Below are positions 1 to 64,000 of a stretch of 64,000 nt of DNA, in pieces. This DNA comes from Calothrix sp. PCC 7103. Lineage in GTDB: Bacteria > Cyanobacteriota > Cyanobacteriia > Cyanobacteriales > Nostocaceae. Positions within the stretch are counted from its first letter, which is position 1. Each line of letters starts with the position of its first letter. The translations under genes were made by a program, and so were the position numbers. The stretch covers positions 1,719,679-1,783,678 of the forward strand of contig NZ_KB217478.1 in assembly GCF_000331305.1 (NCBI RefSeq). The letters are read 5' to 3'. The notes under the pieces are model-generated. The model made no database searches. It worked only from the letters and a program-made list of their open reading frames with translations, and was not told the origin of the DNA.

Positions 1-560
1 GCTTTTTTGATATGATTGAGATATTCAGTTTTTTTATTATCGTTGATTTGGGCGCCTTGAACAGCAAGTAACTCAGTAGAAGTAATTATGGCACTTAAAG
101 GATTACGAAACTCGTGGCTAACTTTTGAAACGAACTGAGATTTTAGTTGACGTAGTGTTTTCTCTTTGGCAAGCGCTTCTCGCATGACAATTTCATTTTG
201 ATGTCGAGAAAATGCAATTTCAATAGTGGTAATTAGTTGAACTTCATCAAATGGTTTTAAAATATAGCCAAATGGCTGGGTATGTTTTGCTTTCGCAAGT
301 GTATTTTCATCCGAATAAGCTGTTAAATATACAACAGGAATATGAAACCGAGAATAAATTTCTTCTGCTGCTTCAATACCGCTCATTTGACCTTTAAGCA
401 TTACATCCATTAAGATTAAATCTGGCTTTAATGCTTCTGCTTTTTCAATTGCATGTTCTCCATATGCGACAATTGCGGGTACATTATAACCCGAACGTTC
501 TAGAGAGTTTCTAATATCGCAAGCGATAATACGCTCGTCTTCTACAACTAGGATTTTCAT
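1..560 (-). CDS. Response regulator/histidine kinase hybrid, 3' part outside window
   Basis: The gene starts with ATG at 560 and reads through the left edge, so only about 186 residues are visible. The N-terminus is a receiver domain: MKILVVEDERI with the acidic pair, the phospho-acceptor Asp in DLILMDVML, Thr/Ala in VVYLTAYSDE and Lys in GYILKPFDE. After a short helical linker comes a HisKA dimerisation helix with the phospho-His in KVSHEFRNPLSAI; the ATPase domain should lie beyond the edge. It starts 14 bp after the CBS/PAS kinase ends on the same strand, so the two are probably cotranscribed and may form one phosphorelay. The receiver-then-kinase order is common in cyanobacteria. Signal unknown. 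Confidence 0.88.
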   Translation of the reverse strand, partial: MKILVVEDERIIACDIRNSLERSGYNVPAIVAYGEHAIEKAEALKPDLILMDVMLKGQMSGIEAAEEIYSRFHIPVVYLTAYSDENTLAKAKHTQPFGYILKPFDEVQLITTIEIAFSRHQNEIVMREALAKEKTLRQLKSQFVSKVSHEFRNPLSAIITSTELLAVQGAQINDNKKTEYLNHIKK

Positions 561-574
561 GAATTAATTGCTCC

Positions 575-2488
575 TTATTGTTCGACGAATGTGATTGTGA
601 ATGAGGTACCAAGTTTATTATTAAAAATAATCGAACCTTCTAATTGCTCAACTAAGCTCCAAACCAATTGTAACCCTAAAGATTGGTTTCTACGTAATTC
701 AATATCATCGGGAACACCAATTCCATTATCGCTGACGCTGAAAGAGTATTTACTATTTCCTAAATCTAAAAATTCTATATATATTACTCCAAACTCAGCG
801 TTAATAAATGCGTGTTTGATTGCATTTGAAACAAGCTCGTTAATAATGAGACCGCAGGGAATCGCTGTATTTATTCTCAACTCTACTTGATGTATTTGTA
901 AGTTAATTTTTATGTCTTTATTAAGAGAGTACCCACATGCAAGGTTATTACTTAAGTTACGAATATATTCAGAAAACTTAATCTTACCCAAGTCTGTCGA
1001 TTGATATAAACTCTCGTGAATCATTGCCATTGCACGCACACGGTTTTGACTATCACGCAAAATATCTAGTGCTTCTTCATCTTTAATGTATCGTGCTTGT
1101 AGTCTAAGTAAACTAGATATGACTTGTAAATTGTTTTTGACGCGATGATGAATTTCTTTGAGTAATACTTCTTTTTCTTTTAAAGAGCCTTTTAAACGAG
1201 CTTCTGTATACTTACTGACGGTAATATCTGTATTTGAGCCTGCCATGAAGCAGATTTTCTCGTTAATATCACACAACATTGTACCGCGTGCTAAAAACCA
1301 AATATACTGACCATCATGATGTCGCATTCGATGCTCTATCTCGTACTTAGGAATCAAACATTCAATATAAGCATTTATTTCGACTTTGAGCGCATCAATA
1401 TCCGAAGGATGAACTAAATTTAACCACTCTTCAAAACTATTCGATAACTCGTTATCAGCGTAACCCAACATTGCTTTTAAGTTAGGGTCAATATATATTT
1501 CATTAGTATCAATATTCCATTCCCATATTCCCACTTTTCCTGCATAAATTGCTCGTGTATAACGCTCTTCAGCCTTTTTTAGTTCATAAGTTCTAGCTTC
1601 AACTCTCCGCTCAAGTTCCTCCTTGGCTGTTTGCAAAGCAGCTTGCGCTTGTTTACGCTGTGTAATATCACGAACAATTACAATAACTTGCTCTTGAATT
1701 GATGGTAGCAAACGTGCTTCATAACTTTTCTCTCCATCATGCATCAATAAAGAGTACTCGATTGCTACTAGCGATTTTGTTTGGTTAAGTTCGACGATTG
1801 CAGTATTTAACTTTTCGCTAACCTCGGATGGTAGAACAGCTTTAACAGGTTTACCTAAAAATTCTTCAGGTGGTACATATAGTGCTGATTCGTCTTGAAC
1901 ATAGTAGCTAAGTATTGTTCCATCAGCAGCAAGACGAAAATAAATATCGGGAAATGCTTGAAATATCTGCTGTAACTCAGATGTTGTTTTTAGTAGCTGT
2001 GCTTCGGTTTTAACCGAAAAGCAAATTTTCTCCTGTAGTTGCTGATTGGTTTTTGCCAATTCTTCTGCACGAATTGTATGTTGTTTAGTTTTATTAAGTT
2101 CAGTTTGTAATTGTGCTGCAATTGTCTCTGGTGTTAAAATCCCTAAAAAAGAACCGTCTTCATCAACAATCGCTAAAGATTTATGATGTTGTTTTCCAAA
2201 TAGCGATAATGCTGTACTAGTTTCAATATTTTTGTCAACCGTCACAGGCGCCTGCATAACTTCGCCAATTGTAATAGTAGTATAATCTACTTGAGAGAGC
2301 AGTAATTTTACTAAATCACTAACAGGAAATATACCCAGTAAACGTGATTGTTCGACAACATAAACACAATCGCATGGCATCGTTTGACATGTAGATTCTG
2401 AATATGCACCCATAAAATTAATTACATTCAGTAAGGGCGTATTACTGGTAAATGTTAGTGTCGGAACAATACTTTTTACTGTTGGCAT
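575..2488 (-). CDS. CBS-PAS-PAS sensor histidine kinase (HisKA_2/HWE-like)
   Basis: 637 residues, no membrane segment, so a cytoplasmic sensor. Residues about 15-130 are a CBS pair (for example GIFPVSDLVKLL and GILTPETIAAQL), which in known families binds adenylates. A coiled coil follows, then two PAS domains (about 170-285 and 310-430; the second ends with the PAC-like segment of an IEHRMRHHDGQYIWF motif). The dimerisation segment EIHHRVKNNLQVISSLLRL is the HisKA_2 signature with the phospho-His in HHRVKNN. The C-terminus is a HATPase_c domain (GLIINELVSNAIKHAF, DNGIGVPDD). It is the first gene of an operon with the receiver/kinase hybrid 14 bp downstream, the likely phosphotransfer partner. 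Ligand and output are not visible. Confidence 0.9.
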   Translation of the reverse strand: MPTVKSIVPTLTFTSNTPLLNVINFMGAYSESTCQTMPCDCVYVVEQSRLLGIFPVSDLVKLLLSQVDYTTITIGEVMQAPVTVDKNIETSTALSLFGKQHHKSLAIVDEDGSFLGILTPETIAAQLQTELNKTKQHTIRAEELAKTNQQLQEKICFSVKTEAQLLKTTSELQQIFQAFPDIYFRLAADGTILSYYVQDESALYVPPEEFLGKPVKAVLPSEVSEKLNTAIVELNQTKSLVAIEYSLLMHDGEKSYEARLLPSIQEQVIVIVRDITQRKQAQAALQTAKEELERRVEARTYELKKAEERYTRAIYAGKVGIWEWNIDTNEIYIDPNLKAMLGYADNELSNSFEEWLNLVHPSDIDALKVEINAYIECLIPKYEIEHRMRHHDGQYIWFLARGTMLCDINEKICFMAGSNTDITVSKYTEARLKGSLKEKEVLLKEIHHRVKNNLQVISSLLRLQARYIKDEEALDILRDSQNRVRAMAMIHESLYQSTDLGKIKFSEYIRNLSNNLACGYSLNKDIKINLQIHQVELRINTAIPCGLIINELVSNAIKHAFINAEFGVIYIEFLDLGNSKYSFSVSDNGIGVPDDIELRRNQSLGLQLVWSLVEQLEGSIIFNNKLGTSFTITFVEQ

Positions 2489-2708
2489 AAGCGTGCGTTC
2501 TCATAGCTCAGGTGCAAGTTAAATGACTATTAATATGTTAAGTCTTGTATATGTCACAATTGTTTAGCTAGTTTGTTTTTTATATAAAACTATATTAATA
2601 AGTTAGGGTACATTCAAAACAATAAATCTGTATTTACACTCGATATGTACCTGCCTTACTCAAATTAAAGGCATAAAATAGTTAAGTCGGGAATAATTAG
2701 GTGAGCGA

Positions 2709-3998
2709 ATGAAAGCGATGTTATCAGAAAAACAAATTCCACAGCTTGCAGCAATAGTTGGAGAAGATGCGGTTTGTATGTGGGATTCAATAGAAACTAG
2801 TCACCTTTCCCGTATTAGTCGCGCGTTTTTACCTTCAGTCACACCTCCTAGTTGCATCGTTTATCCACAGTCAGAAAGTCAATTAGCTTCACTTCTAACT
2901 ATTGCACACGGCAATAAATGGCGAATTTTGAGTTGCGGCAATGCCAGCAAACTTGGTTGGGGCAATTTGGCAAGAGATACAGATATAGTCATCAGTACCG
3001 AGCGGATGAATCAAGTTATTGAACATGCTGTTGGTGACTTGACGGTAACAGTATATTCTGGCATGAAATTTGCGGCTTTACAGCAAATGTTAGGAAACAC
3101 TAAACAATTTCTTGCCCTCGACCCCAATCCATTATCAACAATTGGTGGTGTTATTGCTACAGGAGATACTGGTTCATTACGACAGCGTTACGGCAGTGTT
3201 CGCGACCAATTGCTTGGTATTACGTTTGTTTTAGCTTCAGGACAAATTGCAAAAGCTGGCGGAAGGGTGGTAAAAAATGTTGCTGGGTATGACTTAATGA
3301 AATTATTTACAGGTTCGTATGGCAGTTTAGGAATTATTACCCAAGCGACATTTAGGTTATATCCTATGCAGTCTGCATCTTCTACTGTTGTATTAACGGG
3401 TGAAAGTGATGCATTACAGCAAGCAGCAGACATTTTACGTGGTTCTGCGTTAACTCCTACACAAGCAGATTTACTATCGAGGCAACTAGTAGCAAATTTA
3501 GAGTTAGGTAAAGGACTAGGATTAATGGTTCGCTTTCAAAGTATTGCTGAAAGTGTTAATGAGCAAGCAATTCGACTTTTAGAGGTTGGGCAGAAATTAG
3601 GTTTGCAAGGAACTTTATATGAATTAGAAGATGACACAAGCTTATGGGAGAAATTGCAACAACAAATCCATTCTTCCAGTAATACAGACTTAATTAAGTG
3701 CAAAATAGGAATATTACCGACACAAGCAGTTGATGTGCTGAGTTTAGGAGAGATAGGAATGGTGCATATCAGTAGTGGTTTAGGAATATTGGAGTTTACA
3801 ACTTTAGACAAAGTATTAGAAGCACGTGCGTTATGTCAAAAGCACGGTGGTTATTTAACTATTTTGGAGGCGCCTGCTTCTGTCAAGCAGAAAACAGATG
3901 TATGGGGTTACACTGGAAATGGGCTAGATTTGATGCGAAAGATAAAACAGCAATTTGACCCAGAGAATATTTTAAACCCTGGAAGATTTATAACCTAG
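2709..3998 (+). CDS. glcE: Glycolate dehydrogenase FAD-binding subunit GlcE
   Basis: 429 residues, close to the usual GlcE length. It carries a PCMH-type FAD-binding fold: LSCGNASKLGWG, NPLSTIGGVIATGDTGSLRQRYG and the strongly conserved KAGGRVVKNVAGYDLMKLF, followed by TGSYGSLGIITQATFRL. The C-terminus ends FDPENILNPGRFIT, the classic end of this oxidase family. GlcE works with GlcD (FAD) and GlcF (Fe-S) to oxidise photorespiratory glycolate to glyoxylate and pass electrons to quinone. glcF lies downstream on the same strand but about 365 bp away, with a repeat element between them, and no glcD is in the window. An ATG at 2718 is an alternative start. Confidence 0.92.
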   Translation: MKAMLSEKQIPQLAAIVGEDAVCMWDSIETSHLSRISRAFLPSVTPPSCIVYPQSESQLASLLTIAHGNKWRILSCGNASKLGWGNLARDTDIVISTERMNQVIEHAVGDLTVTVYSGMKFAALQQMLGNTKQFLALDPNPLSTIGGVIATGDTGSLRQRYGSVRDQLLGITFVLASGQIAKAGGRVVKNVAGYDLMKLFTGSYGSLGIITQATFRLYPMQSASSTVVLTGESDALQQAADILRGSALTPTQADLLSRQLVANLELGKGLGLMVRFQSIAESVNEQAIRLLEVGQKLGLQGTLYELEDDTSLWEKLQQQIHSSSNTDLIKCKIGILPTQAVDVLSLGEIGMVHISSGLGILEFTTLDKVLEARALCQKHGGYLTILEAPASVKQKTDVWGYTGNGLDLMRKIKQQFDPENILNPGRFIT

Positions 3999-4021
3999 CG
4001 ATGTGTTGGGGAGGAAAACTG

Positions 4022-4285
4022 GCAACGGATGTAACGGATGTAACGGATGATTGATTGTACTGCAAACTGGTCAAACTATAATCTCCTGTCATGCTGAGGT
4101 ACGAAGCATCTTCTATATTTTCAAGCTTGAAATATTGTGAAGTTGTAACCCGTTTTTATGATAGTCACAAACAGCATATAAAAGAATGCGGGCAAACTGA
4201 CGAATCCCGTAGGAGACTTAAGAATTAATAATCTATAAACAATTCTTTTATCTGTTTATCCGTTACATCCGCTCTCATCCGTTGC
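4022..4285. repeat. Inverted-repeat-bounded intergenic element between glcE and glcF
   Basis: The 365-bp gap between glcE and glcF is bracketed by arms at 4022-4050 and 4257-4285. The left arm starts GCAACGGATG and repeats TAACGGATG; the right arm is its reverse complement with one 1-nt length difference and a few mismatches in the middle. The interior (about 205 bp) has no credible ORF and includes the dispersed GTCATGCTGAG motif near 4089. It looks like a small non-autonomous element or a repeat cluster; no target-site duplication was established. Confidence 0.5.
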
Positions 4286-4363
4286 AAACTTTCTCACTTT
4301 ATAGTATATAGCGCCTGCAATCTACATTAATAAAAACAAACTTTACCCCTCCTCTTAACTCCT

Positions 4364-5716
4364 ATGCAAACTTCAGAAAATTCAACTAACGAGACTGCTA
4401 ACATAAAAAACCTCAAAGGGTTTGACGCAAACCATCCACCCGACCCCAAACTCATAGATAGCTGTGTACACTGCGGGTTTTGTCTCTCAACCTGTCCAAG
4501 CTACAGAGTACTTGGCAAAGAAATGGACTCCCCACGTGGACGTATCTATTTAATGGACGCAATAAACGAAGGTGAAATAGCACTTAACGAAGCATCCGCA
4601 CAACACTTTGACTCATGTTTAGGATGTTTAGCTTGTGTAACTACTTGTCCTTCTGGGGTACAGTACGACAAACTAATATCCGCAACTCGTCATCAAGTCG
4701 AGCGTAACTACCCTCGTAACTGGTTTGACACACTAATACGTAAATTAATCTTCTCTCTATTCCCTTACCCAAATCTTTTACGTGTTTTTCTAGTTCCTTT
4801 GTTTATCTACCAAAAACTAGGTTTACAGAAACTAGTGCGTGCAACAGGTTTACTCAAACTAATTTCTCCTCGCCTAGCCGCGATGGACTCGATATTACCA
4901 GAAATTACCTTAAAATCATTTCAGAGCAACTTACCAACAATCATTCCAGCCCAAGGAGAAAAACGTTACCGTGTCGGTGTAATTTTGGGTTGTGTACAAC
5001 GCTTATTTTTCTCACCAGTCAACGAAGCAACAGTACGTGTACTAACAGCAAACGGTTGTGAAGTAGTAATTCCTAAATCACAAGGATGTTGTGCAGCATT
5101 ACCAGAACACCAAGGACAAACCCAACAAGCGCAAGCATTAGCAAAGCAAATGATAGACAGCTTTGCCGACACCAACGTCGATTATGTAATTATTAATGCA
5201 GCAGGTTGCGGACACACCTTAAAAGAATACGGTCACATATTAGAAAACGACCCAGAATACAGCGAAAAAGCCAAAGAATTTGCAGCCAAAGTCAGAGACG
5301 CACAAGAATTTTTAGCAACCGTTGGTTTAACAACAAAACTATCACCTATTACCGAAAAGCCCTTGACATTAGTCTACCAAGATGCATGTCACCTATTACA
5401 TGGTCAAAAAATTAGCGTCCAACCACGTCAACTTTTACGACAAATACCCAATATCAAATTAAAAGAACCATTAGATGCGGCGTTATGCTGTGGAAGTGCA
5501 GGTGTGTATAATATGCTGCAACCTGAAGTAGCAGAAGAACTTGGGCAACAAAAAGTACAAAACTTACTTAATACGGGCGCCGAGTTAATAGCTTCACCAA
5601 ACCCAGGATGCGCGCTGCAAATTAGCAAGCATTTGAAAGCACAAGGTAAAAATGTTGAAGTAATGCATCCAATAGAATTGTTAGATTTGGCGATTAGAGG
5701 TGAGAAATTGAGTTGA
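4364..5716 (+). CDS. glcF: Glycolate dehydrogenase iron-sulfur subunit GlcF
   Basis: 450 residues. Two 4Fe-4S ferredoxin motifs are visible near the N-terminus: CVHCGFCLSTCPS (about 34-46) and CLGCLACVTTCPSG (about 84-97). Two cysteine-rich CCG domains follow (GCVQRLFF...GCCAALPEH and YQDACHLLHGQ...LCCGSAGVYN), as in GlcF and heterodisulfide-reductase-like proteins. It shuttles electrons from the GlcD/GlcE flavins to the quinone pool in glycolate oxidation. The start ATG at 4364 is the first in frame. It has its own upstream region after the 4022-4285 element, so cotranscription with glcE is possible but not shown. A GC-rich hairpin follows the stop. Confidence 0.92.
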   Translation: MQTSENSTNETANIKNLKGFDANHPPDPKLIDSCVHCGFCLSTCPSYRVLGKEMDSPRGRIYLMDAINEGEIALNEASAQHFDSCLGCLACVTTCPSGVQYDKLISATRHQVERNYPRNWFDTLIRKLIFSLFPYPNLLRVFLVPLFIYQKLGLQKLVRATGLLKLISPRLAAMDSILPEITLKSFQSNLPTIIPAQGEKRYRVGVILGCVQRLFFSPVNEATVRVLTANGCEVVIPKSQGCCAALPEHQGQTQQAQALAKQMIDSFADTNVDYVIINAAGCGHTLKEYGHILENDPEYSEKAKEFAAKVRDAQEFLATVGLTTKLSPITEKPLTLVYQDACHLLHGQKISVQPRQLLRQIPNIKLKEPLDAALCCGSAGVYNMLQPEVAEELGQQKVQNLLNTGAELIASPNPGCALQISKHLKAQGKNVEVMHPIELLDLAIRGEKLS

Positions 5717-5725
5717 TCCCCCCAA

Positions 5726-5746
5726 CCCCCCTTATTAAGGGGGGGG
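5726..5746 (+). terminator. Hairpin after glcF
   Basis: A run of six C and TTA mirrors TAA and six or more G around a single T, followed by CTTTAAG. It lies 10 bp after the glcF stop and could act as a terminator. The same G/C-run palindrome is also a common dispersed repeat in cyanobacteria, so function is uncertain. Confidence 0.45.
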
Positions 5747-5884
5747 CTTTAAGACAACTCTAAAATGTCATTCTGAGCAAAGCGAAGAATCTCTATAAAT
5801 CTCCAAACTAAAAAGTAAACTGGGGTACTGAACCAGAAGATTTTGAGGTGCAAAGTTGAGATGATTCGCAGTAATTAATAACTA

Positions 5885-6016
5885 TTAATTGTTTTTAGGA
5901 GGTTTACCACGTTCTAAAGCTTTAGATGCTGGAGGTGGAGAACTTGGCGCCTGTTGTAAAATTTCTATAATTGCTGTGGTAACTTCGTTTATTTTTCCAT
6001 CTTTCCAAAAGTTCAT
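5885..6016 (-). CDS. Possible small protein of 43 residues
   Basis: A minus-strand frame from ATG at 6016 to TAA at 5885 encodes a 43-residue protein beginning MNFWKDGKINEV and ending in a proline/lysine-rich tail (SSPPPASKALERGKPPKNN). It sits in the 470-bp gap between glcF and the AbiE pair. It is not recognised and no strong ribosome binding site is obvious. The rest of the gap holds a copy of the dispersed TCATTCTGAGC-type repeat near 5768. It could be spurious. Confidence 0.3.
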   Translation of the reverse strand: MNFWKDGKINEVTTAIIEILQQAPSSPPPASKALERGKPPKNN

Positions 6017-6185
6017 ACAGTTTTTGTGTCTAAGATAAAAGCTCTACAATCCTTATTTTATAAGCTTTTAGAGCTAGTGTTATGAAACACGCATATGAGT
6101 AAAAATTGCCCAAAAACCCTTAAAGTCAACACCCTAGCCTACTACACCCTTGTTATGATGATTTAGCATTCATTATTTCGGCGTA

Positions 6186-7109
6186 TCAAATATTAGACCA
6201 ATATTTTGAAGGAATCCATATTTTGTTAAACTTCTGTTCTTGCGCTGCGGCAAGGCTTGGAGGCATTAAAAATTCTCCGATAACACTAATGACTTCAGTC
6301 AAGGAAACTTGTTCTGTCTTAAGTTGTCCCTTATTAACAAAGGATTTCCATTGTTTCTGTTTAGCAGTGTCAAGAGCAAATTCTAAGGTTAAAGCGAAGG
6401 GTAAGATTGTGGGTAATGTTGTTTTGCGTCGGTTAAACGTATTTTTGATTGCTTCGGAAAGAATTTCTCCCTGAAATTCAAATTTTTGACAGAGGAACCA
6501 GATATCATAAAAATCTTTTAATCGACTGTTTGTAATGCCAAGGTCAACCATTGCTTGAAATTTTTCAGCAACGACTGTTTCACGAGGATAGACAAGCAAC
6601 GAGGGAGCAGGCATATCCAAGATAGTAGGAAATTCAGCTAATGCCGCTGATGGTGTAACTGCATCACCAAATCCAATATCAACTTGAACCTGGATATTAA
6701 CCGAAGTCAGTTTACCCGTCAACTTAATTCGTACCCCTTCATATTGCTGTTCTTCCTTGATTGTTTCACCCTTGACACTTTCTTGATCAAAGACAATGCC
6801 ATCATCCTCAAAGGCTATACAGCAAATTTCTGCAAAGACTTTTTCCAGATAATAAATTTTATTTTCGCCATAACCAAGCAGGTCTAAATCTTTAGTAGCT
6901 CTATGCGGCTCACCATGCCATATCCTAAATAGACTTGCTCCCTTTAGGATAAACTGCTGCTTGTATGGAGATTGACTCAACCTGTATAAAAGACGGTCAG
7001 CGGCATAACGAGTAAGCAGATAATTAAAATCCTCCTGTCGGAGTTTTGAGAGTTGTAGCAAACGCCCTTTAACTGAAGCTGGAATATTACGAAGTAACTT
7101 TTTATTCAT
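6186..7109 (-). CDS. abiEii: AbiEii-type nucleotidyltransferase toxin
   Basis: 307 residues from ATG at 7109; a longer open frame exists upstream, but 7109 overlaps the AbiEi stop by 4 bp (ATGA) and gives the family N-terminus MNKKLLRNIPASVKGRL. The nucleotidyltransferase core is visible: FILKGASLFRIW followed by RATKDLDLLGYG, with DLDL the metal-binding acidic pair, then a beta strand containing IQVQVDIGFGDAV and the conserved PRETVVAEKFQAMVDLG...LKDFYDIWFL. AbiEii proteins are type IV toxins that block growth during phage infection and are neutralised by AbiEi. Coupled translation with the preceding gene supports a functional pair. Length is normal for the family. Confidence 0.85.
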   Translation of the reverse strand: MNKKLLRNIPASVKGRLLQLSKLRQEDFNYLLTRYAADRLLYRLSQSPYKQQFILKGASLFRIWHGEPHRATKDLDLLGYGENKIYYLEKVFAEICCIAFEDDGIVFDQESVKGETIKEEQQYEGVRIKLTGKLTSVNIQVQVDIGFGDAVTPSAALAEFPTILDMPAPSLLVYPRETVVAEKFQAMVDLGITNSRLKDFYDIWFLCQKFEFQGEILSEAIKNTFNRRKTTLPTILPFALTLEFALDTAKQKQWKSFVNKGQLKTEQVSLTEVISVIGEFLMPPSLAAAQEQKFNKIWIPSKYWSNI

Positions 7110-7702
7110 TTGAGCGACTCTAAATAAGGACGCATCACATTTTGCATTCGGCAGATTTTGGCATAATGCCAAATCTCGTCGATGCTGCAATGTCTCTCCC
7201 GTGTGCTAGAACGTAGTGCTTCGATAGCGACATCAAGACCAATTTTGTTACGAAACTTGAAACAATCTACAACGGTTTTAGCAACAGAATAAACTCTTAC
7301 ACGCACTCCTTCAATTTCATGCTCCTCAATCCCAGATTTCAAAGCTTGACCAGACATATAAACAATCCGTAGTGGAAGTATATCTTCTTTAGGAGCGCGT
7401 GCTTTTTGGGATATAGTTAACCATACTTCAAAAGGTGCTTGGGTTGTCAGTTCATAAAAGCTGAGAGCAGAAAGCAAGCAGATTATTCCATGAGGAACCC
7501 TTTTGGCTGCTTCCACGAGGCTATGACTTTCTGTAATTTCTGCTTCTGTGAAAGTATAAAGCCCACGGGCAGAACGAATTAGCAATCCTTGCTGCTCAAG
7601 ACGTTTTAGATATTCCGGATGGATTCCTTTTGCTTCCGCGTCTTTAGCGCGAATCACCCCCATCTCATGGGCGAGTTCCAGCACTTGCTGCATTTTGGAC
7701 AT
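7106..7702 (-). CDS. abiEi: AbiEi-type antitoxin / transcriptional repressor
   Basis: 198 residues. The N-terminal 60 residues form the winged-helix typical of AbiEi (ELAHEMGVIRAKDAEAKGIHPEYLKRLEQQGLLIR, shown in part, ending SARGLYTF). The C-terminal part has the conserved HGIICLLSALSFYELTTQ and the catalytic-like SVAKTVVDCFKFRNKIGLDVAIEAL. In the known family AbiEi represses its own promoter and antagonises AbiEii. Its stop TGA overlaps the ATG of the toxin gene, the usual type IV arrangement. The 249 bp upstream should contain the autoregulated promoter; I saw no clear operator by eye. Confidence 0.85.
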   Translation of the reverse strand: MSKMQQVLELAHEMGVIRAKDAEAKGIHPEYLKRLEQQGLLIRSARGLYTFTEAEITESHSLVEAAKRVPHGIICLLSALSFYELTTQAPFEVWLTISQKARAPKEDILPLRIVYMSGQALKSGIEEHEIEGVRVRVYSVAKTVVDCFKFRNKIGLDVAIEALRSSTRERHCSIDEIWHYAKICRMQNVMRPYLESLK

Positions 7703-7951
7703 ATTTTAATTTACCACCTGGTTCAATTTGTATTTAAGTGATAAAACGTTAGTTATTCTATATATTTACCGACATTATATCACAAAATATCATCAATTAA
7801 TATTTTGTAACGAAGGAGTACAAACTTTCTACTCTATAACTTGTAAGTCACGTATCAAAGGAAGCATTGCAACGCAGGCTAAAACAATATTTGTCGTTAG
7901 TCGCAAAGTGTGCGTCTGGTTAATTAAATACCTGGTTTCTTAAAATTTACA

Positions 7952-8305
7952 ATGGCAATATTTACAGGTATGATTCAATCTTGTGGTTGGGTTATGGCTT
8001 ATAAAAACATGTGCTTTATATGTGAGCGTCCAACTAAGCTTTCTTTTAATGACCAAAATCGTCTTCATGCAGATGGGGAGCCAGCAATAGAATATGCTGA
8101 TGGTTTTAAAGTATATTCTTATCAAGGTACAACGTTACCTGAAAAGTACGGCAAAGTTCTTACGAAGCAATGAAAATTGCAATGGTTACTTGAAGAAAGA
8201 AATGCGGAATTGCGACGAGTTTTAGTTCAAGGTATTGGGTATGAGCGTATTTGTTAGGAATTAGGCGCCGTTGAACTAGATACTTGGCAAGAATATACTT
8301 TATAA
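7952..8305 (+). pseudogene. DUF6745-like protein, 5'-truncated with two in-frame stops
   Basis: One frame from 7952 to TAA at 8303-8305 reads as the C-terminal part of a cyanobacterial protein of the type I know as DUF6745: CFICERPTKLSFND, HADGEPAIEYADGFKVYSYQG, LPEKYGKV, WLLEERNAELRRVL, QGIGYERIC, ELDTWQEYTL. It is interrupted by TGA at 8171-8173 and TAG at 8255-8257, both inside conserved text, and the usual long N-terminal part is missing upstream. The family assignment is from memory of its HCEDGPAI-like signature. Decay is the simplest reading; stop readthrough has no support here. Confidence 0.65.
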
Positions 8306-8511
8306 AAATTGATAATTATACTGAGATGCTACCCTGCGGGAAAACTACATTAACGTTCCTCAGCATGACATTCATAGACATTTTTCAAACATCCTCTTAA
8401 ACTTCTCTTCTTCCTTTGTGTCTTTGTGGTTCATTCCTCTTTCTCTCTGTGTCTCTGTGGTAAAATACTTAGCCCCAAAATTTATTGCATAAACCTGCTA
8501 TGTTTAGGACT

Positions 8512-8533
8512 GCACAGGCTTTCCGGCCTGTGC
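8512..8533. repeat. GCACAGGC hairpin repeat
   Basis: GCACAGGC (8512-8519) pairs with GCCTGTGC (8526-8533) across a 6-nt loop, just beyond the 3' end of the coiled-coil gene. The same stem recurs at 11735-11755, beyond the other end of the two-gene unit. The preceding 8400-8470 stretch has CTTTGTGTCTTTGTGG and CTCTGTGTCTCTGTGG type dispersed repeats. Could act as terminator or be a mobile short repeat. Confidence 0.5.
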
Positions 8534-8544
8534 GACAAGAGGGA

Positions 8545-9327
8545 TTAACGCATTATTGATAGGATGAGGGTTACTGCTGAACATAGGGAGAGGGCAAGTA
8601 ACCAAGTGTTGAATTGTTTTTGCTTTTTTGCTTGGGTTTCTACTTTTTGGTGTAATCGTTCTATTTCTGTTTGTGCTTCTTGAAGTTGGTTGTGGATGCT
8701 TTGGTTATCGAGATGTAGGTTGTCTAGTGCTTGTTTCCCTCCAAAGTCGGTTATTATTGTTTGAATTTCGGTTTTTATGGTTTGGATTTGTGAGTGTGCT
8801 TGAGAGACTTCATTGGTTTGTGTTTGGGTTTTTTCTTGGTATCTGGCTATTTCTTGTTTGGTTGTTTCGATTTGCGTTGCTAGTTGGTTGATTTGTTCGA
8901 GTTGTTGAGGCAAGTCTTTGGTGAATGCTGGTAAGATTGCTTCTAGTTGTTGCGCTTGAGTTTTTGTTGCGTCTACGCTGTCTATTATAAATTTTAGTTC
9001 GTGTCTGAATGTGCCTAGTAAAGTTTGGTAGTCTCCTATTTGCTCTAAGTATGATGTTATTTCATCGCGAATTTCATGGATTGCACTGATATTTACTTCT
9101 AGTTTGACTTGTTGTTCTTGGATTTCTTGGATGTTGTTTTTGACAGTTTGTGAGAATAAGAATGTGTCTGATTTTAATTGTTCTATTTTGCTGTTATCTT
9201 CAATAATGGCTGTGTGAATGTTGGCAGCTTGTTTGACTGCGTTGTTCGCTGTTGTAATTCCTCGTTCGATGGTATGCCAAAGTTCTTCTAGTTGTTTGGC
9301 TATTTCTGCATCTGTATGTAATTTCAT
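8545..9327 (-). CDS. Coiled-coil protein with C-terminal membrane anchor
   Basis: 260 residues. From residue about 10 to 235 the sequence is rich in Q, E, I and L with heptad spacing (for example QLEEL, NIQEIQEQQVKLE, QTEIERLHQKVETQAKK), a long coiled coil. The last 20 residues (WLLALSLCSAVTLILSIMR) form one hydrophobic helix with a terminal Arg, so a tail-anchored membrane protein is likely. Its ATG follows the helicase stop with no gap, and an AGGAGA ribosome binding site lies inside the end of the helicase gene, so the two are translationally coupled. No family is recognised. By analogy with other two-gene immune units it may be the membrane effector or sensor, but this is inference. Confidence 0.75.
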   Translation of the reverse strand: MKLHTDAEIAKQLEELWHTIERGITTANNAVKQAANIHTAIIEDNSKIEQLKSDTFLFSQTVKNNIQEIQEQQVKLEVNISAIHEIRDEITSYLEQIGDYQTLLGTFRHELKFIIDSVDATKTQAQQLEAILPAFTKDLPQQLEQINQLATQIETTKQEIARYQEKTQTQTNEVSQAHSQIQTIKTEIQTIITDFGGKQALDNLHLDNQSIHNQLQEAQTEIERLHQKVETQAKKQKQFNTWLLALSLCSAVTLILSIMR

Positions 9328-11637
9328 TTAATTTTCTCCTTTTAATAATAGATTATTTAGACGTGATGTAAATGATTCACATAGTAATGTTACTAGTGGC
9401 TTTTGTTGGTTTGATTGAGTGTTGATATCTTGCCAAAAACTTAGATTTTGTTGGTAGTTGCCATCATATATATGTGACCTGACGCGCGCTGCTTCATACG
9501 GTAAACCTTTTGCTTCTAGGTCTTTGGCTATACTTTTCAATAAGTATTTATACTCTTGGAAGTCGGTATCTTTTAATAGTTCAGCTTCTTCTACTGCTTG
9601 CCAAGATAATCCCATTGCGCGTAATAGTAAACAGCGCAGGTGGATATTTTGAGTTTTTTGGAGTTCGTTGTTTAAGTGTTCATGTGTATGTTTTTTTAAT
9701 AGTGTTATGGCTTGGGTTTCCCATATATATAGTTCTGCATTTTCTACTCCGGCAAATTGCAATGCTAAATAACTATCCCAATATAGATAACCTGTTTCGC
9801 AACGTTTGAGTAGACGTTGTTGTACGTCATCAGTAATTTGATTTAAGTCGGCGTCACTGACAATTTCACTAATCCAATTTATGGCGCCACTCGTATCGAT
9901 GATTTCACATTGCTGAAAAAAGTTATAGCCATTGTCAGAAAGGCGCCTCATTTCCGACGTTGTTACAACTACTAATAAACGAGAACGCGCGCGGGTTAAA
10001 AGTGTATACCATTGAAAACTTTCTTCTAGAGTCGGTTTTCCTTCACCTTCAAACAAGCAAAAAGCAACACAAGCTTCAAATTCACGACCTTTAGCTTTTT
10101 CTGGGTTGAGAATTACTAAATTATCGTTCGAGTTTAATGCTTTATTAGAAAGTACTTTAACCGCTTTCGCTAAGTCACGGAGTAAGTAACGACGATTTTC
10201 TTCGTTACCACATTCTCCAGCAAGTTTGTCTAAAAATAAAATCGCTTCTTCTTTAGATGCACATTCTAATAATTTTACACTTTCACCAGTTTCAAAAGCG
10301 TGTTTAGGATTCGCTGGTAATGGTAGCTCTTTACATTTGTTTTCAGATGTAATTATTTTTGCTACTTCCCAAAATTGATTTGCAAATTCTAATATTTGGC
10401 GTGAATTACGGTAATTACGTACTAGTTCAATCGAATTTTTAATATGTAACTGTCCCCAGTTAAAATCAGTAGCTTGAATGCGTTGATTTAAATCACCTAA
10501 TAGCCATAAATAGGTTTGATGCCCTTGGGCAGCCCATGACTTACATACTGAAATAATAGCTTGTAACTCGCTTAATAAATAATCTTGTGTTTCATCTACT
10601 ATTAATAAAGTGCATTCAGAATTACTAGGGTTAATATTGAGTGAATTCTGTAATATTTTCGCTGCATCTGACCGTGATATACGACAAGATAAAGCTTTAT
10701 AAAAATGCTTTTTACTAATTTTTAATAAATTTTCAACTCGGTGTGAGTTGACTTGATACATAACGTTTTTATCATTAGCTTTATGCTTATTTTCATCTAA
10801 CACAAAAGCTTGATATAATAAAACGTCATCGGTTGTAATATCAGTTTGACGACTATATTTCAGTGCTTGCTTTAATGCATCTAACTCTTCTTGTCCTGAA
10901 GCTAGACGGTTTTTAAACTCAGGATTAATTTTAGTCAACCACTGTGGAAACGTACCTAACCAAAAATTTTCTTGAGTTGCTGCTGTTTTAACTTCAGAAA
11001 ATTCTGAAATATCACGTCGCAAAGCTTCCGGTACAATCAACATTGTATTCCACCCAAAATTACGGTGAATTTCGCAAGCGAATAAAGTTGCACAAACCGT
11101 TTTACCTGTACCAGGCGCGCTTTGGATTACAATACATGAACTATCTTCAAACTCATGTACCGTTGATGGTTGATACTGCGAACACAATATTCGTAAAGGT
11201 TCATCCAAAATATTGCGCTGGTAATTCGTCAAAATAGGTGAGTACCGATAGCTACCATACACAAACCTGTACCAATCGGTATCTTGCTCTCGATTCCATT
11301 GATATGCTGGGTTTTCCTCTAACGCAGTACCTTGTGGATGTAAAAGTTCTTCAATAACGTTTGTGTGCGAACATTCTCGCTCATCAAAAGCATGATCATA
11401 AACACTATCGCGCAACCCAGCTTTGATAACAACTACATTATTATCTGCGCGATGCCAAATAACGCGCCATTTGCCAGAGCGAGTTCGTAACAAATTATCA
11501 AAACCCTTGAGCGCTTTCGTTTGTCTTTCATCTCCTTGACTCAACCGATGCAAAATCTGGTAAATCCTTTGCAGGTCAGCAGGTGGAAGCTTTTGAATTT
11601 CACGAAAGGCCGCGCGGATTATTTTCACGTCAGCCAT
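9328..11637 (-). CDS. RelE/ParE-like domain fused to SF1 (UvrD-like) helicase
   Basis: 769 residues. Residues 1-85 resemble the RelE/ParE mRNA interferase/gyrase toxin fold (IIRAAFREIQKLP, LSQGDERQTKALKGF, RSGKWRVIWHRADNNVVVIKAGLRDSVYDH). An SF1 helicase core follows: Walker A SAPGTGKTVCA near 176, Walker B LLIVDETQDYL near 345, LWLLGDLNQRI (motif III), the NYRNSRQILEFANQFW block, NPEKAKGREFEACVAF and LLTRARSRLLVVVT (motifs V-VI). The last 170 residues are helical and unassigned. The downstream coiled-coil membrane gene begins at the very next base. ParE-like residues may bind RNA or ribosomes rather than act as a free toxin, as no antitoxin gene is adjacent. It is likely a defence or RNA-quality-control module. 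Confidence 0.8.
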   Translation of the reverse strand: MADVKIIRAAFREIQKLPPADLQRIYQILHRLSQGDERQTKALKGFDNLLRTRSGKWRVIWHRADNNVVVIKAGLRDSVYDHAFDERECSHTNVIEELLHPQGTALEENPAYQWNREQDTDWYRFVYGSYRYSPILTNYQRNILDEPLRILCSQYQPSTVHEFEDSSCIVIQSAPGTGKTVCATLFACEIHRNFGWNTMLIVPEALRRDISEFSEVKTAATQENFWLGTFPQWLTKINPEFKNRLASGQEELDALKQALKYSRQTDITTDDVLLYQAFVLDENKHKANDKNVMYQVNSHRVENLLKISKKHFYKALSCRISRSDAAKILQNSLNINPSNSECTLLIVDETQDYLLSELQAIISVCKSWAAQGHQTYLWLLGDLNQRIQATDFNWGQLHIKNSIELVRNYRNSRQILEFANQFWEVAKIITSENKCKELPLPANPKHAFETGESVKLLECASKEEAILFLDKLAGECGNEENRRYLLRDLAKAVKVLSNKALNSNDNLVILNPEKAKGREFEACVAFCLFEGEGKPTLEESFQWYTLLTRARSRLLVVVTTSEMRRLSDNGYNFFQQCEIIDTSGAINWISEIVSDADLNQITDDVQQRLLKRCETGYLYWDSYLALQFAGVENAELYIWETQAITLLKKHTHEHLNNELQKTQNIHLRCLLLRAMGLSWQAVEEAELLKDTDFQEYKYLLKSIAKDLEAKGLPYEAARVRSHIYDGNYQQNLSFWQDINTQSNQQKPLVTLLCESFTSRLNNLLLKGEN

Positions 11638-11734
11638 ACACAGTGTTTTCTCCCCGATAAACAGTAGTCGTATGCGCTTATTATTCCCACCTTTACAAGA
11701 GATATATATATAGTGTTAATTTTGGCAACTTGTA

Positions 11735-11755
11735 GCACAGGCGTCTCGCCTGTGC
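11735..11755. repeat. GCACAGGCG hairpin repeat
   Basis: GCACAGGCG TCT CGCCTGTGC is a perfect 9-bp stem with a 3-nt loop, in the 245-bp gap between the divergent helicase and DUF4058 genes. It is the same family as the hairpin at 8512-8533. Confidence 0.55.
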
Positions 11756-11882
11756 AGTGATATATACTGTGAACTGGTAAGATATAGACTTTTGTCATGA
11801 CTCAGCATGAGACGGCGCCTAATCCTAAAGCGGCAAAGAACTTGTATACTAGAAAAAAGTTTGTGTGATGGAAGTTTTACAT

Positions 11883-12671
11883 ATGCCTTCACCATTTCCT
11901 GGCATGGATCCATACCTTGAACAACCTGCTTTTTGGTCTTCGTTTCACAGCCGACTTATAGTAGCGATTGCAGATGCAATTGAACCACAGCTAAGTTCCG
12001 AGTATTATGTTGAAGTTGAAACCCGAACTTATCAAAGTGATGATAGTGATGATGGGTTACTGATTGGCATTCCAGACGCTATTATATTTGCCAATAAATC
12101 TGATACAACAAACGAAGAGCAACTTACAGACAATAGCTCAGTAGCTACACAGTCTCGTCCTGAGCTAGTTACGTTACCAATGCCAGTTTCAATTAATGAG
12201 CGTTATTTAGAAGTGCGCGAGATGGTAACGGATGAAGTTATTACAGTGATTGAACTTTTATCTCCAAAAAATAAGCGAGCTAGTGATGGTCGAGTTGCTT
12301 ATGAGAAAAAACGGCGAGCAATTTTAGGCAGTGGTACTAATTTAATCGAACTAGATTTGTTACGAGCTGGTAAACCAATGGAGATTCGAGGAATGCAAAC
12401 AACAACCGCGTATAGAATCTTAGTTAGCCGTAGCCATCAACGTCCCGCAGCAGAACTTTACCGGGTTTCCCTACAACAGCAGTTACCAACTTTCCCTATA
12501 CCTTTGAAGCTTAATCAAGTAGAACCTTTAGTAAATTTACAAGAAGTATTTAATGGTGTTTATGAACGTGCGCGTTATGCGACACGCATAGATTATCACC
12601 AGCCTGTTCCATCACCTGCATTGTCGAAACAAGATGAACAGTGGGTTCAAGCGTTGTTATCACGAATTTAA
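11883..12671 (+). CDS. DUF4058 family protein
   Basis: 262 residues from the ATG at 11883, giving the family N-terminus MPSPFPGMDPYLEQPAFW; an in-frame ATG at 11865 would add six residues with no family resemblance. DUF4058 proteins are abundant in cyanobacteria and have a nuclease-like fold; visible conserved blocks are FHSRLIVAIADAI, RYLEVREM, VITVIELLSPKNKR and NLIELDLLRAG, the last two containing the E/SPKNK and E-D residues of a possible active site. No experimental role is known to me. It is followed at once by kinase debris. Confidence 0.85.
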   Translation: MPSPFPGMDPYLEQPAFWSSFHSRLIVAIADAIEPQLSSEYYVEVETRTYQSDDSDDGLLIGIPDAIIFANKSDTTNEEQLTDNSSVATQSRPELVTLPMPVSINERYLEVREMVTDEVITVIELLSPKNKRASDGRVAYEKKRRAILGSGTNLIELDLLRAGKPMEIRGMQTTTAYRILVSRSHQRPAAELYRVSLQQQLPTFPIPLKLNQVEPLVNLQEVFNGVYERARYATRIDYHQPVPSPALSKQDEQWVQALLSRI

Positions 12672-13204
12672 AACGTATAAATATTTACGATTTTCATGAA
12701 CTTTTACTTTGTATAAAGGCGTGATCAAACACCTGATGTTTGGGGATTAATTCATGCAGATTTGCATGACGGCAATTATTTATTTTATAATGAAGAAATT
12801 CGATCGATTGACTTTGCCCGTTGTGACTTTGGGCACTACCTTTATGATATTGGTGAGTCAACTCAGTATTTAATGCCTCAAGTGAGACCCTCATTTTTTG
12901 AAGGTTATCAAACTATTGGTAAGTTATATCATGTCCGGGTACATAACCATAATAAAACCATCGTAGAGACGCGATTAATCGCGTCTCTACATTGTCGGGA
13001 ATTATGGGCAAGCAACCGGACATAATATTACCAGATGGCTACTTACAAGCAGTAGAAGGATTCTTTATCATGGCAACAATAGGTAATTACTCTTTCCACT
13101 TGAGTAATCCAGAAGAACATAAATCGATTTCTAATGATGTAGAACATATTGCTAAAACGCTCCTACGTAAATATCTTGAAGACGAATCATTTTTGTTTGG
13201 ATAA
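12672..13204 (+). pseudogene. Aminoglycoside-phosphotransferase-like kinase, broken and MITE-split
   Basis: The catalytic-loop motif of APH/choline kinase-like enzymes is plain: GLIHADLHDGNYLF then IRSIDFARCDFGHYLYDIG (metal-binding Asp). The upstream coding is lost apart from a short stretch out of frame (FHELLLCIKA, frameshift near 12718-12721). Downstream the frame is cut after QTIGKL by a 101-bp palindromic element at 12927-13027; on its far side the same protein resumes PDGYLQAVEGFFIMATIGNY and runs to TAA at 13204. Deleting the element with one TTA copy restores GKL-PDGYL in frame. So the gene decayed by 5' loss, frameshift and insertion. Confidence 0.8.
12927..13027 (+). mobile_element. 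101-bp MITE-like element, copy 1
   Basis: The element has terminal inverted repeats TATCATGTCCGG and CCGGACATAATA, flanked by TTA at 12924-12926 and 13028-13030, a 3-bp target duplication. At its centre (12963-12990) is a perfect 28-bp palindrome beginning GTAGAGACGCGATT. A second copy of equal length, inverted and almost identical, is at 60445-60545. It encodes no protein and interrupts the kinase remnant, so it must move using a transposase supplied elsewhere. Confidence 0.82.
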
Positions 13205-13283
13205 GTGAGAGGCGCCGTGTTGTAAGCTTTTAGAAACAATTGCAAGTTGCTTTCGGGCTTTTTCTTACGTCAGATAAGGCTTT

Positions 13284-13898
13284 ATGGATAAATTAATTAA
13301 TGAAACACAAGTAATTCTAATTGGTGGCTCCTCCCATGCAGGCAAATCGACCCTTGCTCAAGCTTTGGCAGCAGAGCTTGGTTGGAGTTATTGTTCTACG
13401 GACAAACTCGCTCGCCATCCCGGACGTCCTTGGGTAGGTGCAAATGGAAAGGCTATTTCTCAGCATATAGCAGAATACTACAGAGAAATGTCAGTTGAAG
13501 CTCTTTTTCTAGACGTATTATCACATTATGAAAAAAATGTGTTGCCACAAGTCGAGGTTATTGTTCATTCTTATGTCTCTAACAAATCAAAGAAATGCCT
13601 TGTACTTGAAGGTTCTGCATTATGGCCAAAATTTGTAGTGAATTTAGTTAGCGTTCCGGGTGTTAAAGCAATTTGGCTTACGGCTTCTAACCAACTTTTT
13701 CAAAGCCGAATCAAGCTTGAAAGCAATTTTTATAATGTATGTGAGGACGAAAAATACTTAATTCAAAAGTTTATAGACCGTACCCTATTTTACAATAAAT
13801 ATATGAGGCAGGAAGTTGAGCGTCTTGGATTTATGTGTATTGATGTAGAATCCGTGTTAACAGCACACAAACTTTTAAATCAATGTATATTCGTGTGA
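13284..13898 (+). CDS. P-loop kinase (AAA_33 / phosphoglycerate-kinase-like, zeta-toxin fold)
   Basis: 204 residues. A clear Walker A, GGSSHAGKST, sits at residues 14-23, followed by LAQALAAELGWSYCSTDKLARHPGRPW. The lid and acceptor parts are less clear, but KCLVLEGSALWPKFV fits a second strand after the P-loop. The family phosphorylates small molecules; the GGSSHAGKST variant and STDKLARHPGRPW resemble proteins annotated as 2-phosphoglycerate kinase or hypothetical kinases. It stands alone, 80 bp after the broken kinase, on the same strand. Substrate unknown. A zeta-toxin role is possible but no epsilon-type partner is present. Confidence 0.65.
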   Translation: MDKLINETQVILIGGSSHAGKSTLAQALAAELGWSYCSTDKLARHPGRPWVGANGKAISQHIAEYYREMSVEALFLDVLSHYEKNVLPQVEVIVHSYVSNKSKKCLVLEGSALWPKFVVNLVSVPGVKAIWLTASNQLFQSRIKLESNFYNVCEDEKYLIQKFIDRTLFYNKYMRQEVERLGFMCIDVESVLTAHKLLNQCIFV

Positions 13899-13992
13899 GT
13901 TTAACTTTACCGACACTTCAGACAGTAAAAAATATGAATGGGTTACGCGAATCCCATGCTAGCATGGAATGAGCAAGAAAGGTTTTATTGTC

Positions 13993-14325
13993 ATGAGTAA
14001 AAAGACTCTATTGCTGGAAGCAATTGCAGCTCTGCCGGAGGAACTAGTTGATCAAGCATTGACCTATGTCCTGATGTTGCAAAATCCAATTCAGATTACA
14101 CCTGGAGTTTGCGGAGGGCAAGCGCGAATTCGGAATACGCGGATTCCAGTATGGACTTTGGTCGCATATCGTCAAGAGGGTGCCCCGGACGAGGAATTAT
14201 TGGCAAATTATCCTGGGTTGACTGCTGCTGATCTCAGTACGGCTTGGGATTATTATGAGCAAAATCGTGAACAAGTAGATCGATACATCGCTCAGGGTGA
14301 TTTAATAACCAATTTTAATAATTAA
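13993..14325 (+). CDS. DUF433 (VapB-like) antitoxin, orphan
   Basis: 110 residues from the ATG at 13993; an ATG at 13969 adds eight residues. The C-terminal 75 residues are a DUF433 winged-helix: ITPGVCGGQARIRNTRIPVW followed by GAPDEELLANYPGLTAADL and AWDYYEQNREQVDRYI. These proteins normally pair with a downstream DUF5615 PIN-like toxin. Here the stop is followed by about 270 bp without such a gene, so the toxin partner appears lost. The N-terminal segment LLLEAIAALPEELVDQALTYV is a helical extension often seen in cyanobacterial antitoxins. Confidence 0.8.
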   Translation: MSKKTLLLEAIAALPEELVDQALTYVLMLQNPIQITPGVCGGQARIRNTRIPVWTLVAYRQEGAPDEELLANYPGLTAADLSTAWDYYEQNREQVDRYIAQGDLITNFNN

Positions 14326-14505
14326 GCGGGCTGACTGTTCTCGATAAAAAACATAAATTAGCAGTAGACCTAGTAATGGGAATACAAAAATAAAATTGTA
14401 AAAAATTAGTGTAAAAATCACTTCTATGGAACTCAATTTACTTTGAACGATATGGTCAATCGCTATAATGTAGGGTAAAGCTGTTGGCGCCTCTAAAAAA
14501 GTCAT
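14302..14505 (-). pseudogene. Fragment of a multi-spanning membrane protein
   Basis: A 67-residue frame with TALPYIIAIDHIVQ, then a hydrophobic stretch (TLIFYNFIFVFPLLGLLLIYVFY) and a short positively charged tail. It resembles the C-terminal end of LysE/GAP-like transporters. The 5' end begins inside the dispersed GTCATGCTGAG repeat, and the 3' end overlaps the DUF433 stop by 24 bp on the opposite strand, so it is most likely a repeat-truncated remnant. It could be a chance hydrophobic ORF. Confidence 0.35.
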
Positions 14506-14596
14506 GCTGAGTCTAATAAAAAAGTATTAACCTCTCTTACTCCCACGACTTACTTCTTCGCTAAAATACGGTAGTAAGCTGCAATTTACAAAAACC

Positions 14597-15193
14597 ATGC
14601 CGTACAACAAGTTCACATTACGCAAGGTAGTTGAAGACTTTTCGCTTATTATTGTGGAAGGTGACACGTTTATTCCCGAACTAGAATCGGTTGCGCCGAG
14701 TGAGTTGTTGCGGGAAACTCTGGCGGATAGTTTACCTTGGGCAATTGCGGTAAGTAGCGAGAAGGCTAGGTCGGAGGCAATTATTACGCCAATTTTGTTG
14801 GAAGTTCGACGACGGTTAAATCGCCAGGTAAGTGTGTTTTCTGGCGAAGATTTTACGGTGGATGTGGAGGCAGAATTGAGCGGACGTTGTGATTTTCTGG
14901 TGAGTAAATCGGCGGAGCAGTTATTTATTAAAGCACCTGCGGTGATTATTGTCGAAGCCAAGAAAGAGGATACTAAGTCTGGATTAGGGCAATGTGCCGC
15001 AGAAATGGTTGCAGCACAGATATTTAATGAAACGGCTTCTTCATCGATACCGGTGATTTATGGTTGTGTCACCAGTGGAACGGCTTGGCGATTTTTGAAG
15101 TTAGAAGGGCAAACCTTGACAATCGATCTGGCGGATTACCCCCTGCCACCTACAGATCGGGTATTGAGTATTTTGCTGTGGATGCTGCGTTAG
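14597..15193 (+). CDS. Predicted PD-(D/E)XK-type nuclease-like protein
   Basis: 198 residues. The middle part has a likely restriction-endonuclease-like core: FTVDVEAELSGRCDFLVSK (Asp) followed by APAVIIVEAKKEDT (the ExK pair) and then GQCAAEMVAAQIFNE, a helix with the Gln often found in this fold. It resembles the N-terminal nuclease domain of type I HsdR proteins but is free-standing. Such proteins are frequent in cyanobacterial accessory regions and lack a known role. Start ATG at 14597 is the first in frame. Immediately after the stop is antitoxin debris on the opposite strand. Confidence 0.65.
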   Translation: MPYNKFTLRKVVEDFSLIIVEGDTFIPELESVAPSELLRETLADSLPWAIAVSSEKARSEAIITPILLEVRRRLNRQVSVFSGEDFTVDVEAELSGRCDFLVSKSAEQLFIKAPAVIIVEAKKEDTKSGLGQCAAEMVAAQIFNETASSSIPVIYGCVTSGTAWRFLKLEGQTLTIDLADYPLPPTDRVLSILLWMLR

Positions 15194-15196
15194 TGT

Positions 15197-15361
15197 TCAA
15201 GAGACGGCTCGCATTGTTGTAATTGCTGAAGAAGCAATTTCTTGGCGCCGTGCCCGCAATGCGACGTTTATAAATCAAGTCAAACAGCACATCTTGCTCG
15301 TATAAGTGTTCATAGCTTCCACGGAATCAATGATTGTTTGCAAGGTAGGAGCTTGAGACAT
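15197..15361 (-). pseudogene. Frameshifted antitoxin-like remnant
   Basis: Minus strand from ATG at 15361 reads MSQAPTLQTIIDSVEA, then after a frameshift EQDVLFDLIYKRRIA, then after a second shift RRQEIASSAITTMRAVS and stop at 15197. Put together this matches the layout of short cyanobacterial antitoxins (an ..EEQ..L..LI..RRIE.RRQEIA..A pattern). Two shifts in 165 bp indicate decay. No toxin gene follows. Confidence 0.55.
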
Positions 15362-15933
15362 AAATAAAAGAATGCGGTTTAGTTTTCATTATAATATCCT
15401 TCCTACAAATGGGAAGTACGCTTGTTTGATTAATAAGTGCCCTCAAACGAGCGTACAAACGGAGCGAATTGCTAAAATCTCTGGCTCTTTATCGCTCATC
15501 AATTACTTTAAGTTCTGGTTTTCTGTATTGATAAATAATTATAGTTGCTTAGAGAGATTTACGCAGCTAGTTAAAAGATAAAATTTTAGCCTTAATTGAA
15601 AAATCCTATTGTGGAAAAGTTTTTGTTAGGTTGCGTTTTTAAAGCCTGGGTTTGATAGAGCATCTGTTCCAGTTTGTACCGCTATTTGAGCCACAGTGAA
15701 TAAGCGTGCAGTCTATGATGATTGTCTTTAAATAGCAAGATTTTTATACTCGCGCAAGAAACTGAAAGATTTTTCTCTTCAACATCATTAACTTGTAACT
15801 AGTGGTGCGTGGCGCTACAAGTCTTATAACTACGCCCTTGATTTTTTCATGGCGCCACACACCCTACATCAAACCGCATTGAAATAATTGCCTATTTCAC
15901 GCCCTCTAATAGCCAGTTACCAGTTACCAACTT
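15362..15933. other. Non-coding gap with an inverted repeat
   Basis: 570 bp without a convincing gene; the longest frame (15372-15581) has no recognisable features. A 12-13-bp inverted repeat built around GGTG(C/T)GTGGCGC lies at about 15804-15816 and 15852-15864 with a roughly 36-nt spacer, shortly upstream of the MATE gene. No promoter could be assigned with confidence. Confidence 0.5.
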
Positions 15934-17310
15934 ATGACATCAATATCTCTAAACTCTAAATTAAAAACAGAAATCCGAGAATTTGTCCAACTAGCAGTAC
16001 CCTTAGCGAGCGCCCAAGTAACACAATCATTGACGGGTTTTGTAGATACAGTGATGATGGGTAGATTAGGACAAGAAGCTCTCGCTGCGGGAGGTTTGGC
16101 TTCGTTAACTTTTCTTGTAATATCATATACAGCAAGTGGTGTTGTAATGGGAGCCAGCCCTCTTGTAGCTGAAGCTTATGGTGAAGGTAAAAAAACGCGC
16201 GTTTCGGTATTAGGACGCCAGGGATTATGGTTGTCGCTGTTAATTGCGATACCAGTAATGTTCTTAATTGGGCATATGGATAGTTTAATGATTAGATTCG
16301 GGCAAGCAGTAAATATTGTTACTTTAGCCAATAGTTACTTAGATGTAATGTTGTGGGGATTATTTCCGGTAGTGGGATTTGCAATGCTACGGAGCTTTGT
16401 TTCTGGGCTTTCCCAAGCTCGCCCAGTAATGGCAATTGTGATTGGGGGGACGCTATTTAATATTATTGGAAATTACACTTTAGGATATGGTAAATTTGGC
16501 TTTCCTCGGATGGAATTAGCGGGTTTAGCTTTGTCAAGCGCTCTTGCTCAGTGGCTTATGTTTTTGGCTTTAGTAGTTTATATTCTCAAAAATAAACGGC
16601 TTAAAAGTTACCAAATATTTCAAGATTTACATCGCATCAAACCAACAATCATCCGAGAGCTATTATGGATTGGGGCGCCAATAGGAATTGCCGCAGCTTT
16701 GGAAAGTGGTCTATTTGCGGTTGTTACTTACCTGATGGGTATATTAGGAACTGAGGTACTCGCAGCGCATCAAATTATTTTGCAAACAACAATGGTTATT
16801 TACATGGTTCCTCTGGGTATGTCTTTTGCAACAACAGTGCGCGTTGGTCAATGGTTGGGGCAGAAAAACTTTGAAGGCATACGATTAGCGTGTTATGTTA
16901 GCATATATGGTGCGGCAATATTCATGACGTTAACGGCGGTAGCACTTCTGACTCATTCGCGACAAGTTGTTGGGCTTTTCTTAGATATCAACAATCCAGA
17001 AAATGCCAAAGTGTTAACGCTTGCAACTTCAATGCTAACAGTCGCAGCTTTTGCACAAATTCTAGATGGAGTACAAAAAACTACCTACGGAGCATTACAA
17101 GGATTACAAGACACGCGCGTGCCAGTAATTTTAAGCCTAATATCTTTTTGGGGAATAGGTTTAACTGGGGGTTATTTTCTAGGATTTCATATTGGTTTTG
17201 GTGGTACAGGTTTGTGGTTGGGACAGTCAATAGGTGTTGCAATTTCCGCAGGATGTTTTATCTGGCGTTTTCGCAAGCTACTATCGAAAAATAAAACTCA
17301 ACCATTTTGA
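15934..17310 (+). CDS. MATE family efflux transporter
   Basis: 458 residues with about 12 hydrophobic segments in two halves. Typical MATE features: LAVPLASAQVTQSLTGFVDT near the N-terminus, VMMGRLGQEALAAGGLA, ASPLVAEAYGEG, then in the second half LWIGAPIGIAAALESGLF, LGTEVLAAHQIILQTT and VPLGMSFATTVRVGQ. It would export drugs or secondary metabolites by Na+ or H+ antiport. A NorM-like protein by length. An AraC regulator gene follows on the same strand after a hairpin, and may or may not control it. The region between is 236 bp. Confidence 0.93.
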   Translation: MTSISLNSKLKTEIREFVQLAVPLASAQVTQSLTGFVDTVMMGRLGQEALAAGGLASLTFLVISYTASGVVMGASPLVAEAYGEGKKTRVSVLGRQGLWLSLLIAIPVMFLIGHMDSLMIRFGQAVNIVTLANSYLDVMLWGLFPVVGFAMLRSFVSGLSQARPVMAIVIGGTLFNIIGNYTLGYGKFGFPRMELAGLALSSALAQWLMFLALVVYILKNKRLKSYQIFQDLHRIKPTIIRELLWIGAPIGIAAALESGLFAVVTYLMGILGTEVLAAHQIILQTTMVIYMVPLGMSFATTVRVGQWLGQKNFEGIRLACYVSIYGAAIFMTLTAVALLTHSRQVVGLFLDINNPENAKVLTLATSMLTVAAFAQILDGVQKTTYGALQGLQDTRVPVILSLISFWGIGLTGGYFLGFHIGFGGTGLWLGQSIGVAISAGCFIWRFRKLLSKNKTQPF

Positions 17311-17383
17311 ATTTTAGACACGTTATGCGCTTCGCTTCACCGCGCTTCCCGTGAATCCTTGAGAATGCTTTATACAAAAACAG

Positions 17384-17407
17384 TAGCATAGATTCAAATC
17401 TATGCTA
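17384..17407 (+). terminator. Hairpin after MATE gene
   Basis: TAGCATAGATT pairs perfectly with AATCTATGCTA across a CA loop, followed by TTTATACC. It sits about 75 bp after the MATE stop and before the AraC gene, so it likely separates their transcripts. Confidence 0.55.
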
Positions 17408-17546
17408 TTTATACCTATTCATAATTCTTTAATATCATAGGGGCTGTTATGCTAAGATTGTTAATAAAATCTAAATATTCATCCAAGTAGTTTTTTAGAT
17501 TTAAACTCATCAAATCTAGAATCCAAGATACAGCAGGGTAAAGGTA

Positions 17547-18446
17547 ATGCTACAGAACGACTCTCCTATTATTGATTTGGCTTTAGAGAAGGACGTTTTA
17601 AAGATTTTACCTTGCCAACCAGTTTATTCCAGTCGTAATGCAGGCTGGAAAGGTATTCAACTTCTGCACAATAGCTTACCAGCTTGGGAAAGTGTAGAAC
17701 ATTCTTATACAGAGCATATAGTTGATATCAGCGATACACAAGTAGCTAAATTGGAACGAGTACTTGAAAACAAAAGACAAGAAACTTCAATTGGTGCTGG
17801 GGAAGTCGCTATCATTCCTGCTTATGTACCTCATAAACTAGCTTGTAACCAACCAAGTGACTGTACGTTTTTAATTCTTAATCCATCTGTTATTGCTCGC
17901 ATTGCATACGAATCAACTGACCCTGATAAACTAGAATTAGTACCCCATTTTGATAAATCCGACCCATTAATTTACCAGATTTGCTCGGCATTAAAAAATA
18001 TATTGCAAACAAATCCACAAGGAAGTTCTCTTTATGCTGAATCAATGGTAATAGCTTTAGCAGCACATTTATTGCAATATTACTCTGCTCAAAAAGCAGT
18101 TGTACAAAATTTCAAGGGTGGGATAACAAAATATAAACTACAACAAGCTCTTGATTATATCCAACAGAATTTAGCAGAGGATATCTCTTTAGAAGCGTTA
18201 GCCCAAAACGTAGAAATGAGTCAATATCATTTTTCTCGTTTATTTAAAGAAGCAACAGGTTTGGCGCCTTACCAATTTGTAATGAAGTGTCGGGTAGAAC
18301 GTGCGAAAGAATTAATATTGCATTCTCAATTAAATATTGCAGAAATTGCTTTAAAAGTTGGGTTTAACAGTCAAAGTAATTTGACGCAAAATTTTAAGCG
18401 TTTTACTGGTGTTACTCCTAAGCAATACACAGCCCATATGAAATAG
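17547..18446 (+). CDS. AraC family transcriptional regulator
   Basis: 299 residues. The C-terminal 100 residues hold two helix-turn-helix motifs: DISLEALAQNVEMSQYHFSR and LNIAEIALKVGFNSQSNLTQ, followed by FKRFTGVTPKQY, the AraC signature. The N-terminal half is a cupin-like sensing domain (GAGEVAIIPAYVPHKLAC). Such cyanobacterial proteins resemble PchR-type or stress regulators. An AGGTA stretch lies before ATG 17547. Its target is unknown; the MATE gene just upstream is a candidate. Between its stop and 18578 a short frame (AKRAFSFITWCQ...LLAQKI) may be a remnant but has no known family. Confidence 0.9.
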   Translation: MLQNDSPIIDLALEKDVLKILPCQPVYSSRNAGWKGIQLLHNSLPAWESVEHSYTEHIVDISDTQVAKLERVLENKRQETSIGAGEVAIIPAYVPHKLACNQPSDCTFLILNPSVIARIAYESTDPDKLELVPHFDKSDPLIYQICSALKNILQTNPQGSSLYAESMVIALAAHLLQYYSAQKAVVQNFKGGITKYKLQQALDYIQQNLAEDISLEALAQNVEMSQYHFSRLFKEATGLAPYQFVMKCRVERAKELILHSQLNIAEIALKVGFNSQSNLTQNFKRFTGVTPKQYTAHMK

Positions 18447-18574
18447 GGAAAAGTTTGTTGTAGTGATGGCGCCAAACGTGCCTTTTCATTCATTACGTGG
18501 TGCCAAGCAGCAGCAAGCTGTAACTTGGGAGTTGTACCTTCTAATGGTCAATATAATTTATTAGCTCAAAAAAT

Positions 18575-21500
18575 TTAATTTTGTAACTTCTCTATTTTTT
18601 CGACCAAGAGACGAATTTGAGCAGGTTTATTACGAAACCAATCTGTTGACCATATTCTATGGATGTTCCAGCCAAGTTTTTCAAGTACTTGTTGTCTTAA
18701 ACGGTCACGGTCTCTGGCTGTAGGGGAACTATGGTAGGATGCACCATCACATTCAATGCCTAACAAAAATTCTCCTGGGTGATTTTTGTTGACAACTGCT
18801 AGGTCAATTCGATAACCTGAACATCCAACTTGAGTACGTATAGTATATCCCCGTTCTACCAAGGTGTGGTACACATCTTCTTCAAATGGTGAGTCAAATT
18901 TAAGTTCACTGCTATACAAATTACCTTCGAGTTTTTTACCACCGCTCTCTGCATACTCTAGGTAATCTCGTAACAACTTTATACCTTGACTTTTACTGCG
19001 TGTTATATCTATATCACCAGCTAGAAGAGAGGAGACTAAGGTAATTTTACTTTTTGCCCGTGTAATGGCTACATTCAGGCGCCGTTCTCCACCTTGTTTT
19101 ATAATTGGGCCAAAATTCAGATAAAGTTTACCTTCGGAGTCACGAGCATAACCTACGCTGAGTAATATCACATCTCGCTCATCACCTTGAACATTTTCTA
19201 GTGCTTTGAGAAAAAATCGAGGTGAGTTGTCGCTGCAAAATATATCAAATTCGGGGTTGTCTTTGCACAAAATCTCTATTTGCTCTTGAATTGCGTTAGC
19301 TTGTGCTTCACTAAATGCAATAATACCAAGAGATTCATTGGGACATGATTGAAAATGTTCTAACGCTAACTGAGCAACTACTTCTGCCTCACGTCTATTA
19401 TCCCGGCGCCCACCTCGGTCGTAAATACCATCAGGAACATGCTTAAACCATACTCCCAAGTTGAGATTTTGAACTGGATTTTGAACTGGATTTTGAACTG
19501 GGTTCGGAAATGTAATTAATTGAGAATCGTAGAAATGTTTATTGGAGAAAGTTATTAAGCGCTCATCCTGACTACGATAGTGCCACTTAAGCATGTGGCG
19601 AAACATAAAATTCCAACATTCATCTAAAACGCTTTCATAGCTTGCATTATCCTCATCTTCCGCATCTTCTCCATTATCTCCGGTTACGAAGAAAGATGTT
19701 GGTGGAAGTTGTTTGTTATCACCAATGACAATAACTTGGTCGGCACGAATAATTGCAGGAACAACATCCTCCGTGCGAAGTTGAGAAGCTTCATCAAAAA
19801 TTAGAACGTCAAAATGAATTACATTAGCATCAATATATTGACTGACTGATAGCGGACTCATCATCCAGCAAGGTTTTAAAGCTTTGACTAACTTTGGCGC
19901 CCCTTTTTGTTTATCATTGAGAAGTTTACGAATCGGCAAATGCTGCTTTTTCTTAGTTACTTCTCTTTTAAGTATTTGTAACTCAGCTTGAATATCTAAG
20001 TTTTTTTCGTGATTTTGCCAACGTTGCGCGTGAAGTTGCTTTAAACGTTCTCTAGCAGCATCAAGTTGGTAGCTATCAAGTTTAGAAAAATCTTGAATTT
20101 GTCGTTCGTGTACCTCTATATTAAAGTTTTTTAACTCAGGTTTTTGAGCAAGAATAGCATCAAGACATGTTTTGTAAATAATTTTCTCTAGACATGAAAA
20201 CCATTGTAATGGTTTTATTTTACGTTTGCGTAAAGCATCTAATAATTTTTTAGTTCCTAAATTTTCAAGTTTCTCATAGGTTTCTTTATAGGTTAACCAT
20301 TCTTGAAAGTCAGATAATTCAGATTTAGCTAAATTAAGGAAACTCTCTAATTCTACGAAAGTAATTTTATTTTGGGGTAGATAAGAATCTGTAATATCAC
20401 TGTCATTAAAGTATGACAGTATAAAATCTAATCCTTGTTTGATATTTTTATGTGTTGATTCAAATGTTTTTACAAGTTCGCTTAGTTCGCGTCGTTGAGA
20501 GGGAGAATTTATAATTTCCTGAACAGAATCAGTTTCGAGCGAATACTGTTGTAAATCAACTAGCCAATTTAAAGCTTCTTTAATTGGTTTTAGTTCTGTT
20601 TGACTGGAAATTTGCGGGTTAAACAAAGAACCAAAAATTTGAGCAGGTAAATAATCACTTTGACTAAGTTTATTTTTAAGAACTGCCATTGGATTTAGTC
20701 TATTATCCCGCAAAGCATCTACAAATTCTTGAAGTCCTAAATTTTCTAGCTCTGTATGTATTTCTTTGTATGTTAACCAATTGCGGAAATGTGATAAATC
20801 AGTTTTAGCTGTAAATAGAAAATTGGCCAAATCGGTAAATAGTATTTGAGTATGAGGTAAATATTGCCCAGCAATATCATTTTCTTTAAAGTACATGAGT
20901 ACAAAATTCATGCCCTTTCTAAAACTTTCAGGAAAGGATTCAATTTTCTCAAATAATTCAACTAGTTCACGTCGCTGAGAGGCAGAATTTAAAACTTGCT
21001 GAACATAGTCTGTGTCGAGCGAATACTGTTGTAAATCAACCAGCCAATTTAAAGCTTCCTCAATTTGTTTTAATTCTGCTTGACTCGAAATTTGCGGGTT
21101 AAATAAGCAGCCAAAAACTTGAGCAGGTAAATAATCTATTTGGCTAAGTTTATTTTGAAGGACGACTATAGGACTTGGTTTATTATCTCGCAAAGCATCT
21201 ACAAAGTTTTGAAGTCCTAAATTTTCTAGTTTTGTATGAATTTCTTTATATGTTGACCAATTACGAAAATGCGGTAAATCAGTTTTAGCTTGATTCAGAA
21301 ATTTTATCAGGTCAGTAAATAATATTTGATTTATTGGTAAATATTTCCCAATGATATCATTCTGATTAAAGTGTGAAGTCAAAAAATTCATTCCCTGGTT
21401 AAAGTCTTCAGGGAATGATTCAACTATTTTAACTAATTCACCTAGCTGCTGCCGTAAAGATGGAGAATTTATAAGGCGCCTAACAGAGTCATGAGTCAGC

Positions 21501-24376
21501 GAATAATTTGGTAAGTTAGTCAACCAACTTAAAGCTTGTTCAATTTTGATTAATTCTGACTGATGAGAAAATTCAGGATTAAATAAAGACCCAAAAACTT
21601 GACGAGCAGGGTAGTTGCTTTCATACAGTTCATTTCTTGCTGCTTGTACTTCAACAGCTTGTAATAAATCACGTTTTAATTCATTAAACGAAATCTGTCC
21701 TTCTTGAATTCGTAGTCTCTTTAAATACTTAATATCGTTTCTATATTTGGGATTAAAAATTCTAATAACCCAATAACGATTATATCTTTGAAATCTATTA
21801 TTCAAAACAGGCAATTCTGAAGAAAATAATTCTGAATTATATTTTTGTTTTAAAAATGGTTCATTCTCTTCTAAAAATGTGATGTTTGCTTTTAACTTAG
21901 CAAAGGCATCCTGAGCAATTGAAACATCTACTGTGTTCCAGTTACTTGGCAAATCAGATGGGCTATTTAATATATAATGAAGAGCAGGCAAGGATGCTTC
22001 AATATTTTCTAAATTTAATAGTGGCTGAATTATTAAAATATTTTGAAGCTTTTGAGATGCTGTTTGAAGCGAATAAATAGCTTTCTGAAAACTTTCAATT
22101 TTGTTATTAATTTCTAGTTCTAAATTTTCTGAACAAGATTGTAATTTACTGTTATGCCAGATAGTTGTAGTTTGTTCTCTTAATAAAGGTAGAAACATCG
22201 AAAGTTGATGCAGTAAATTTTCAGCTTCTACTGAAAGCTTATTTTTTTCAATTTCTCGAACATCGTTTCTCAAAATATTTAAAGCATCTCGAATAATTGA
22301 AATATTTAATGAAACCCAGTTCTCTGGTAACTTAGATGGCGCCTTCAATATATGTTGAAGAGTTAAATAGCAAATTTGTACATCTCTTAAATTCAATAAA
22401 GGTTGAACCTTAAGGGTCATTTCAAGCTGTTGACTAACTGTTTTAATTAAAGAAATTGCTTGTTGGAATTCCTGAATTTTATTACTTATTTCAAATTCCT
22501 GCGTTTCAGAGCAATACTTTAAATTGCTTCGTTCCCAAATAAGTGTTTTTTCTCCTCTTAAGAATAATAAAAATGAATAAAGTCGAGCAAGTAGATTTTT
22601 AGCTTCTTGAGAAAGCTTTTTGTTTTCAATTTCTTGAACGTCTTTTTCTAAAATACTAAATGCTTCACAAACGGTCGAAACTTCTAATTTAGTCCAATTC
22701 TCTGGTAATTGTAATGGCGCCTTTACTATATGATATATAGCTGAGTAGCAATTTTCTAGTGACTCTAAATTAGATAAAGCTTGAATTTGCAGTGTTCCTT
22801 CTAACTCTTGGCTAATATTTTTAACTGAAATAATTGCTTGCTGAAACTCTTGTATTTTTTCTCTAATTTCTAATTCGAGCTTATAAGAATAAGTCGCAAG
22901 AGAACTTTTTGCCCAAATAGTTCTTTTATCTCCTTGAAAGAAAGCTAAAAACTGCGCTAGCTGATTCAATAAATTTTCAGCCTCTTGCAATTTGTGTAAA
23001 TCCCATTGATTGAAATTAGAAAGTATAATGTCAATATCTGGAATTCCTTCACGCTCTTGCTTTAAAAGTGTACCAAATAGTTCAAATGCAGATTTGTCTA
23101 AAGGCTTTTCTTTCGTATGTAAGCTTGTGTGATATGAATTAACTAATTGACGATTAGAAGCAAACCTTTCAAAAAATAAATTGTGATTTTCTGAACTAGA
23201 TATTTGTGATATATCATTTATGGTTTTGTCTAAATTCTGGATAAGTTTGCGTTTATCAGTTGTACCACTGTGGTGGAGATTAAGACAGATATGGTCTAAA
23301 CCACAATCTGCCATGCGCTTATAAACAATACTTAATGCTGTTTCTTTTTCCGCAACCAATAAAACTGATTTACCCTCACCAACCAGTTCAGCAATTATAT
23401 TTACAATAGTTTGGCTTTTACCAGTTCCTGGTGGTCCTTGAACAACAAAGCTAGAACCTCTTTTTGCTGCTTCTATCACAACTTGCTGACTAGAATCAGC
23501 ATCTAAAATTTGAAATATTTGTTCTGGTTTAATTAGTGAATCTAAAGTTTTGGCATCTGGTGGTTCTTTAAAGTTGGACTGATAGCTTGTAAAATCTCCA
23601 CTAATTGCTTGCAAAATCGGGTGAGAAAAAATCCGAGTCTCATTTTCTATGATGTCCCGAACTATTGTCGCTTTGGCATAAGAAAACAATGACAGAAACA
23701 CATTATCTTTAATTTGCCAAGTCTGATGGTCTACTAAAAATTCCCTAATTAAAGTAATTATGTCGTCGTAATTTAAGTCTTGTATAATTTCTGCTTCTGG
23801 AAGTTCAATCCCAAATGCTTGCTTTAACTTTTGCACTAAGGTTGGATTTAATACTACATCCTCTTCTAAGGCAGATAGTTTATATACATCTCGTCTAGGT
23901 TGCTTAATTAACTCTACAGGAACTAAAATCAACGGCGAGGTTAAAGCTTCTTCTGGTTTATCCTTATCGTACCAAGTTAACGCTCCCAATGCAAGAAATA
24001 AGCTGTTTATCCCTCGCTCTTCAAATGACAGGCGCGCTTCGCTACGTAATTTCTTCAGTCGTTTGAGTTGTTCGCTACCTGTTTGACGAGTAATTAATTC
24101 CAGAGGATTTGCGGCGCCTGGTAATGCTTTATTATTTTTCAATAGAGAAGTATCTTTATACTCACTATCAAACATCTGAAAATTAAGCGTTTTCTTCTCA
24201 AATACAAGGTTTTGGAAGAGAATATTCGCAGAATCTGTGAGAATCTCCAAAGTTCGTGGGCTATCTTGCTTAAACTTGATAAGAGGATTTCGTTTCCCCA
24301 AGTCAGCTAACCCAGCTTTCCACTTTGCAATCTTTTGAATAAGGTTTTGCCGAAAGTCCAAAGCTGGCTGCTGCAT
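18575..24376 (-). CDS. DUF4011 / SF1 helicase / Vsr-like nuclease giant protein
   Basis: 1933 residues. N-terminal DUF4011: LADLGKRNPLIKF and GINSLFLALGALTW followed by SPLILVPVELI. Then an AAA_11/AAA_12-type SF1 helicase, Walker A VVQGPPGTGKSQTIVNII near 312 and Walker B VLIFDEASQLRTEDVV near 1525, with VIVIGDNKQLPPTSFF and the late motifs NVQGDERDVILLSVGYAR and RRLNVAITRAKSKITLV. The end (about 1825-1930) is a Vsr/MTES_1575-type nuclease: SPFEEDVYHTLVERG, GYRIDLAV, LGIECDGASYHSS and LEKLGWNIHRIWSTDWF. Two families of internal triplicates fill the centre (about 470-860 and 930-1390). Such proteins are predicted phage-defence enzymes that open and cut DNA. Confidence 0.88.
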   Translation of the reverse strand: MQQPALDFRQNLIQKIAKWKAGLADLGKRNPLIKFKQDSPRTLEILTDSANILFQNLVFEKKTLNFQMFDSEYKDTSLLKNNKALPGAANPLELITRQTGSEQLKRLKKLRSEARLSFEERGINSLFLALGALTWYDKDKPEEALTSPLILVPVELIKQPRRDVYKLSALEEDVVLNPTLVQKLKQAFGIELPEAEIIQDLNYDDIITLIREFLVDHQTWQIKDNVFLSLFSYAKATIVRDIIENETRIFSHPILQAISGDFTSYQSNFKEPPDAKTLDSLIKPEQIFQILDADSSQQVVIEAAKRGSSFVVQGPPGTGKSQTIVNIIAELVGEGKSVLLVAEKETALSIVYKRMADCGLDHICLNLHHSGTTDKRKLIQNLDKTINDISQISSSENHNLFFERFASNRQLVNSYHTSLHTKEKPLDKSAFELFGTLLKQEREGIPDIDIILSNFNQWDLHKLQEAENLLNQLAQFLAFFQGDKRTIWAKSSLATYSYKLELEIREKIQEFQQAIISVKNISQELEGTLQIQALSNLESLENCYSAIYHIVKAPLQLPENWTKLEVSTVCEAFSILEKDVQEIENKKLSQEAKNLLARLYSFLLFLRGEKTLIWERSNLKYCSETQEFEISNKIQEFQQAISLIKTVSQQLEMTLKVQPLLNLRDVQICYLTLQHILKAPSKLPENWVSLNISIIRDALNILRNDVREIEKNKLSVEAENLLHQLSMFLPLLREQTTTIWHNSKLQSCSENLELEINNKIESFQKAIYSLQTASQKLQNILIIQPLLNLENIEASLPALHYILNSPSDLPSNWNTVDVSIAQDAFAKLKANITFLEENEPFLKQKYNSELFSSELPVLNNRFQRYNRYWVIRIFNPKYRNDIKYLKRLRIQEGQISFNELKRDLLQAVEVQAARNELYESNYPARQVFGSLFNPEFSHQSELIKIEQALSWLTNLPNYSLTHDSVRRLINSPSLRQQLGELVKIVESFPEDFNQGMNFLTSHFNQNDIIGKYLPINQILFTDLIKFLNQAKTDLPHFRNWSTYKEIHTKLENLGLQNFVDALRDNKPSPIVVLQNKLSQIDYLPAQVFGCLFNPQISSQAELKQIEEALNWLVDLQQYSLDTDYVQQVLNSASQRRELVELFEKIESFPESFRKGMNFVLMYFKENDIAGQYLPHTQILFTDLANFLFTAKTDLSHFRNWLTYKEIHTELENLGLQEFVDALRDNRLNPMAVLKNKLSQSDYLPAQIFGSLFNPQISSQTELKPIKEALNWLVDLQQYSLETDSVQEIINSPSQRRELSELVKTFESTHKNIKQGLDFILSYFNDSDITDSYLPQNKITFVELESFLNLAKSELSDFQEWLTYKETYEKLENLGTKKLLDALRKRKIKPLQWFSCLEKIIYKTCLDAILAQKPELKNFNIEVHERQIQDFSKLDSYQLDAARERLKQLHAQRWQNHEKNLDIQAELQILKREVTKKKQHLPIRKLLNDKQKGAPKLVKALKPCWMMSPLSVSQYIDANVIHFDVLIFDEASQLRTEDVVPAIIRADQVIVIGDNKQLPPTSFFVTGDNGEDAEDEDNASYESVLDECWNFMFRHMLKWHYRSQDERLITFSNKHFYDSQLITFPNPVQNPVQNPVQNLNLGVWFKHVPDGIYDRGGRRDNRREAEVVAQLALEHFQSCPNESLGIIAFSEAQANAIQEQIEILCKDNPEFDIFCSDNSPRFFLKALENVQGDERDVILLSVGYARDSEGKLYLNFGPIIKQGGERRLNVAITRAKSKITLVSSLLAGDIDITRSKSQGIKLLRDYLEYAESGGKKLEGNLYSSELKFDSPFEEDVYHTLVERGYTIRTQVGCSGYRIDLAVVNKNHPGEFLLGIECDGASYHSSPTARDRDRLRQQVLEKLGWNIHRIWSTDWFRNKPAQIRLLVEKIEKLQN

Positions 24377-24590
24377 ATCCGCTCTCTTGTTTTAATTACA
24401 CTTATACTAGAACACTATAGTTATTTTACCTGACTAACGTTTGCTTGAAAAATGCTTTCTATACAAATAAACATCAAGATTTTCCCTATATCTCTAAATT
24501 AGTATCAGGAGAAAATTCTCTCAATAAAGTGTAATATCTTTTACAGATAAGCAACGGCGCCCATTATCTTGTAGAAGGCGCCTATCCAAT

Positions 24591-24884
24591 TTACAGCTTG
24601 GCTAATTTTTGTGCAAAACTTACATACTCGGAACTACTCAATCCTTGTTGCAGCACAGCTAAAACCTTTGCCATATCACCTGCAAGCAATGCTTTCACAT
24701 CCAACCACAAACCTGGATAAACCTGACTTTTAATTACACCACTTGCATCAGCTTCTAAAGATATATAGTTCAGTTTTGTATAGTCAAATATAGGCAGACG
24801 TAGCTTTCTATTTTCTAATGGTGGAATGTAAGTACTTCTATTAAGGTTTTGCTCTACTGATGCTGTCATGCCGGAAAATACCAA
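24591..24884 (-). CDS. Uma2-family remnant or short homologue
   Basis: 97 residues. The C-terminal part matches the end of Uma2 (DUF820) proteins: SGVIKSQVYPGLWLDVKALL, AGDMAKVLAVLQQGL and SSEYVSFAQKLAKL. The N-terminal 90 or so residues of the PD-(D/E)XK-like Uma2 domain, including the catalytic residues, are missing; the first 40 residues present are poorly conserved. A truncated, probably inactive copy is the simplest reading. It lies 200 bp upstream of the giant helicase gene on the same strand. Confidence 0.6.
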   Translation of the reverse strand: MVFSGMTASVEQNLNRSTYIPPLENRKLRLPIFDYTKLNYISLEADASGVIKSQVYPGLWLDVKALLAGDMAKVLAVLQQGLSSSEYVSFAQKLAKL

Positions 24885-25046
24885 TAAAGAATTGTCCTTG
24901 CGTTTAGTATATCAGTTTTAGTCAGTTGCTGTTTAACATTGGAGGCTACATGATAAGATTTGTAACAATTTCGGCAGGTTTGTGTAAACTGGTAATTGGA
25001 CTCCCATTATAGAAAAAGGGACTTCAAATTAAGCGCTAAACGTTGC

Positions 25047-25090
25047 GATAATTCGTAATTTGTTGTTAATACTAAAAATTACGAATTATC
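25047..25090. terminator. Hairpin beyond the isonitrile synthase gene
   Basis: GATAATTCGTAATTT at 25047-25061 pairs perfectly with AAATTACGAATTATC at 25076-25090 across a 14-nt loop. It lies 10 bp beyond the 3' end of the dioxygenase fusion (minus strand), so it may terminate it. It is AT-rich and could also be a dispersed repeat. Confidence 0.5.
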
Positions 25091-25099
25091 AATTCACAT

Positions 25100-26974
25100 T
25101 TAGGCAACTTTGTTTGAGTCTAATTTCTTTGAAAAATCTGATACAGATTTTTGTGGAAGTGAGTGTGATAATAACTGTACGCGCCAGAGTTCTCGGTCAT
25201 CAGTTAAATCGCTTGCAGCGGTTCTACCGTGCAACATGTAATGATTTTCAATTAAAAGTAGGTCGCCTTGCTGCCAATCATGGCAAATTAAACAGCTATC
25301 GTCGTACACTTGGGCTTGTAGTTCAGTAATTAGTTGTTGAAAATCTTGTTGGGGTAGACTTTGTGATGATAGCTCAAAGGTTTGTAATTTAGAGCTAGAA
25401 GCTTCTTGATAGCGAAGGATATCTTCACCTGTAATCGGGTGTTGCATAATTAATGGATAGCTGCGTTTTTTGCCTCCGTAGTAAGTAAGTTTGGTAAAGT
25501 AATCAATTTCTATTTGTTTCCAAGCCTCAACTGTTGTAGAGCCTGCATTTTCAAGCACTCTTCGACCGTCAACTATTGTGGTCTGTCCTTCTCCATTTGC
25601 TGGAGCTTTATGACAATAAAGAATAAAAAACTGAGGTGTAAAATCTTCATAGCGACCGCTTGCTTCTAAGTAAGAGGGTGGCATACTTAAATCCCAATGT
25701 AAGGGAACAGCTTCACGAGAAGCAATATAACCATCAGGTCTTTCTTTTGGTCGAATTGTATGTATAGGTCCGAAGTCCCAGATTACTGGTTTTCCAAACA
25801 AGCTTGAAAACTCGACAAGATGCTCTTTACTGTCAACATGAAAACCTCGTAAAACCACAAACCCATACTCTAAACAAAGATTTTGTAATGTTTTTGAATT
25901 AAGGCGAGAACAGTCAGGCTTTTGCTGATTATCATTACCTTTATAAGTAATGCGAATTCCTGTTTTTGGCGGGTTGATAATTTCTAATTCACATTCACTC
26001 CAAATTTCTTCAGTTGACTGTAAGAAATACCAAGGTTGTTGGTGACGCTTAACCAAAGCGGTTAGTGGTAATTTTTCTGCCTCTTCTTTTTTCATCATAA
26101 TTTCTTGATTGTCAGAAGTTTTAACAACTACGTTATGCCAAGGGGTGATACAACGATAATCATTAGGTAATACATGAACAGCAAATTTTGGTCCTGAATT
26201 ATTATGACCATGAACAGAAAGCCGAATATGATGTGGAAACTTTTCTGAAAGCAGTTTCGTTAATGCATCATTCCGTTGAATCATGATTTTAGCGAATTCA
26301 CCACTCTGCTTAAGCCGAGTTTTTTTTGTTTTAGGGTAATTGCTACTAGTCCAAGGATTGTCTTGAAAAAGGAAATTCTTCAGACCTTGGTAAGTTTGAC
26401 GTATTTGTTCATCATTTTGGATTTGCGCTTCTACTTGTTGTTTGTCAAGAGAACAATATTGGCTCATGAGTTCTTCTCGGAGAGCATCATATCCATTTTG
26501 TGATGAGAAAAAGCTATCTAAAGATTCCCAGGAAATGTGACGAACTTTGATAAGATTTTTAAGAGTAGTATTATACTTATCTTGGGTTTCTTCAGAAACT
26601 CCAATTAAATCAGAGAAGGTAGTTCCATCACTAAAAATGATAAGTTTACATCCTGGTGCATAAAATTTTCTCACTTGTTCGCAGAAATTATCTAGATATT
26701 CTAAGGCAATTTCTTCTCCTCGGTCTGGTAAATAGCCAAATACTTTAGAGTTTGTGTTGGGTGACTTGCAGGGAAATCCAGGCAAAATCATCTCTATTGG
26801 TTGACTCCTGCGGATAAAATACATTAATTGCTCTGTTAGAAAAGTTTTTCCTTTTGTTTCAAAGCAGTCATTTTTAGCCTTAGCAATTAATTGGCGAAAA
26901 AGTTTCACAAATTGGGAAACAACCAATTGATGATTATTGCTTTCAATATGTACTGTAGTCATAATTAATTTCAT
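25100..26974 (-). CDS. Isonitrile synthase (PvcA-like) fused to Fe(II)/2-oxoglutarate dioxygenase (PvcB-like)
   Basis: 624 residues. Residues about 1-320 match the Pvc/isocyanide synthase family: EMILPGFPCKSPN, EIALEYLDNFCEQVRKFY, KLIIFSDGTTFSDLIGV, HHIRLSVHGHNNSGPKFA and LPNDYRCITPWHNVV. The rest is a TauD-like dioxygenase: LHWDL (near 424, His/Asp iron ligands), NGEGQTTIVDGRRVLE, YFTKLTYYGGKK, and the distal His in MLHGRTA (near 584) with the Arg in ELWRVQLLS for 2-oxoglutarate. In known pathways PvcA converts the amine of an aromatic amino acid to an isonitrile and PvcB oxidises and decarboxylates it. Here both are one chain. No other biosynthesis gene is adjacent; a MATE exporter is about 8 kb away. 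Confidence 0.85.
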   Translation of the reverse strand: MKLIMTTVHIESNNHQLVVSQFVKLFRQLIAKAKNDCFETKGKTFLTEQLMYFIRRSQPIEMILPGFPCKSPNTNSKVFGYLPDRGEEIALEYLDNFCEQVRKFYAPGCKLIIFSDGTTFSDLIGVSEETQDKYNTTLKNLIKVRHISWESLDSFFSSQNGYDALREELMSQYCSLDKQQVEAQIQNDEQIRQTYQGLKNFLFQDNPWTSSNYPKTKKTRLKQSGEFAKIMIQRNDALTKLLSEKFPHHIRLSVHGHNNSGPKFAVHVLPNDYRCITPWHNVVVKTSDNQEIMMKKEEAEKLPLTALVKRHQQPWYFLQSTEEIWSECELEIINPPKTGIRITYKGNDNQQKPDCSRLNSKTLQNLCLEYGFVVLRGFHVDSKEHLVEFSSLFGKPVIWDFGPIHTIRPKERPDGYIASREAVPLHWDLSMPPSYLEASGRYEDFTPQFFILYCHKAPANGEGQTTIVDGRRVLENAGSTTVEAWKQIEIDYFTKLTYYGGKKRSYPLIMQHPITGEDILRYQEASSSKLQTFELSSQSLPQQDFQQLITELQAQVYDDSCLICHDWQQGDLLLIENHYMLHGRTAASDLTDDRELWRVQLLSHSLPQKSVSDFSKKLDSNKVA

Positions 26975-27400
26975 CCTTAATATCCGTTTAATGAGCTATC
27001 CATACAGTGGAATGGCTCTCTATTAACTCAAACGGTAAGGAATTTTCTTTTATGCATCCTCTAGAACTGTCCGTTCGCGTTTCTAGCGGTTCGTGTCATT
27101 AATTTTGAGAGTAAATATTGTTACCACAAAGAAGCAGAGTACGCAGAGAGGAGGATAAGAGGAATTAAAACCCTGAGAAGAAAGGAATAAGTCAATCTTT
27201 AAACTTTAGATAAGCTTCCTTTAATCAGGAAATGACATCATTGTGTCAAGAAAACAAGCGTGGATTCTAGGAAAGAATAATTAGTGACTGTATATTATCA
27301 AGTTATTCGTGTACTAGATACCCCGAAAGTGAAGCGGCTAATTGACACCATCAAAAAAGAATAGCTACATAGTCATCAAAAAATTATTGGTGTTATAAAT
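26975..27400. other. Intergenic region with dispersed repeat
   Basis: 426 bp between divergent genes. It holds a copy of the TTACCACAAAGAAGCAGAGTACGC-like dispersed repeat near 27121 (key pieces ACCACAAAG and GCAGAGAGG) and a GTG-started 26-codon frame at 27283-27363 (VTVYYQVIRVLDTPK), which I could not match. Promoters for the flanking divergent genes should lie here; none assigned. Confidence 0.5.
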
Positions 27401-30400
27401 ATGATGAATTCTACCAGTGGAAATCACGTAATCTTCCTGCACCCAGATGGAACAAGTCCGTCACATTATGCTTTGGCACGATTTGTAGATAAGGGACCCG
27501 ACGGACGTTTGAATTGGGACATGATGTCTAATTCAGGTGTTTACTTAGGTCACATGGAGGACCAACTGGGGGGAACCTCAAATGGTGGTGCTGTGACTCA
27601 CGCTACAGGCGCCAAGGTATATGCAGAATCTTTTGGTTTGAATGCAGATGGTTCGGAAGTTACTCCCCTTTCTGGTAACACAGGTAAGACCATTGTCGAA
27701 GAAGCGCTCGCAGCCAATAAAGTGACTGCTTTAGTTCAGTCTGGTGCAGCATTTGAGCCGGGTACAGCCGCCTTTGTATCTCAGGTGGGTGAAGCAGTTG
27801 ATGCAAATGGAAACAGAGTTCCGCCCCGCCAGCGTTCATTTGATATCACTAAAGAAGTCATCCTCTCTGGGGTAGATTTCATTCTAGGTGGTGGCGAACT
27901 CAACATGATACCCATTGGTACTGACGGCTTCCACGGCACGGCGGCTCAATATGATGCCCTCAGCACTAACCCCCTGCAACGTTCCAGCGAAAACCTGATT
28001 GAATTAGCAAAAAGCAACGGCTACACTGTTGTTTACACCGAGCAACAACTCAATGACCTGCTCGATCCGACAAAGACTCCAACAGCACCAACCAAAGTAT
28101 TGGGCGTATTTGCTCCCATCCACACCTTCAACGATCGTCCCGAAGAAGTTTTAGCCGCGCAGGGCTTACCCCTCTATGTTGAAACAGCCCCGACAATCGC
28201 CGAGATGCTGGATGTTACCCAGAAGTTGATGGAAAAACATCCTAACTTCAACAACGGCTCGATTGCAATTGTTGAAGAAGAAGGAACCGACAACTTCGGT
28301 AATAATAACAATGCTGCTGGAGTCTTAGAAGCTATGCGTCGTGCAGATGCGGCGATTGGGGTAGCAATAGACTTTGTTAACAAGTATCCCAATACCCTGT
28401 TACTAACTGCCGCTGATAGCGATGCAGGTGGTTTGGAAGTAGTTGACCCGCGTACTCCCGGTCAGCCCGTTGGCACTGTTAACAATAACCCAACCACTAC
28501 CGCGCGCAACGTACCCCTTGATGGTCAAACAGGAGCGAATACCCTGCCTTTTGTTGCTGCTCCCGACGCGAATGGTGATGTTTTCAATTTTGCTGTCGGT
28601 TGGGCAGGTACACCCGACTTTAGTGGTTCCATCGTATCCAAGGCACACGGTCTGAACGCAGACAAGTTACCTGCAACGGTGGACAACACGGGGATGTACG
28701 AATTGATGTACGAAACTTTGTTCGACACCGAACTAGCTTCGCGCAATCCAGCACCAACAGCAGCACCGAAAGCTACCAAGGAAACTGGCAACGTTATCTT
28801 CATTCACCCCGATGGTACCAGCCCTTCGCATTATATGGCGCTGCGAAACATCGACAAGGGTCCTGATGGGCGCCTCAACTGGGACATGATGTCCGATGCT
28901 GGGGTTTACCTGGGACATATGGAAAACCAACTAACAGGTACTTCCAACGCAGGTGCAGTTACCCACGCTAACGGCGTAAAGGTGTTCAACGAATCCTTCG
29001 GATTGGAAGAAGATAATACTCGCGTTACTCCAGCATCAGGTAAAACTGGCTATACTATCCTTGAAGAAGCCATTGAAGCTGGAAAAGCGACTGCGCTGAT
29101 TCAATCTGGTCACTTGGCAGAACCTGGTACTGCTGCCTTTGCTGCGGAAACTACTAACCGTGATGGTGATAATACTCGTGCGCGAGATAAGTATGCTGAA
29201 ATCATTGAGCAGGTAATTCGCTCTGGCACCGATGTAATTATGGGCGGTGGTGAACTATATATGTTGCCAAAGGGCACTACAGGTTTCCACGTCACTGCTG
29301 AACTAGATGCTTCAGAAAGCAGCCCCGAAAGGCGCCCCACTACTAATCTGATTGATTTAGCGAAGTCTTTAGGTTACACAGTGGTTTACACTGAAGAACA
29401 AATGAATGAGGTAGTAAATAGCGCTAATCCACCGCAGAAACTATTGGGTGTGTTTGCGGCGATACATACCTTTGACGACCGCACTGAAGAAGCACTAGGA
29501 CTGAACAGCAGCAACCCTCTACCGTTGTATGTAGCAACGGCGCCTACCGTTGCCGAGATGATGGAAGCGTCTTTGAAGATACTCAATAAAGACCCAGATG
29601 GCTTCTTTATGGTAGTTGAGGAAGAAGGTACTGATAACTTTGCCAACAATAACAACGCCGTAGGAACAATTGAGGCAATCCGTCGGGGAGATGCAGCAAT
29701 TGGCGTGGCGATGGATTACGTTAATACCCAAGACCCCAACACTTTAGTCGTTACTGCCGCAGACAGTGATGCTGGTGGCTTAGAGGTGTTCCAATTTGCT
29801 CCTTACACTCGTCCTTCTGGAAACTTTACTCCTAGCAATCCAGCAATCGCCGATAGCGAACCTCAAGCTCCTTTCATCAACGTTAACCCAACAACAACCA
29901 ATACAAACCGAGCTGTGTTGGATGGCGTGAATGGCAGTACAGGAAGTGAAGAGGCGCCTTGGATACCGTTTGCAGCTCAGGACAGTATAGATGGACCAAT
30001 GGGTAACTTTGGTATAGCCTGGGTCGGTACTCCAGACTTCCCTGGTAGCATTGTTTCCAAAACCTACGGTATGAATGCTGATAAATTACCTAGTACCTTG
30101 GATAACACTCAAATTTACGATTTGATGTATGAGACGTTGTTTGGTGTCACACCAGAATTTGCTGCTGCCCAGCAAGAAACCAAGTTATTACCCGGTACAA
30201 ATGGAAATGATATCTTAATTGCAGGCGCTCCTGGTGGTAGCTTTGATGGTATCAATGACTCCGTATTTACTGGTGCAGGCAATGATGAAGTTGATACACA
30301 AACTGCAACTTCTGCAATTGCTGGTGGTAATCGGATTTCTTTAGGTGCTGGTAACGATACTGTCTTTATTAGCAAAGGCGATCTCGCTTTTGGTGGCGAC

Positions 30401-30823
30401 GGTGATGATGTACTCGATGCTACTGGTGCTAAAGGTGGCAACCGCATGTCCGGTGATGCAGGGAATGATATTTTCTTCCTCGGTAGCAATGACCGCGCAT
30501 TAGGTGGCGATGGTAACGACCAATTCTATGTTCAATCGGGTGGTGGCAACCTTCTTTCTGGTGGTGCAGGCGCCGACCAATTTTGGATTGCAAACGGGGA
30601 ATTAGCTTCAGGAGCGAACACTATTCTTGATTTCCAAGTTGGTACTGATGTAATTGGCATTCTTGGTAGTGCTAGTTTGGGTATCTCTGCATCAACTCTG
30701 AATCTAATCCAAGTTGGTAGCGATACACAGATTGGTTTTGGCGGTCAAACTTTGGCTGTTTTAGGTGGCATTCAAGCAACCAGCTTGAACCTAAATGATG
30801 CTAGCCAATTTGCCTTTGCTTAA
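27401..30823 (+). CDS. Double alkaline phosphatase-like domain protein with RTX-type repeats
   Basis: 1140 residues. Two homologous alkaline phosphatase-superfamily domains (about 1-450 and 463-925), each with VIFxHPDGTSPSHY (metal Asp), MMS.xGVYLGHMExQL, SNxGAVTHAxG, IxGGGELxMxP, a GTDNFxNNNNAxG block and TAADSDAGGLEV. The final 200 residues (LLPGTNGNDILIAG, GAGNDEV, GGDGDDVLDATGAK, GGDGNDQFYV) are hemolysin-type calcium-binding repeats, pointing to type I secretion; no N-terminal signal peptide is present. The TADHETGGL motif of classical PhoA is replaced by ADSDAGGL in both halves. It likely hydrolyses extracellular phosphate esters. A hairpin follows the stop. Confidence 0.85.
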   Translation: MMNSTSGNHVIFLHPDGTSPSHYALARFVDKGPDGRLNWDMMSNSGVYLGHMEDQLGGTSNGGAVTHATGAKVYAESFGLNADGSEVTPLSGNTGKTIVEEALAANKVTALVQSGAAFEPGTAAFVSQVGEAVDANGNRVPPRQRSFDITKEVILSGVDFILGGGELNMIPIGTDGFHGTAAQYDALSTNPLQRSSENLIELAKSNGYTVVYTEQQLNDLLDPTKTPTAPTKVLGVFAPIHTFNDRPEEVLAAQGLPLYVETAPTIAEMLDVTQKLMEKHPNFNNGSIAIVEEEGTDNFGNNNNAAGVLEAMRRADAAIGVAIDFVNKYPNTLLLTAADSDAGGLEVVDPRTPGQPVGTVNNNPTTTARNVPLDGQTGANTLPFVAAPDANGDVFNFAVGWAGTPDFSGSIVSKAHGLNADKLPATVDNTGMYELMYETLFDTELASRNPAPTAAPKATKETGNVIFIHPDGTSPSHYMALRNIDKGPDGRLNWDMMSDAGVYLGHMENQLTGTSNAGAVTHANGVKVFNESFGLEEDNTRVTPASGKTGYTILEEAIEAGKATALIQSGHLAEPGTAAFAAETTNRDGDNTRARDKYAEIIEQVIRSGTDVIMGGGELYMLPKGTTGFHVTAELDASESSPERRPTTNLIDLAKSLGYTVVYTEEQMNEVVNSANPPQKLLGVFAAIHTFDDRTEEALGLNSSNPLPLYVATAPTVAEMMEASLKILNKDPDGFFMVVEEEGTDNFANNNNAVGTIEAIRRGDAAIGVAMDYVNTQDPNTLVVTAADSDAGGLEVFQFAPYTRPSGNFTPSNPAIADSEPQAPFINVNPTTTNTNRAVLDGVNGSTGSEEAPWIPFAAQDSIDGPMGNFGIAWVGTPDFPGSIVSKTYGMNADKLPSTLDNTQIYDLMYETLFGVTPEFAAAQQETKLLPGTNGNDILIAGAPGGSFDGINDSVFTGAGNDEVDTQTATSAIAGGNRISLGAGNDTVFISKGDLAFGGDGDDVLDATGAKGGNRMSGDAGNDIFFLGSNDRALGGDGNDQFYVQSGGGNLLSGGAGADQFWIANGELASGANTILDFQVGTDVIGILGSASLGISASTLNLIQVGSDTQIGFGGQTLAVLGGIQATSLNLNDASQFAFA

Positions 30824-30852
30824 TTGCTGCTATTTAAACTAACTAGCACCCT

Positions 30853-30888
30853 TTAGGTAGAGACTAAACATTTTTAGTCTCTACCTAA
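30853..30888. terminator. Hairpin between convergent phosphatase and WD40 genes
   Basis: TTAGGTAGAGACTAAA pairs perfectly with TTTAGTCTCTACCTAA across a 4-nt loop. It sits 30 bp after the phosphatase stop and before the 3' end of the converging NB-ARC/WD40 gene, so it can serve both as a terminator. The TAGAGAC/GTCTCTA core resembles the MITE palindrome. Confidence 0.65.
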
Positions 30889-30972
30889 TCGTATTGCATC
30901 GAACGCTTGGGATGGTATATCAAATAGAAGATAAATCTAACTTTTCAACTAGCCGATTGCCTTCTAGTGATA

Positions 30973-33900
30973 TCAATCCTGATCAAACCTAGTATCTATG
31001 TTTTCAACTGCTCCCAGAGCTAACAAAGTCTGTTTTTGTGCTTCTGTTAAACCTGTGGCACCATAAATATTCATTCCTTCATAAAGTCGTTCTGCTTTCA
31101 AAGTTTGAATACGTTCAAATGTTTTTATATCCCAAACTCGAATAACAGCATTTGTATCTCCACTTATTAATATCCGACCGTCCGGACTAAAAGCTAGAGA
31201 CATAATCCAGATATTTGCTGCTACTTCTATTGTTTTCAAACATTCACCTGTTGTTACATCCCAAAATTTAATGGTGCCATCACTACTACAACTAGCAAGG
31301 GTTTTACCATCAGGACTAAAGACTGTTGCCCATATCCAATCTTGATGTGCTGAGAGTATATGTATACATTCACCCGTGCTCGCGTTCCACAGTCTAATTG
31401 TGCGGTCGGAACTACACCCAGTAGCAATAGTAGCACCATCTGGACTAAAGTTAAGGCGCCAAATCCAATAACTGTGTCCTTTTAAAGTTAAACAGCATAG
31501 AAGAGTTTCTAAATTCCAAATTCTAACGGTATCATCAAAGCTACCTACTGCTAAAGTTTTGCCATCAGGGCTAAAAGCTACGGACATTGCAATGTGTTCT
31601 GGAAAAGTGTGCAGAAGTTGACCTGTGGCAATATCCCAAAGTTTAACAGTACGGTCGTAGCTGCTACTTGCAATAACTCGACCATCTGGACTAACGGCAA
31701 CTCCTGTCACCATACCAGAGTGTCCCCGCAATATTTTAATGCAATTACCTGTTTGTATATCCCACAATCTTATTGTTTGGTCAGCGCTACCACTAACTAA
31801 GTTACGACCATCTGGACTAAATGCTACTGAAAAAATAAAATCGGTGTGTCCAATTAAATCACGGCGCCTTCCATCTAAATTCCAGAGTCTAACGATACAA
31901 TCTTCATTCCCACTAGCAATAATTATACTACTTGGATGAAAAGCAATGGCGCCAACCCAGTTAATTCTGGCTTTGAAACTTCTTACACATTCTCCATCTA
32001 ATATACTCCATAACTTTACTGAGAAATCATCACCACCACTAGCAAGCAAAGTTCCTTGAGAATTAACAGCCATAGTATTAATTGAATTTGTATGTCCATA
32101 CAAAGTTTTAATACATTCAAAGGTAGTAATATCCCAGAGACGGATTGTGCGGTCAATGCTCGAACTCGCGAGAATATTTCCATTACCAACAAATATTGCT
32201 CTTAATACTCCATTGGTATGTCCTTGCAAAACTCCAATACAAGTACCTTCGTTTATATTCCAAAGTCTAATAGTCGAGTCTAAACTACTACTAGCAAGTA
32301 TTCCCTGTGCGCTAAATGCCACCCACATAACCCAGTCGCTATGTCCTTGCAAAGTTTTGATACAATTACCTGTCTTCAGTTCCCATAAGGTAATAACATT
32401 ACTTTTACCGCAAGTGGCAATTATAGAACCATCTGGACTTAGTGCTGCAAAAGTTATTGATACTGGATTTTCTTGATTTTTTTGTAAAATGTTTATTGTG
32501 CATTGTCCGGTGTTAATATCCCAGACTCTCACAGAATTATCTGTGCTACTGCTAATTAATGTTTTGCCATCATGGCTAAATACAATTGAAAAAACTCCGT
32601 TTTTATACCCTTCCAGAGTTTTTAGTATTTTTAAATCACCTGTACTTATATCCCATAACTTAATTACTTTATCGTCGGCGCCAGTAGCTAGTATTTTACC
32701 ATCTGGACTAAAGTTAATACACCATATTGGAGCCAAATGCCCTTGAAATTTGATTAGATGTTGACCACTGGCACTATCCCACAGTGAAATTGAACCTTCA
32801 CTATGACCTGTTGCCAAAATTTTACCATCTGGACTAAATACTGCTGACACTGCTGTTGAAAAAGTTTTGGCAAATACCGATTTGGATAAGTCGGCGCCAG
32901 TAAAATTAACTTGTTTTAAAGGTCTGTCTTGTAAATATGCTTGCCAGATAGTTAAATAAGAAAAATCATAACCTGTCAAATCTACTTGTAAGTTATTCAA
33001 CAAGTTAATAATATTCCCAATTGCATAACCTGGTTCAGTTTGCTTGCAAGATATATGTGAACCGACCCTTACTAGTTGAGTTATTATTGATTCTTTGGTT
33101 CGTAGTTTTAGCAGTAATTCCTCAATTATAGGTTGGAGAATTAATTTTGTTTGAGCAATACGAATATAATCTTTTGCTGTGGCTTTAATTATAGCATGAC
33201 TGTTAAGGAGTGCTGAGTGTAGAGACCGAATATATTCGCCCTCTCCTATTTCCAAAGAAATTTGTTCAATCAATTGTTTTGTGACATATTCCATTACTAC
33301 AGGTTGAAGAGTAAACTGTACTGAAGTATGAGGAAGTGATGTTTTTTCTATTAAATTTCTTCTACTTAAAGACTCTAAAGCCTCTAAAAGCTTCATTGAT
33401 GATACAGGTAATACGAAATCCGCGCGTAATTCTGCCAAAGTTACTGGTTCTCGGTTAATACAAATCCAGTACATTAAATCTTTTTCGAGAACAGAAAGAC
33501 GGTGAAATTGCTGTGATAGCAAGTCGAAAATACTACCAAATACTTTTGTACCTTGGGCAAGAAATTCTTTTATATTACCGTTAAATAGTTCTTGAATACT
33601 TGTTGCAATAATTTTTAAGGCTAAAGGATTACCTGCATAATGTTGTATCAAATATTGCCATTCTACATCTGAACCATAAAAAACACTTTTACTTCTTATT
33701 AATTCAAGGGCTGCATTTTCTTGCAAACCATTTAATTGTAATGTTTTAACTGGTAGAGCATCACCTTCAAACGTCGCTATTTCCTGGGGTTTTTCCCGAC
33801 TTGTTAACACAACACAGCTATTATGGCTCGTTTCTCCTACTAGCTTGAAAAATTCTCCATAATTCTCATAAGAAACTTGATAATGACCCGAACGGGCGCC

Positions 33901-34614
33901 GGAAGCTAAAATTGATTCTACGTTGTCTAAAATCACTAAGCAGCGATGCTCACGCAAATGTGCCATTACTTGTATTAAACGTTCGTTGATATTCTCAGAT
34001 AAACTAACGGGTTTAGAGTTGGCAAAAAACTGAAGTAGACTGGCTAGCATTTCTCCCAAACTAGGACTATTACGAAGACTGCGCCAAATTACAAACTCAA
34101 ATTCCTCTTGGATATGTTGCCCTAGCTTTATAGATAGAGAGGTTTTACCAATTCCTCCCATTCCCAGCAGCAAAATTAAACGATTATCATTACAAATCCA
34201 ACTCTCTAAAAGTGCAAGCTCCTGTGCGCGTCCGAAAAATATCGCAACGTCTATTGCTTCACTCCAATCTGTAAAAGGGTGAGAGGGTGAAATAGTGAGA
34301 GGATGACTTCTTACACTGCTACTCTCTCCTACTTTTGCATAGTCGCTTTGGGTTAAATTCAGCCCAAAAGCTCTGAAAAAACATTCTAAGGTTTGCTTAT
34401 CTACTCCCTCTTCCCTTGCCATCACTTTGGAAACAGTAAAAGGAGCAAGTTGAGTTCGTGCGCTTAGTTCTTCTAAAGTCAACCTGGCGCCATCAGTATC
34501 CAAAATTTCAACTTTGTGTTTTGCCTCAGTCAGTTTTTTCCATCCCTGGAGGCTAAGTATCACACCACGTTTACGTCTTTGCTTAGAGGCTTCCATAGGG
34601 CAGGAGGCGTTCAT
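30973..34614 (-). CDS. HTH/NB-ARC STAND ATPase with 14 WD40 repeats
   Basis: 1213 residues. The N-terminal 100 residues include a helical HTH-like unit ([20 protein letters not shown]). An NB-ARC ATPase begins near 135: GREx-type [13 protein letters not shown], Walker [15 protein letters not shown], Walker [27 protein letters not shown] and [10 protein letters not shown] winged-helix/helical region and a short pentapeptide-like strip ([21 protein letters not shown]) precede 14 WD40 repeats, enough for two seven-blade propellers. STAND proteins oligomerise when the repeats sense a ligand. Start GTG/ATG context: ATG 34614, with another ATG at 34596. A decayed copy of its 5' end lies upstream at 34700-34790. 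Confidence 0.9.
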
Positions 34615-34699
34615 ACTGTTTCAAGCTAATCTTACTAGCTTTGATGCCACTTGAATAATTCCTTCACATTTTATATATTTTCTAGACCGGGGTCGTTGA

Positions 34700-34790
34700 C
34701 TGGGTTTTACCATTCGGACTAAAGACTGTGTGAGTTTTTTCCATCCCTGAAGGCTAAGTATAACACCACGCCTAAGTCTTTGCGACTAGG
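34700..34790 (-). pseudogene. Deletion remnant of a WD40/NB-ARC paralogue
   Basis: 34732-34784 repeats the 5' coding text of the downstream NB-ARC/WD40 gene (34535-34578) with few changes, encoding [13 protein letters not shown]. It is joined directly, in another frame, to a stretch reading TVFSPNGKT, a WD40 fragment (compare the GTTTTACCATCxGGACT text of the WD40 genes). A whole middle of the gene is missing. It occupies part of the 355-bp gap before ndhK; the remainder has no gene. Confidence 0.65.
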
Positions 34791-34990
34791 CGCTATCAGC
34801 AACTTCAAAGAAATATATACATTTTATATAATTTAAGGTGGCAGCTTAAGTTAGCACGTTAAAACCTTTATCTTTACTAGCGTCCGAAACTACTTAATTA
34901 CATACTGTAGTCAGTAAATGCTTCAAGGCATTTTCTGATTGCAAAACATACTCGATATTCAAAATATAAATGAATAGGGAAACTCTAGCC

Positions 34991-35686
34991 ATGACAGATA
35001 CAATTATTAATCCTGCTCAACATCCTGAAGTTACACAACAACTCTCTGAGAACATCATTCTTACTACATTAGATGACCTTTACAACTGGGCAAAAATGTC
35101 TAGTTTGTATCCAATGATGTTCGGTACAGCTTGCTGTTTTATGGAATTTATGGCAGCTTATGCTTCTCGCTTTGATATGGAACGGTATGGAATGATTCCA
35201 CGCGCGACTCCAAGGCAAGCAGATTTACTTATTACCGCAGGTACTATAACTATGAAGTATGCGCCTAACTTGGTGCGACTTTATGAACAGATGCCTGAGC
35301 CTAAGTATGTAATTGCAATGGGCGCCTGTACTATTACAGGTGGGATGTTTAGTGTAGATTCACCCAGTGCAGTACGCGGAGTAGATAAGTTAATTCCTGT
35401 TGACGTTTATATACCAGGATGTCCACCCAGACCGGAAGCTGTACTTGATGCGATTATTAAACTGCGTAAGAAAATTGCGAATGAAAGTATCCAAGAACGA
35501 GAGCAAACCAAACAAACTCACCGCTATTACAGTATTCCTCACAAAATGAAGGTTGTTTCTCCTGTTAATAATGGGCAATATCTTAGAAGTGCAATGCGGG
35601 AGGCGCCTGCACAGGATATTTTGGAGGCAACGGGTTTACCTTTACCGTTGCAGCTCTCAAAAAGTGTGAATTCTCAAAATATATAA
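34991..35686 (+). CDS. ndhK: NAD(P)H-quinone oxidoreductase subunit K, isolated copy
   Basis: 231 residues from the ATG at 34991, chosen because AGGGA lies 10 bases upstream; ATG 34970 would add seven residues. The [4Fe-4S] N2 cluster ligands are present: [21 protein letters not shown] and [16 protein letters not shown]. It is NdhK/NuoB of NDH-1, which passes electrons toward plastoquinone. ndhC and ndhJ, the usual operon partners, are not next to it: upstream is WD40 debris and downstream a convergent AAA gene. Residues such as [20 protein letters not shown] differ from the usual cyanobacterial text, so it may be a second, divergent copy. Confidence 0.88.
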
Positions 35687-35690
35687 TTCC

Positions 35691-37094
35691 CTAACCCCCG
35701 CGCGGAAGGCTTACCTCTACTGCATCTACACGGTTGCCAAAATACCGCCGATATAGCTCACAGCTAGATATAACCTGATTGAGTTGAAGCTTTACTAAAC
35801 CCATGCTATGTAGCTTAAATGCACTAAGTTGCTCTAATTCTACAGGTGTTGATGAGGTAATCACCTGCTCATATGCTGCTGCTAATTGGGGATGCTCTTT
35901 TAGACTTCGTAAATGCCGATGCAGGTGATTACAATAAATACCTGCATCTGTTCCAGCTGTTTGTAATAACTGCTTCAAAGTTAAGTTTTGCCGTGCTAGA
36001 TGATATAGAGCTTGTTGTATTAAATATGGATGTCCTGACACCAACTGCATAAGTTCTGATAATTCATCTTCAGATAAGTTAATTCCATAGCGCTGGGCTA
36101 AATTCAGTATTTGGAGAGGTGTAAATGCTTGTAACTCAACTGCCAAACCCACATTAAAAGGAGACTTATTAATATCCAAAGGGATATAGACTTCTGTGGA
36201 ATAAACGATAACCAAGCGCAAGTTTTGCCACATGGGATTGCCACTATCTCCATAAGCTGCTTCTTCATACCAAGAACGCAATAATGTAAAAAAATCATCG
36301 GCTATTTCTGGATGCAAAAATACCTCATCAATGTCATCTAAGGCTAATACTAAAATACCATTAACTTCTGGTAGTAAACAGTCTTCAAAATAGGCTGTGC
36401 AATTACTTTTAGAACCAAAGGTATCACTCCAGTAATCTTCTACTCGATGTGGTAAGCGCAATTTGCGAGTAATAGAAGCGCAGAACCAACGTAAGAATTT
36501 ATCTAAATCATTAAAAATACAACGTTCTGCTCGCTGTAGGCTCAGAGCAACGGTGTGTATTATAGGGGTAGCTTGATTATTCTGTTTTGCATGAGCAAGA
36601 ATTCTTACCATTAAAGAAGTTTTACCCATTTGACTGGGAGCTTTAATGCGAATTAGCGCTCCTGGTTTTGTAATTTCCTCGTAACAGCGAGTTTCTATGA
36701 AAGGACGCTCTACATAAAAAGCAGAATTTAGTGGTAATAGTCCTACTGGCGCCTCTAATTCTAACGTTTGCGGTAACAAAATAGGTTCTTGAACTTTCAA
36801 TTCTTCAAATGCTCGCTGTACTAGAACTGCCATAAGATTAGTTTTGCTGACTTTTTCGCCTAAGCTAGATGAAAGTATTTGCCACAATTTTGGGCCCACA
36901 TCATGTTTAATATACTCAGGTGCGTAACCACATTCATCTGCAATTTGGTCATACTTTTGACCTTGTAAAGCTCCCTTTAGAACAGTTACTTCAATATTTT
37001 TTAGATGTCTTTTATTCTTAGCAAATACAGCTGCATCTGCTAGTTTTAGCGCTTGCTCAAAAGTGATTGTTTCTTCTTGAATACCGTGTGTCAT
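35691..37094 (-). CDS. vMAP-AAA-like ATPase
   Basis: 467 residues. The N-terminal 100 residues (ITFEQALKLADAAVFAKN, IEVTVLKGALQGQKYDQIA, DVGPKLWQILSSSLGEKVSK) match the vMAP-type HTH domain found on many cyanobacterial multi-domain proteins. Then an AAA-like (AAA_35) domain: YVERPFIETRCYEEI, Walker A IKAPSQMGKTSLMVRIL, Walker B ILVLALDDIDEVFL, and LVSGHPYLIQQALYHLA in the C-terminal lid. No WD40 repeats follow, unlike its relative at 56562-60239. It is the last gene of a three-gene operon with a ParA-like ATPase (51 bp away) and a coiled-coil protein. Confidence 0.85.
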   Translation of the reverse strand: MTHGIQEETITFEQALKLADAAVFAKNKRHLKNIEVTVLKGALQGQKYDQIADECGYAPEYIKHDVGPKLWQILSSSLGEKVSKTNLMAVLVQRAFEELKVQEPILLPQTLELEAPVGLLPLNSAFYVERPFIETRCYEEITKPGALIRIKAPSQMGKTSLMVRILAHAKQNNQATPIIHTVALSLQRAERCIFNDLDKFLRWFCASITRKLRLPHRVEDYWSDTFGSKSNCTAYFEDCLLPEVNGILVLALDDIDEVFLHPEIADDFFTLLRSWYEEAAYGDSGNPMWQNLRLVIVYSTEVYIPLDINKSPFNVGLAVELQAFTPLQILNLAQRYGINLSEDELSELMQLVSGHPYLIQQALYHLARQNLTLKQLLQTAGTDAGIYCNHLHRHLRSLKEHPQLAAAYEQVITSSTPVELEQLSAFKLHSMGLVKLQLNQVISSCELYRRYFGNRVDAVEVSLPRGG

Positions 37095-37145
37095 TTTTTT
37101 GATTCCGCTTAACTATATTTTTTTTTAATTTAGTAGTATTTTATT

Positions 37146-37907
37146 TCAGTAATCTATAATCGCTTTCTCTACAACTTTTCTAAGTACTTGAGTAAAAGGA
37201 TGGTTGGGATATTGCAAACAAAAAAGTCCGCTACTACCTAATTGTGCAATATCTTCCGAAAGCCTGAATATACCAGCAACGGGTACTTGATAACTTTTTT
37301 CAACCTTTTGTTGTAGTACTGACAAATCCATTCGACTCGGTACTTTATTAATTACCATCACCATCTTCTGAACTTGAAGCTGACGGGCAACATTAACAGT
37401 AACTGCAGTCCCTTGAAAATCTTGACTATCTGGGCGTAAAATAATAATTAATAGGTCAGCAATCGCAATAGAGAGTAAACTTTCTCGACTCAAACCAGGG
37501 TGAGTATCGATAAACAAGTAGTCTAATTGCAGTTCTTTAACCAGGCGCCGAAAACCACTATTAAGTAAACTAACGTTGTATCCTTCACTGAGAATTTTAG
37601 CAATTTCATCAGTATTAATACTAGAAGGGATTAGAAAAACCTTACCTTTTCCCTCGATTTTGAGATCAGAACTAACGTCATATGCAGTGTCAGCGATGGA
37701 ACTGCGATTCCATAAATAGTTATTTAAAGCTTTGCCTGTTATTGCCTCATCAATATTAAATAGGACATGAATACCGGGAGATTGGAGGTCAGTATCTACA
37801 ATTGCGACTCGCAAACCTTGGAGCGCAATTGCGACTGCTAAATTCGCTGTTAAGTTAGATTTACCCGTCCCGCCCCGAAATGAGTGAACTGCGACAATCT
37901 TAGACAT
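37146..37907 (-). CDS. ParA/MinD family ATPase
   Basis: 253 residues. Deviant Walker A with the signature lysines: AVHSFRGGTGKSNLTANLAV at the N-terminus. Walker A' RVAIVDTDLQSPGIHVLF and Walker B YLFIDTHPGLSRESLLS follow, then PDSQDFQGTAVTVNVARQL and MVMVINKVPS. Such ATPases pattern proteins on membranes or nucleoids, often with a coiled-coil partner. That partner could be the gene just upstream (32 bp). No C-terminal MinD amphipathic helix is obvious. In this operon it sits between a coiled coil and an AAA-like signalling ATPase. Confidence 0.85.
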   Translation of the reverse strand: MSKIVAVHSFRGGTGKSNLTANLAVAIALQGLRVAIVDTDLQSPGIHVLFNIDEAITGKALNNYLWNRSSIADTAYDVSSDLKIEGKGKVFLIPSSINTDEIAKILSEGYNVSLLNSGFRRLVKELQLDYLFIDTHPGLSRESLLSIAIADLLIIILRPDSQDFQGTAVTVNVARQLQVQKMVMVINKVPSRMDLSVLQQKVEKSYQVPVAGIFRLSEDIAQLGSSGLFCLQYPNHPFTQVLRKVVEKAIIDY

Positions 37908-37939
37908 ATAGTTATATTCGCATTTATTGTTTTAAGCTA

Positions 37940-38377
37940 TTAGCAATTCGTATTCCGAAGATATTCAACCTCTGCCTGCAATTGTTGAAAATACTTCGTT
38001 TGAGTAATTTCTGCTACCTGATGTACAAGTTTATTTAAATCAATCTCAAACTGCATTTCCTCGACTTGAAGCTTTTTAACCTCTTCCTGCGTTCTCAATA
38101 GATTTTCTAATTCTGCCTTTTCCTGCTTTAAAACGATTAACTTCTGTTTTAAGGCGCCGATTTCTGCCCTTAAACTCTCCTCCCTATACTGCGACCGAGA
38201 CCTAGGCTTATTTTTCACCCCATCCTTCTTAAACTGATTTCGGGTTAGTGAATAAGCAGAAGGCATAGAAACATTATTCGTTGTATTCCTCAAAGCAGTT
38301 AAATTAATAATTTTGGCGCCTGTCTTAAGTTTAGAGGGCACTGCTTCGATACCGATATCAAGAGGATATTGGGGCAT
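37940..38377 (-). CDS. Small coiled-coil protein upstream of ParA
   Basis: 145 residues from ATG at 38377, supported by GGAG seven bases upstream; upstream in-frame ATGs to 38401 lack this. The first 75 residues are basic and polar (KLKTGAKIINLTALRN, NKPRSRSQYREES). The rest is a coiled coil (RAEIGALKQKLIVLKQEKAE, TQEEVKKLQVEEMQFEIDL). No family recognised. It precedes the ParA/MinD gene by 32 bp on the same strand and may be its regulator or cargo adaptor. A basic N-terminus plus coiled coil could bind DNA or membrane. Confidence 0.7.
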   Translation of the reverse strand: MPQYPLDIGIEAVPSKLKTGAKIINLTALRNTTNNVSMPSAYSLTRNQFKKDGVKNKPRSRSQYREESLRAEIGALKQKLIVLKQEKAELENLLRTQEEVKKLQVEEMQFEIDLNKLVHQVAEITQTKYFQQLQAEVEYLRNTNC

Positions 38378-38611
38378 AATTGACTCCATTGTCATCAACA
38401 CTTACGTTAGGAGCCTACTAACCGCAGGAGATTTTCTCCTAACCACTTCATCATTACTAGAATCGCTCAAGCGCATGACACAATGAAAGATCAGTTTTGC
38501 CACGTGCGAGAACTTGTAAAACTGGTCTTGACAAAAATAATATTTTGTGTTATTTGAAATTATTGCAGAACTGAGAACTATAAGTTACGCTATCGCATAA
38601 CCCAACATTAT

Positions 38612-39508
38612 TCATTCTCCAAATCGCCAACGAAGAGAACAAGCATTCCGGCTTTCCAACACTTGCTCAATATCAAACTCGACCAAGCGCAGCGCATGAG
38701 GAATCTCCGAAACTCTCATAGCATTCCAAATTACACTTGCTTTCCCTGCAAATTGCAGTGTATGCCCATTCTCAAAGTTAATAAATAGTAGCCCAGCATG
38801 AGAGTTAACAAACAGGTTGCCAAAGGTTTGAAACATATTATTACCCTGATAATCTGGAAACACAAGCTTTCTACTGTTTAAGACTTGTACAAACCCAGGA
38901 GAACCACCTCGGTGAGAAACATCGGCGCCAATTTCTGGATGACAACTAGCAATGAAAAATGTATCAGCTTGAGTAATCCAGTTTTGATCCGTGTGACTCA
39001 GCGCATCTCTAATTAATATTTCTGGTTGTCTAAATGATTCTGCTATTTCTGTTTCTACATAACGTACTTGAATATATTTAGGACAGTTAAAAAAAGCCTG
39101 TTCAATTTCTACGTTAATTTTTCCATCTGATTGTAAACTAGCTTTACCGTTTAGACGTAGGCGCCTACGGTTTGCGAAATCAATTATTATTAGTCCAATT
39201 GTATTATTATTCGTCAGGTTGTGGTATAGGTTTCCGACCTCTCCCGTACCAGAGTTAGAGTTCAAGGATGCATCAATTTGTATTATTTGCTCGCCTAATA
39301 CTGTAACAAAACCTGGCTCTCCCGTTAATAACGAAGCCCAAACCCTTCCATTTATATCTACTGTACTTATAACCGCTAATTGTTGATTTTTGAGAAACTC
39401 TTGGGCTGCGGGCTTGATGATATTGCCAATCAGATGACACAAGCGTTGTGCCTCGTCGCGCACTCCCGCTTGGTTTTGGATGGCAATTTCCCCAGAATGA
39501 AAAGTCAT
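38612..39508 (-). CDS. Pyridoxamine 5'-phosphate oxidase-like FMN-binding split barrel protein
   Basis: 298 residues. It contains QQLAVISTVDINGRVWASLLTGEPGF, shown in part, ending LLTGEPGFVTVLGE, and later NTIGLIIIDFANRRRLRLNGKA, the paired strands of a split barrel. The second half repeats the pattern: FFIASCHPEIGADVSHRGGSPGF, of which SHRGGSPGF is the marker, with VFPDYQGNNMFQTFGNL and GLLFINFENGHTLQFAGKA. Such two-lobe proteins are often found beside ferredoxin or globin modules in oxidoreductase roles; here it stands alone. Upstream is the divergent NB-ARC/WD40 gene (224 bp). Substrate unknown. Confidence 0.85.
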   Translation of the reverse strand: MTFHSGEIAIQNQAGVRDEAQRLCHLIGNIIKPAAQEFLKNQQLAVISTVDINGRVWASLLTGEPGFVTVLGEQIIQIDASLNSNSGTGEVGNLYHNLTNNNTIGLIIIDFANRRRLRLNGKASLQSDGKINVEIEQAFFNCPKYIQVRYVETEIAESFRQPEILIRDALSHTDQNWITQADTFFIASCHPEIGADVSHRGGSPGFVQVLNSRKLVFPDYQGNNMFQTFGNLFVNSHAGLLFINFENGHTLQFAGKASVIWNAMRVSEIPHALRLVEFDIEQVLESRNACSLRWRFGE

Positions 39509-39732
39509 CTTTTTACTTACTTCTCTCTTTTTCTTTCTTTGCGTCCTTTGCGCTCTTTGCGGTTCGTTTATTCACTTATCTATATATTTTATAACTTAGC
39601 TCAAACAAACCAAGATCACTTTGATATTCGCAAGGCTAAATAAAACTGATCTTGGCAATACTATACATGTGTGGTATTGCGCGCGACATACAAAATTTGA
39701 TATTAATTAAGTAAAAAGCATCTATAAGAATC

Positions 39733-42700
39733 ATGGCGACTCTCAAGGCTTCTCAAGAAGGACTGGTAAAAATTAAACAAGCGAGAAGCCAAAAAGGTTG
39801 GTCTGTCGATGATTTTAGATGGATGGAAGCAGCGAGCTTAGTTTTAGGAACAAACTGGAAAGACCTAGGAGTGCTTGCTGTAGGTATTTCTGAAGGGACT
39901 TGGAAAAGGTTTTTAGCAGGGAAACACCCTATTAATGCTGAAGCGTTTAAAGCTTATTGCCAAGCTCTTGGGTTGAGTTGGGAAGAGGTTGTCGAAAAGA
40001 AAGCAGTTGCTCCCATCTCCGTACCTTGTATCTACACAGACTGGGGTGAGGCGCCAGATGTGTCTATTTTTTACGGGCGCCAAAAAGAAATGCACACAGT
40101 TGAGCAATGGGTTACACAAGAAAACTGCCGCTTAATAACTTTATTAGGAATGGGTGGCATTGGTAAAACATCATTGTCTGTCAAGCTAGCGCAACAAATT
40201 GTAGAGACGCGACATGTTACGTCTCCAGGGTTTGTAATTTGGCGAAGTCTTCGTAACGCACCACCAGTGGAAGATATTTTAGCTGAGTTAATTCAATTTT
40301 TATCCAGACAGCAAGAAACAAAAATACCAAGTAGTACAAATAATAAAATATTGCTATTGCTAAAATACCTACGTTCCGCGCGCTGTTTAGTAATTCTGGA
40401 TAATGCTGAGTCTATTTTAAAAGCAGGTAATCGCACTGGTCGTTATCGAGAAGGGTATGAAGGATACGCGGAGCTTTTGCGATGTGTGGCAGAAACTTCG
40501 CATCAAAGCTGTTTGATTTTAACTTCGCGGGAAAAACCCCAAGGACTAGCTAAGTTTGAAGGAGAAAGTTTACCTGTACGTTCTCTACAACTTATGGGTT
40601 TACCAAAAGCAGAAGGGCAAGAATTATTTCACGTCAAAGGTCAATTTACAGCTTCAGAAGCTCAATGGCAAGCTTTGATTTCGCGTTATGGTGGAAATCC
40701 TCTAGCTTTAAAGATTGTTGCGTCTTCTATCCGCGATTTTTTTGATGGCAGTATTTCCCAATTTCTGGAAATGTCTCAGCAAAGCACTTTGATTTTTGAT
40801 GATATCCGTGATTTATTAGACCAACAGTTCCACCGTCTCACAAACCTGGAACATGAAATTATGTTTTGGATTGCCATCAATCGCGAACCTGTTTCTTTAC
40901 CAGAGTTGCAAACCGATTTTGTTACCCATATCCCTCCTCGTGAGTTACTAGAGTCACTCTCATCTTTGCAAAAACGTTCTTTTATTGAAAAAACATCTGG
41001 TGGTTTTACTCAGCAACCAGTAGTAATGGAATATGTGATTAACCAAATCATTGAAAAAATATCCGAGGAAATAGTTAGTCAGGAAATTTCTCTATTTGTG
41101 ACTCATGCTTTAATAAAAGCGCAAGCTAAAGACTATGTGCGAGAAACCCAAATCAATCTGGTTTTACAACCTATTATCAATGAACTAACTACTCAACTTG
41201 GAGGTTTAAAAAATATTTCTGATTATCTCCAGCAAATTCTTTCAAATTTATGTGGAAAAGCACCTAAACAAACGGGGTACGCAGCTGGGAATACTCTAAA
41301 TTTGTTGCATAAAGCACAAATTGATATTAGTGGCTTTGATTTTTCAGGTTTGACACTGTGGCAAGCATATCTACAAGGGGTAAGTTTACATGATGTTAAT
41401 TTTTCTAATTCAGATTTATCTCGCTGTGTTTTTACGGTAACTTTAGGTAATATTTTATCTGCTGCTTTTAGTCCAGATGGAGAGCTTCTAGCAACTTGTG
41501 ATACTGATTGCAATGTGCGTATTTGGGAAGTAAAAACAGGTAAACTATTACTAATTTGTCAAGGTCATTCCAACTGGGTACGCTTTGTTACTTTTAGTCC
41601 AGATGGAAAAACTTTAGCAAGTTGCGGCGCCGACCATACTATTAAATTATGGAATATCAGTGATGGTGTTTGTATAAAAACGCTAATTGGGCATAGACAC
41701 GAAACATTTTCTGTTGCTTTTAGCCCAGATGGTAATATTTTAGCTAGTACCAGTGGGGATTGCACGGTAAAACTTTGGGATATTCAATCTGGGAATTGCA
41801 TCAAAACCCTTGTTGGACATACAGACTGGGTGCGTTGTGTCGCTTTTAGTCCAGAGGGAATTTTGGCTAGTAGCGGCGCCGACCATACTATTAAATTATG
41901 GAATATAAATGGAGAATGTCTGGCAACCTTGACTGAACATCAAAGTTGGGTGCGTTCTATTGCCTTTAGTCCTTCGGGGCAAACATTAGCAAGTGCAAGT
42001 GGTGATTGCACAATTAAAATTTGGAATTATTATACAGGTGAATGCATCAAAACCTATACGGCTCACACAAATAGTGTTTATTCAGTTGCATTTAGTCCCC
42101 AAGGTGAGATACTTGTTAGTGGAAGTGGCGACCGTACTGTAAAACTTTGGGATTGCAAAACTCACACTTGTATTAAAACATTACATAAACAAACCAATGA
42201 AGTCTGTTGTGTTGCCGTCAGTCCGGATAATCAAACTATTGCTTGCGTCAGTTTAGACCAAACTATGCGATTGTGGGATTACCATAGTGGGCAATGTTTA
42301 AGAACTTGGCAAGGAAATACTGATTGGGCACTTCCTGTTACATTTAGTCCTTCTGGAGAAATTTTAGCAAGTGGCAGTAACGATAAAACTATAAAATTAT
42401 GGGATTGGCAGGCAGGAAATAGTCTTTTTAGTTTACAAGGGCACACAGACTTTATATATGGGCTTGCATTTAGTCCTTCTGGGGAAATTTTAGCCAGTGC
42501 TAGTACAGATTCTACAGTTAGGTTATGGAATGTAAATACAGGAAAATGCTTCCAAATCTTACAAGGACATACAGATTGGGCATATACTGTAGCTTTTCAT
42601 CCCGAAGGTGAAATTATCGCCAGTGGTAGCGCAGATTGTACTATTAAAATATGGGATTGGCACACAGGGCAATGTTTAAGAACTTTAACTGGTCATACAG

Positions 42701-43299
42701 ATAAAATTCTTGGATTAGCTTTTAGTCCAGATGGGGAAATATTAGTTAGTGCTAGTGCTGACCAAACTGTTAGATGTTGGGATTTGGAAACGGGTAATTG
42801 TATTCAAATTTTGCGCGCGCATGAAGACAGAATTTATGCGGCAGTATTTAGCCCGGATAGTAAGATTTTAGCAACTTGCAGTACTGACCAAACAATTAAG
42901 CTATGGGATTTCAGTACGGGTGAACTTCTCAAGACTTTAACAGGACATAATAATTGGGTTTTTTCGATTGCTTTTAGTCGAGATGGAGCAAGACTTGCTA
43001 GTGCTTCCCATGACCAAACTGTGAGAATATGGGATGTGGAAACAGGAACGTGTATTCATGTTTGCGTTGGGCATACTCATTTAGTTTCTTCCGTTGCCTT
43101 TAGTCCTATTCCCTCGGTTAAGTGGGTGATAGCTAGTGGTTCTCAAGACCAAACGGTAAGAACTTGGGATGTAACGACGGGTGAATGTATAGGCATTTTT
43201 ATTGCAAAAAGGCTTTATGAAGGAATGAGAGTAACTGGGGTAAAGGGATTAACGGATGCGACAATTTCAACATTACAAGCTTTAGGCGCCGTTGTGTAA
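39733..43299 (+). CDS. NB-ARC STAND ATPase with 14 WD40 repeats
   Basis: 1188 residues, paralogous to the gene at 30973-34614. The N-terminal 90 residues (RSQKGWSVDDFRWMEAA, GISEGTWKRFLAGKHPI) form an HTH-like effector-associated domain. NB-ARC: IFYGRQKEMHTVEQW, Walker [21 protein letters not shown], Walker [29 protein letters not shown]40 repeats 1-14 start near residue 575. A 10-residue insert VETRHVTSPG just after the Walker A helix, absent in the paralogue, is encoded by 40201-40226, a GTAGAGACG...CGTCTCC repeat. Plain GTPase/ATPase signalling by oligomerisation is expected. The C-terminus RLYEGMRVTGVKGLT is shared with the paralogue. Confidence 0.9.
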   Translation: MATLKASQEGLVKIKQARSQKGWSVDDFRWMEAASLVLGTNWKDLGVLAVGISEGTWKRFLAGKHPINAEAFKAYCQALGLSWEEVVEKKAVAPISVPCIYTDWGEAPDVSIFYGRQKEMHTVEQWVTQENCRLITLLGMGGIGKTSLSVKLAQQIVETRHVTSPGFVIWRSLRNAPPVEDILAELIQFLSRQQETKIPSSTNNKILLLLKYLRSARCLVILDNAESILKAGNRTGRYREGYEGYAELLRCVAETSHQSCLILTSREKPQGLAKFEGESLPVRSLQLMGLPKAEGQELFHVKGQFTASEAQWQALISRYGGNPLALKIVASSIRDFFDGSISQFLEMSQQSTLIFDDIRDLLDQQFHRLTNLEHEIMFWIAINREPVSLPELQTDFVTHIPPRELLESLSSLQKRSFIEKTSGGFTQQPVVMEYVINQIIEKISEEIVSQEISLFVTHALIKAQAKDYVRETQINLVLQPIINELTTQLGGLKNISDYLQQILSNLCGKAPKQTGYAAGNTLNLLHKAQIDISGFDFSGLTLWQAYLQGVSLHDVNFSNSDLSRCVFTVTLGNILSAAFSPDGELLATCDTDCNVRIWEVKTGKLLLICQGHSNWVRFVTFSPDGKTLASCGADHTIKLWNISDGVCIKTLIGHRHETFSVAFSPDGNILASTSGDCTVKLWDIQSGNCIKTLVGHTDWVRCVAFSPEGILASSGADHTIKLWNINGECLATLTEHQSWVRSIAFSPSGQTLASASGDCTIKIWNYYTGECIKTYTAHTNSVYSVAFSPQGEILVSGSGDRTVKLWDCKTHTCIKTLHKQTNEVCCVAVSPDNQTIACVSLDQTMRLWDYHSGQCLRTWQGNTDWALPVTFSPSGEILASGSNDKTIKLWDWQAGNSLFSLQGHTDFIYGLAFSPSGEILASASTDSTVRLWNVNTGKCFQILQGHTDWAYTVAFHPEGEIIASGSADCTIKIWDWHTGQCLRTLTGHTDKILGLAFSPDGEILVSASADQTVRCWDLETGNCIQILRAHEDRIYAAVFSPDSKILATCSTDQTIKLWDFSTGELLKTLTGHNNWVFSIAFSRDGARLASASHDQTVRIWDVETGTCIHVCVGHTHLVSSVAFSPIPSVKWVIASGSQDQTVRTWDVTTGECIGIFIAKRLYEGMRVTGVKGLTDATISTLQALGAVV

Positions 43300-43303
43300 A
43301 AAT

Positions 43304-43519
43304 TCAGGATGCTTTTGATTTTGAAGATAAACGCCATACTTTTTCCAGCTTTGCAACACGTCGGCGAAACATATAAGCTTGATATTTACGGGCGCTAGTA
43401 ATTATTAGTAAGATAAGTAGGGGTAAGGAAATGATAAAATATCCAATAAAGGGGTTGATATCTAGATCATTTTGCTTACTAAGATTAGCTGGACGCAGTA
43501 TGGCTGTTTGTAATTACAT
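43304..43519 (-). pseudogene. Small single-span membrane protein, nonsense at codon 2
   Basis: The frame ATG TAA TTA CAA ACA starts at 43519 and stops at codon 2, but then stays open to TGA at 43304. It encodes LQTAILRPANLSKQND, a hydrophobic segment (FIGYFIISLPLLILLIITS) and a basic helix (RKYQAYMFRRRVAKLEKVW). No other ATG/GTG/TTG allows the whole frame. One base change at codon 2 would restore a 71-residue protein. It lies 23 bp beyond the DUF4278 gene on the same strand. An unusual start codon is an alternative to inactivation. Confidence 0.45.
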
Positions 43520-43542
43520 GATTGTTCTCAATTAAAAAAGTA

Positions 43543-43728
43543 CTAATGGCAACTATGAATATAAGTGGCGCCACGATATTTAAGTTCCAATTGGGATACA
43601 GTAGGAAATACTGTTGGTTTTGAAATTTGGTAACTCACACCTCGATATTTCCCATTGATTTGACTGTTTTGGGTTGCAAATTCTTTAATATTTCCTTTGT
43701 AATGGCAACCGCGAGAAGATAGTTGCAT
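43543..43728 (-). CDS. DUF4278 family small protein
   Basis: 61 residues. It begins MQLSSRGCHYKGN and contains KYRGVSYQI and LKYRGATYI, the repeated (K/L)YRGxxY signature of DUF4278 proteins, which are short cyanobacterial proteins of unknown role. The first copy has SRG in place of YRG. Length and position are typical; the start ATG follows a short AT-rich leader. A small membrane-protein frame lies just downstream. Confidence 0.75.
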   Translation of the reverse strand: MQLSSRGCHYKGNIKEFATQNSQINGKYRGVSYQISKPTVFPTVSQLELKYRGATYIHSCH

Positions 43729-43896
43729 AATTTCCTCTTGCTGTTTCAGTCGAGTTGATAATTTTTAGAATATTACTTATACTTTTTCAAGTCGATGTAT
43801 AAAAGTTATGGATTTAATATAGATTTTTTGACTTAATACTTAACTTTTATCTACCTATAAATTTATTGATATACTTATGATATTTAGAAAAATAAA

Positions 43897-43946
43897 AATT
43901 GATAATGAATAATTATTAAAAGTTTAATAATTATTCATTATCAATT
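43897..43946. repeat. 50-bp perfect AT-rich palindrome
   Basis: A 24-nt arm starting AATTGATAATG (43897-43920) and its perfect reverse complement (43923-43946) are separated by AG only. It lies in the 331-bp gap between two small genes that both run on the minus strand. The flanks hold a short GGTGG.CACTGCCCACC repeat (near 43975). It may serve as a terminator or be a mobile hairpin. Confidence 0.85.
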
Positions 43947-44059
43947 ATTAGTACAGGATTCCTATTTGATTTAGGGTGGCACTGCCCACCTTACAAAGAC
44001 AATTATCAAATCGAATTCCTATATTCTTGAGCGATGTGGTGCAAAAAGCATGAAGCTAA

Positions 44060-44254
44060 CTAATTACGAACATTATTAACTGGAGACGTAACAGATATCT
44101 CATCAACAGATGATGCAGGGTTTGAAGGATTGACGTTATTGACTAAACGTCGTGGCGCACAAGCTTGTGCTAAATACAAAATACTGATTGGTAAAGCAAC
44201 TGTGAAAATTCTATTCCAGTACATATTTTTCATAGAAGTGATTACACTCTTCAT
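44060..44254 (-). CDS. Small exported protein, possible lipoprotein
   Basis: 64 residues. A strong AAGGAG site eight bases upstream supports ATG 44254, though MKN at 44233 is also possible. It has a positively charged start, a hydrophobic segment (IFTVALPISILYLAQACAP) and a Cys where a lipobox-like or signal peptidase site could lie (AQA/C). The mature part is Asn/Ser/Pro-rich (NNVNPSNPASSVDEISVTS). No family recognised. It lies downstream of the flavin monooxygenase on the same strand. Confidence 0.55.
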   Translation of the reverse strand: MKSVITSMKNMYWNRIFTVALPISILYLAQACAPRRLVNNVNPSNPASSVDEISVTSPVNNVRN

Positions 44255-44388
44255 AAATTCAACTCCTTGGTTTCAGGTGTGATAATATCTTTATAGAATT
44301 GAATAAGGGAAAAGTCGATACAGAAAAGTTAAGGAAATTAGGGCAGAAACTAACTTAACTTTTACTACATCATTAGTGAAATATTAAA

Positions 44389-45636
44389 TTATTGATGTAA
44401 TGAAAACTTTCTTTTCTGCAATTGAAAAGCAATTCTTTTACCTGTACACCAACCGTAGTATCCATAAGTTGTGGCTTTACCGACATTTTTCTCAAAGCCG
44501 ACAAAGTAAAGTGTAGGGTCAACAATAGATTGGCACTTACCATCTGTTTTTGGTAGTAAACTATCGTTCACGTTAAGATATAGCTCAGATTGTCTTAATA
44601 TTTTATTAATGCCAGGGCGAAAACCTGTAGCCAAAATAATTGCATCATAATCTTGTGATTTTGCATCGACAAAAATTACACCTGTTTTGGTGAGTTGTTG
44701 AATACTACTAGAGATGACTTGGATATTTCCTTTTTTAATTTGTTTGACAGTACCTCTATCTACCCATGCCACACGACCATAATTAACCTCCATATCTATT
44801 GCTCCTTTATCTTCTGGATAAATAGAATATGCGCTTAAATCTAAAGCGAAACGTCGAACAAATTTGTCAGTTTCCTTGACTCTTTCTTTTAACTCTTCTG
44901 GAGAAAAATCAATAGCTCTCTCCATAGCTTCGATGGTACTATCTGTTGTATACTTATTAAACAATTGTTTAAAATATGACCTAGCTCGCCATAGCCAGCA
45001 GTCTAGCGCTCTCAGTCTGGGGTAGAGAGGGAATACCCAACGTTTACCACGAATCAGCATATTTACAGTAGCGGCGCCATGTTCATATAAATCTAGTGCT
45101 ATCTCTGCTGCTGAATTTCCCGAACCAATGACTAAAACTTTCTGATTTTGATAAGAAACACCGTTTTTATAAGCACTGGAATGAATTATTTTACAAGAAA
45201 AATTTTGTTGCCCCAAAAAGCATGGTATTATAGGTTCATTAGTTAATCCAGTACAGATAATCAGAATTTTACATTTCAGGGTATCTTTATTTGTCTGTAC
45301 ATGCCACTGGCTATTGATTTTATTAATATTTTGCACTTCTTCTGTAAAACGAATATGTGAATAAACTTGAAAATGATGTGCATATTCTGTTAAATACTCC
45401 ACCATTTCATTTTTAGTTTTAAACATAGAATATTTTCGCTCACCCTCAAAAAAAGGCAGAGTGAAATAAGGATTTTGAGTAACCAATCTGTCATAGGCAG
45501 TTTTCCAAATAGTTGCAACAGTCTCACCCTTCTCTATAATGGCAAAATTATCAATACCAAATTTTTTTAAACTTGCAGCTACAGTAATACCGCAAAAACC
45601 AGCACCAATTATGATAACGTCTTTTTCAGTGTGCAT
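44389..45636 (-). CDS. Flavin-containing monooxygenase-like oxidoreductase
   Basis: 415 residues. FAD-binding Rossmann motif at the N-terminus: VIIIGAGFCGITVAASL. A second nucleotide-binding motif for NAD(P)H: KVLVIGSGNSAAEIALDL near 170. The late ATGFRPG motif (IILATGFRPGINKIL) also fits. This combination marks FMO/Baeyer-Villiger type monooxygenases and YUCCA-like enzymes, which oxygenate N, S or C centres in secondary metabolism. The FMO signature FxGxxxHxxxY is only partly visible around IIHSSAYKNG. The divergent neighbour encodes a cyclic-peptide-type exporter, which may point to a shared natural-product role, but this is inference. Confidence 0.85.
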   Translation of the reverse strand: MHTEKDVIIIGAGFCGITVAASLKKFGIDNFAIIEKGETVATIWKTAYDRLVTQNPYFTLPFFEGERKYSMFKTKNEMVEYLTEYAHHFQVYSHIRFTEEVQNINKINSQWHVQTNKDTLKCKILIICTGLTNEPIIPCFLGQQNFSCKIIHSSAYKNGVSYQNQKVLVIGSGNSAAEIALDLYEHGAATVNMLIRGKRWVFPLYPRLRALDCWLWRARSYFKQLFNKYTTDSTIEAMERAIDFSPEELKERVKETDKFVRRFALDLSAYSIYPEDKGAIDMEVNYGRVAWVDRGTVKQIKKGNIQVISSSIQQLTKTGVIFVDAKSQDYDAIILATGFRPGINKILRQSELYLNVNDSLLPKTDGKCQSIVDPTLYFVGFEKNVGKATTYGYYGWCTGKRIAFQLQKRKFSLHQ

Positions 45637-45749
45637 AAAATTTGTTCTAATTACAAATATTAAATATTTATTTTAAAATTTGGGATTTAAACCTTCAATA
45701 CAGATTAGTTAAGGAATTTGTAGGGTGGGCGCTTGCAATAAAGGACGCG

Positions 45750-45850
45750 CGGTTATATTTTTTCACTACAGAGGCGCAGAGTACACAGAGGGAAGAGGAA
45801 ATTTAGAAACCTCTTTGTGCCCTCTGTGTCTCTGTGGTAAAATCCTTAAC
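45750..45850. repeat. Dispersed intergenic repeat between FMO and ABC genes
   Basis: The stretch holds ACTACAGAGGCGCAGAG and, inverted, CTCTGTGTCTCTGTGGT, arms of a dispersed repeat also seen near 8440 and 27121. It ends in CTTAACTTTTCTGTAT, which shares about 18 bases (reverse complement) with the copies at 44314 and 60319. It occupies the divergent promoter region. Confidence 0.5.
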
Positions 45851-45924
45851 TTTTCTGTATGGACAAGGAAATTCTCAACCTCTATATATAAACAGCAAGA
45901 CCATCCATTGATAATGGAATTTAT

Positions 45925-47556
45925 ATGAACTTAATTAGTCTATTACTACGCTCTTCTTGGAAAATCCTTGCTCTTGCTACTTTCATCGGTTTGTTGAGTG
46001 GAATTAGTACGGCAGGACTACTTGTTGTAGTAAATGCTCAAATCAATCAATATTCATTTAATACTACACGAATTTTGGGTTTCCTAATACTTTGCTTTAT
46101 CAGATTTATTACTAATATAATTTCTAAATTTTTATTAATAAATCTAGCAGAGAAAGCAATCTTAGAACTACGCCTTATCTTGAGTGAGAGAATTTTAGCG
46201 GCGCCACTATCTCATTTAGAGAATATAGGGAAGCATCAGATACTAGCAACATTAACAGATGATATTTTATCAATATCTAATACAATTTACGCTATTCCAA
46301 CACTGTGTATTGATATTGCTATTGTGGTCAGTTGCCTTGTTTATTTGTTTTACTTATCTTCAGCAATATTTTTTTTAGTAATAATTTCTTTACTGTTAGG
46401 CATATTCAGCTACCAAAGTATAGCATACAAAGCCACATCATTTTTTACATTAGCTCGCCAGCACAATGATAAATTATTTAAACACTTTCGGAGTATAACA
46501 GAAGGAACAAAAGAACTGAAGCTTCATTATCAGCGACGCCAGACACTTCTCAAAAAGGAACTTAAAGAAACTGTACAACTATATCGGCGTACAAATGTAT
46601 GTGGAATTACTGTATTCGCAGTCGCAGCTGGTTGGGGAAATATCTTATTCTTTGTAGTTATTGGACTAGTAATTTTTGCTTTCCCTATTCTCCAAGCTAT
46701 TCCTAGCCATATTTTATCTGGATATGCGCTGACTATTCTCTACTTACTTTCACCTTTAGACTATATAATGAGTGCTATTCCGACTTTCAGCAAAGCAACA
46801 GTCGCTTTAAATAAGGTTGACTCTCTCAAACTATTATTATCCAATAACTTTTATGACAGTAATTTAATGGATGGGGTTGAAACAGATAATTTTTGCCAAC
46901 GTCTAGAACTTTTGGATGTTACTCATACTTATTATCAAGACCAAGAAGATACAGCTTTTACTCTTAGTCCAATTCATTTTACTATTTCCGGCGGCGAAAT
47001 TGTTTTTATTATTGGTGGTAATGGTAGTGGTAAGTCTACTCTCGTTAAACTAATAACTGGTTTATACATTTCTGACAGTGGAAAAATCTATCTCAATGGG
47101 AAGTTAGTAAATTCTGAAAATAGAGAGTGGTTTCGCCAGCATTTTTCAGTAGTATTCTCTGATTTTTATTTATTTGATAATTTCTTGAATTTAGGTAGAA
47201 CTATTAGTGATAAGCAAATTTATGAATACTTGGTTAAATTACAACTAGATAAAAAAGTTAAAATCACCAATGGTATGCTTTCTACCACCTCATTGTCTCA
47301 AGGACAGCGAAAGCGTCTAGCTTTGTTGACGGCTTATTTAGAAGACAGACCTATTTATGTATTTGATGAATGGGCTTCTGACCAAGACCCTATATTTAAG
47401 AAAATTTTCTACACACAACTATTACCTGAATTGAAAAATAAAGGTAAAGCTGTAATTGTCGTGACTCATGATGACCAATATTTTCATTTATCAGACAGGA
47501 TATTTAAGCTAGATTATGGCAAGCTGGAAAATGAACTGTATACAAAAGTTTTTTAA
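45925..47556 (+). CDS. Cyclic-peptide-type ABC exporter
   Basis: 543 residues, a membrane domain with six spans plus an ATPase. The ATPase shows Walker A IIGGNGSGKSTLVKLI, signature SLSQGQRKRLALL and Walker B RPIYVFDEWASDQDPIFKK, the last being typical of the SyrD/PvdE-like cyclic peptide exporters. Unlike usual ABC transporters the D-loop reads DQDP. Members export non-ribosomal peptides, siderophores or processed peptides. No peptide synthetase lies within the window. The neighbouring 1709-residue protein and the divergent flavin monooxygenase could be associated, but there is no proof. Confidence 0.9.
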   Translation: MNLISLLLRSSWKILALATFIGLLSGISTAGLLVVVNAQINQYSFNTTRILGFLILCFIRFITNIISKFLLINLAEKAILELRLILSERILAAPLSHLENIGKHQILATLTDDILSISNTIYAIPTLCIDIAIVVSCLVYLFYLSSAIFFLVIISLLLGIFSYQSIAYKATSFFTLARQHNDKLFKHFRSITEGTKELKLHYQRRQTLLKKELKETVQLYRRTNVCGITVFAVAAGWGNILFFVVIGLVIFAFPILQAIPSHILSGYALTILYLLSPLDYIMSAIPTFSKATVALNKVDSLKLLLSNNFYDSNLMDGVETDNFCQRLELLDVTHTYYQDQEDTAFTLSPIHFTISGGEIVFIIGGNGSGKSTLVKLITGLYISDSGKIYLNGKLVNSENREWFRQHFSVVFSDFYLFDNFLNLGRTISDKQIYEYLVKLQLDKKVKITNGMLSTTSLSQGQRKRLALLTAYLEDRPIYVFDEWASDQDPIFKKIFYTQLLPELKNKGKAVIVVTHDDQYFHLSDRIFKLDYGKLENELYTKVF

Positions 47557-47797
47557 AGTTTATTTTTTACGAACCGCAAAGGCGCAAAGAACGCAAAGGG
47601 AGAATTTTATTATATAAAAAGTAAGCTTTATTTTCTCTTAAATTACTTAACTTTCCTTTATAGACGCTTTCTTTTTTTGTATTTATAACATAAGTATAGG
47701 CACAAATAGCTTCTGTTTTAAATTTGATTTAATTTAACAGTTATTTGACTTTATTACGTAAATCTTAAACTATCGAAAAATTAAGGAAAAACAAACA

Positions 47798-50700
47798 ATG
47801 ATACTTCAACAAATTGCCGACACTCTCCAAGAAAATGTGCAATCAGGACAACTCGTCCTAAATGCTACAACAATTGGTGCTATTAGAATTGGCGAGTTTT
47901 TACGAATTCTAAACCTTCCAAACTTTACCTTTTTAAATGCTGAAATTACAGATTCTGACAATCGCGTTGCACTCACAGGAAAATCTTCTCTACTCGGCGC
48001 CGAAAATATCGGACTGGCGATTGTATTTTCAGAAGATAACAGCGCCATATCAGTTAATCTAAGTGCAACACTACCTAACGCCACAATTCCCGGCGCCTCT
48101 TGGTTATCTCTAGAAGATGTGCGTATCTCCCTTAGCTTGCTAACATCCGCAACCCAAGTTACAGGAACTATTATTGGTGTTCTTCGCACTGGAAGCGAAC
48201 GTGTAGAAATTACTCTTACCCTAGAAGCAGGGATGGAAGTAGTTTGGCGCGCGGAAATTTCCCAAATCAGCTTATCTGGAATTACTCAAGCTTTCCTTAA
48301 CAACGCTTCGAGTCCATCTGAATTACCAAACGTTGAGTTCAGCAATATTGCAATTAGCATCATCCCAGCAACCCGCGCGTTTTCCCTAAATGCCACATCC
48401 ACAACTCAATGGAACTTTGCGAATAGTCGTAATGCTTTAGGTGTGCAAGTTGGCGTAACAGTAAATCGTACTGTTATGGAAGATAACAGCAGCCAAATTG
48501 ATGCGACCATTCAGGTTACAGGTATTGGTGCTTTGACTGTTGTTGAAGAACTTGCTTTATCCAACTTCAATTTAAACTTCCGTTGGTCAGGTAGTGACTG
48601 GTCGTTATCAGGGGATGTATCTGCTCAATTATATGAACAAATGTTTGCGCTATCTGCATCCTATGCTCAGATGGGTGATACTAGAACCTTGATATTGATA
48701 GCAGCAACTTCTACCAGAGAATTGGTTAACTTGAGAGATGTAGGTAGTTTAAACCTTTCCCATCTGGAAATTTTCATTGAACGTCAAGCTGGAGAAAACT
48801 CTAGTTGGCAAATATCTGGTAGTGGTAGCATTCGCGTCAATAATGTATTTGACTTAGCAGGGAACTTAACTTTGGCACGACACGATGATGGTAATGCCAG
48901 CTTAATGTTTATGCCAGAAAATAGTAGTGTAACCGTTCTTTTACCACCTGATAGACAAATGTCGGTGATGCTCGAATTTGATGGTTTTACAATTGTTAGA
49001 CGCAATGCTGAACAAGAAACTAGCTGGATGTTTACAGCAATGGCAGGTTTAGCTTTCCAAGGTTGGCATCCATCAGTACAACGGGTATTACTGAGCCGTA
49101 TTGAAGTAGAATTTGCGGCAGATAGGGACTCAGTAAGAATAAGTGCAGGTAGAGCAGTTGCACCTTTTGATTTTGACATCCCTGATATTATTATTGACGA
49201 CAACATTCGTGTACAACTTGGTGCAGCCAGAATTGAAGTTACAGACTTATTTATTCAGTTAGGTTCAGAAGTTGAGTTGGGTGCAAAAATTGGTGTTGGT
49301 TTACCTTCGCAACTTAACAACATCTTCGGTGTTCGCAGTGATGGACATCCAAATGTAGAATTTTTCAACACTTTCAACCCAGCAGACCAAGAAAATACTG
49401 TAGTAGAATTACAACTTAGTATTGGCACTAGCGGTATTACTATTACACCAACTACATCTTTAATTCGTGCTATTCGTATAGTTGAAGAAAACGGCGCCAG
49501 CTACTGGTATGTAGACATGGGAGAGTTTGGCGAAGTCAAATTCCAAGTACCTGAATTTAGCTACGATACAGCCAATTCTAGCTTTACTGCTAGAGGCGAT
49601 TTTGAAACCGTGCGTCCTTTGAGTATACCTCTGACGCTGTTCAAGAATTTTATGAATGCAACGGGCTTAGAATCGCTTTCTAATAGATTTCCCGATGCCT
49701 TACCATTGCAAGAATTAAGTATTTTAGATGACCGCAACAACTTCCGGGTTACAGAGTTAACGGCACTGTTGCAACGATTTATTAATACTCAGTTACCAGA
49801 GCAAGCAGTAGAAGCTCTACAAGTAATTAGCGAGCGCTTCGACCGTCTTCCCGAACAATTTCGTCAGTACCTTAATATCCAAATTCCTCAAAGCTTCTTC
49901 TACAACATTGCCGTCACTCCCGAAGGCAGTGTTCGTTTAGACGCGCGCGTGAAAGAGGATGACGAACCAATTCGGTTACTTTATCCCACCTTGGCAATTT
50001 TACCAGGCTTACCTGTGCCTATATTATTGATGTATGGCATGGAACTACGAGGAATTTCCTTTGGTGAGTTCTCTGGTGGTAGCCTATTCCTACTACAAGT
50101 TGATGCCAATGTTGACCAATTTGATATCATCACTCTGGCAGCATCACTCGCTTTACCTAATGATGGCAGTCTTCCCTTACCTTCAACGCAAGATTTACAA
50201 CGGCGTTTGGTATTGAAAGATTTGTTTATGGTCATCATCTATGAAACGGTGATTCCCATACCCATTCCACTATTTTACGACAACTTAGGTATCGAGTATT
50301 TAGGATTGGAAGGGTTAGGACTAAAAGCTCATGCTCAATTCCCAATGCCCAGCTTAAATTTGAGCGAAGTTAGTCAAATTATCTCTCAATTCCGCCGCTT
50401 CTTCACCGACCGTAACTTCTTGCTCGATACCAACAACCCACCGCAAAACTTTAATTTACGCTTCTCCTTAGACGGTAACTATATCCGACTACCGCAATAC
50501 TTGGGTGGCGCCATGCTTGGATCTGGAGAAAATGGCCCTGAAATTAATGCTTATTCAAGTGTTGCATCATTATTAAATGGTGTCAAAACTCTCTCGCTGA
50601 ACGAGTTAATTCAAGCAGTACCCTTACAATATCGGGTGGGAAATACCAGTACAACATTTGCCAGTTTGTCAAGTAATATGCGTTGGCTAATCTCGACACC

Positions 50701-52927
50701 AAACGAGTTTAGACAGCCATCAGTTTATCGAACACTTGGTTTTGATGGCGCCGACCAAGCAAATAGGATGTTAAGTTTGCTACCTTCTACCAGTCAAGCA
50801 GGTAGCCGAGATGAGCAAGGATTGGTAGCATTACTCAATGGAAAATGGAGAGTGAGTGAATTAGGCCTCTTAAATGTAACCTTTGCTCTTGGTGCCTCTG
50901 GGTCATCTGGATTCAACACAGGCTTCCAGATTGCTGGTAATATTCAAAACTTCATTGACTTGGAAATGCTAGGGCGTGTAGCAATTAATGCATCTACTAT
51001 AACTCCCACGTTCTATAGTTTGTCTTTCGACGGACAGAATGATTATGTTCTTTTAGAAAATCCAGCCAGCTTAAATATTAGCGGACAAATTAGTATTGAA
51101 GCTTGGGTTAGACCGGAAGCAACCAACGGTTTACGCAACATAGTCGCTCACGGCAATAGCTTTGCACCCAACGCTGAAGTTTTCCTGCGAATTAACGATG
51201 GTAATTATCAAGTAGGTTCTTGGGACGGTCAAAATTACTTCGCTACCGCTCCCATTCCACAAGGAGATATTGGTAAATGGGTACATTTGGCAGGTGTTTA
51301 TGATGGTGCCACTTGGAGATTGTACCGCAACGGTGTAGAAGTCGGCATGACCAGAACTGCAAGAGGTGCAATTGCAGTAAACGAAAGCTGGGCAATTGGC
51401 GCCAGAGGTACAGGTACAGAACGCTTTTTCCAAGGACAAGTTGACGAAGTGAGAATTTGGAACCGCGCGCGTTCTAACTCAGAAATTCAAGCTGATATGT
51501 CTCGTAGACTTAGAGGTAATGAGATAGGATTAGTTGGTTACTGGTCATTAAATGAAGGAAGAGGTGACCGTGCTAATGACCAAACCGCCAATAGAAATAA
51601 TGGTCTAATTATAGGCGCACAATGGCAACAACCAGGGGCGCCGATAGTATCTCCTTTAACAGACCCTAGTCGCAATGCCGTGCAAATAGTTGGACAAAGC
51701 CGCTTGAGCATTCTGAACCGTCGCATCTTTGATGGGAATATTGAGCTTCGTAACAACAACTTCTGGCTATCAGGTAACTTAAACCTGTTCCCAGCTAACT
51801 CACTATTGCAAGTTCAAGGTACTTTAAATGGTGCTTTAAGTAGTTCCGAACTCCAATTGATGGGCAATGTTAATACTAACTTGGCAGGACTAAGATTATT
51901 AAATGCCAAAGCGATGATTTCTAACAATCAAGTTCTTCTAGAAGGAAACTGGCTAGGAATCACAACAACACTCAATGTACAACAAGTCAATCAAGCGTTA
52001 GCAGTTCGAGGAGGTGTAAATGTTGATGTACGTTTGTCGAACATTAACATTGGTCCGATTAACCTACCGACACGCCAAATTACACTTGCGAATAGAATCA
52101 ACCTGAATACGGTAGTAAACGCGCGGGTTGATGTCAACGTAACAAACTCCGGTTTTTCTGCTACTGTTTCCGGTCGCTTTAGCTGGAATCAAACCAATTG
52201 GCAATTACCAGTCTTTACAGTGAATGTAGCATTTCAAAGTGTAGAAGAATTGGCAAATCTAATTATAGAGCAAATTCGGGCAAATGCTTACAATATCTTC
52301 AACCAATTGTTTAGAGATGCTGCTAGTTGGGTAAATGCCATTAGAACTAGAGTTATAGAGTTTACAGGAAATGTCGCTCAGGTATTGAGGAATGGTTTCA
52401 ACCAAGTAGCGGAAGATGCGGCAAGATTGATGAATACTCTTAATTATACCGCAGAACAAACAGGTCAAGCACTGAAAAGCGTTTACCAACTGACTGCGAG
52501 ACAAGTTGTGGATACTATAAATCGTGTTTATAGCCGTCTCTCAGCTGAACAAATAGCTGACCTGTTAAGAAATATTGGTTACACAGCAATAGAAACTGGT
52601 CAAATTCTTAGAGATGTTTATAAGTTAGGCGCCAGAGAGGTATTCAACATTATAAATAGACTATACTTTAACAATCGCGCGACGGCAGATCAAGCAGCAA
52701 GTATTTTGAGAGATATTGGCTTTAGCGTGCGAGATGTGGCCTTATTAATCAACAATGTCTTCAAATTAAGCATTGATGATTTACGTCGTCTTCTCAACAA
52801 CGTTTTTCGAGGGGTAAGCCCTAGTGTAATAGCGTCGATATTGACAGAAATATTTGGGAATTCAATTCCAATACCTCCATTACCTCCACTACCTTCAATA
52901 CCTTCAATACCTAGATTCCCTCTTTAA
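47798..52927 (+). CDS. Large LamG-domain protein with helical C-terminal repeats
   Basis: 1709 residues, no signal peptide. The first 1050 or so residues are long, regular beta-rich repeats (for example NLNFRWSGSDWSLSGDVSA) with no family I recognise. A LamG/concanavalin-like lectin domain lies at about 1070-1250: FYSLSFDGQNDYVLLENPAS, GQISIEAWVRPE, WVHLAGVYDGATWRLYRNGV, FFQGQVDEVRIWNRARS, EIGLVGYWSLNEGRGDRAND. The C-terminal part has three helical repeats of about 47 residues (TGQALKSVYQLTARQVVDTI, TGQILRDVYKLGAREVFNII, DVALLINNVFKLSIDDLRRL), then a Pro-rich tail. GGAAA precedes ATG 47798. It follows an ABC exporter by 241 bp. Unknown role; possibly a surface or toxin-like protein. Confidence 0.75.
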   Translation: MILQQIADTLQENVQSGQLVLNATTIGAIRIGEFLRILNLPNFTFLNAEITDSDNRVALTGKSSLLGAENIGLAIVFSEDNSAISVNLSATLPNATIPGASWLSLEDVRISLSLLTSATQVTGTIIGVLRTGSERVEITLTLEAGMEVVWRAEISQISLSGITQAFLNNASSPSELPNVEFSNIAISIIPATRAFSLNATSTTQWNFANSRNALGVQVGVTVNRTVMEDNSSQIDATIQVTGIGALTVVEELALSNFNLNFRWSGSDWSLSGDVSAQLYEQMFALSASYAQMGDTRTLILIAATSTRELVNLRDVGSLNLSHLEIFIERQAGENSSWQISGSGSIRVNNVFDLAGNLTLARHDDGNASLMFMPENSSVTVLLPPDRQMSVMLEFDGFTIVRRNAEQETSWMFTAMAGLAFQGWHPSVQRVLLSRIEVEFAADRDSVRISAGRAVAPFDFDIPDIIIDDNIRVQLGAARIEVTDLFIQLGSEVELGAKIGVGLPSQLNNIFGVRSDGHPNVEFFNTFNPADQENTVVELQLSIGTSGITITPTTSLIRAIRIVEENGASYWYVDMGEFGEVKFQVPEFSYDTANSSFTARGDFETVRPLSIPLTLFKNFMNATGLESLSNRFPDALPLQELSILDDRNNFRVTELTALLQRFINTQLPEQAVEALQVISERFDRLPEQFRQYLNIQIPQSFFYNIAVTPEGSVRLDARVKEDDEPIRLLYPTLAILPGLPVPILLMYGMELRGISFGEFSGGSLFLLQVDANVDQFDIITLAASLALPNDGSLPLPSTQDLQRRLVLKDLFMVIIYETVIPIPIPLFYDNLGIEYLGLEGLGLKAHAQFPMPSLNLSEVSQIISQFRRFFTDRNFLLDTNNPPQNFNLRFSLDGNYIRLPQYLGGAMLGSGENGPEINAYSSVASLLNGVKTLSLNELIQAVPLQYRVGNTSTTFASLSSNMRWLISTPNEFRQPSVYRTLGFDGADQANRMLSLLPSTSQAGSRDEQGLVALLNGKWRVSELGLLNVTFALGASGSSGFNTGFQIAGNIQNFIDLEMLGRVAINASTITPTFYSLSFDGQNDYVLLENPASLNISGQISIEAWVRPEATNGLRNIVAHGNSFAPNAEVFLRINDGNYQVGSWDGQNYFATAPIPQGDIGKWVHLAGVYDGATWRLYRNGVEVGMTRTARGAIAVNESWAIGARGTGTERFFQGQVDEVRIWNRARSNSEIQADMSRRLRGNEIGLVGYWSLNEGRGDRANDQTANRNNGLIIGAQWQQPGAPIVSPLTDPSRNAVQIVGQSRLSILNRRIFDGNIELRNNNFWLSGNLNLFPANSLLQVQGTLNGALSSSELQLMGNVNTNLAGLRLLNAKAMISNNQVLLEGNWLGITTTLNVQQVNQALAVRGGVNVDVRLSNINIGPINLPTRQITLANRINLNTVVNARVDVNVTNSGFSATVSGRFSWNQTNWQLPVFTVNVAFQSVEELANLIIEQIRANAYNIFNQLFRDAASWVNAIRTRVIEFTGNVAQVLRNGFNQVAEDAARLMNTLNYTAEQTGQALKSVYQLTARQVVDTINRVYSRLSAEQIADLLRNIGYTAIETGQILRDVYKLGAREVFNIINRLYFNNRATADQAASILRDIGFSVRDVALLINNVFKLSIDDLRRLLNNVFRGVSPSVIASILTEIFGNSIPIPPLPPLPSIPSIPRFPL

Positions 52928-52989
52928 AGTTGTCTCGCTGATTTAGGAATTTCCAAAAATTTAATTCATCATTTTGTGTAATTCTCTTG

Positions 52990-53015
52990 TGGAACGGGCA
53001 TCCCTGCCCGTTCCA
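52990..53015. terminator. GGAACGGGCA hairpin after the LamG gene
   Basis: TGGAACGGGCA pairs perfectly with TGCCCGTTCCA across TCCC. It is 63 bp after the gene's stop and is of a common cyanobacterial hairpin repeat type; related ones occur near 43975 and 61718. It may act as a terminator. Confidence 0.5.
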
Positions 53016-53169
53016 GATTAAAATTTATACTACGGTATTATGGAATTGTTTTTGTATCTCTTACAAAGTTTGGCGAAACAGAAGCCGACACCGCCAACTT
53101 TGCGCTGATTCATGTCTAAGTAGTATGTTGTGGTCGGACAAAGGAAAAGGAATTACGAGCGCGAAAGTT

Positions 53170-53594
53170 CTGAAAGTGATATTACTGCTAGTTCTCGATT
53201 TGTGTTAACGGTACGGTGAATATCAATAATTTTGGCGTTGACCCTAATTCTGGTTTAATCGAACTACCAGAGAATATCACCGACCAATCAAAGCAAATTG
53301 CTTCTGGTTGTTCTAAATAATACTGGCAGTAGTTTTGTGGCAACAGGAAAGGGTGGTGTCCCGCAAAATCCAAATCAACACGTGAGGAGCGATCTCACCT
53401 GGTCAGATATCCGCGATTTGTCTGCATATCGGAAAAACAGCTCTATCACCGCACAAATTCCCAAATCCCCAGAGTCCCTTGTTCAAGCCCCTAGTTGGTA
53501 TCGTAATGCTCAAGGAAAGATTGAGTTAGTGGCTGATACATCTTCTACTCAAGTGCAACAAGCATTAACCTGTGCTGCTATTCCTCAAAATTAA
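53170..53594 (+). pseudogene. 3' remnant of a haemagglutinin-type paralogue
   Basis: The stretch matches the 3' end of the intact gene that follows (compare 55935-56360). It encodes pieces such as ESDITASSRF, then in another frame NINNFGVDPNSGLIELPENI, then from 53340 TGKGGVPQNPNQH and the identical last 70 residues (TWSDIRDLSAYRKNSSITAQ to the end AAIPQN). Frameshifts and a stop after SGCSK break it. It represents the tail of a former tandem copy. The 60-bp spacer after it repeats after the intact gene. Confidence 0.8.
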
Positions 53595-53657
53595 TTATGT
53601 TATAAAAAATACTTTTTTGGGAAGCCTATATACATAGGTCAAAATGGAGATAAAGTG

Positions 53658-56360
53658 ATGAAAGTAACTTTTACTGGGTTTTGTTTAATCAGTGGAATGT
53701 TAGCATGTGGAATTTGTAGCAGTTCAGTAAACGCTCAAGTAATTCCTGATGGAACCCTCAAAACTACTGTCTCCCAAAGTGGTAATAATTTCACTATCAC
53801 TAATGGAAACCGTGTTGAAAATAATCTATTCCACAGCTTCAGTCAGTTTTCAGTACCTACGAAGGGTTCTGCATTTTTCAATAATGCTTCAGATATCCAA
53901 AATATTTTTAGTCGTGTTACGGGTGGTAATGTTTCCAATATAGATGGTTTAATTCAAGCCAATGGTAGCGCCAATTTATTTTTGTTAAATCCCAGTGGAA
54001 TTATTTTTGGACAAAATGCCAGTTTGAATATAGGTGGATCATTTGTAGGGACAACCGCGAATAGTATTAAATTTGCTGATGGGGTAGAATTTAGTGCTGT
54101 AAATCCAACTCAAGCACCACTGTTAACGATGAGCGTACCAGTGGGTTTGCAGATGGGAAGTAATGCAGGAGCGATCGCAGTCCAAGGTGCGCCTGCCAAC
54201 AATTTCGCCTTGCGAACATCTACACTGTCGATCTCACCGAATCAAACCCTGGCACTGATTGGGGGACAAATCGATATCAATAGTGCCAACATTTTTGCAC
54301 CGGATGGTCATGTGGAGTTGTGGGCGATGCAAAATGGTACGGTGAATATACCCACCTCTGGCAACTGGCAACTGGCGAGTTCATCACCATCGCCAACATG
54401 GGGCAACATTACCCTGCAACAGTCCTCCTATATCAACACCAGTGGGGCAACCGGAGGGGCAATTAATATTAGGGGGCGGGGGTTAACCTTGCAAAATGGT
54501 TCGCATATAGAATCGTCTACGTATGGCGCAAATAAGCAAGGCCAGGGCATTAACGTTCAGACAACAGAATTTGTAGATGTGCTGGGTCTCTCTCATCCCG
54601 ACAATTATCTCTTCTCAGGTCTTGGGACAAATGTGTCTGGTAGCGGAAGCACTGCTGGGAATATTCAGATTGATACTCAGCGGTTGCGCGTGAGCACGGG
54701 GGCATGGATATCTTCTATAACCTTTGGTACGAACCTATTTACCAGTCTTTCTGTTACCGATTCCAACACAGGCCAAATTATTGTTCATGCTACTGATGTA
54801 GAGGTACAGGGGTATAATCCAACGCCTAATACCTTCGGCGGCCATTCCGTCAGTGCGATCTCAACAATGATAACCGGAGGACAACGGAATAACGGTAGTG
54901 CAATTATCATTGATGCTGACAGGGTAAGGGTGCTAGACGGGGCACGTCTCAGTAGCGATGTAATTGGTCCGCTGATTCCTCCTATCACACCGACAATTGG
55001 CAATGCTGGCAACATTGTTGTGACCGCTAGAGAAAGTTTAGAGATTCGTGGGACAAACCCAGATCAGTTTAGCAGTGGGATCTCTAGCTCAATTCAATTC
55101 TTAGGGGTTGGAGAGGCGGGAAATATTAAGATCAATGCCGGACAACTTTCCCTGTCTAACGGTGGAACCATCACCAGTGCGATCGCCGGCAATCTCATTG
55201 CTGCCAATGCAGGTCAAGGTATCGCAGGTGATATTAGCATTCAAGCCAATGATGTACAGGTTAGCGATCCCATATTTGATCCTTTTAGTCAGGCTATCAG
55301 TGGTATCACTGTAGCGGTAGGGCAAAATTCCACAGGTAAGGGAGGCAATATTAACTTGACAGCAGATAGCTTGCGTGTATTCAATGGTGGACAAATTACC
55401 TCCTCCACAGATGGCAAGGCTGCGGCAGGTAATGTCAGCTTGCAAGTCAACAATATAACCGTAGAGGGTATTTCCCAACCCTTAGCTGATGGTCGCATTC
55501 TCCCAAGTGCGATTACGGCAGCTTCTACTACAACCTCTGATGCTGGTTCAGTTAATCTTGTGGCAGATCAACTCAATGTTCTCGATCATGGGCAAATTTC
55601 CGTCAGTAATACAGGTGGTGGCAATTCAGGTAACTTGCTTGTTAATGCCAACCAAATCAAGTTGGCACAAGGAGGTAGTCTGCTTTCGCAAGTCTCCGCA
55701 GGCAATCGCGGTAATATTACTCTCAATACTGGTGTTCTGCTGATGCGTTATGGCAGTAAAATTAATACTAATGCCACAGGTACAGCAATAGGTGGGAATA
55801 TTAGTATTAATGCACCAATAATTGTTGGTTTAGAAAATAGCAATATTACTGCCAATGCCATTGAAGGGGCTGGTGGCAATATTGAGATTACAACCCAAGG
55901 TATATTCGGTTTACAATTTCGCGATCACGAAACTCCCGAAAGTGATATTACTGCTAGTTCTCAATTTGGGGTCAGTGGTACAGTCAATATCAATAATTTT
56001 GGTGTTGACCCTGATTCTGGCTTAATCAAACTACCAGAGAATATCACTGACCCATCTCAACAAATTGCCACAGGTTGTGCAGATACTAGCGATAGTAATT
56101 TTTTATACACGAGAAGAGGTGGTATATCTCAAAATCCCAGTCAAGATATTATTAATCACCGCACCTGGTCAGATATCCGCGATTTGTCTGCATATCGGAA
56201 AAACAGCTCTATCACCGCACAAATTCCCAAATCCCCAGAGTCCCTTGTTCAAGCCACTAGTTGGTATCGTAATGCCCAAGGAAAGATTGAGTTAGTGGCT
56301 GATACATCTTCTACTCAAGTGCAACAAGCATTAACCTGTGCTGCTATTCCTCAAAATTAA
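53658..56360 (+). CDS. Filamentous-haemagglutinin-type secreted protein (TPS domain)
   Basis: 900 residues from ATG 53658 (GGAG eight bases upstream; a GTG at 53655 is in frame). A signal peptide (GFCLISGMLACGICSSSVNAQ) precedes a haemagglutinin/TPS domain: NNLFHSFSQFSVPTKGSAFF, NLFLLNPSGIIFGQNASLN, GSFVGTTANSIKF. The rest is Gly/Asn/Ser-rich beta-helix repeats (GNIKINAGQLSLSNGG, GNIVVTARESLEIRG). Exported by two-partner secretion to the surface; no TpsB pore gene is adjacent. Unlike the rest of the window it lacks GGCGCC and has GCGATCGC (54172, 55179), suggesting horizontal origin. The flanks carry broken copies. Confidence 0.9.
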   Translation: MKVTFTGFCLISGMLACGICSSSVNAQVIPDGTLKTTVSQSGNNFTITNGNRVENNLFHSFSQFSVPTKGSAFFNNASDIQNIFSRVTGGNVSNIDGLIQANGSANLFLLNPSGIIFGQNASLNIGGSFVGTTANSIKFADGVEFSAVNPTQAPLLTMSVPVGLQMGSNAGAIAVQGAPANNFALRTSTLSISPNQTLALIGGQIDINSANIFAPDGHVELWAMQNGTVNIPTSGNWQLASSSPSPTWGNITLQQSSYINTSGATGGAINIRGRGLTLQNGSHIESSTYGANKQGQGINVQTTEFVDVLGLSHPDNYLFSGLGTNVSGSGSTAGNIQIDTQRLRVSTGAWISSITFGTNLFTSLSVTDSNTGQIIVHATDVEVQGYNPTPNTFGGHSVSAISTMITGGQRNNGSAIIIDADRVRVLDGARLSSDVIGPLIPPITPTIGNAGNIVVTARESLEIRGTNPDQFSSGISSSIQFLGVGEAGNIKINAGQLSLSNGGTITSAIAGNLIAANAGQGIAGDISIQANDVQVSDPIFDPFSQAISGITVAVGQNSTGKGGNINLTADSLRVFNGGQITSSTDGKAAAGNVSLQVNNITVEGISQPLADGRILPSAITAASTTTSDAGSVNLVADQLNVLDHGQISVSNTGGGNSGNLLVNANQIKLAQGGSLLSQVSAGNRGNITLNTGVLLMRYGSKINTNATGTAIGGNISINAPIIVGLENSNITANAIEGAGGNIEITTQGIFGLQFRDHETPESDITASSQFGVSGTVNINNFGVDPDSGLIKLPENITDPSQQIATGCADTSDSNFLYTRRGGISQNPSQDIINHRTWSDIRDLSAYRKNSSITAQIPKSPESLVQATSWYRNAQGKIELVADTSSTQVQQALTCAAIPQN

Positions 56361-56423
56361 TTATGTTATAAAAAATACTTTTTAAGGAAGCCTATATACA
56401 TAGGTCAAAATGAAGATGAAGTG

Positions 56424-56560
56424 ATGAAAGTAACTTTTACTGGGTTTGGTTTAATCAGTGGAATGTTAGCATTTGGAATTTGTAGCAGTTCAGTAAACGC
56501 TCAAGTAATTCCTGATGGAACCGATACAGAAATTAAGAATTATTTTTCGCCACAGTCTCG
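56424..56560 (+). pseudogene. 5' remnant of a haemagglutinin-type paralogue
   Basis: Only the first 33 or so codons of a copy of the upstream gene survive: ATG 56424, MKVTFTGFGLISGMLAFG with signal peptide SSSVNAQVIPDGT. Homology stops around 56522 and the frame continues with unrelated text into the 3' end of the convergent WD40 gene. The 60 bp before it are nearly identical to those before the intact gene. Confidence 0.85.
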
Positions 56561-56561
56561 T

Positions 56562-59500
56562 TTAACTATCACACAAGGGTCTCTCATCTTCTTTCGCATT
56601 TGCGCTATTTTGCAAATAATCCCTTACCCAGTTGCAACCTTGTGCCAATAATTTATCTGGATTAGAATTTAAATCTAAATGCCAGAAAATCACATTTCCT
56701 AATGAATCAGAAGAAGCCAAAACCTTGCCATCTGGACTAAAACTCACGCTTTTAACTCCAGCATTGTGACCTCCAAAAGTTTGTAGGATATTCCCATCGC
56801 GCGTCCACAGTTTAATTACTTTATCTTCACTAGCTGTGGCAAAGCTTTTACCATCGGGATGAAAAGCTAGATTATTTATTTCGCCTTCATGGCAGTATAA
56901 AGTTGATAATAATTGTCCTTGGAAATTCCAAAATTTAACGGTTCTATCTTTACTAACTGTGGCAATGGTTTGATTATCAGGACTTATAGCTACTGCTAAA
57001 ATTCCTGATTGATGTCCTCGCAGTGTTAATAATTCTTTACCTTGTCGGTTCCAAATTTTAGCAGTTCCATCTTCGCTACCTGTGACAATGATTTTACCGT
57101 CAGGGCTAAACTTCACGCTTCTCACACCTGCTTGATGTCCTCGCAGTGTTAATAATTCTTTACCATCTAAGTTCCATAGTTTGGCGGTATTATCCCAACT
57201 AGCGGTGGCAATTGTTTGACCATCGGGACTAAATACAGCACTTCTCACATCTCCTTGATGTCCTTGTAGTGTTAATAGTTCTTTACCATCTAGGTTCCAC
57301 AATTTGGCTGTTTTATCTCGACTGGTGGTAATAACCATTTTACCATCGGGACTATATTGTAAACTTCTCAATGTATCGGTATGACCTTGTAGAGACGTTA
57401 CATTTGGCGCCTTTACATTTTGAAGGTTCCAAAGTGTGGCGGTATTTAACCTTCCTGTTGTACCCAAGATTTTACCTTTAGGACTAAAACTAATACTTGC
57501 AGAGGCGCCTTCTCCTAAATTTTCACGCCAAGCAGTTGCAGTTTTAATTTTGGATTTGGGATTTGTCTTCGACAATGAATGGATTTTAGATTGTGGATTT
57601 ACTGTGGCGATATTTGTCTCTTCTAGGTTCCAAAGCCTAACGGTTCCATCCTCACTACTACTTGCTAGAGTTTTACCATCTTTGCTAAAGTTTACACCCC
57701 AAACAGCGTCTTGATGTCCGTTTAAAACTTGTAACTGTTCGCCCTTGCGGTTCCAAATCCTCACAGTTCTATCCCAACCTGCGGTAGCAATTGTTTCACC
57801 GTCGTGGTTGAAAACTGCGCTACCAACTGTATCTTCGTGACCATGTAGAGACGCGATTAATCGCGTCTCTACACCATCAAAATTCCACAGTTTCGCGGTT
57901 TTATCCCGACTAGCAGTAATCAAATTTTTACCATCTCGACTGAAATTAACATACATTACCCAATCGTTATGTCCCCGCAGTGTGGAAACTTCTTTACCAT
58001 CCAAACTCCAAATTTTAGCAGTACCATCTCTACTAGCGGTAGCAATCATTTCTCCCTTGGGATGAAAATGGATGGCAACAACTGGGGAATTGTGGGTTTT
58101 AAAAGTCTTTAGTTGCTGTCCTTGCAAGTCCCACAACCGCATCGTGCCATTCCATTCCATTGTGGCAATTATTTTACCATCAGGGCTAAATCCAACACAT
58201 GCTACCCAATCTTTGTGAGGTAAAACTAATAACTCTTTACCGTCTGCAACACGCCAAATTCTAACTGTTTTATCTCGACTAGAACTTGCTAATAGTTTAC
58301 CATCCGGATTATAATTGATGCTCCAAACTGCATCAGTATGTCCCCTGAGAGTATGGAGTAATTTGCCGTCAAGTTGCCATATTTTTACTGTTTTGTCCCA
58401 ACTAGCACTTGCCAAGGTATTACCGTTGGGATGGAATTTTACGCGCGTGACAACATCCCCATGACCAACCAAGCGGTTATATTCATGTACCCAATAAAGA
58501 GATTGGCGAATTGTTCTTTCTACGTGTATCTGAAGCTCTTCATTTTGCTCTTGCCAACCTACCTGCTTTAACTTCACACCAGCTTTCAAAGCAAATAACA
58601 AAGCATCAAAATTTTGCTGTGAATTAAAGGAAGCTTTTGAAGAAATGGTTAAGGCTTTAATTTCGCTTAAAGTAACCTGTTTTTTTTGTTGATTGGTTTG
58701 CCAAGCAAACAACCCTGACAACCCCAAAAGGCTAATAGCTACCAGAGAAACTAATGATAACCCAAACAGACTACGGCGAATAGTGTTTTTAGCTTGTTTT
58801 TCGGCATTAAGAAGGATTTGATTTGCTTGTTCGGAGGCAACTAACGCACTTTTTACCTCCCGTTTCTCTAATTCCTCACTTGCAGCTAAAAATCTATAAT
58901 CCAGGTTGCTCAAACTTTTACCCTTTGCCCAAAGTTGAGCATCTAAAAGCGCTTGTCCTCGCAAGAGGTTGGTTTCGTCCAGATAATCTGATGTTACCCA
59001 CCTATTTAATAAATCTGCATAGGGTCGTAATTTCTTTAATTGCTTTTCTACCCACTTTTGATTAAAAACTTCTTGATATATACTATTATAAACTTGTAAA
59101 TGACCTTGTTTTTTTACAACCAACCCCGACAGCAACAACTCAATTTGTTCCGGCGAATCATCTACACTAACACCGCCATTTTGTAATATTTGTAGATATA
59201 GTCCCAGTAATCTACTCGCGCGTTGTTCGTTAGAAAGTAATCTATCGCGTATTGTCCGCAAATGCGGTGGTTCATCCTGCGCTGCCCAATTATCTATGAT
59301 ATGCGCTTGTACAATTTCACGTACTTGGTAGGCAATTTCTTCTGGTTCTGCCAATATCTCCCGCATCAGTTTCGCCAAAAATGGTGATTCTTTAGAGACT
59401 TGATATGTAACGTCTTGATATGTAACGTCTTTACATGTCGCGTCCCCATATGTTACCCCCCCACATGTCGTATTTCCACATTCTGACGCAACTAGCTGAC

Positions 59501-60239
59501 ATAATTTCTGTGTGAGAAATGGTTGACCCCCTGTCCAAGCAAGTATTTCTCTCAGCACTGCTTGCGAATTATTAATTTTATCTGCTAAACCAAGTTCTAA
59601 TGGTTGAACTTCATGTATATCAAACCCATTTAACTCAATCGCTCGTCCAATATTAAAAGGTGTGCGGGTTTTATCTGCTATTAAATCTGAAGGTGTTGCT
59701 ACTCCTAAAAGTGCAAAAGTTAGGCGTTTATGTTCATGGCAAGAGCGGATGAGGGCAAAAAAATCATCAGTATTAAATGGTAAGCTCAAGGTGCTGTCAA
59801 TTTCATCGAAAAAAATTACTATCGCTTGCTTAATTAACTCAGTCAGTACCAATTGCAGCAACTCACCCAGGCGCCCGACTGGAGAAAAATCTTGTCTTTC
59901 TGCTAACCAACTACGTATATTAATCTCACTAGAAAGCCGGAGACTACGTACCAACCGCATAATAATATCAGCATACCACTGGTCGGCTGTAATATTATGA
60001 TTCCCAATCCCTGACAAATCAACCGTTACGCAAACAATACCATCCTCTTGTAAGCGTTTAGCCACCTGTACACGCAAACTCGATTTTCCCATCTGACGGC
60101 AGTTGAGAACATAACAAAACTCACCTACCTTTAAAGCATTGTAGAGTTCATCATCGCACGCGCGTACTACATAACTAGGCGCATCAATAGGGAGACGACC
60201 GCCAACTTGATAAGAGTAGGATGAAGTCAGTTTTTGCAC
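56562..60239 (-). CDS. AAA-like (AAA_35) ATPase with 14 WD40 repeats
   Basis: 1225 residues from GTG at 60239 (no ATG further up in frame before a stop region). N-terminal AAA_35: [18 protein letters not shown], Walker [18 protein letters not shown], Walker [18 protein letters not shown], followed by [15 protein letters not shown] hydrophobic helix ([20 protein letters not shown]) near 490 suggests one membrane span. Then 14 WD40 repeats from about 610 to 1200. Three short low-identity inserts correspond to DNA repeats: 59398-59475 (tandem TATGTAACGTCT-like), 57845-57872 (28-bp palindrome, giving VETRLIASL) and 57540-57605 (NPKSKI). Such proteins sense through the propeller; partner unknown. 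Confidence 0.9.
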
Positions 60240-60444
60240 GGTTTTTGCCTCGCTTTCGTCAAATTAATCAGGTTCAGCAGTGTTGGTAATTTCACTTATA
60301 TAGGTTGATGCTTCAGTTGTCGATACAGAAAAGTTAAGGATTTGAGCAAGTTGGGCCTCTAATCGATTAAAAGAGTATTTTGTGCAAATTTTAATGCTGC
60401 CAATGCTTGCCGTGATGCATAAAACTTCAGTTAATGCCGTGTAA

Positions 60445-60545
60445 TATCATGTCCGGTTGCTTGCCCATAATTCCCGACAATGTAGAGACGCGATTAATCG
60501 CGTCTCTACGATGGTTTTATTATGGTTATGTACCCGGACATGATA
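60445..60545 (-). mobile_element. 101-bp MITE-like element, copy 2
   Basis: It is an inverted, near-identical copy of the element at 12927-13027 with the same length. Terminal repeats TATCATGTCCGG and CCGGACATGATA, flanked by TAA at 60442-60444 and 60546-60548, the reverse complement of the TTA seen at copy 1. The 28-bp central palindrome is at 60482-60509. It sits in the 362-bp gap upstream of the methyltransferase; the rest of this gap has no recognised gene but a short repeat at 60319-60340. Confidence 0.85.
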
Positions 60546-60601
60546 TAAGTCTATATTGCAATTTTGTAGTGAGCAATACAAAAAATTAGAGGTTATGTGA
60601 T

Positions 60602-61654
60602 ATGAATGAAGCGCGCGTACAAGAATTTGTGTATCAAGTCGTTAATGATGCGGCTGCAAGTATGTCTGGTGTAATGACCAACATCGGACACAAGCTCGGT
60701 CTCTATAAAGCAATGGCAGGCGCCGGAGCTATCACACCCAAGCAGCTAGCCCAAAAGACAAATACAAAGGAACGTTACGTACAAGAGTGGTTAAATAATC
60801 AAGCCGCAGGTGGTTATGTTATCTATCATCCCACAACGCGCGCTTACGAGTTACCTGATGAACATGCAATGGTGTTAGCTAACTCTGAAAGCCCTGTGTT
60901 CATGAGTCCTGCTTTTGACCTAATTTCTTCGATGTGGCTAGATGAGGACAAAACTATTGATGCTTTCCAAACAGGTAAAGGTATTGGTTGGCATGAGCAT
61001 CACCCTCGCTTATTTTGTAGTTGTGAGGCATTCTTTAGAAATGGTTACAAAACTTATTTAACTAATTCGTGGATTCCTGCACTCTCTGGAGTCGAAGCAA
61101 AGTTAAAAGCAGGCGCCAAAGTAGCTGATTTGGGTTGTGGTCACGGTGCCTCTACTATTATCATGGCGCAGGCTTTTCCTAATTCCACTTTCTTTGGTTT
61201 TGACTACCACTTTGATTCAATTGCTACTGCACGTCTGCGTGCGGAAGCTGCGGGTGTTGCAGATCGAGTTCACTTTGAGGTCGCCACAGCTAAGGATTAT
61301 CCGGGAAACAATTATGACCTAGTTTGTTTTATGGATTGTCTTCATGATATGGGCGACCCAGTAGGCGCCGCAAAATATACCAAACAAGTATTAAGCAAAG
61401 ATGGAACTATATTATTAGTCGAACCTTATGCAGGAAAAAAACTCGAAGATAATCTCAACCCAATCGGTCGGATGTATTACGCAAGTTCCACAGCCATATG
61501 CACGCCAAATTCGCTTTCTCAAGAAGTTGGACTAGGACTAGGTAACCAAGCAGGAGAAGAGAGACTAGCTCAAGTTATGTCTGAGGCAGGTTTTAGTCAT
61601 TGTCGTCGCGCGACTGCAACACCTTTCAACTTGATATTGGAAGTGCGAATTTAG
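60602..61654 (+). CDS. SAM-dependent methyltransferase with winged-helix N-terminus
   Basis: 350 residues. The N-terminal half is a winged-helix dimerisation domain (MTNIGHKLGLYKAMAGAGA, LAQKTNTKERYVQEWLNN, YVIYHPTTRAYELPDEH). Class I methyltransferase motif I KVADLGCGHGASTIIMA near 173, then FFGFDYHFDSIATARLR (motif II), YDLVCFMDCLHDMGDPV and TILLVEPYA. This layout matches Rv2258c-like and plant-type O-methyltransferase relatives acting on small molecules; substrate unknown. Motif I HGAST differs from the usual GTG pattern only slightly. A full MITE lies upstream and a half copy just beyond the stop. Confidence 0.88.
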   Translation: MNEARVQEFVYQVVNDAAASMSGVMTNIGHKLGLYKAMAGAGAITPKQLAQKTNTKERYVQEWLNNQAAGGYVIYHPTTRAYELPDEHAMVLANSESPVFMSPAFDLISSMWLDEDKTIDAFQTGKGIGWHEHHPRLFCSCEAFFRNGYKTYLTNSWIPALSGVEAKLKAGAKVADLGCGHGASTIIMAQAFPNSTFFGFDYHFDSIATARLRAEAAGVADRVHFEVATAKDYPGNNYDLVCFMDCLHDMGDPVGAAKYTKQVLSKDGTILLVEPYAGKKLEDNLNPIGRMYYASSTAICTPNSLSQEVGLGLGNQAGEERLAQVMSEAGFSHCRRATATPFNLILEVRI

Positions 61655-61670
61655 TAAATAGAGAATGAAA

Positions 61671-61703
61671 TTTTATTATGGTTATGCTACCGGACATGGT
61701 ATA
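61671..61703 (-). repeat. Half copy of the MITE
   Basis: A stretch with TTTTATTATGGTTATG, then CTACCGGACATGGTATA, matching one arm of the 101-bp element with a few changes; the rest is absent. It begins 17 bp after the methyltransferase stop. Confidence 0.75.
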
Positions 61704-61706
61704 AAT

Positions 61707-63992
61707 TTAATCTTCTGGGGTGGGCATCCTTGCCCGCCCAATAATAGGTAATATAATTGTCACAGTTGTCCCTTGACCGAGATTACTAGCAATCTCAATA
61801 CTACCTCCATGCAAATCAATGCACTTCTTAACAACTACTAATCCCAACCCTGTACCAGAAATGTGACGGACATTTTTTCCGCGATAAAAAGGCTCGAAAA
61901 GCTGTTTTTGGTCATCGGGAGGAATCCCAATACCATGATCGCGGATTTGAAGTCGCACGCAATCTGACTCAAATTTCAAAAAGCAGTGAATTTGACTACC
62001 TCTGGGCGAATATTTAATGGCATTAGACAGAAAATTCCCTAAAATAGATCGCAGCAATTTCTCATCCAAATAAGGATGAGTACATTTTCCCTGACTAACA
62101 AATGTCAGGGTATGTTGACTTCCCGCGCTCATTTGCATCTCTTCAACAAATTGACGGCAGAAATTTTCCAGAGCAAGTGGTTTGGGATTAAATTCCAGTT
62201 TTCCCGTTTCCGCACGATTGATTGTTAAAATATCTTCTAATAGCTGAATCATATTTTTAACAGAGTCTTGAATGCGGCGCAGGTTCCTCAACCTTTTTTC
62301 TGGGTTATCCGGGGGAGAATTTTCCAGTAGTTGGGCTGCTGCCAATACGGTACTGAGCGGTGTACGAAATTCGTGGGATGCCATTGAGAAAAAACGGGTT
62401 TTGAGGGCACTCAATTCTTTCTCTTGCTCTAATGCTAACCGTACTTCGTCTAACCGCTTCCGTTCGGTGATATCTCGCTGCACTGATATCCAATGAGTGT
62501 ATTGACCAGTTTTGTTGGCTACTGGCACCACACTAAACTCCGACCAAAACTCAGAGTTGTCTTTGCGGTAGTTTATAACTTCAACGATAATTGGCTTTCG
62601 CATAGCTAAGGCAGAGCGAACTTTATCCAGTTCGGTTTGACTTGTTTTGGCGCCTTGGAGAAGACGGGGTGTTTTGCCTAAAACTTCTTCGAGTGTGTAG
62701 CCAGTAATTCGGGTGAATGCCTCGTTAACATAGAGAATACGTGGACCAGGCTCATTAATCGGGTCAGCTTCAGTAATCACGATAGCATCATTAGTATTAA
62801 CTACGACAGACTGAAGTAACCGTACTTGTTCGGCTTGCCGTTTTTGCTCAGTGACATCACTAACAACAGCTACCATTCCGCTAATTTTATTACTGCTGTC
62901 GGTTAAAGGAGCAGCGGAGAAAACAATGTCAATTGTAGAACCATCTTTTTTTTGCCGTCGTATCTCTAAACTTGGAGGGGTTATTCCTTGTAAGACACTT
63001 TGCTTTATTGCTTCGTATTCCTGCACGCTATCTTGGGAGATAATGGGATTAGGGCGTTCAATTACCTCTGCTTCAGTCCAGCCAAACATCCTTTCTGCTG
63101 CTGGGTTCCAAATTTTAACGCACTCGGTTAGGTCGAGGGTGAAAATGGCACGGGGAGAGGCGGCAATTAAAGATTGTAGAGTTTGGTTCGTGTGGCGTAA
63201 AGCAGCTTCGGTGCGTTGGCGTTCGGCAATTTCTTCTCTTAAAAAATCATTGCTCAAAGCTAGTTCTTCGGTGCGTTGCTGGACTCTCTGTTCGAGTTGG
63301 GTGTTGAGTTGTTGCAGTTGCTCATAAAATTCTGACTGTTGAATAGCAATTGCTACTTGGGTTGCCAGTTGCTTCATTAACTCAATTTCTTCATACTGCC
63401 ACTGTCTTGGTTGGCTGCACTGATGGGCTATTAATAATCCCCAAAGATAAGGAGAAGAAGAGTTTGGTTCCCTAATTTCTTGAATAATTGGCACTACTAA
63501 TTTAGCTTTGACTCGAAACTGTTTAACAAATTCTGCTAAACAAGGTGTTACCGAGTCTTTGTTAACATCGGTAATGGCGCCGATTTTTCCTCTGGTATAA
63601 GCTTGATGGTACTCGCTGGGAAAGACTTCTGCAGGAAATGTTTCTCCCAAAATGGTTGGGTATTGGGTCAAAACAGTTTCTGTAATTGCACTACCTGTAC
63701 CATCGGAAAAGATGCGATAGATTATTACACGGTCGCACTCAAGAAATTGTCTGACCTCTGCGACCGTTGTTGCTAAAACTTCCTCTAGGTTCAAAGATTG
63801 GCGGATATGGTGAGCTATTTGGTTGACTATTCGCTCCCGTTTGGTTTGTTGTTGTAAAAAAATTTCTGTAGTACGACGCTCTCGTATTTGACGTTGGAGT
63901 CGATAATAGACAATCAACAAAGCAATGCTCACGGTGGACATGCTAATGCCAGCTAGAGTCATAAAATCATCTGAATTGAGTGCAATACCCAA
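61707..63992 (-). CDS. GAF-PAS-PAS sensor histidine kinase, possibly 5'-cut
   Basis: 761 residues in the window; the frame is open to the right edge, and the listed TTG start is unconvincing, so the true start may lie beyond 64000 or at an ATG about 63962. One hydrophobic helix (MSTVSIALLIVYYRL) is followed by a GAF domain (about 60-220), a coiled coil (TQLEQRVQQRTEELALSN), two PAS domains with PAC segments (PSLEIRRQKKDGSTIDIVF; ILYVNEAFTRITGYTLEE), HisKA MASHEFRTPLSTVLA and HATPase_c (NFLSNAIKYSPRG, DHGIGIPPDD, GTGLGLVVVKK). The last residues IIGRARMPTPED are coded by a GGGCA-hairpin repeat at 61715-61740. Confidence 0.9.
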   Translation of the reverse strand: MGIALNSDDFMTLAGISMSTVSIALLIVYYRLQRQIRERRTTEIFLQQQTKRERIVNQIAHHIRQSLNLEEVLATTVAEVRQFLECDRVIIYRIFSDGTGSAITETVLTQYPTILGETFPAEVFPSEYHQAYTRGKIGAITDVNKDSVTPCLAEFVKQFRVKAKLVVPIIQEIREPNSSSPYLWGLLIAHQCSQPRQWQYEEIELMKQLATQVAIAIQQSEFYEQLQQLNTQLEQRVQQRTEELALSNDFLREEIAERQRTEAALRHTNQTLQSLIAASPRAIFTLDLTECVKIWNPAAERMFGWTEAEVIERPNPIISQDSVQEYEAIKQSVLQGITPPSLEIRRQKKDGSTIDIVFSAAPLTDSSNKISGMVAVVSDVTEQKRQAEQVRLLQSVVVNTNDAIVITEADPINEPGPRILYVNEAFTRITGYTLEEVLGKTPRLLQGAKTSQTELDKVRSALAMRKPIIVEVINYRKDNSEFWSEFSVVPVANKTGQYTHWISVQRDITERKRLDEVRLALEQEKELSALKTRFFSMASHEFRTPLSTVLAAAQLLENSPPDNPEKRLRNLRRIQDSVKNMIQLLEDILTINRAETGKLEFNPKPLALENFCRQFVEEMQMSAGSQHTLTFVSQGKCTHPYLDEKLLRSILGNFLSNAIKYSPRGSQIHCFLKFESDCVRLQIRDHGIGIPPDDQKQLFEPFYRGKNVRHISGTGLGLVVVKKCIDLHGGSIEIASNLGQGTTVTIILPIIGRARMPTPED

Positions 63993-64000
63993 TTCGATAA

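Follow-up and report, generated by a model that had tools for sequence, protein, structure and literature searches.

A RelE-headed SF1 helicase and a coiled-coil partner form an uncharacterised two-gene unit in cyanobacteria

Two adjoining genes in a stretch of 64,000 nucleotides from Calothrix sp. PCC 7103 (the window) raise the question of whether a helicase with a toxin-like head and a coiled-coil protein belong together, and whether they serve in defence, as an earlier note on this DNA had proposed. The helicase ORF that the note had described was indeed found on the minus strand at 9328-11637, where it encodes 769 amino acids from an ATG start. The coil gene (8545-9327, same strand, 260 amino acids, ATG) begins, again as claimed, at the base directly after it, its start codon abutting the helicase stop.

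An alignment of 17 homologues (A1) and the SF1 motif residues were used to describe the helicase. Its UvrD/HelD-like core covers 9928-11250 (about residues 130-570), with Walker A at 176-180 and DETQD at 348-352, and a C-terminal helical-repeat region lies at 9331-9840 (about residues 600-769), both on the minus strand. The motifs are intact, in agreement with the UvrD-like core of the note, and the key residues K179, D348, E349, Q351, Q385, R410 and R549 are kept in 29 of 29 helicase rows. Judged by these motifs, the family belongs to the SF1 helicases. Pfam returns AAA_19 and UvrD_C, both below their gathering scores. The full-length structure prediction, computed from seven near-identical input sequences, has a mean pLDDT of 39, with residues 641-720 as its sole well-predicted part (block means 73-89). 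Against two relatives, dN/dS is 0.06-0.07 for the helicase and 0.16-0.20 for the coil.

The head of the protein (residues 1-88, 11374-11637, minus strand) had been called RelE/ParE-like, and profile searching bears this out. Profile A3 retrieved ten PDB sequences at E<=0.1, every one of the RelE/YoeB type, led by 3g5o (1.3e-5), 9g12 (2.6e-5) and 1wmi (1.1e-4), with RelE 4v7k at 0.0017 and YoeB at about 0.01. Residues R51, R58, R76 and Y80 align with K54, R61, R81 and Y87 of RelE, which, together with K52, we take to be catalytic positions. The equivalents of R61, R81 and Y87 are invariant (29 of 29 members); the K54 position is arginine in 26 of 29, and the K52 position is lysine or arginine in none of the 29 and histidine in one. 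Among single N-terminal domains the best Pfam E-value was 0.011 (ParE_toxin; 3 of 15 members), and Foldseek with a model of the domain led nowhere. Taken together, the profile comparison strongly supports homology to solved RelE-type toxins.

The partner had been described as a long coiled coil, and a simple purpose-made test agrees, the heptad-band power lying 8.4 sd above shuffles. Its first 31 residues (9235-9327, minus strand) carry a conserved signature, T-D-x-E-I-A-x-Q-L-E-x-L-x-x-x-I (alignment A6), which recognises the coil in 8 of 17 held-out loci and none of 857 other ORFs at E<1; Synechocystis-type coils are not recognised by it. Pfam and NCBIfam gave only weak coiled-coil matches (for NCBIfam, among the 25 of 30 matches listed), and no GTPase domain was seen with Pfam. 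At the other end lies a putative tail anchor (residues 241-259, 8551-8607, minus strand), with a 19-residue Kyte-Doolittle mean of 2.07 at residue 241 and of 1.85-2.30 in six near relatives. The C-terminal membrane anchor of the note is thus a plausible candidate in the window protein, whose last 20 residues are hydrophobic, but not in the whole family, since 8 of 29 rows lack a hydrophobic end.

Do the two genes belong together? Co-occurrence across cyanobacteria, the check that the note had asked for, gives a clear answer. In a phylum-wide sample of 386 genomes the helicase was found in 15, and in all 15 a coil gene follows downstream on the same strand, at a distance of 60 nt or less in 12. 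Of the 15 coils, 11 were recognised by the sequence signature and four mainly by position. Searched from the other side, the signature leads to 13 places in the 386 genomes: 11 adjoin a helicase, one (G030) sits next to a 33-residue helicase remnant, and one (G270) is a chance match, antisense within another ORF. Helicase fragments are kept in G600 and G431, where no coil was found. Additionally, the C-terminal type of the coil tracks the helicase tree, with 3 changes versus 12.8 in shuffles (29 rows). Because the two genes are kept together and change together in this comparison, we conclude that they constitute a two-gene functional unit; the pairing itself is near certain on these sequence grounds. 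The downstream-gene table drops L051 and L052, which are other helicases present in the first list, and leaves out L057, L090, L091 and L096 as copies of L045, L031, L033 and L056. The spread is patchy, with split or decayed helicase copies in several genomes; of the 39 genomes in the fragment survey, eight owed their match solely to a different helicase or to a short ORF resembling RelE. A genome-contig scan, covering close relatives only, and plasmid searches gave matches in cyanobacteria only. No relatives were found among 50,697 phage records, and 42 pattern matches in viral contigs included none.

The note had also pointed to the immediate surroundings of the pair. The GCACAGGC hairpins are present on both sides (8512-8533 downstream, 11735-11755 upstream; none in 100 shuffles), but this dispersed repeat is not specific to the unit. 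It occurs at 76 places in the Calothrix genome, and we therefore place it outside the unit and discard it as a boundary mark. Similarly, AbiE genes do lie close by at 6186-7702 on the minus strand (AbiEii 6186-7190, AbiEi 7106-7702; Pfam/PADLOC). Within the fetched flank of about 5 kb, however, such a block accompanies the pair in just one of six near relatives (L034), for which reason AbiE is not a component.

Beyond the window, the proposal of a defence unit met with a divided result. On the side of defence stands the CRISPR context on plasmids. In Synechocystis PCC 6803, genes for Csx3-AAA, the helicase (annotated as two pieces) and the coil stand in a row between a CRISPR-associated TIGR03985 gene and cmr genes, these CRISPR genes being of type III-B, and a PCC 6714 plasmid has a similar arrangement. 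The Picosynechococcus copies have toxin-antitoxin and methyltransferase genes nearby. Against it, the neighbours in 20 non-plasmid loci look mostly like housekeeping genes. Among 150 neighbour proteins (PADLOC, E<=1e-10), mad3 (5) and methyltransferase models (2) were commonest in a tally that covers the 25 of 161 PADLOC and 25 of 168 Pfam families listed, includes the near-duplicate loci L037 and L092 and has no random-locus control. Cas10 is present in 11 of 15 helicase-bearing genomes versus 82 of 371 others (p 5.5e-5), but within the window's own family no such association is seen (7 of 7 versus 29 of 36, p 0.58), and we rejected the CRISPR link as a general rule. G093 and G083 have a cas10 gene within 13-15 kb of the helicase; for the remaining 13 of the 15 genomes none was seen near it among the places listed, where four have no match at all and the place in G091 is not shown. 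The regular linkage to cas10 or cmr that type III accessory genes would show was thus not seen among these places. Overall, a defence role falls just short of an even chance.

In Synechocystis, the coil next to the homologous helicase matches the PADLOC family C3a168 ('Unknown function') at 2.2e-159, and by gene order the PCC 6803 coil is Slr7083. C3a names presumably denote type III CRISPR-associated families and probably go back to Shah et al. 2019. With 377 amino acids and no hydrophobic tail, C3a168/Slr7083 differs from the 260-residue, tailed window coil, and its model is not among the 25 of 34 matches listed for the latter. We regard the two as related on the strength of gene position and of an N-terminal profile match over 30 columns (hhalign probability 91.7). 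According to the accessible parts of the literature, Slr7083 forms filament-like nets in vitro, sits at the cell periphery and binds HmpF in a two-hybrid assay; its deletion lowers twitching in PCC-M, where its overexpression is deleterious, as its authors suggest. The phenotypes given there concern motility and cytokinesis rather than phage defence, and the protein is labelled strain-specific.

What could such a pair do? We tentatively propose a membrane-held, RelE-headed motor that works as a defence or stress-arrest unit, a mechanism which, taken in full, we would lean slightly against. The coil protein would multimerise along or under the inner membrane, held there in most lineages by its hydrophobic tail, and its conserved short N-terminus would be a putative docking site for the helicase. 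The latter would act as an SF1 motor, powered by ATP and loading on nucleic acid, while its head may bind or cut RNA, just as free RelE acts in the ribosomal A site. Most likely, the coil would keep the motor quiet at the membrane until a putative trigger, the entry of foreign nucleic acid or stress, arrives there. The released motor would then engage RNA or DNA and shut down expression of the invader or the host. In favour of this mechanism we count the complete pairing, the match between tail type and tree, the conserved motifs, the dN/dS values, the CRISPR and toxin-antitoxin context on plasmids, the patchiness and the precedents of ArmD (see below) and Slr7083. Counted against it are the 20 housekeeping-like loci, the lack of relatives in the phage and viral sets, the missing within-family Cas10 association and the Slr7083 phenotypes, as well as the tailless coils and the failure of A6 on Synechocystis-type coils.

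The same housekeeping-looking neighbours would suit a surveillance of nucleic acids at the membrane, in which the head binds the ribosome or RNA, a HelD-like motor releases ribosomes or RNA polymerase that have stalled nearby and the coil serves as tether, with no anti-invader role. HelD is the best named match of the helicase (41 bits; E<=0.001 in 7 of 17 members), purifying selection is strong, and neighbours are shared among L040, L094 and L102 (one genus) and between L097 and L098. A gene found in so few genomes, decayed to fragments in several and located on plasmids amid CRISPR and toxin-antitoxin genes is not what this reading predicts, and we regard it as rather unlikely. The retained RelE positions and the strict two-gene arrangement could also suggest an addiction pair that persists by punishing its loss, with the RelE domain as toxin and the coil as inhibitor; the suggested harm from overexpressed Slr7083 in PCC-M, as far as the accessible text goes, points the same way. 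The coil that outlasts its helicase in G030 is compatible with an antitoxin, but the helicase fragments in G600 and G431, where no coil was found, speak against one. No antitoxin-type DNA-binding domain occurs among the Pfam and listed NCBIfam matches of the coil, and the motor would be needlessly large, all of which makes this explanation improbable. Finally, the nets, the HmpF binding and the reduced twitching reported for Slr7083 might indicate a cytoskeletal or motility role of the coil, to which we add the helicase as a regulator. Since the PCC 6803 helicase is annotated in two pieces, the coil may function alone there and may not reflect the ancestral role of the unit; moreover, the profile of window-type coils does not recognise those of the Slr7083 type. 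We consider this role highly improbable.

Returning to the membrane-held motor, its boldest version would be a new-build cyanobacterial immune or stress-arrest system, in which a filament-forming, membrane-tethered scaffold stores the RelE-headed motor, releases it upon foreign nucleic acid or stress and was recruited as a type III CRISPR output in some Synechocystis plasmids. We think this unlikely, yet such recruitment would account at once for C3a168, an orphan family, and for Slr7083, whose filaments are puzzling. RelE domains would then arrive on a motor stored at the membrane instead of as a free toxin. In any case, the pair links three items that the accessible literature leaves unconnected: an unnamed RelE-headed helicase family, PADLOC C3a168 and Slr7083. 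If it is a unit, the work on Slr7083 was done in a strain whose partner gene has a two-piece annotation, and the function of the pair would be testable in strains with an undivided helicase.

How does the pair compare with known systems? The claim that no named system has this pairing held for the pair, which carries no name in PADLOC 2023, Pfam, NCBIfam or the accessible parts of the literature, including PMC9676260, PMC3575380, PMC3710099, PMC4963859, PMC12458937, PMC9978351, PMC11090510 and PMC7002697. It did not hold for the RelE-UvrD fusion, which is not new because ArmD of ARMADA type II, a RelE-like N-terminal domain on a UvrD-family helicase, is already published and, according to the parts of that paper available, indispensable for phage defence, since neither a deletion of the gene nor a Walker A mutant was active (PMC12458937). 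ArmD (here that of E. coli ATCC 8739, NC_010468 4239557-4241671, assigned from neighbours and annotation) shares the RelE-like head on a UvrD-type helicase with the Calothrix family. It differs in having further helicases and a methyltransferase alongside and no adjoining coil gene. It is GajB-like with 123 bits, whereas none of seven Calothrix-type helicases exceeds 24 bits against GajB models, and it scores 13 bits with profile A1 (motifs II-IV only) and 0.9 bits, no match, with A3. No ArmA, ArmB or ArmC was seen beside the pair among the window ORFs to 26 kb, judged by translation, and in PCC 7002/7003, where methyltransferases and a gene related to helicases lie close to the pair, the arrangement is not that of ArmA-D. 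With another helicase family and another RelE part, the pair is not ARMADA type II. CoCoNuT types II and III-A, coiled-coil-rich systems, likewise have an SF1 helicase, CnuH, with a RelE/colicin-D-like domain; as far as the source was available, CnuH resembles UPF1 and contains an OB domain, and CnuB has a McrB-type GTPase (PMC11090510); neither domain was seen in the Calothrix pair. With neither this GTPase nor a McrC/CnuC partner seen, we rejected that assignment as well. The nearest named helicase model, HelD (NF041464, an RNA polymerase recycling motor), aligns over residues 294-561 with 41.3 bits, far below the NCBIfam equivalog cut-off of 419, and the Calothrix family is RelE-headed; we therefore do not regard the helicase as HelD. 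RelE/YoeB type II toxins share their domain family with the head by profile, including the three invariant positions, but here the domain is fused to a motor and no RelB-like partner was seen. We regard the pair as a genuine, uncharacterised two-gene unit: a fusion of RelE and UvrD is known from ArmD, and this helicase family with its coil partner is distinct from it.

The two genes lie on the minus strand and abut directly, as the earlier note had it: the helicase gene lies at 9328–11637 (769 aa), and the gene for the coiled-coil protein (8545–9327, 260 aa) begins at the base after the helicase stop. The genome carrying them measures 11.58 Mb, and the window's closest named relatives are six Calothrix/Dulcicalothrix records with 87–98% identity over the helicase.

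Across a phylum sample of 386 genomes the helicase query matched 26 (E ≤ 0.001), which reading sorted into 15 with a family helicase, nine with a short RelE-like ORF only and two with another helicase. All 15 helicase-bearing genomes carry a coiled-coil gene downstream on the same strand, so the co-occurrence that the earlier note wanted checked is present, and helicase homologues usually lacking the coil, its stated counter-evidence, were not what we found. The gap is −8 to 52 nt in 12 of the 15 genomes and 377, 456 and 1122 nt in the other three; the widest belongs to genome G233, in which two small ORFs, one of them RelE-like (locus L043, 11076–11736), separate the two genes, and the 456 nt to its close relative G051.

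An order-wide helicase search returned 39 of 388 genomes at 1e-10, and 31 were counted as having a family member or its fragments. The coil signature, a profile of the conserved N-terminus, adjoins the helicase in 35 of 39 tabulated loci, but since there are close relatives among these loci and the profile had been trained on 15 of the 35 positive ones, we ran a held-out test. Of the four loci lacking the signature, L082 is a contig end, L104 and L105 are helicase remnants, and in L106 the ORF downstream of the helicase scores only E 2.3. In the held-out test, a 14-coil profile recognised the coil gene in 8 of 17 loci, four of them from a single genus, with E values between 5e-18 and 5e-7; among the 857 ORFs it matched no other at E<1. 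Missed were nine loci: four Synechocystis-type, two Picosynechococcus, L049, L050 and L106. A profile of these nine coils matched the first coil profile over 30 columns (hhalign probability 91.7), and their kinship to the window-type coil thus rests on position and this match.

Searched with the coil signature, the phylum sample gave 13 places in 13 genomes, 11 of them beside the helicase; the signature failed to pick up the coil in four of the 15 helicase-bearing genomes, each of which has the divergent type. Genome G030 holds a coil without a helicase (L120, 6665–7801) and, just upstream, a 33-residue piece that matches the N-terminal end of the helicase at 51% identity (E 0.001); this orphan is a decayed pair. 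The large gene downstream of it looks NACHT/HEAT-like by eye. The match in G270 (4.7e-4) was rejected as a coil gene, since it runs antisense through another ORF. In 29 loci the coil ends in a tail anchor (14), a hydrophobic 'ELGF' end (7) or neither (8), and on the tree of the 29 helicases, with two long-branch joins flagged and the types of L040 and L094 (ends masked or without tail) assigned from their relatives L101 and L102, this trait needs 3 changes vs 12.8 in shuffles. Helicase and coil evolve as a unit, and it is nearly certain that they form a real two-gene unit. Judged from the hydrophobic tails, the coil is likely membrane-associated in most lineages.

Pfam gave no family at gathering score for the window helicase; the best partial matches are of AAA_19, ResIII, DEAD and UvrD_C types, and the top NCBIfam match, HelD, reaches 41 bits vs a cut-off of 419. 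All 29 of 29 helicases keep the Walker A lysine and the residues of DExQD, as well as key residues in motifs III, IV and VI. Compared with two Calothrix relatives, the helicase has dN/dS values of 0.056 and 0.070 (its RelE part 0.04), and the coil gene has values of 0.20 and 0.16. The C-terminal region is helical in the confident part of the predicted model (aa 641–720). The motor is likely active, and the head is very likely RelE-type.

Defence, the role proposed by the earlier note, is the single most likely one, ahead of surveillance or housekeeping, and we hold it at slightly less than an even chance: plasmid context, patchiness and the precedent of ArmD, the helicase of ARMADA defence, speak for it, but the housekeeping surroundings and a published motility phenotype speak against it. 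Plasmid copies of the pair comprise eight records, six from Synechocystis and two from Picosynechococcus. A TIGR03985 CRISPR-associated gene is close to the pair in PCC 6803 (pSYSA), PCC 6714 (pSYLA) and B12, with type III-B cmr genes beyond that gene in PCC 6803 and PCC 6714, and in PCC 6803 a Csx3-AAA ORF (P0003) is immediately upstream of the pair. The Picosynechococcus neighbourhoods hold WYL, methyltransferase, VapC and XisI genes. Annotation splits the helicase into two CDS in the 6803-type and PCC 7002 records (Synechocystis PCC 6803 pSYSA, L053 8803–11190; Picosynechococcus PCC 7002 pAQ6, L054 8695–11078) but gives a single CDS in PCC 6714, B12 and PCC 7003; all five keep the coil gene as one open frame. 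Of the 15 helicase-bearing genomes, 11 have Cas10/Cmr2, vs 82 of 371 others (p 5.5e-5), an association that lineage may explain, because it is not seen within the window's family (7 of 7 vs 29 of 36, p 0.58). The Calothrix sp. PCC 7103 genome has two TIGR03985 genes, both far from the pair.

Around the 20 loci from genome assemblies (chromosomal or plasmid), the 150 neighbour proteins look mostly housekeeping by reading; among the matches listed, and with no random control, Pfam gives Clp protease 4 (two near-duplicate loci) and ABC transporter 4, and PADLOC gives mad3 5 and methyltransferase models 2. The AbiE genes said to be close are indeed beside the pair in the window, but appear within the fetched flank in only one of six near relatives keeping it. 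Similarly, the hairpin GCACAGGC-loop-GCCTGTGC does flank the pair (8512–8533 and 11735–11755), but it recurs at 76 exact places in the genome (reversed control: none) and is a dispersed repeat family. Elsewhere in the window lie a PD_DExK-matching protein (14597–15193, plus strand, 198 aa; PADLOC CRISPR-associated model, 1.3e-52) and, 7 kb from the pair, a large helicase-nuclease defence candidate that is PDC-S37/Hhe-like (18575–24376, minus strand, 1933 aa; PADLOC candidate PDC-S37 1509 bits, Hhe 541 bits). Upstream of the very divergent RelE-helicase locus L106 sit an AAA ATPase-like ORF and a following ORF (213–1890), by eye possibly a defence pair.

In agreement with the earlier note, the literature and databases searched yielded no name for the helicase family and its coil partner. 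The Synechocystis coil itself equals PADLOC family C3a168 (2.2e-159), labelled 'Unknown function', whose prefix C3a we take to mean type III CRISPR-associated. Counted from the Csx3-AAA ORF, gene order points to this coil being slr7083; PMC9676260 places csx3 (slr7080) upstream of CRISPR3. PMC7002697 describes Slr7083 as highly strain-specific, located at the cell periphery, assembling into nets in vitro and interacting with HmpF, with less twitching and disturbed cytokinesis on its deletion in PCC-M; the word helicase has 0 occurrences in the main text of that paper. The ATCC 8739 gene that we took for ArmD differs from the family in having no adjoining coil gene, in matching the helicase profile around motifs II–IV only (13 bits) and in its RelE part, which hardly matches at all (0.9 bits). 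PMC12458937 describes ArmD, which ARMADA defence needs, as a UvrD helicase that is GajB-like and carries a RelE-like head, and the RelE-UvrD kind of fusion is therefore already known.
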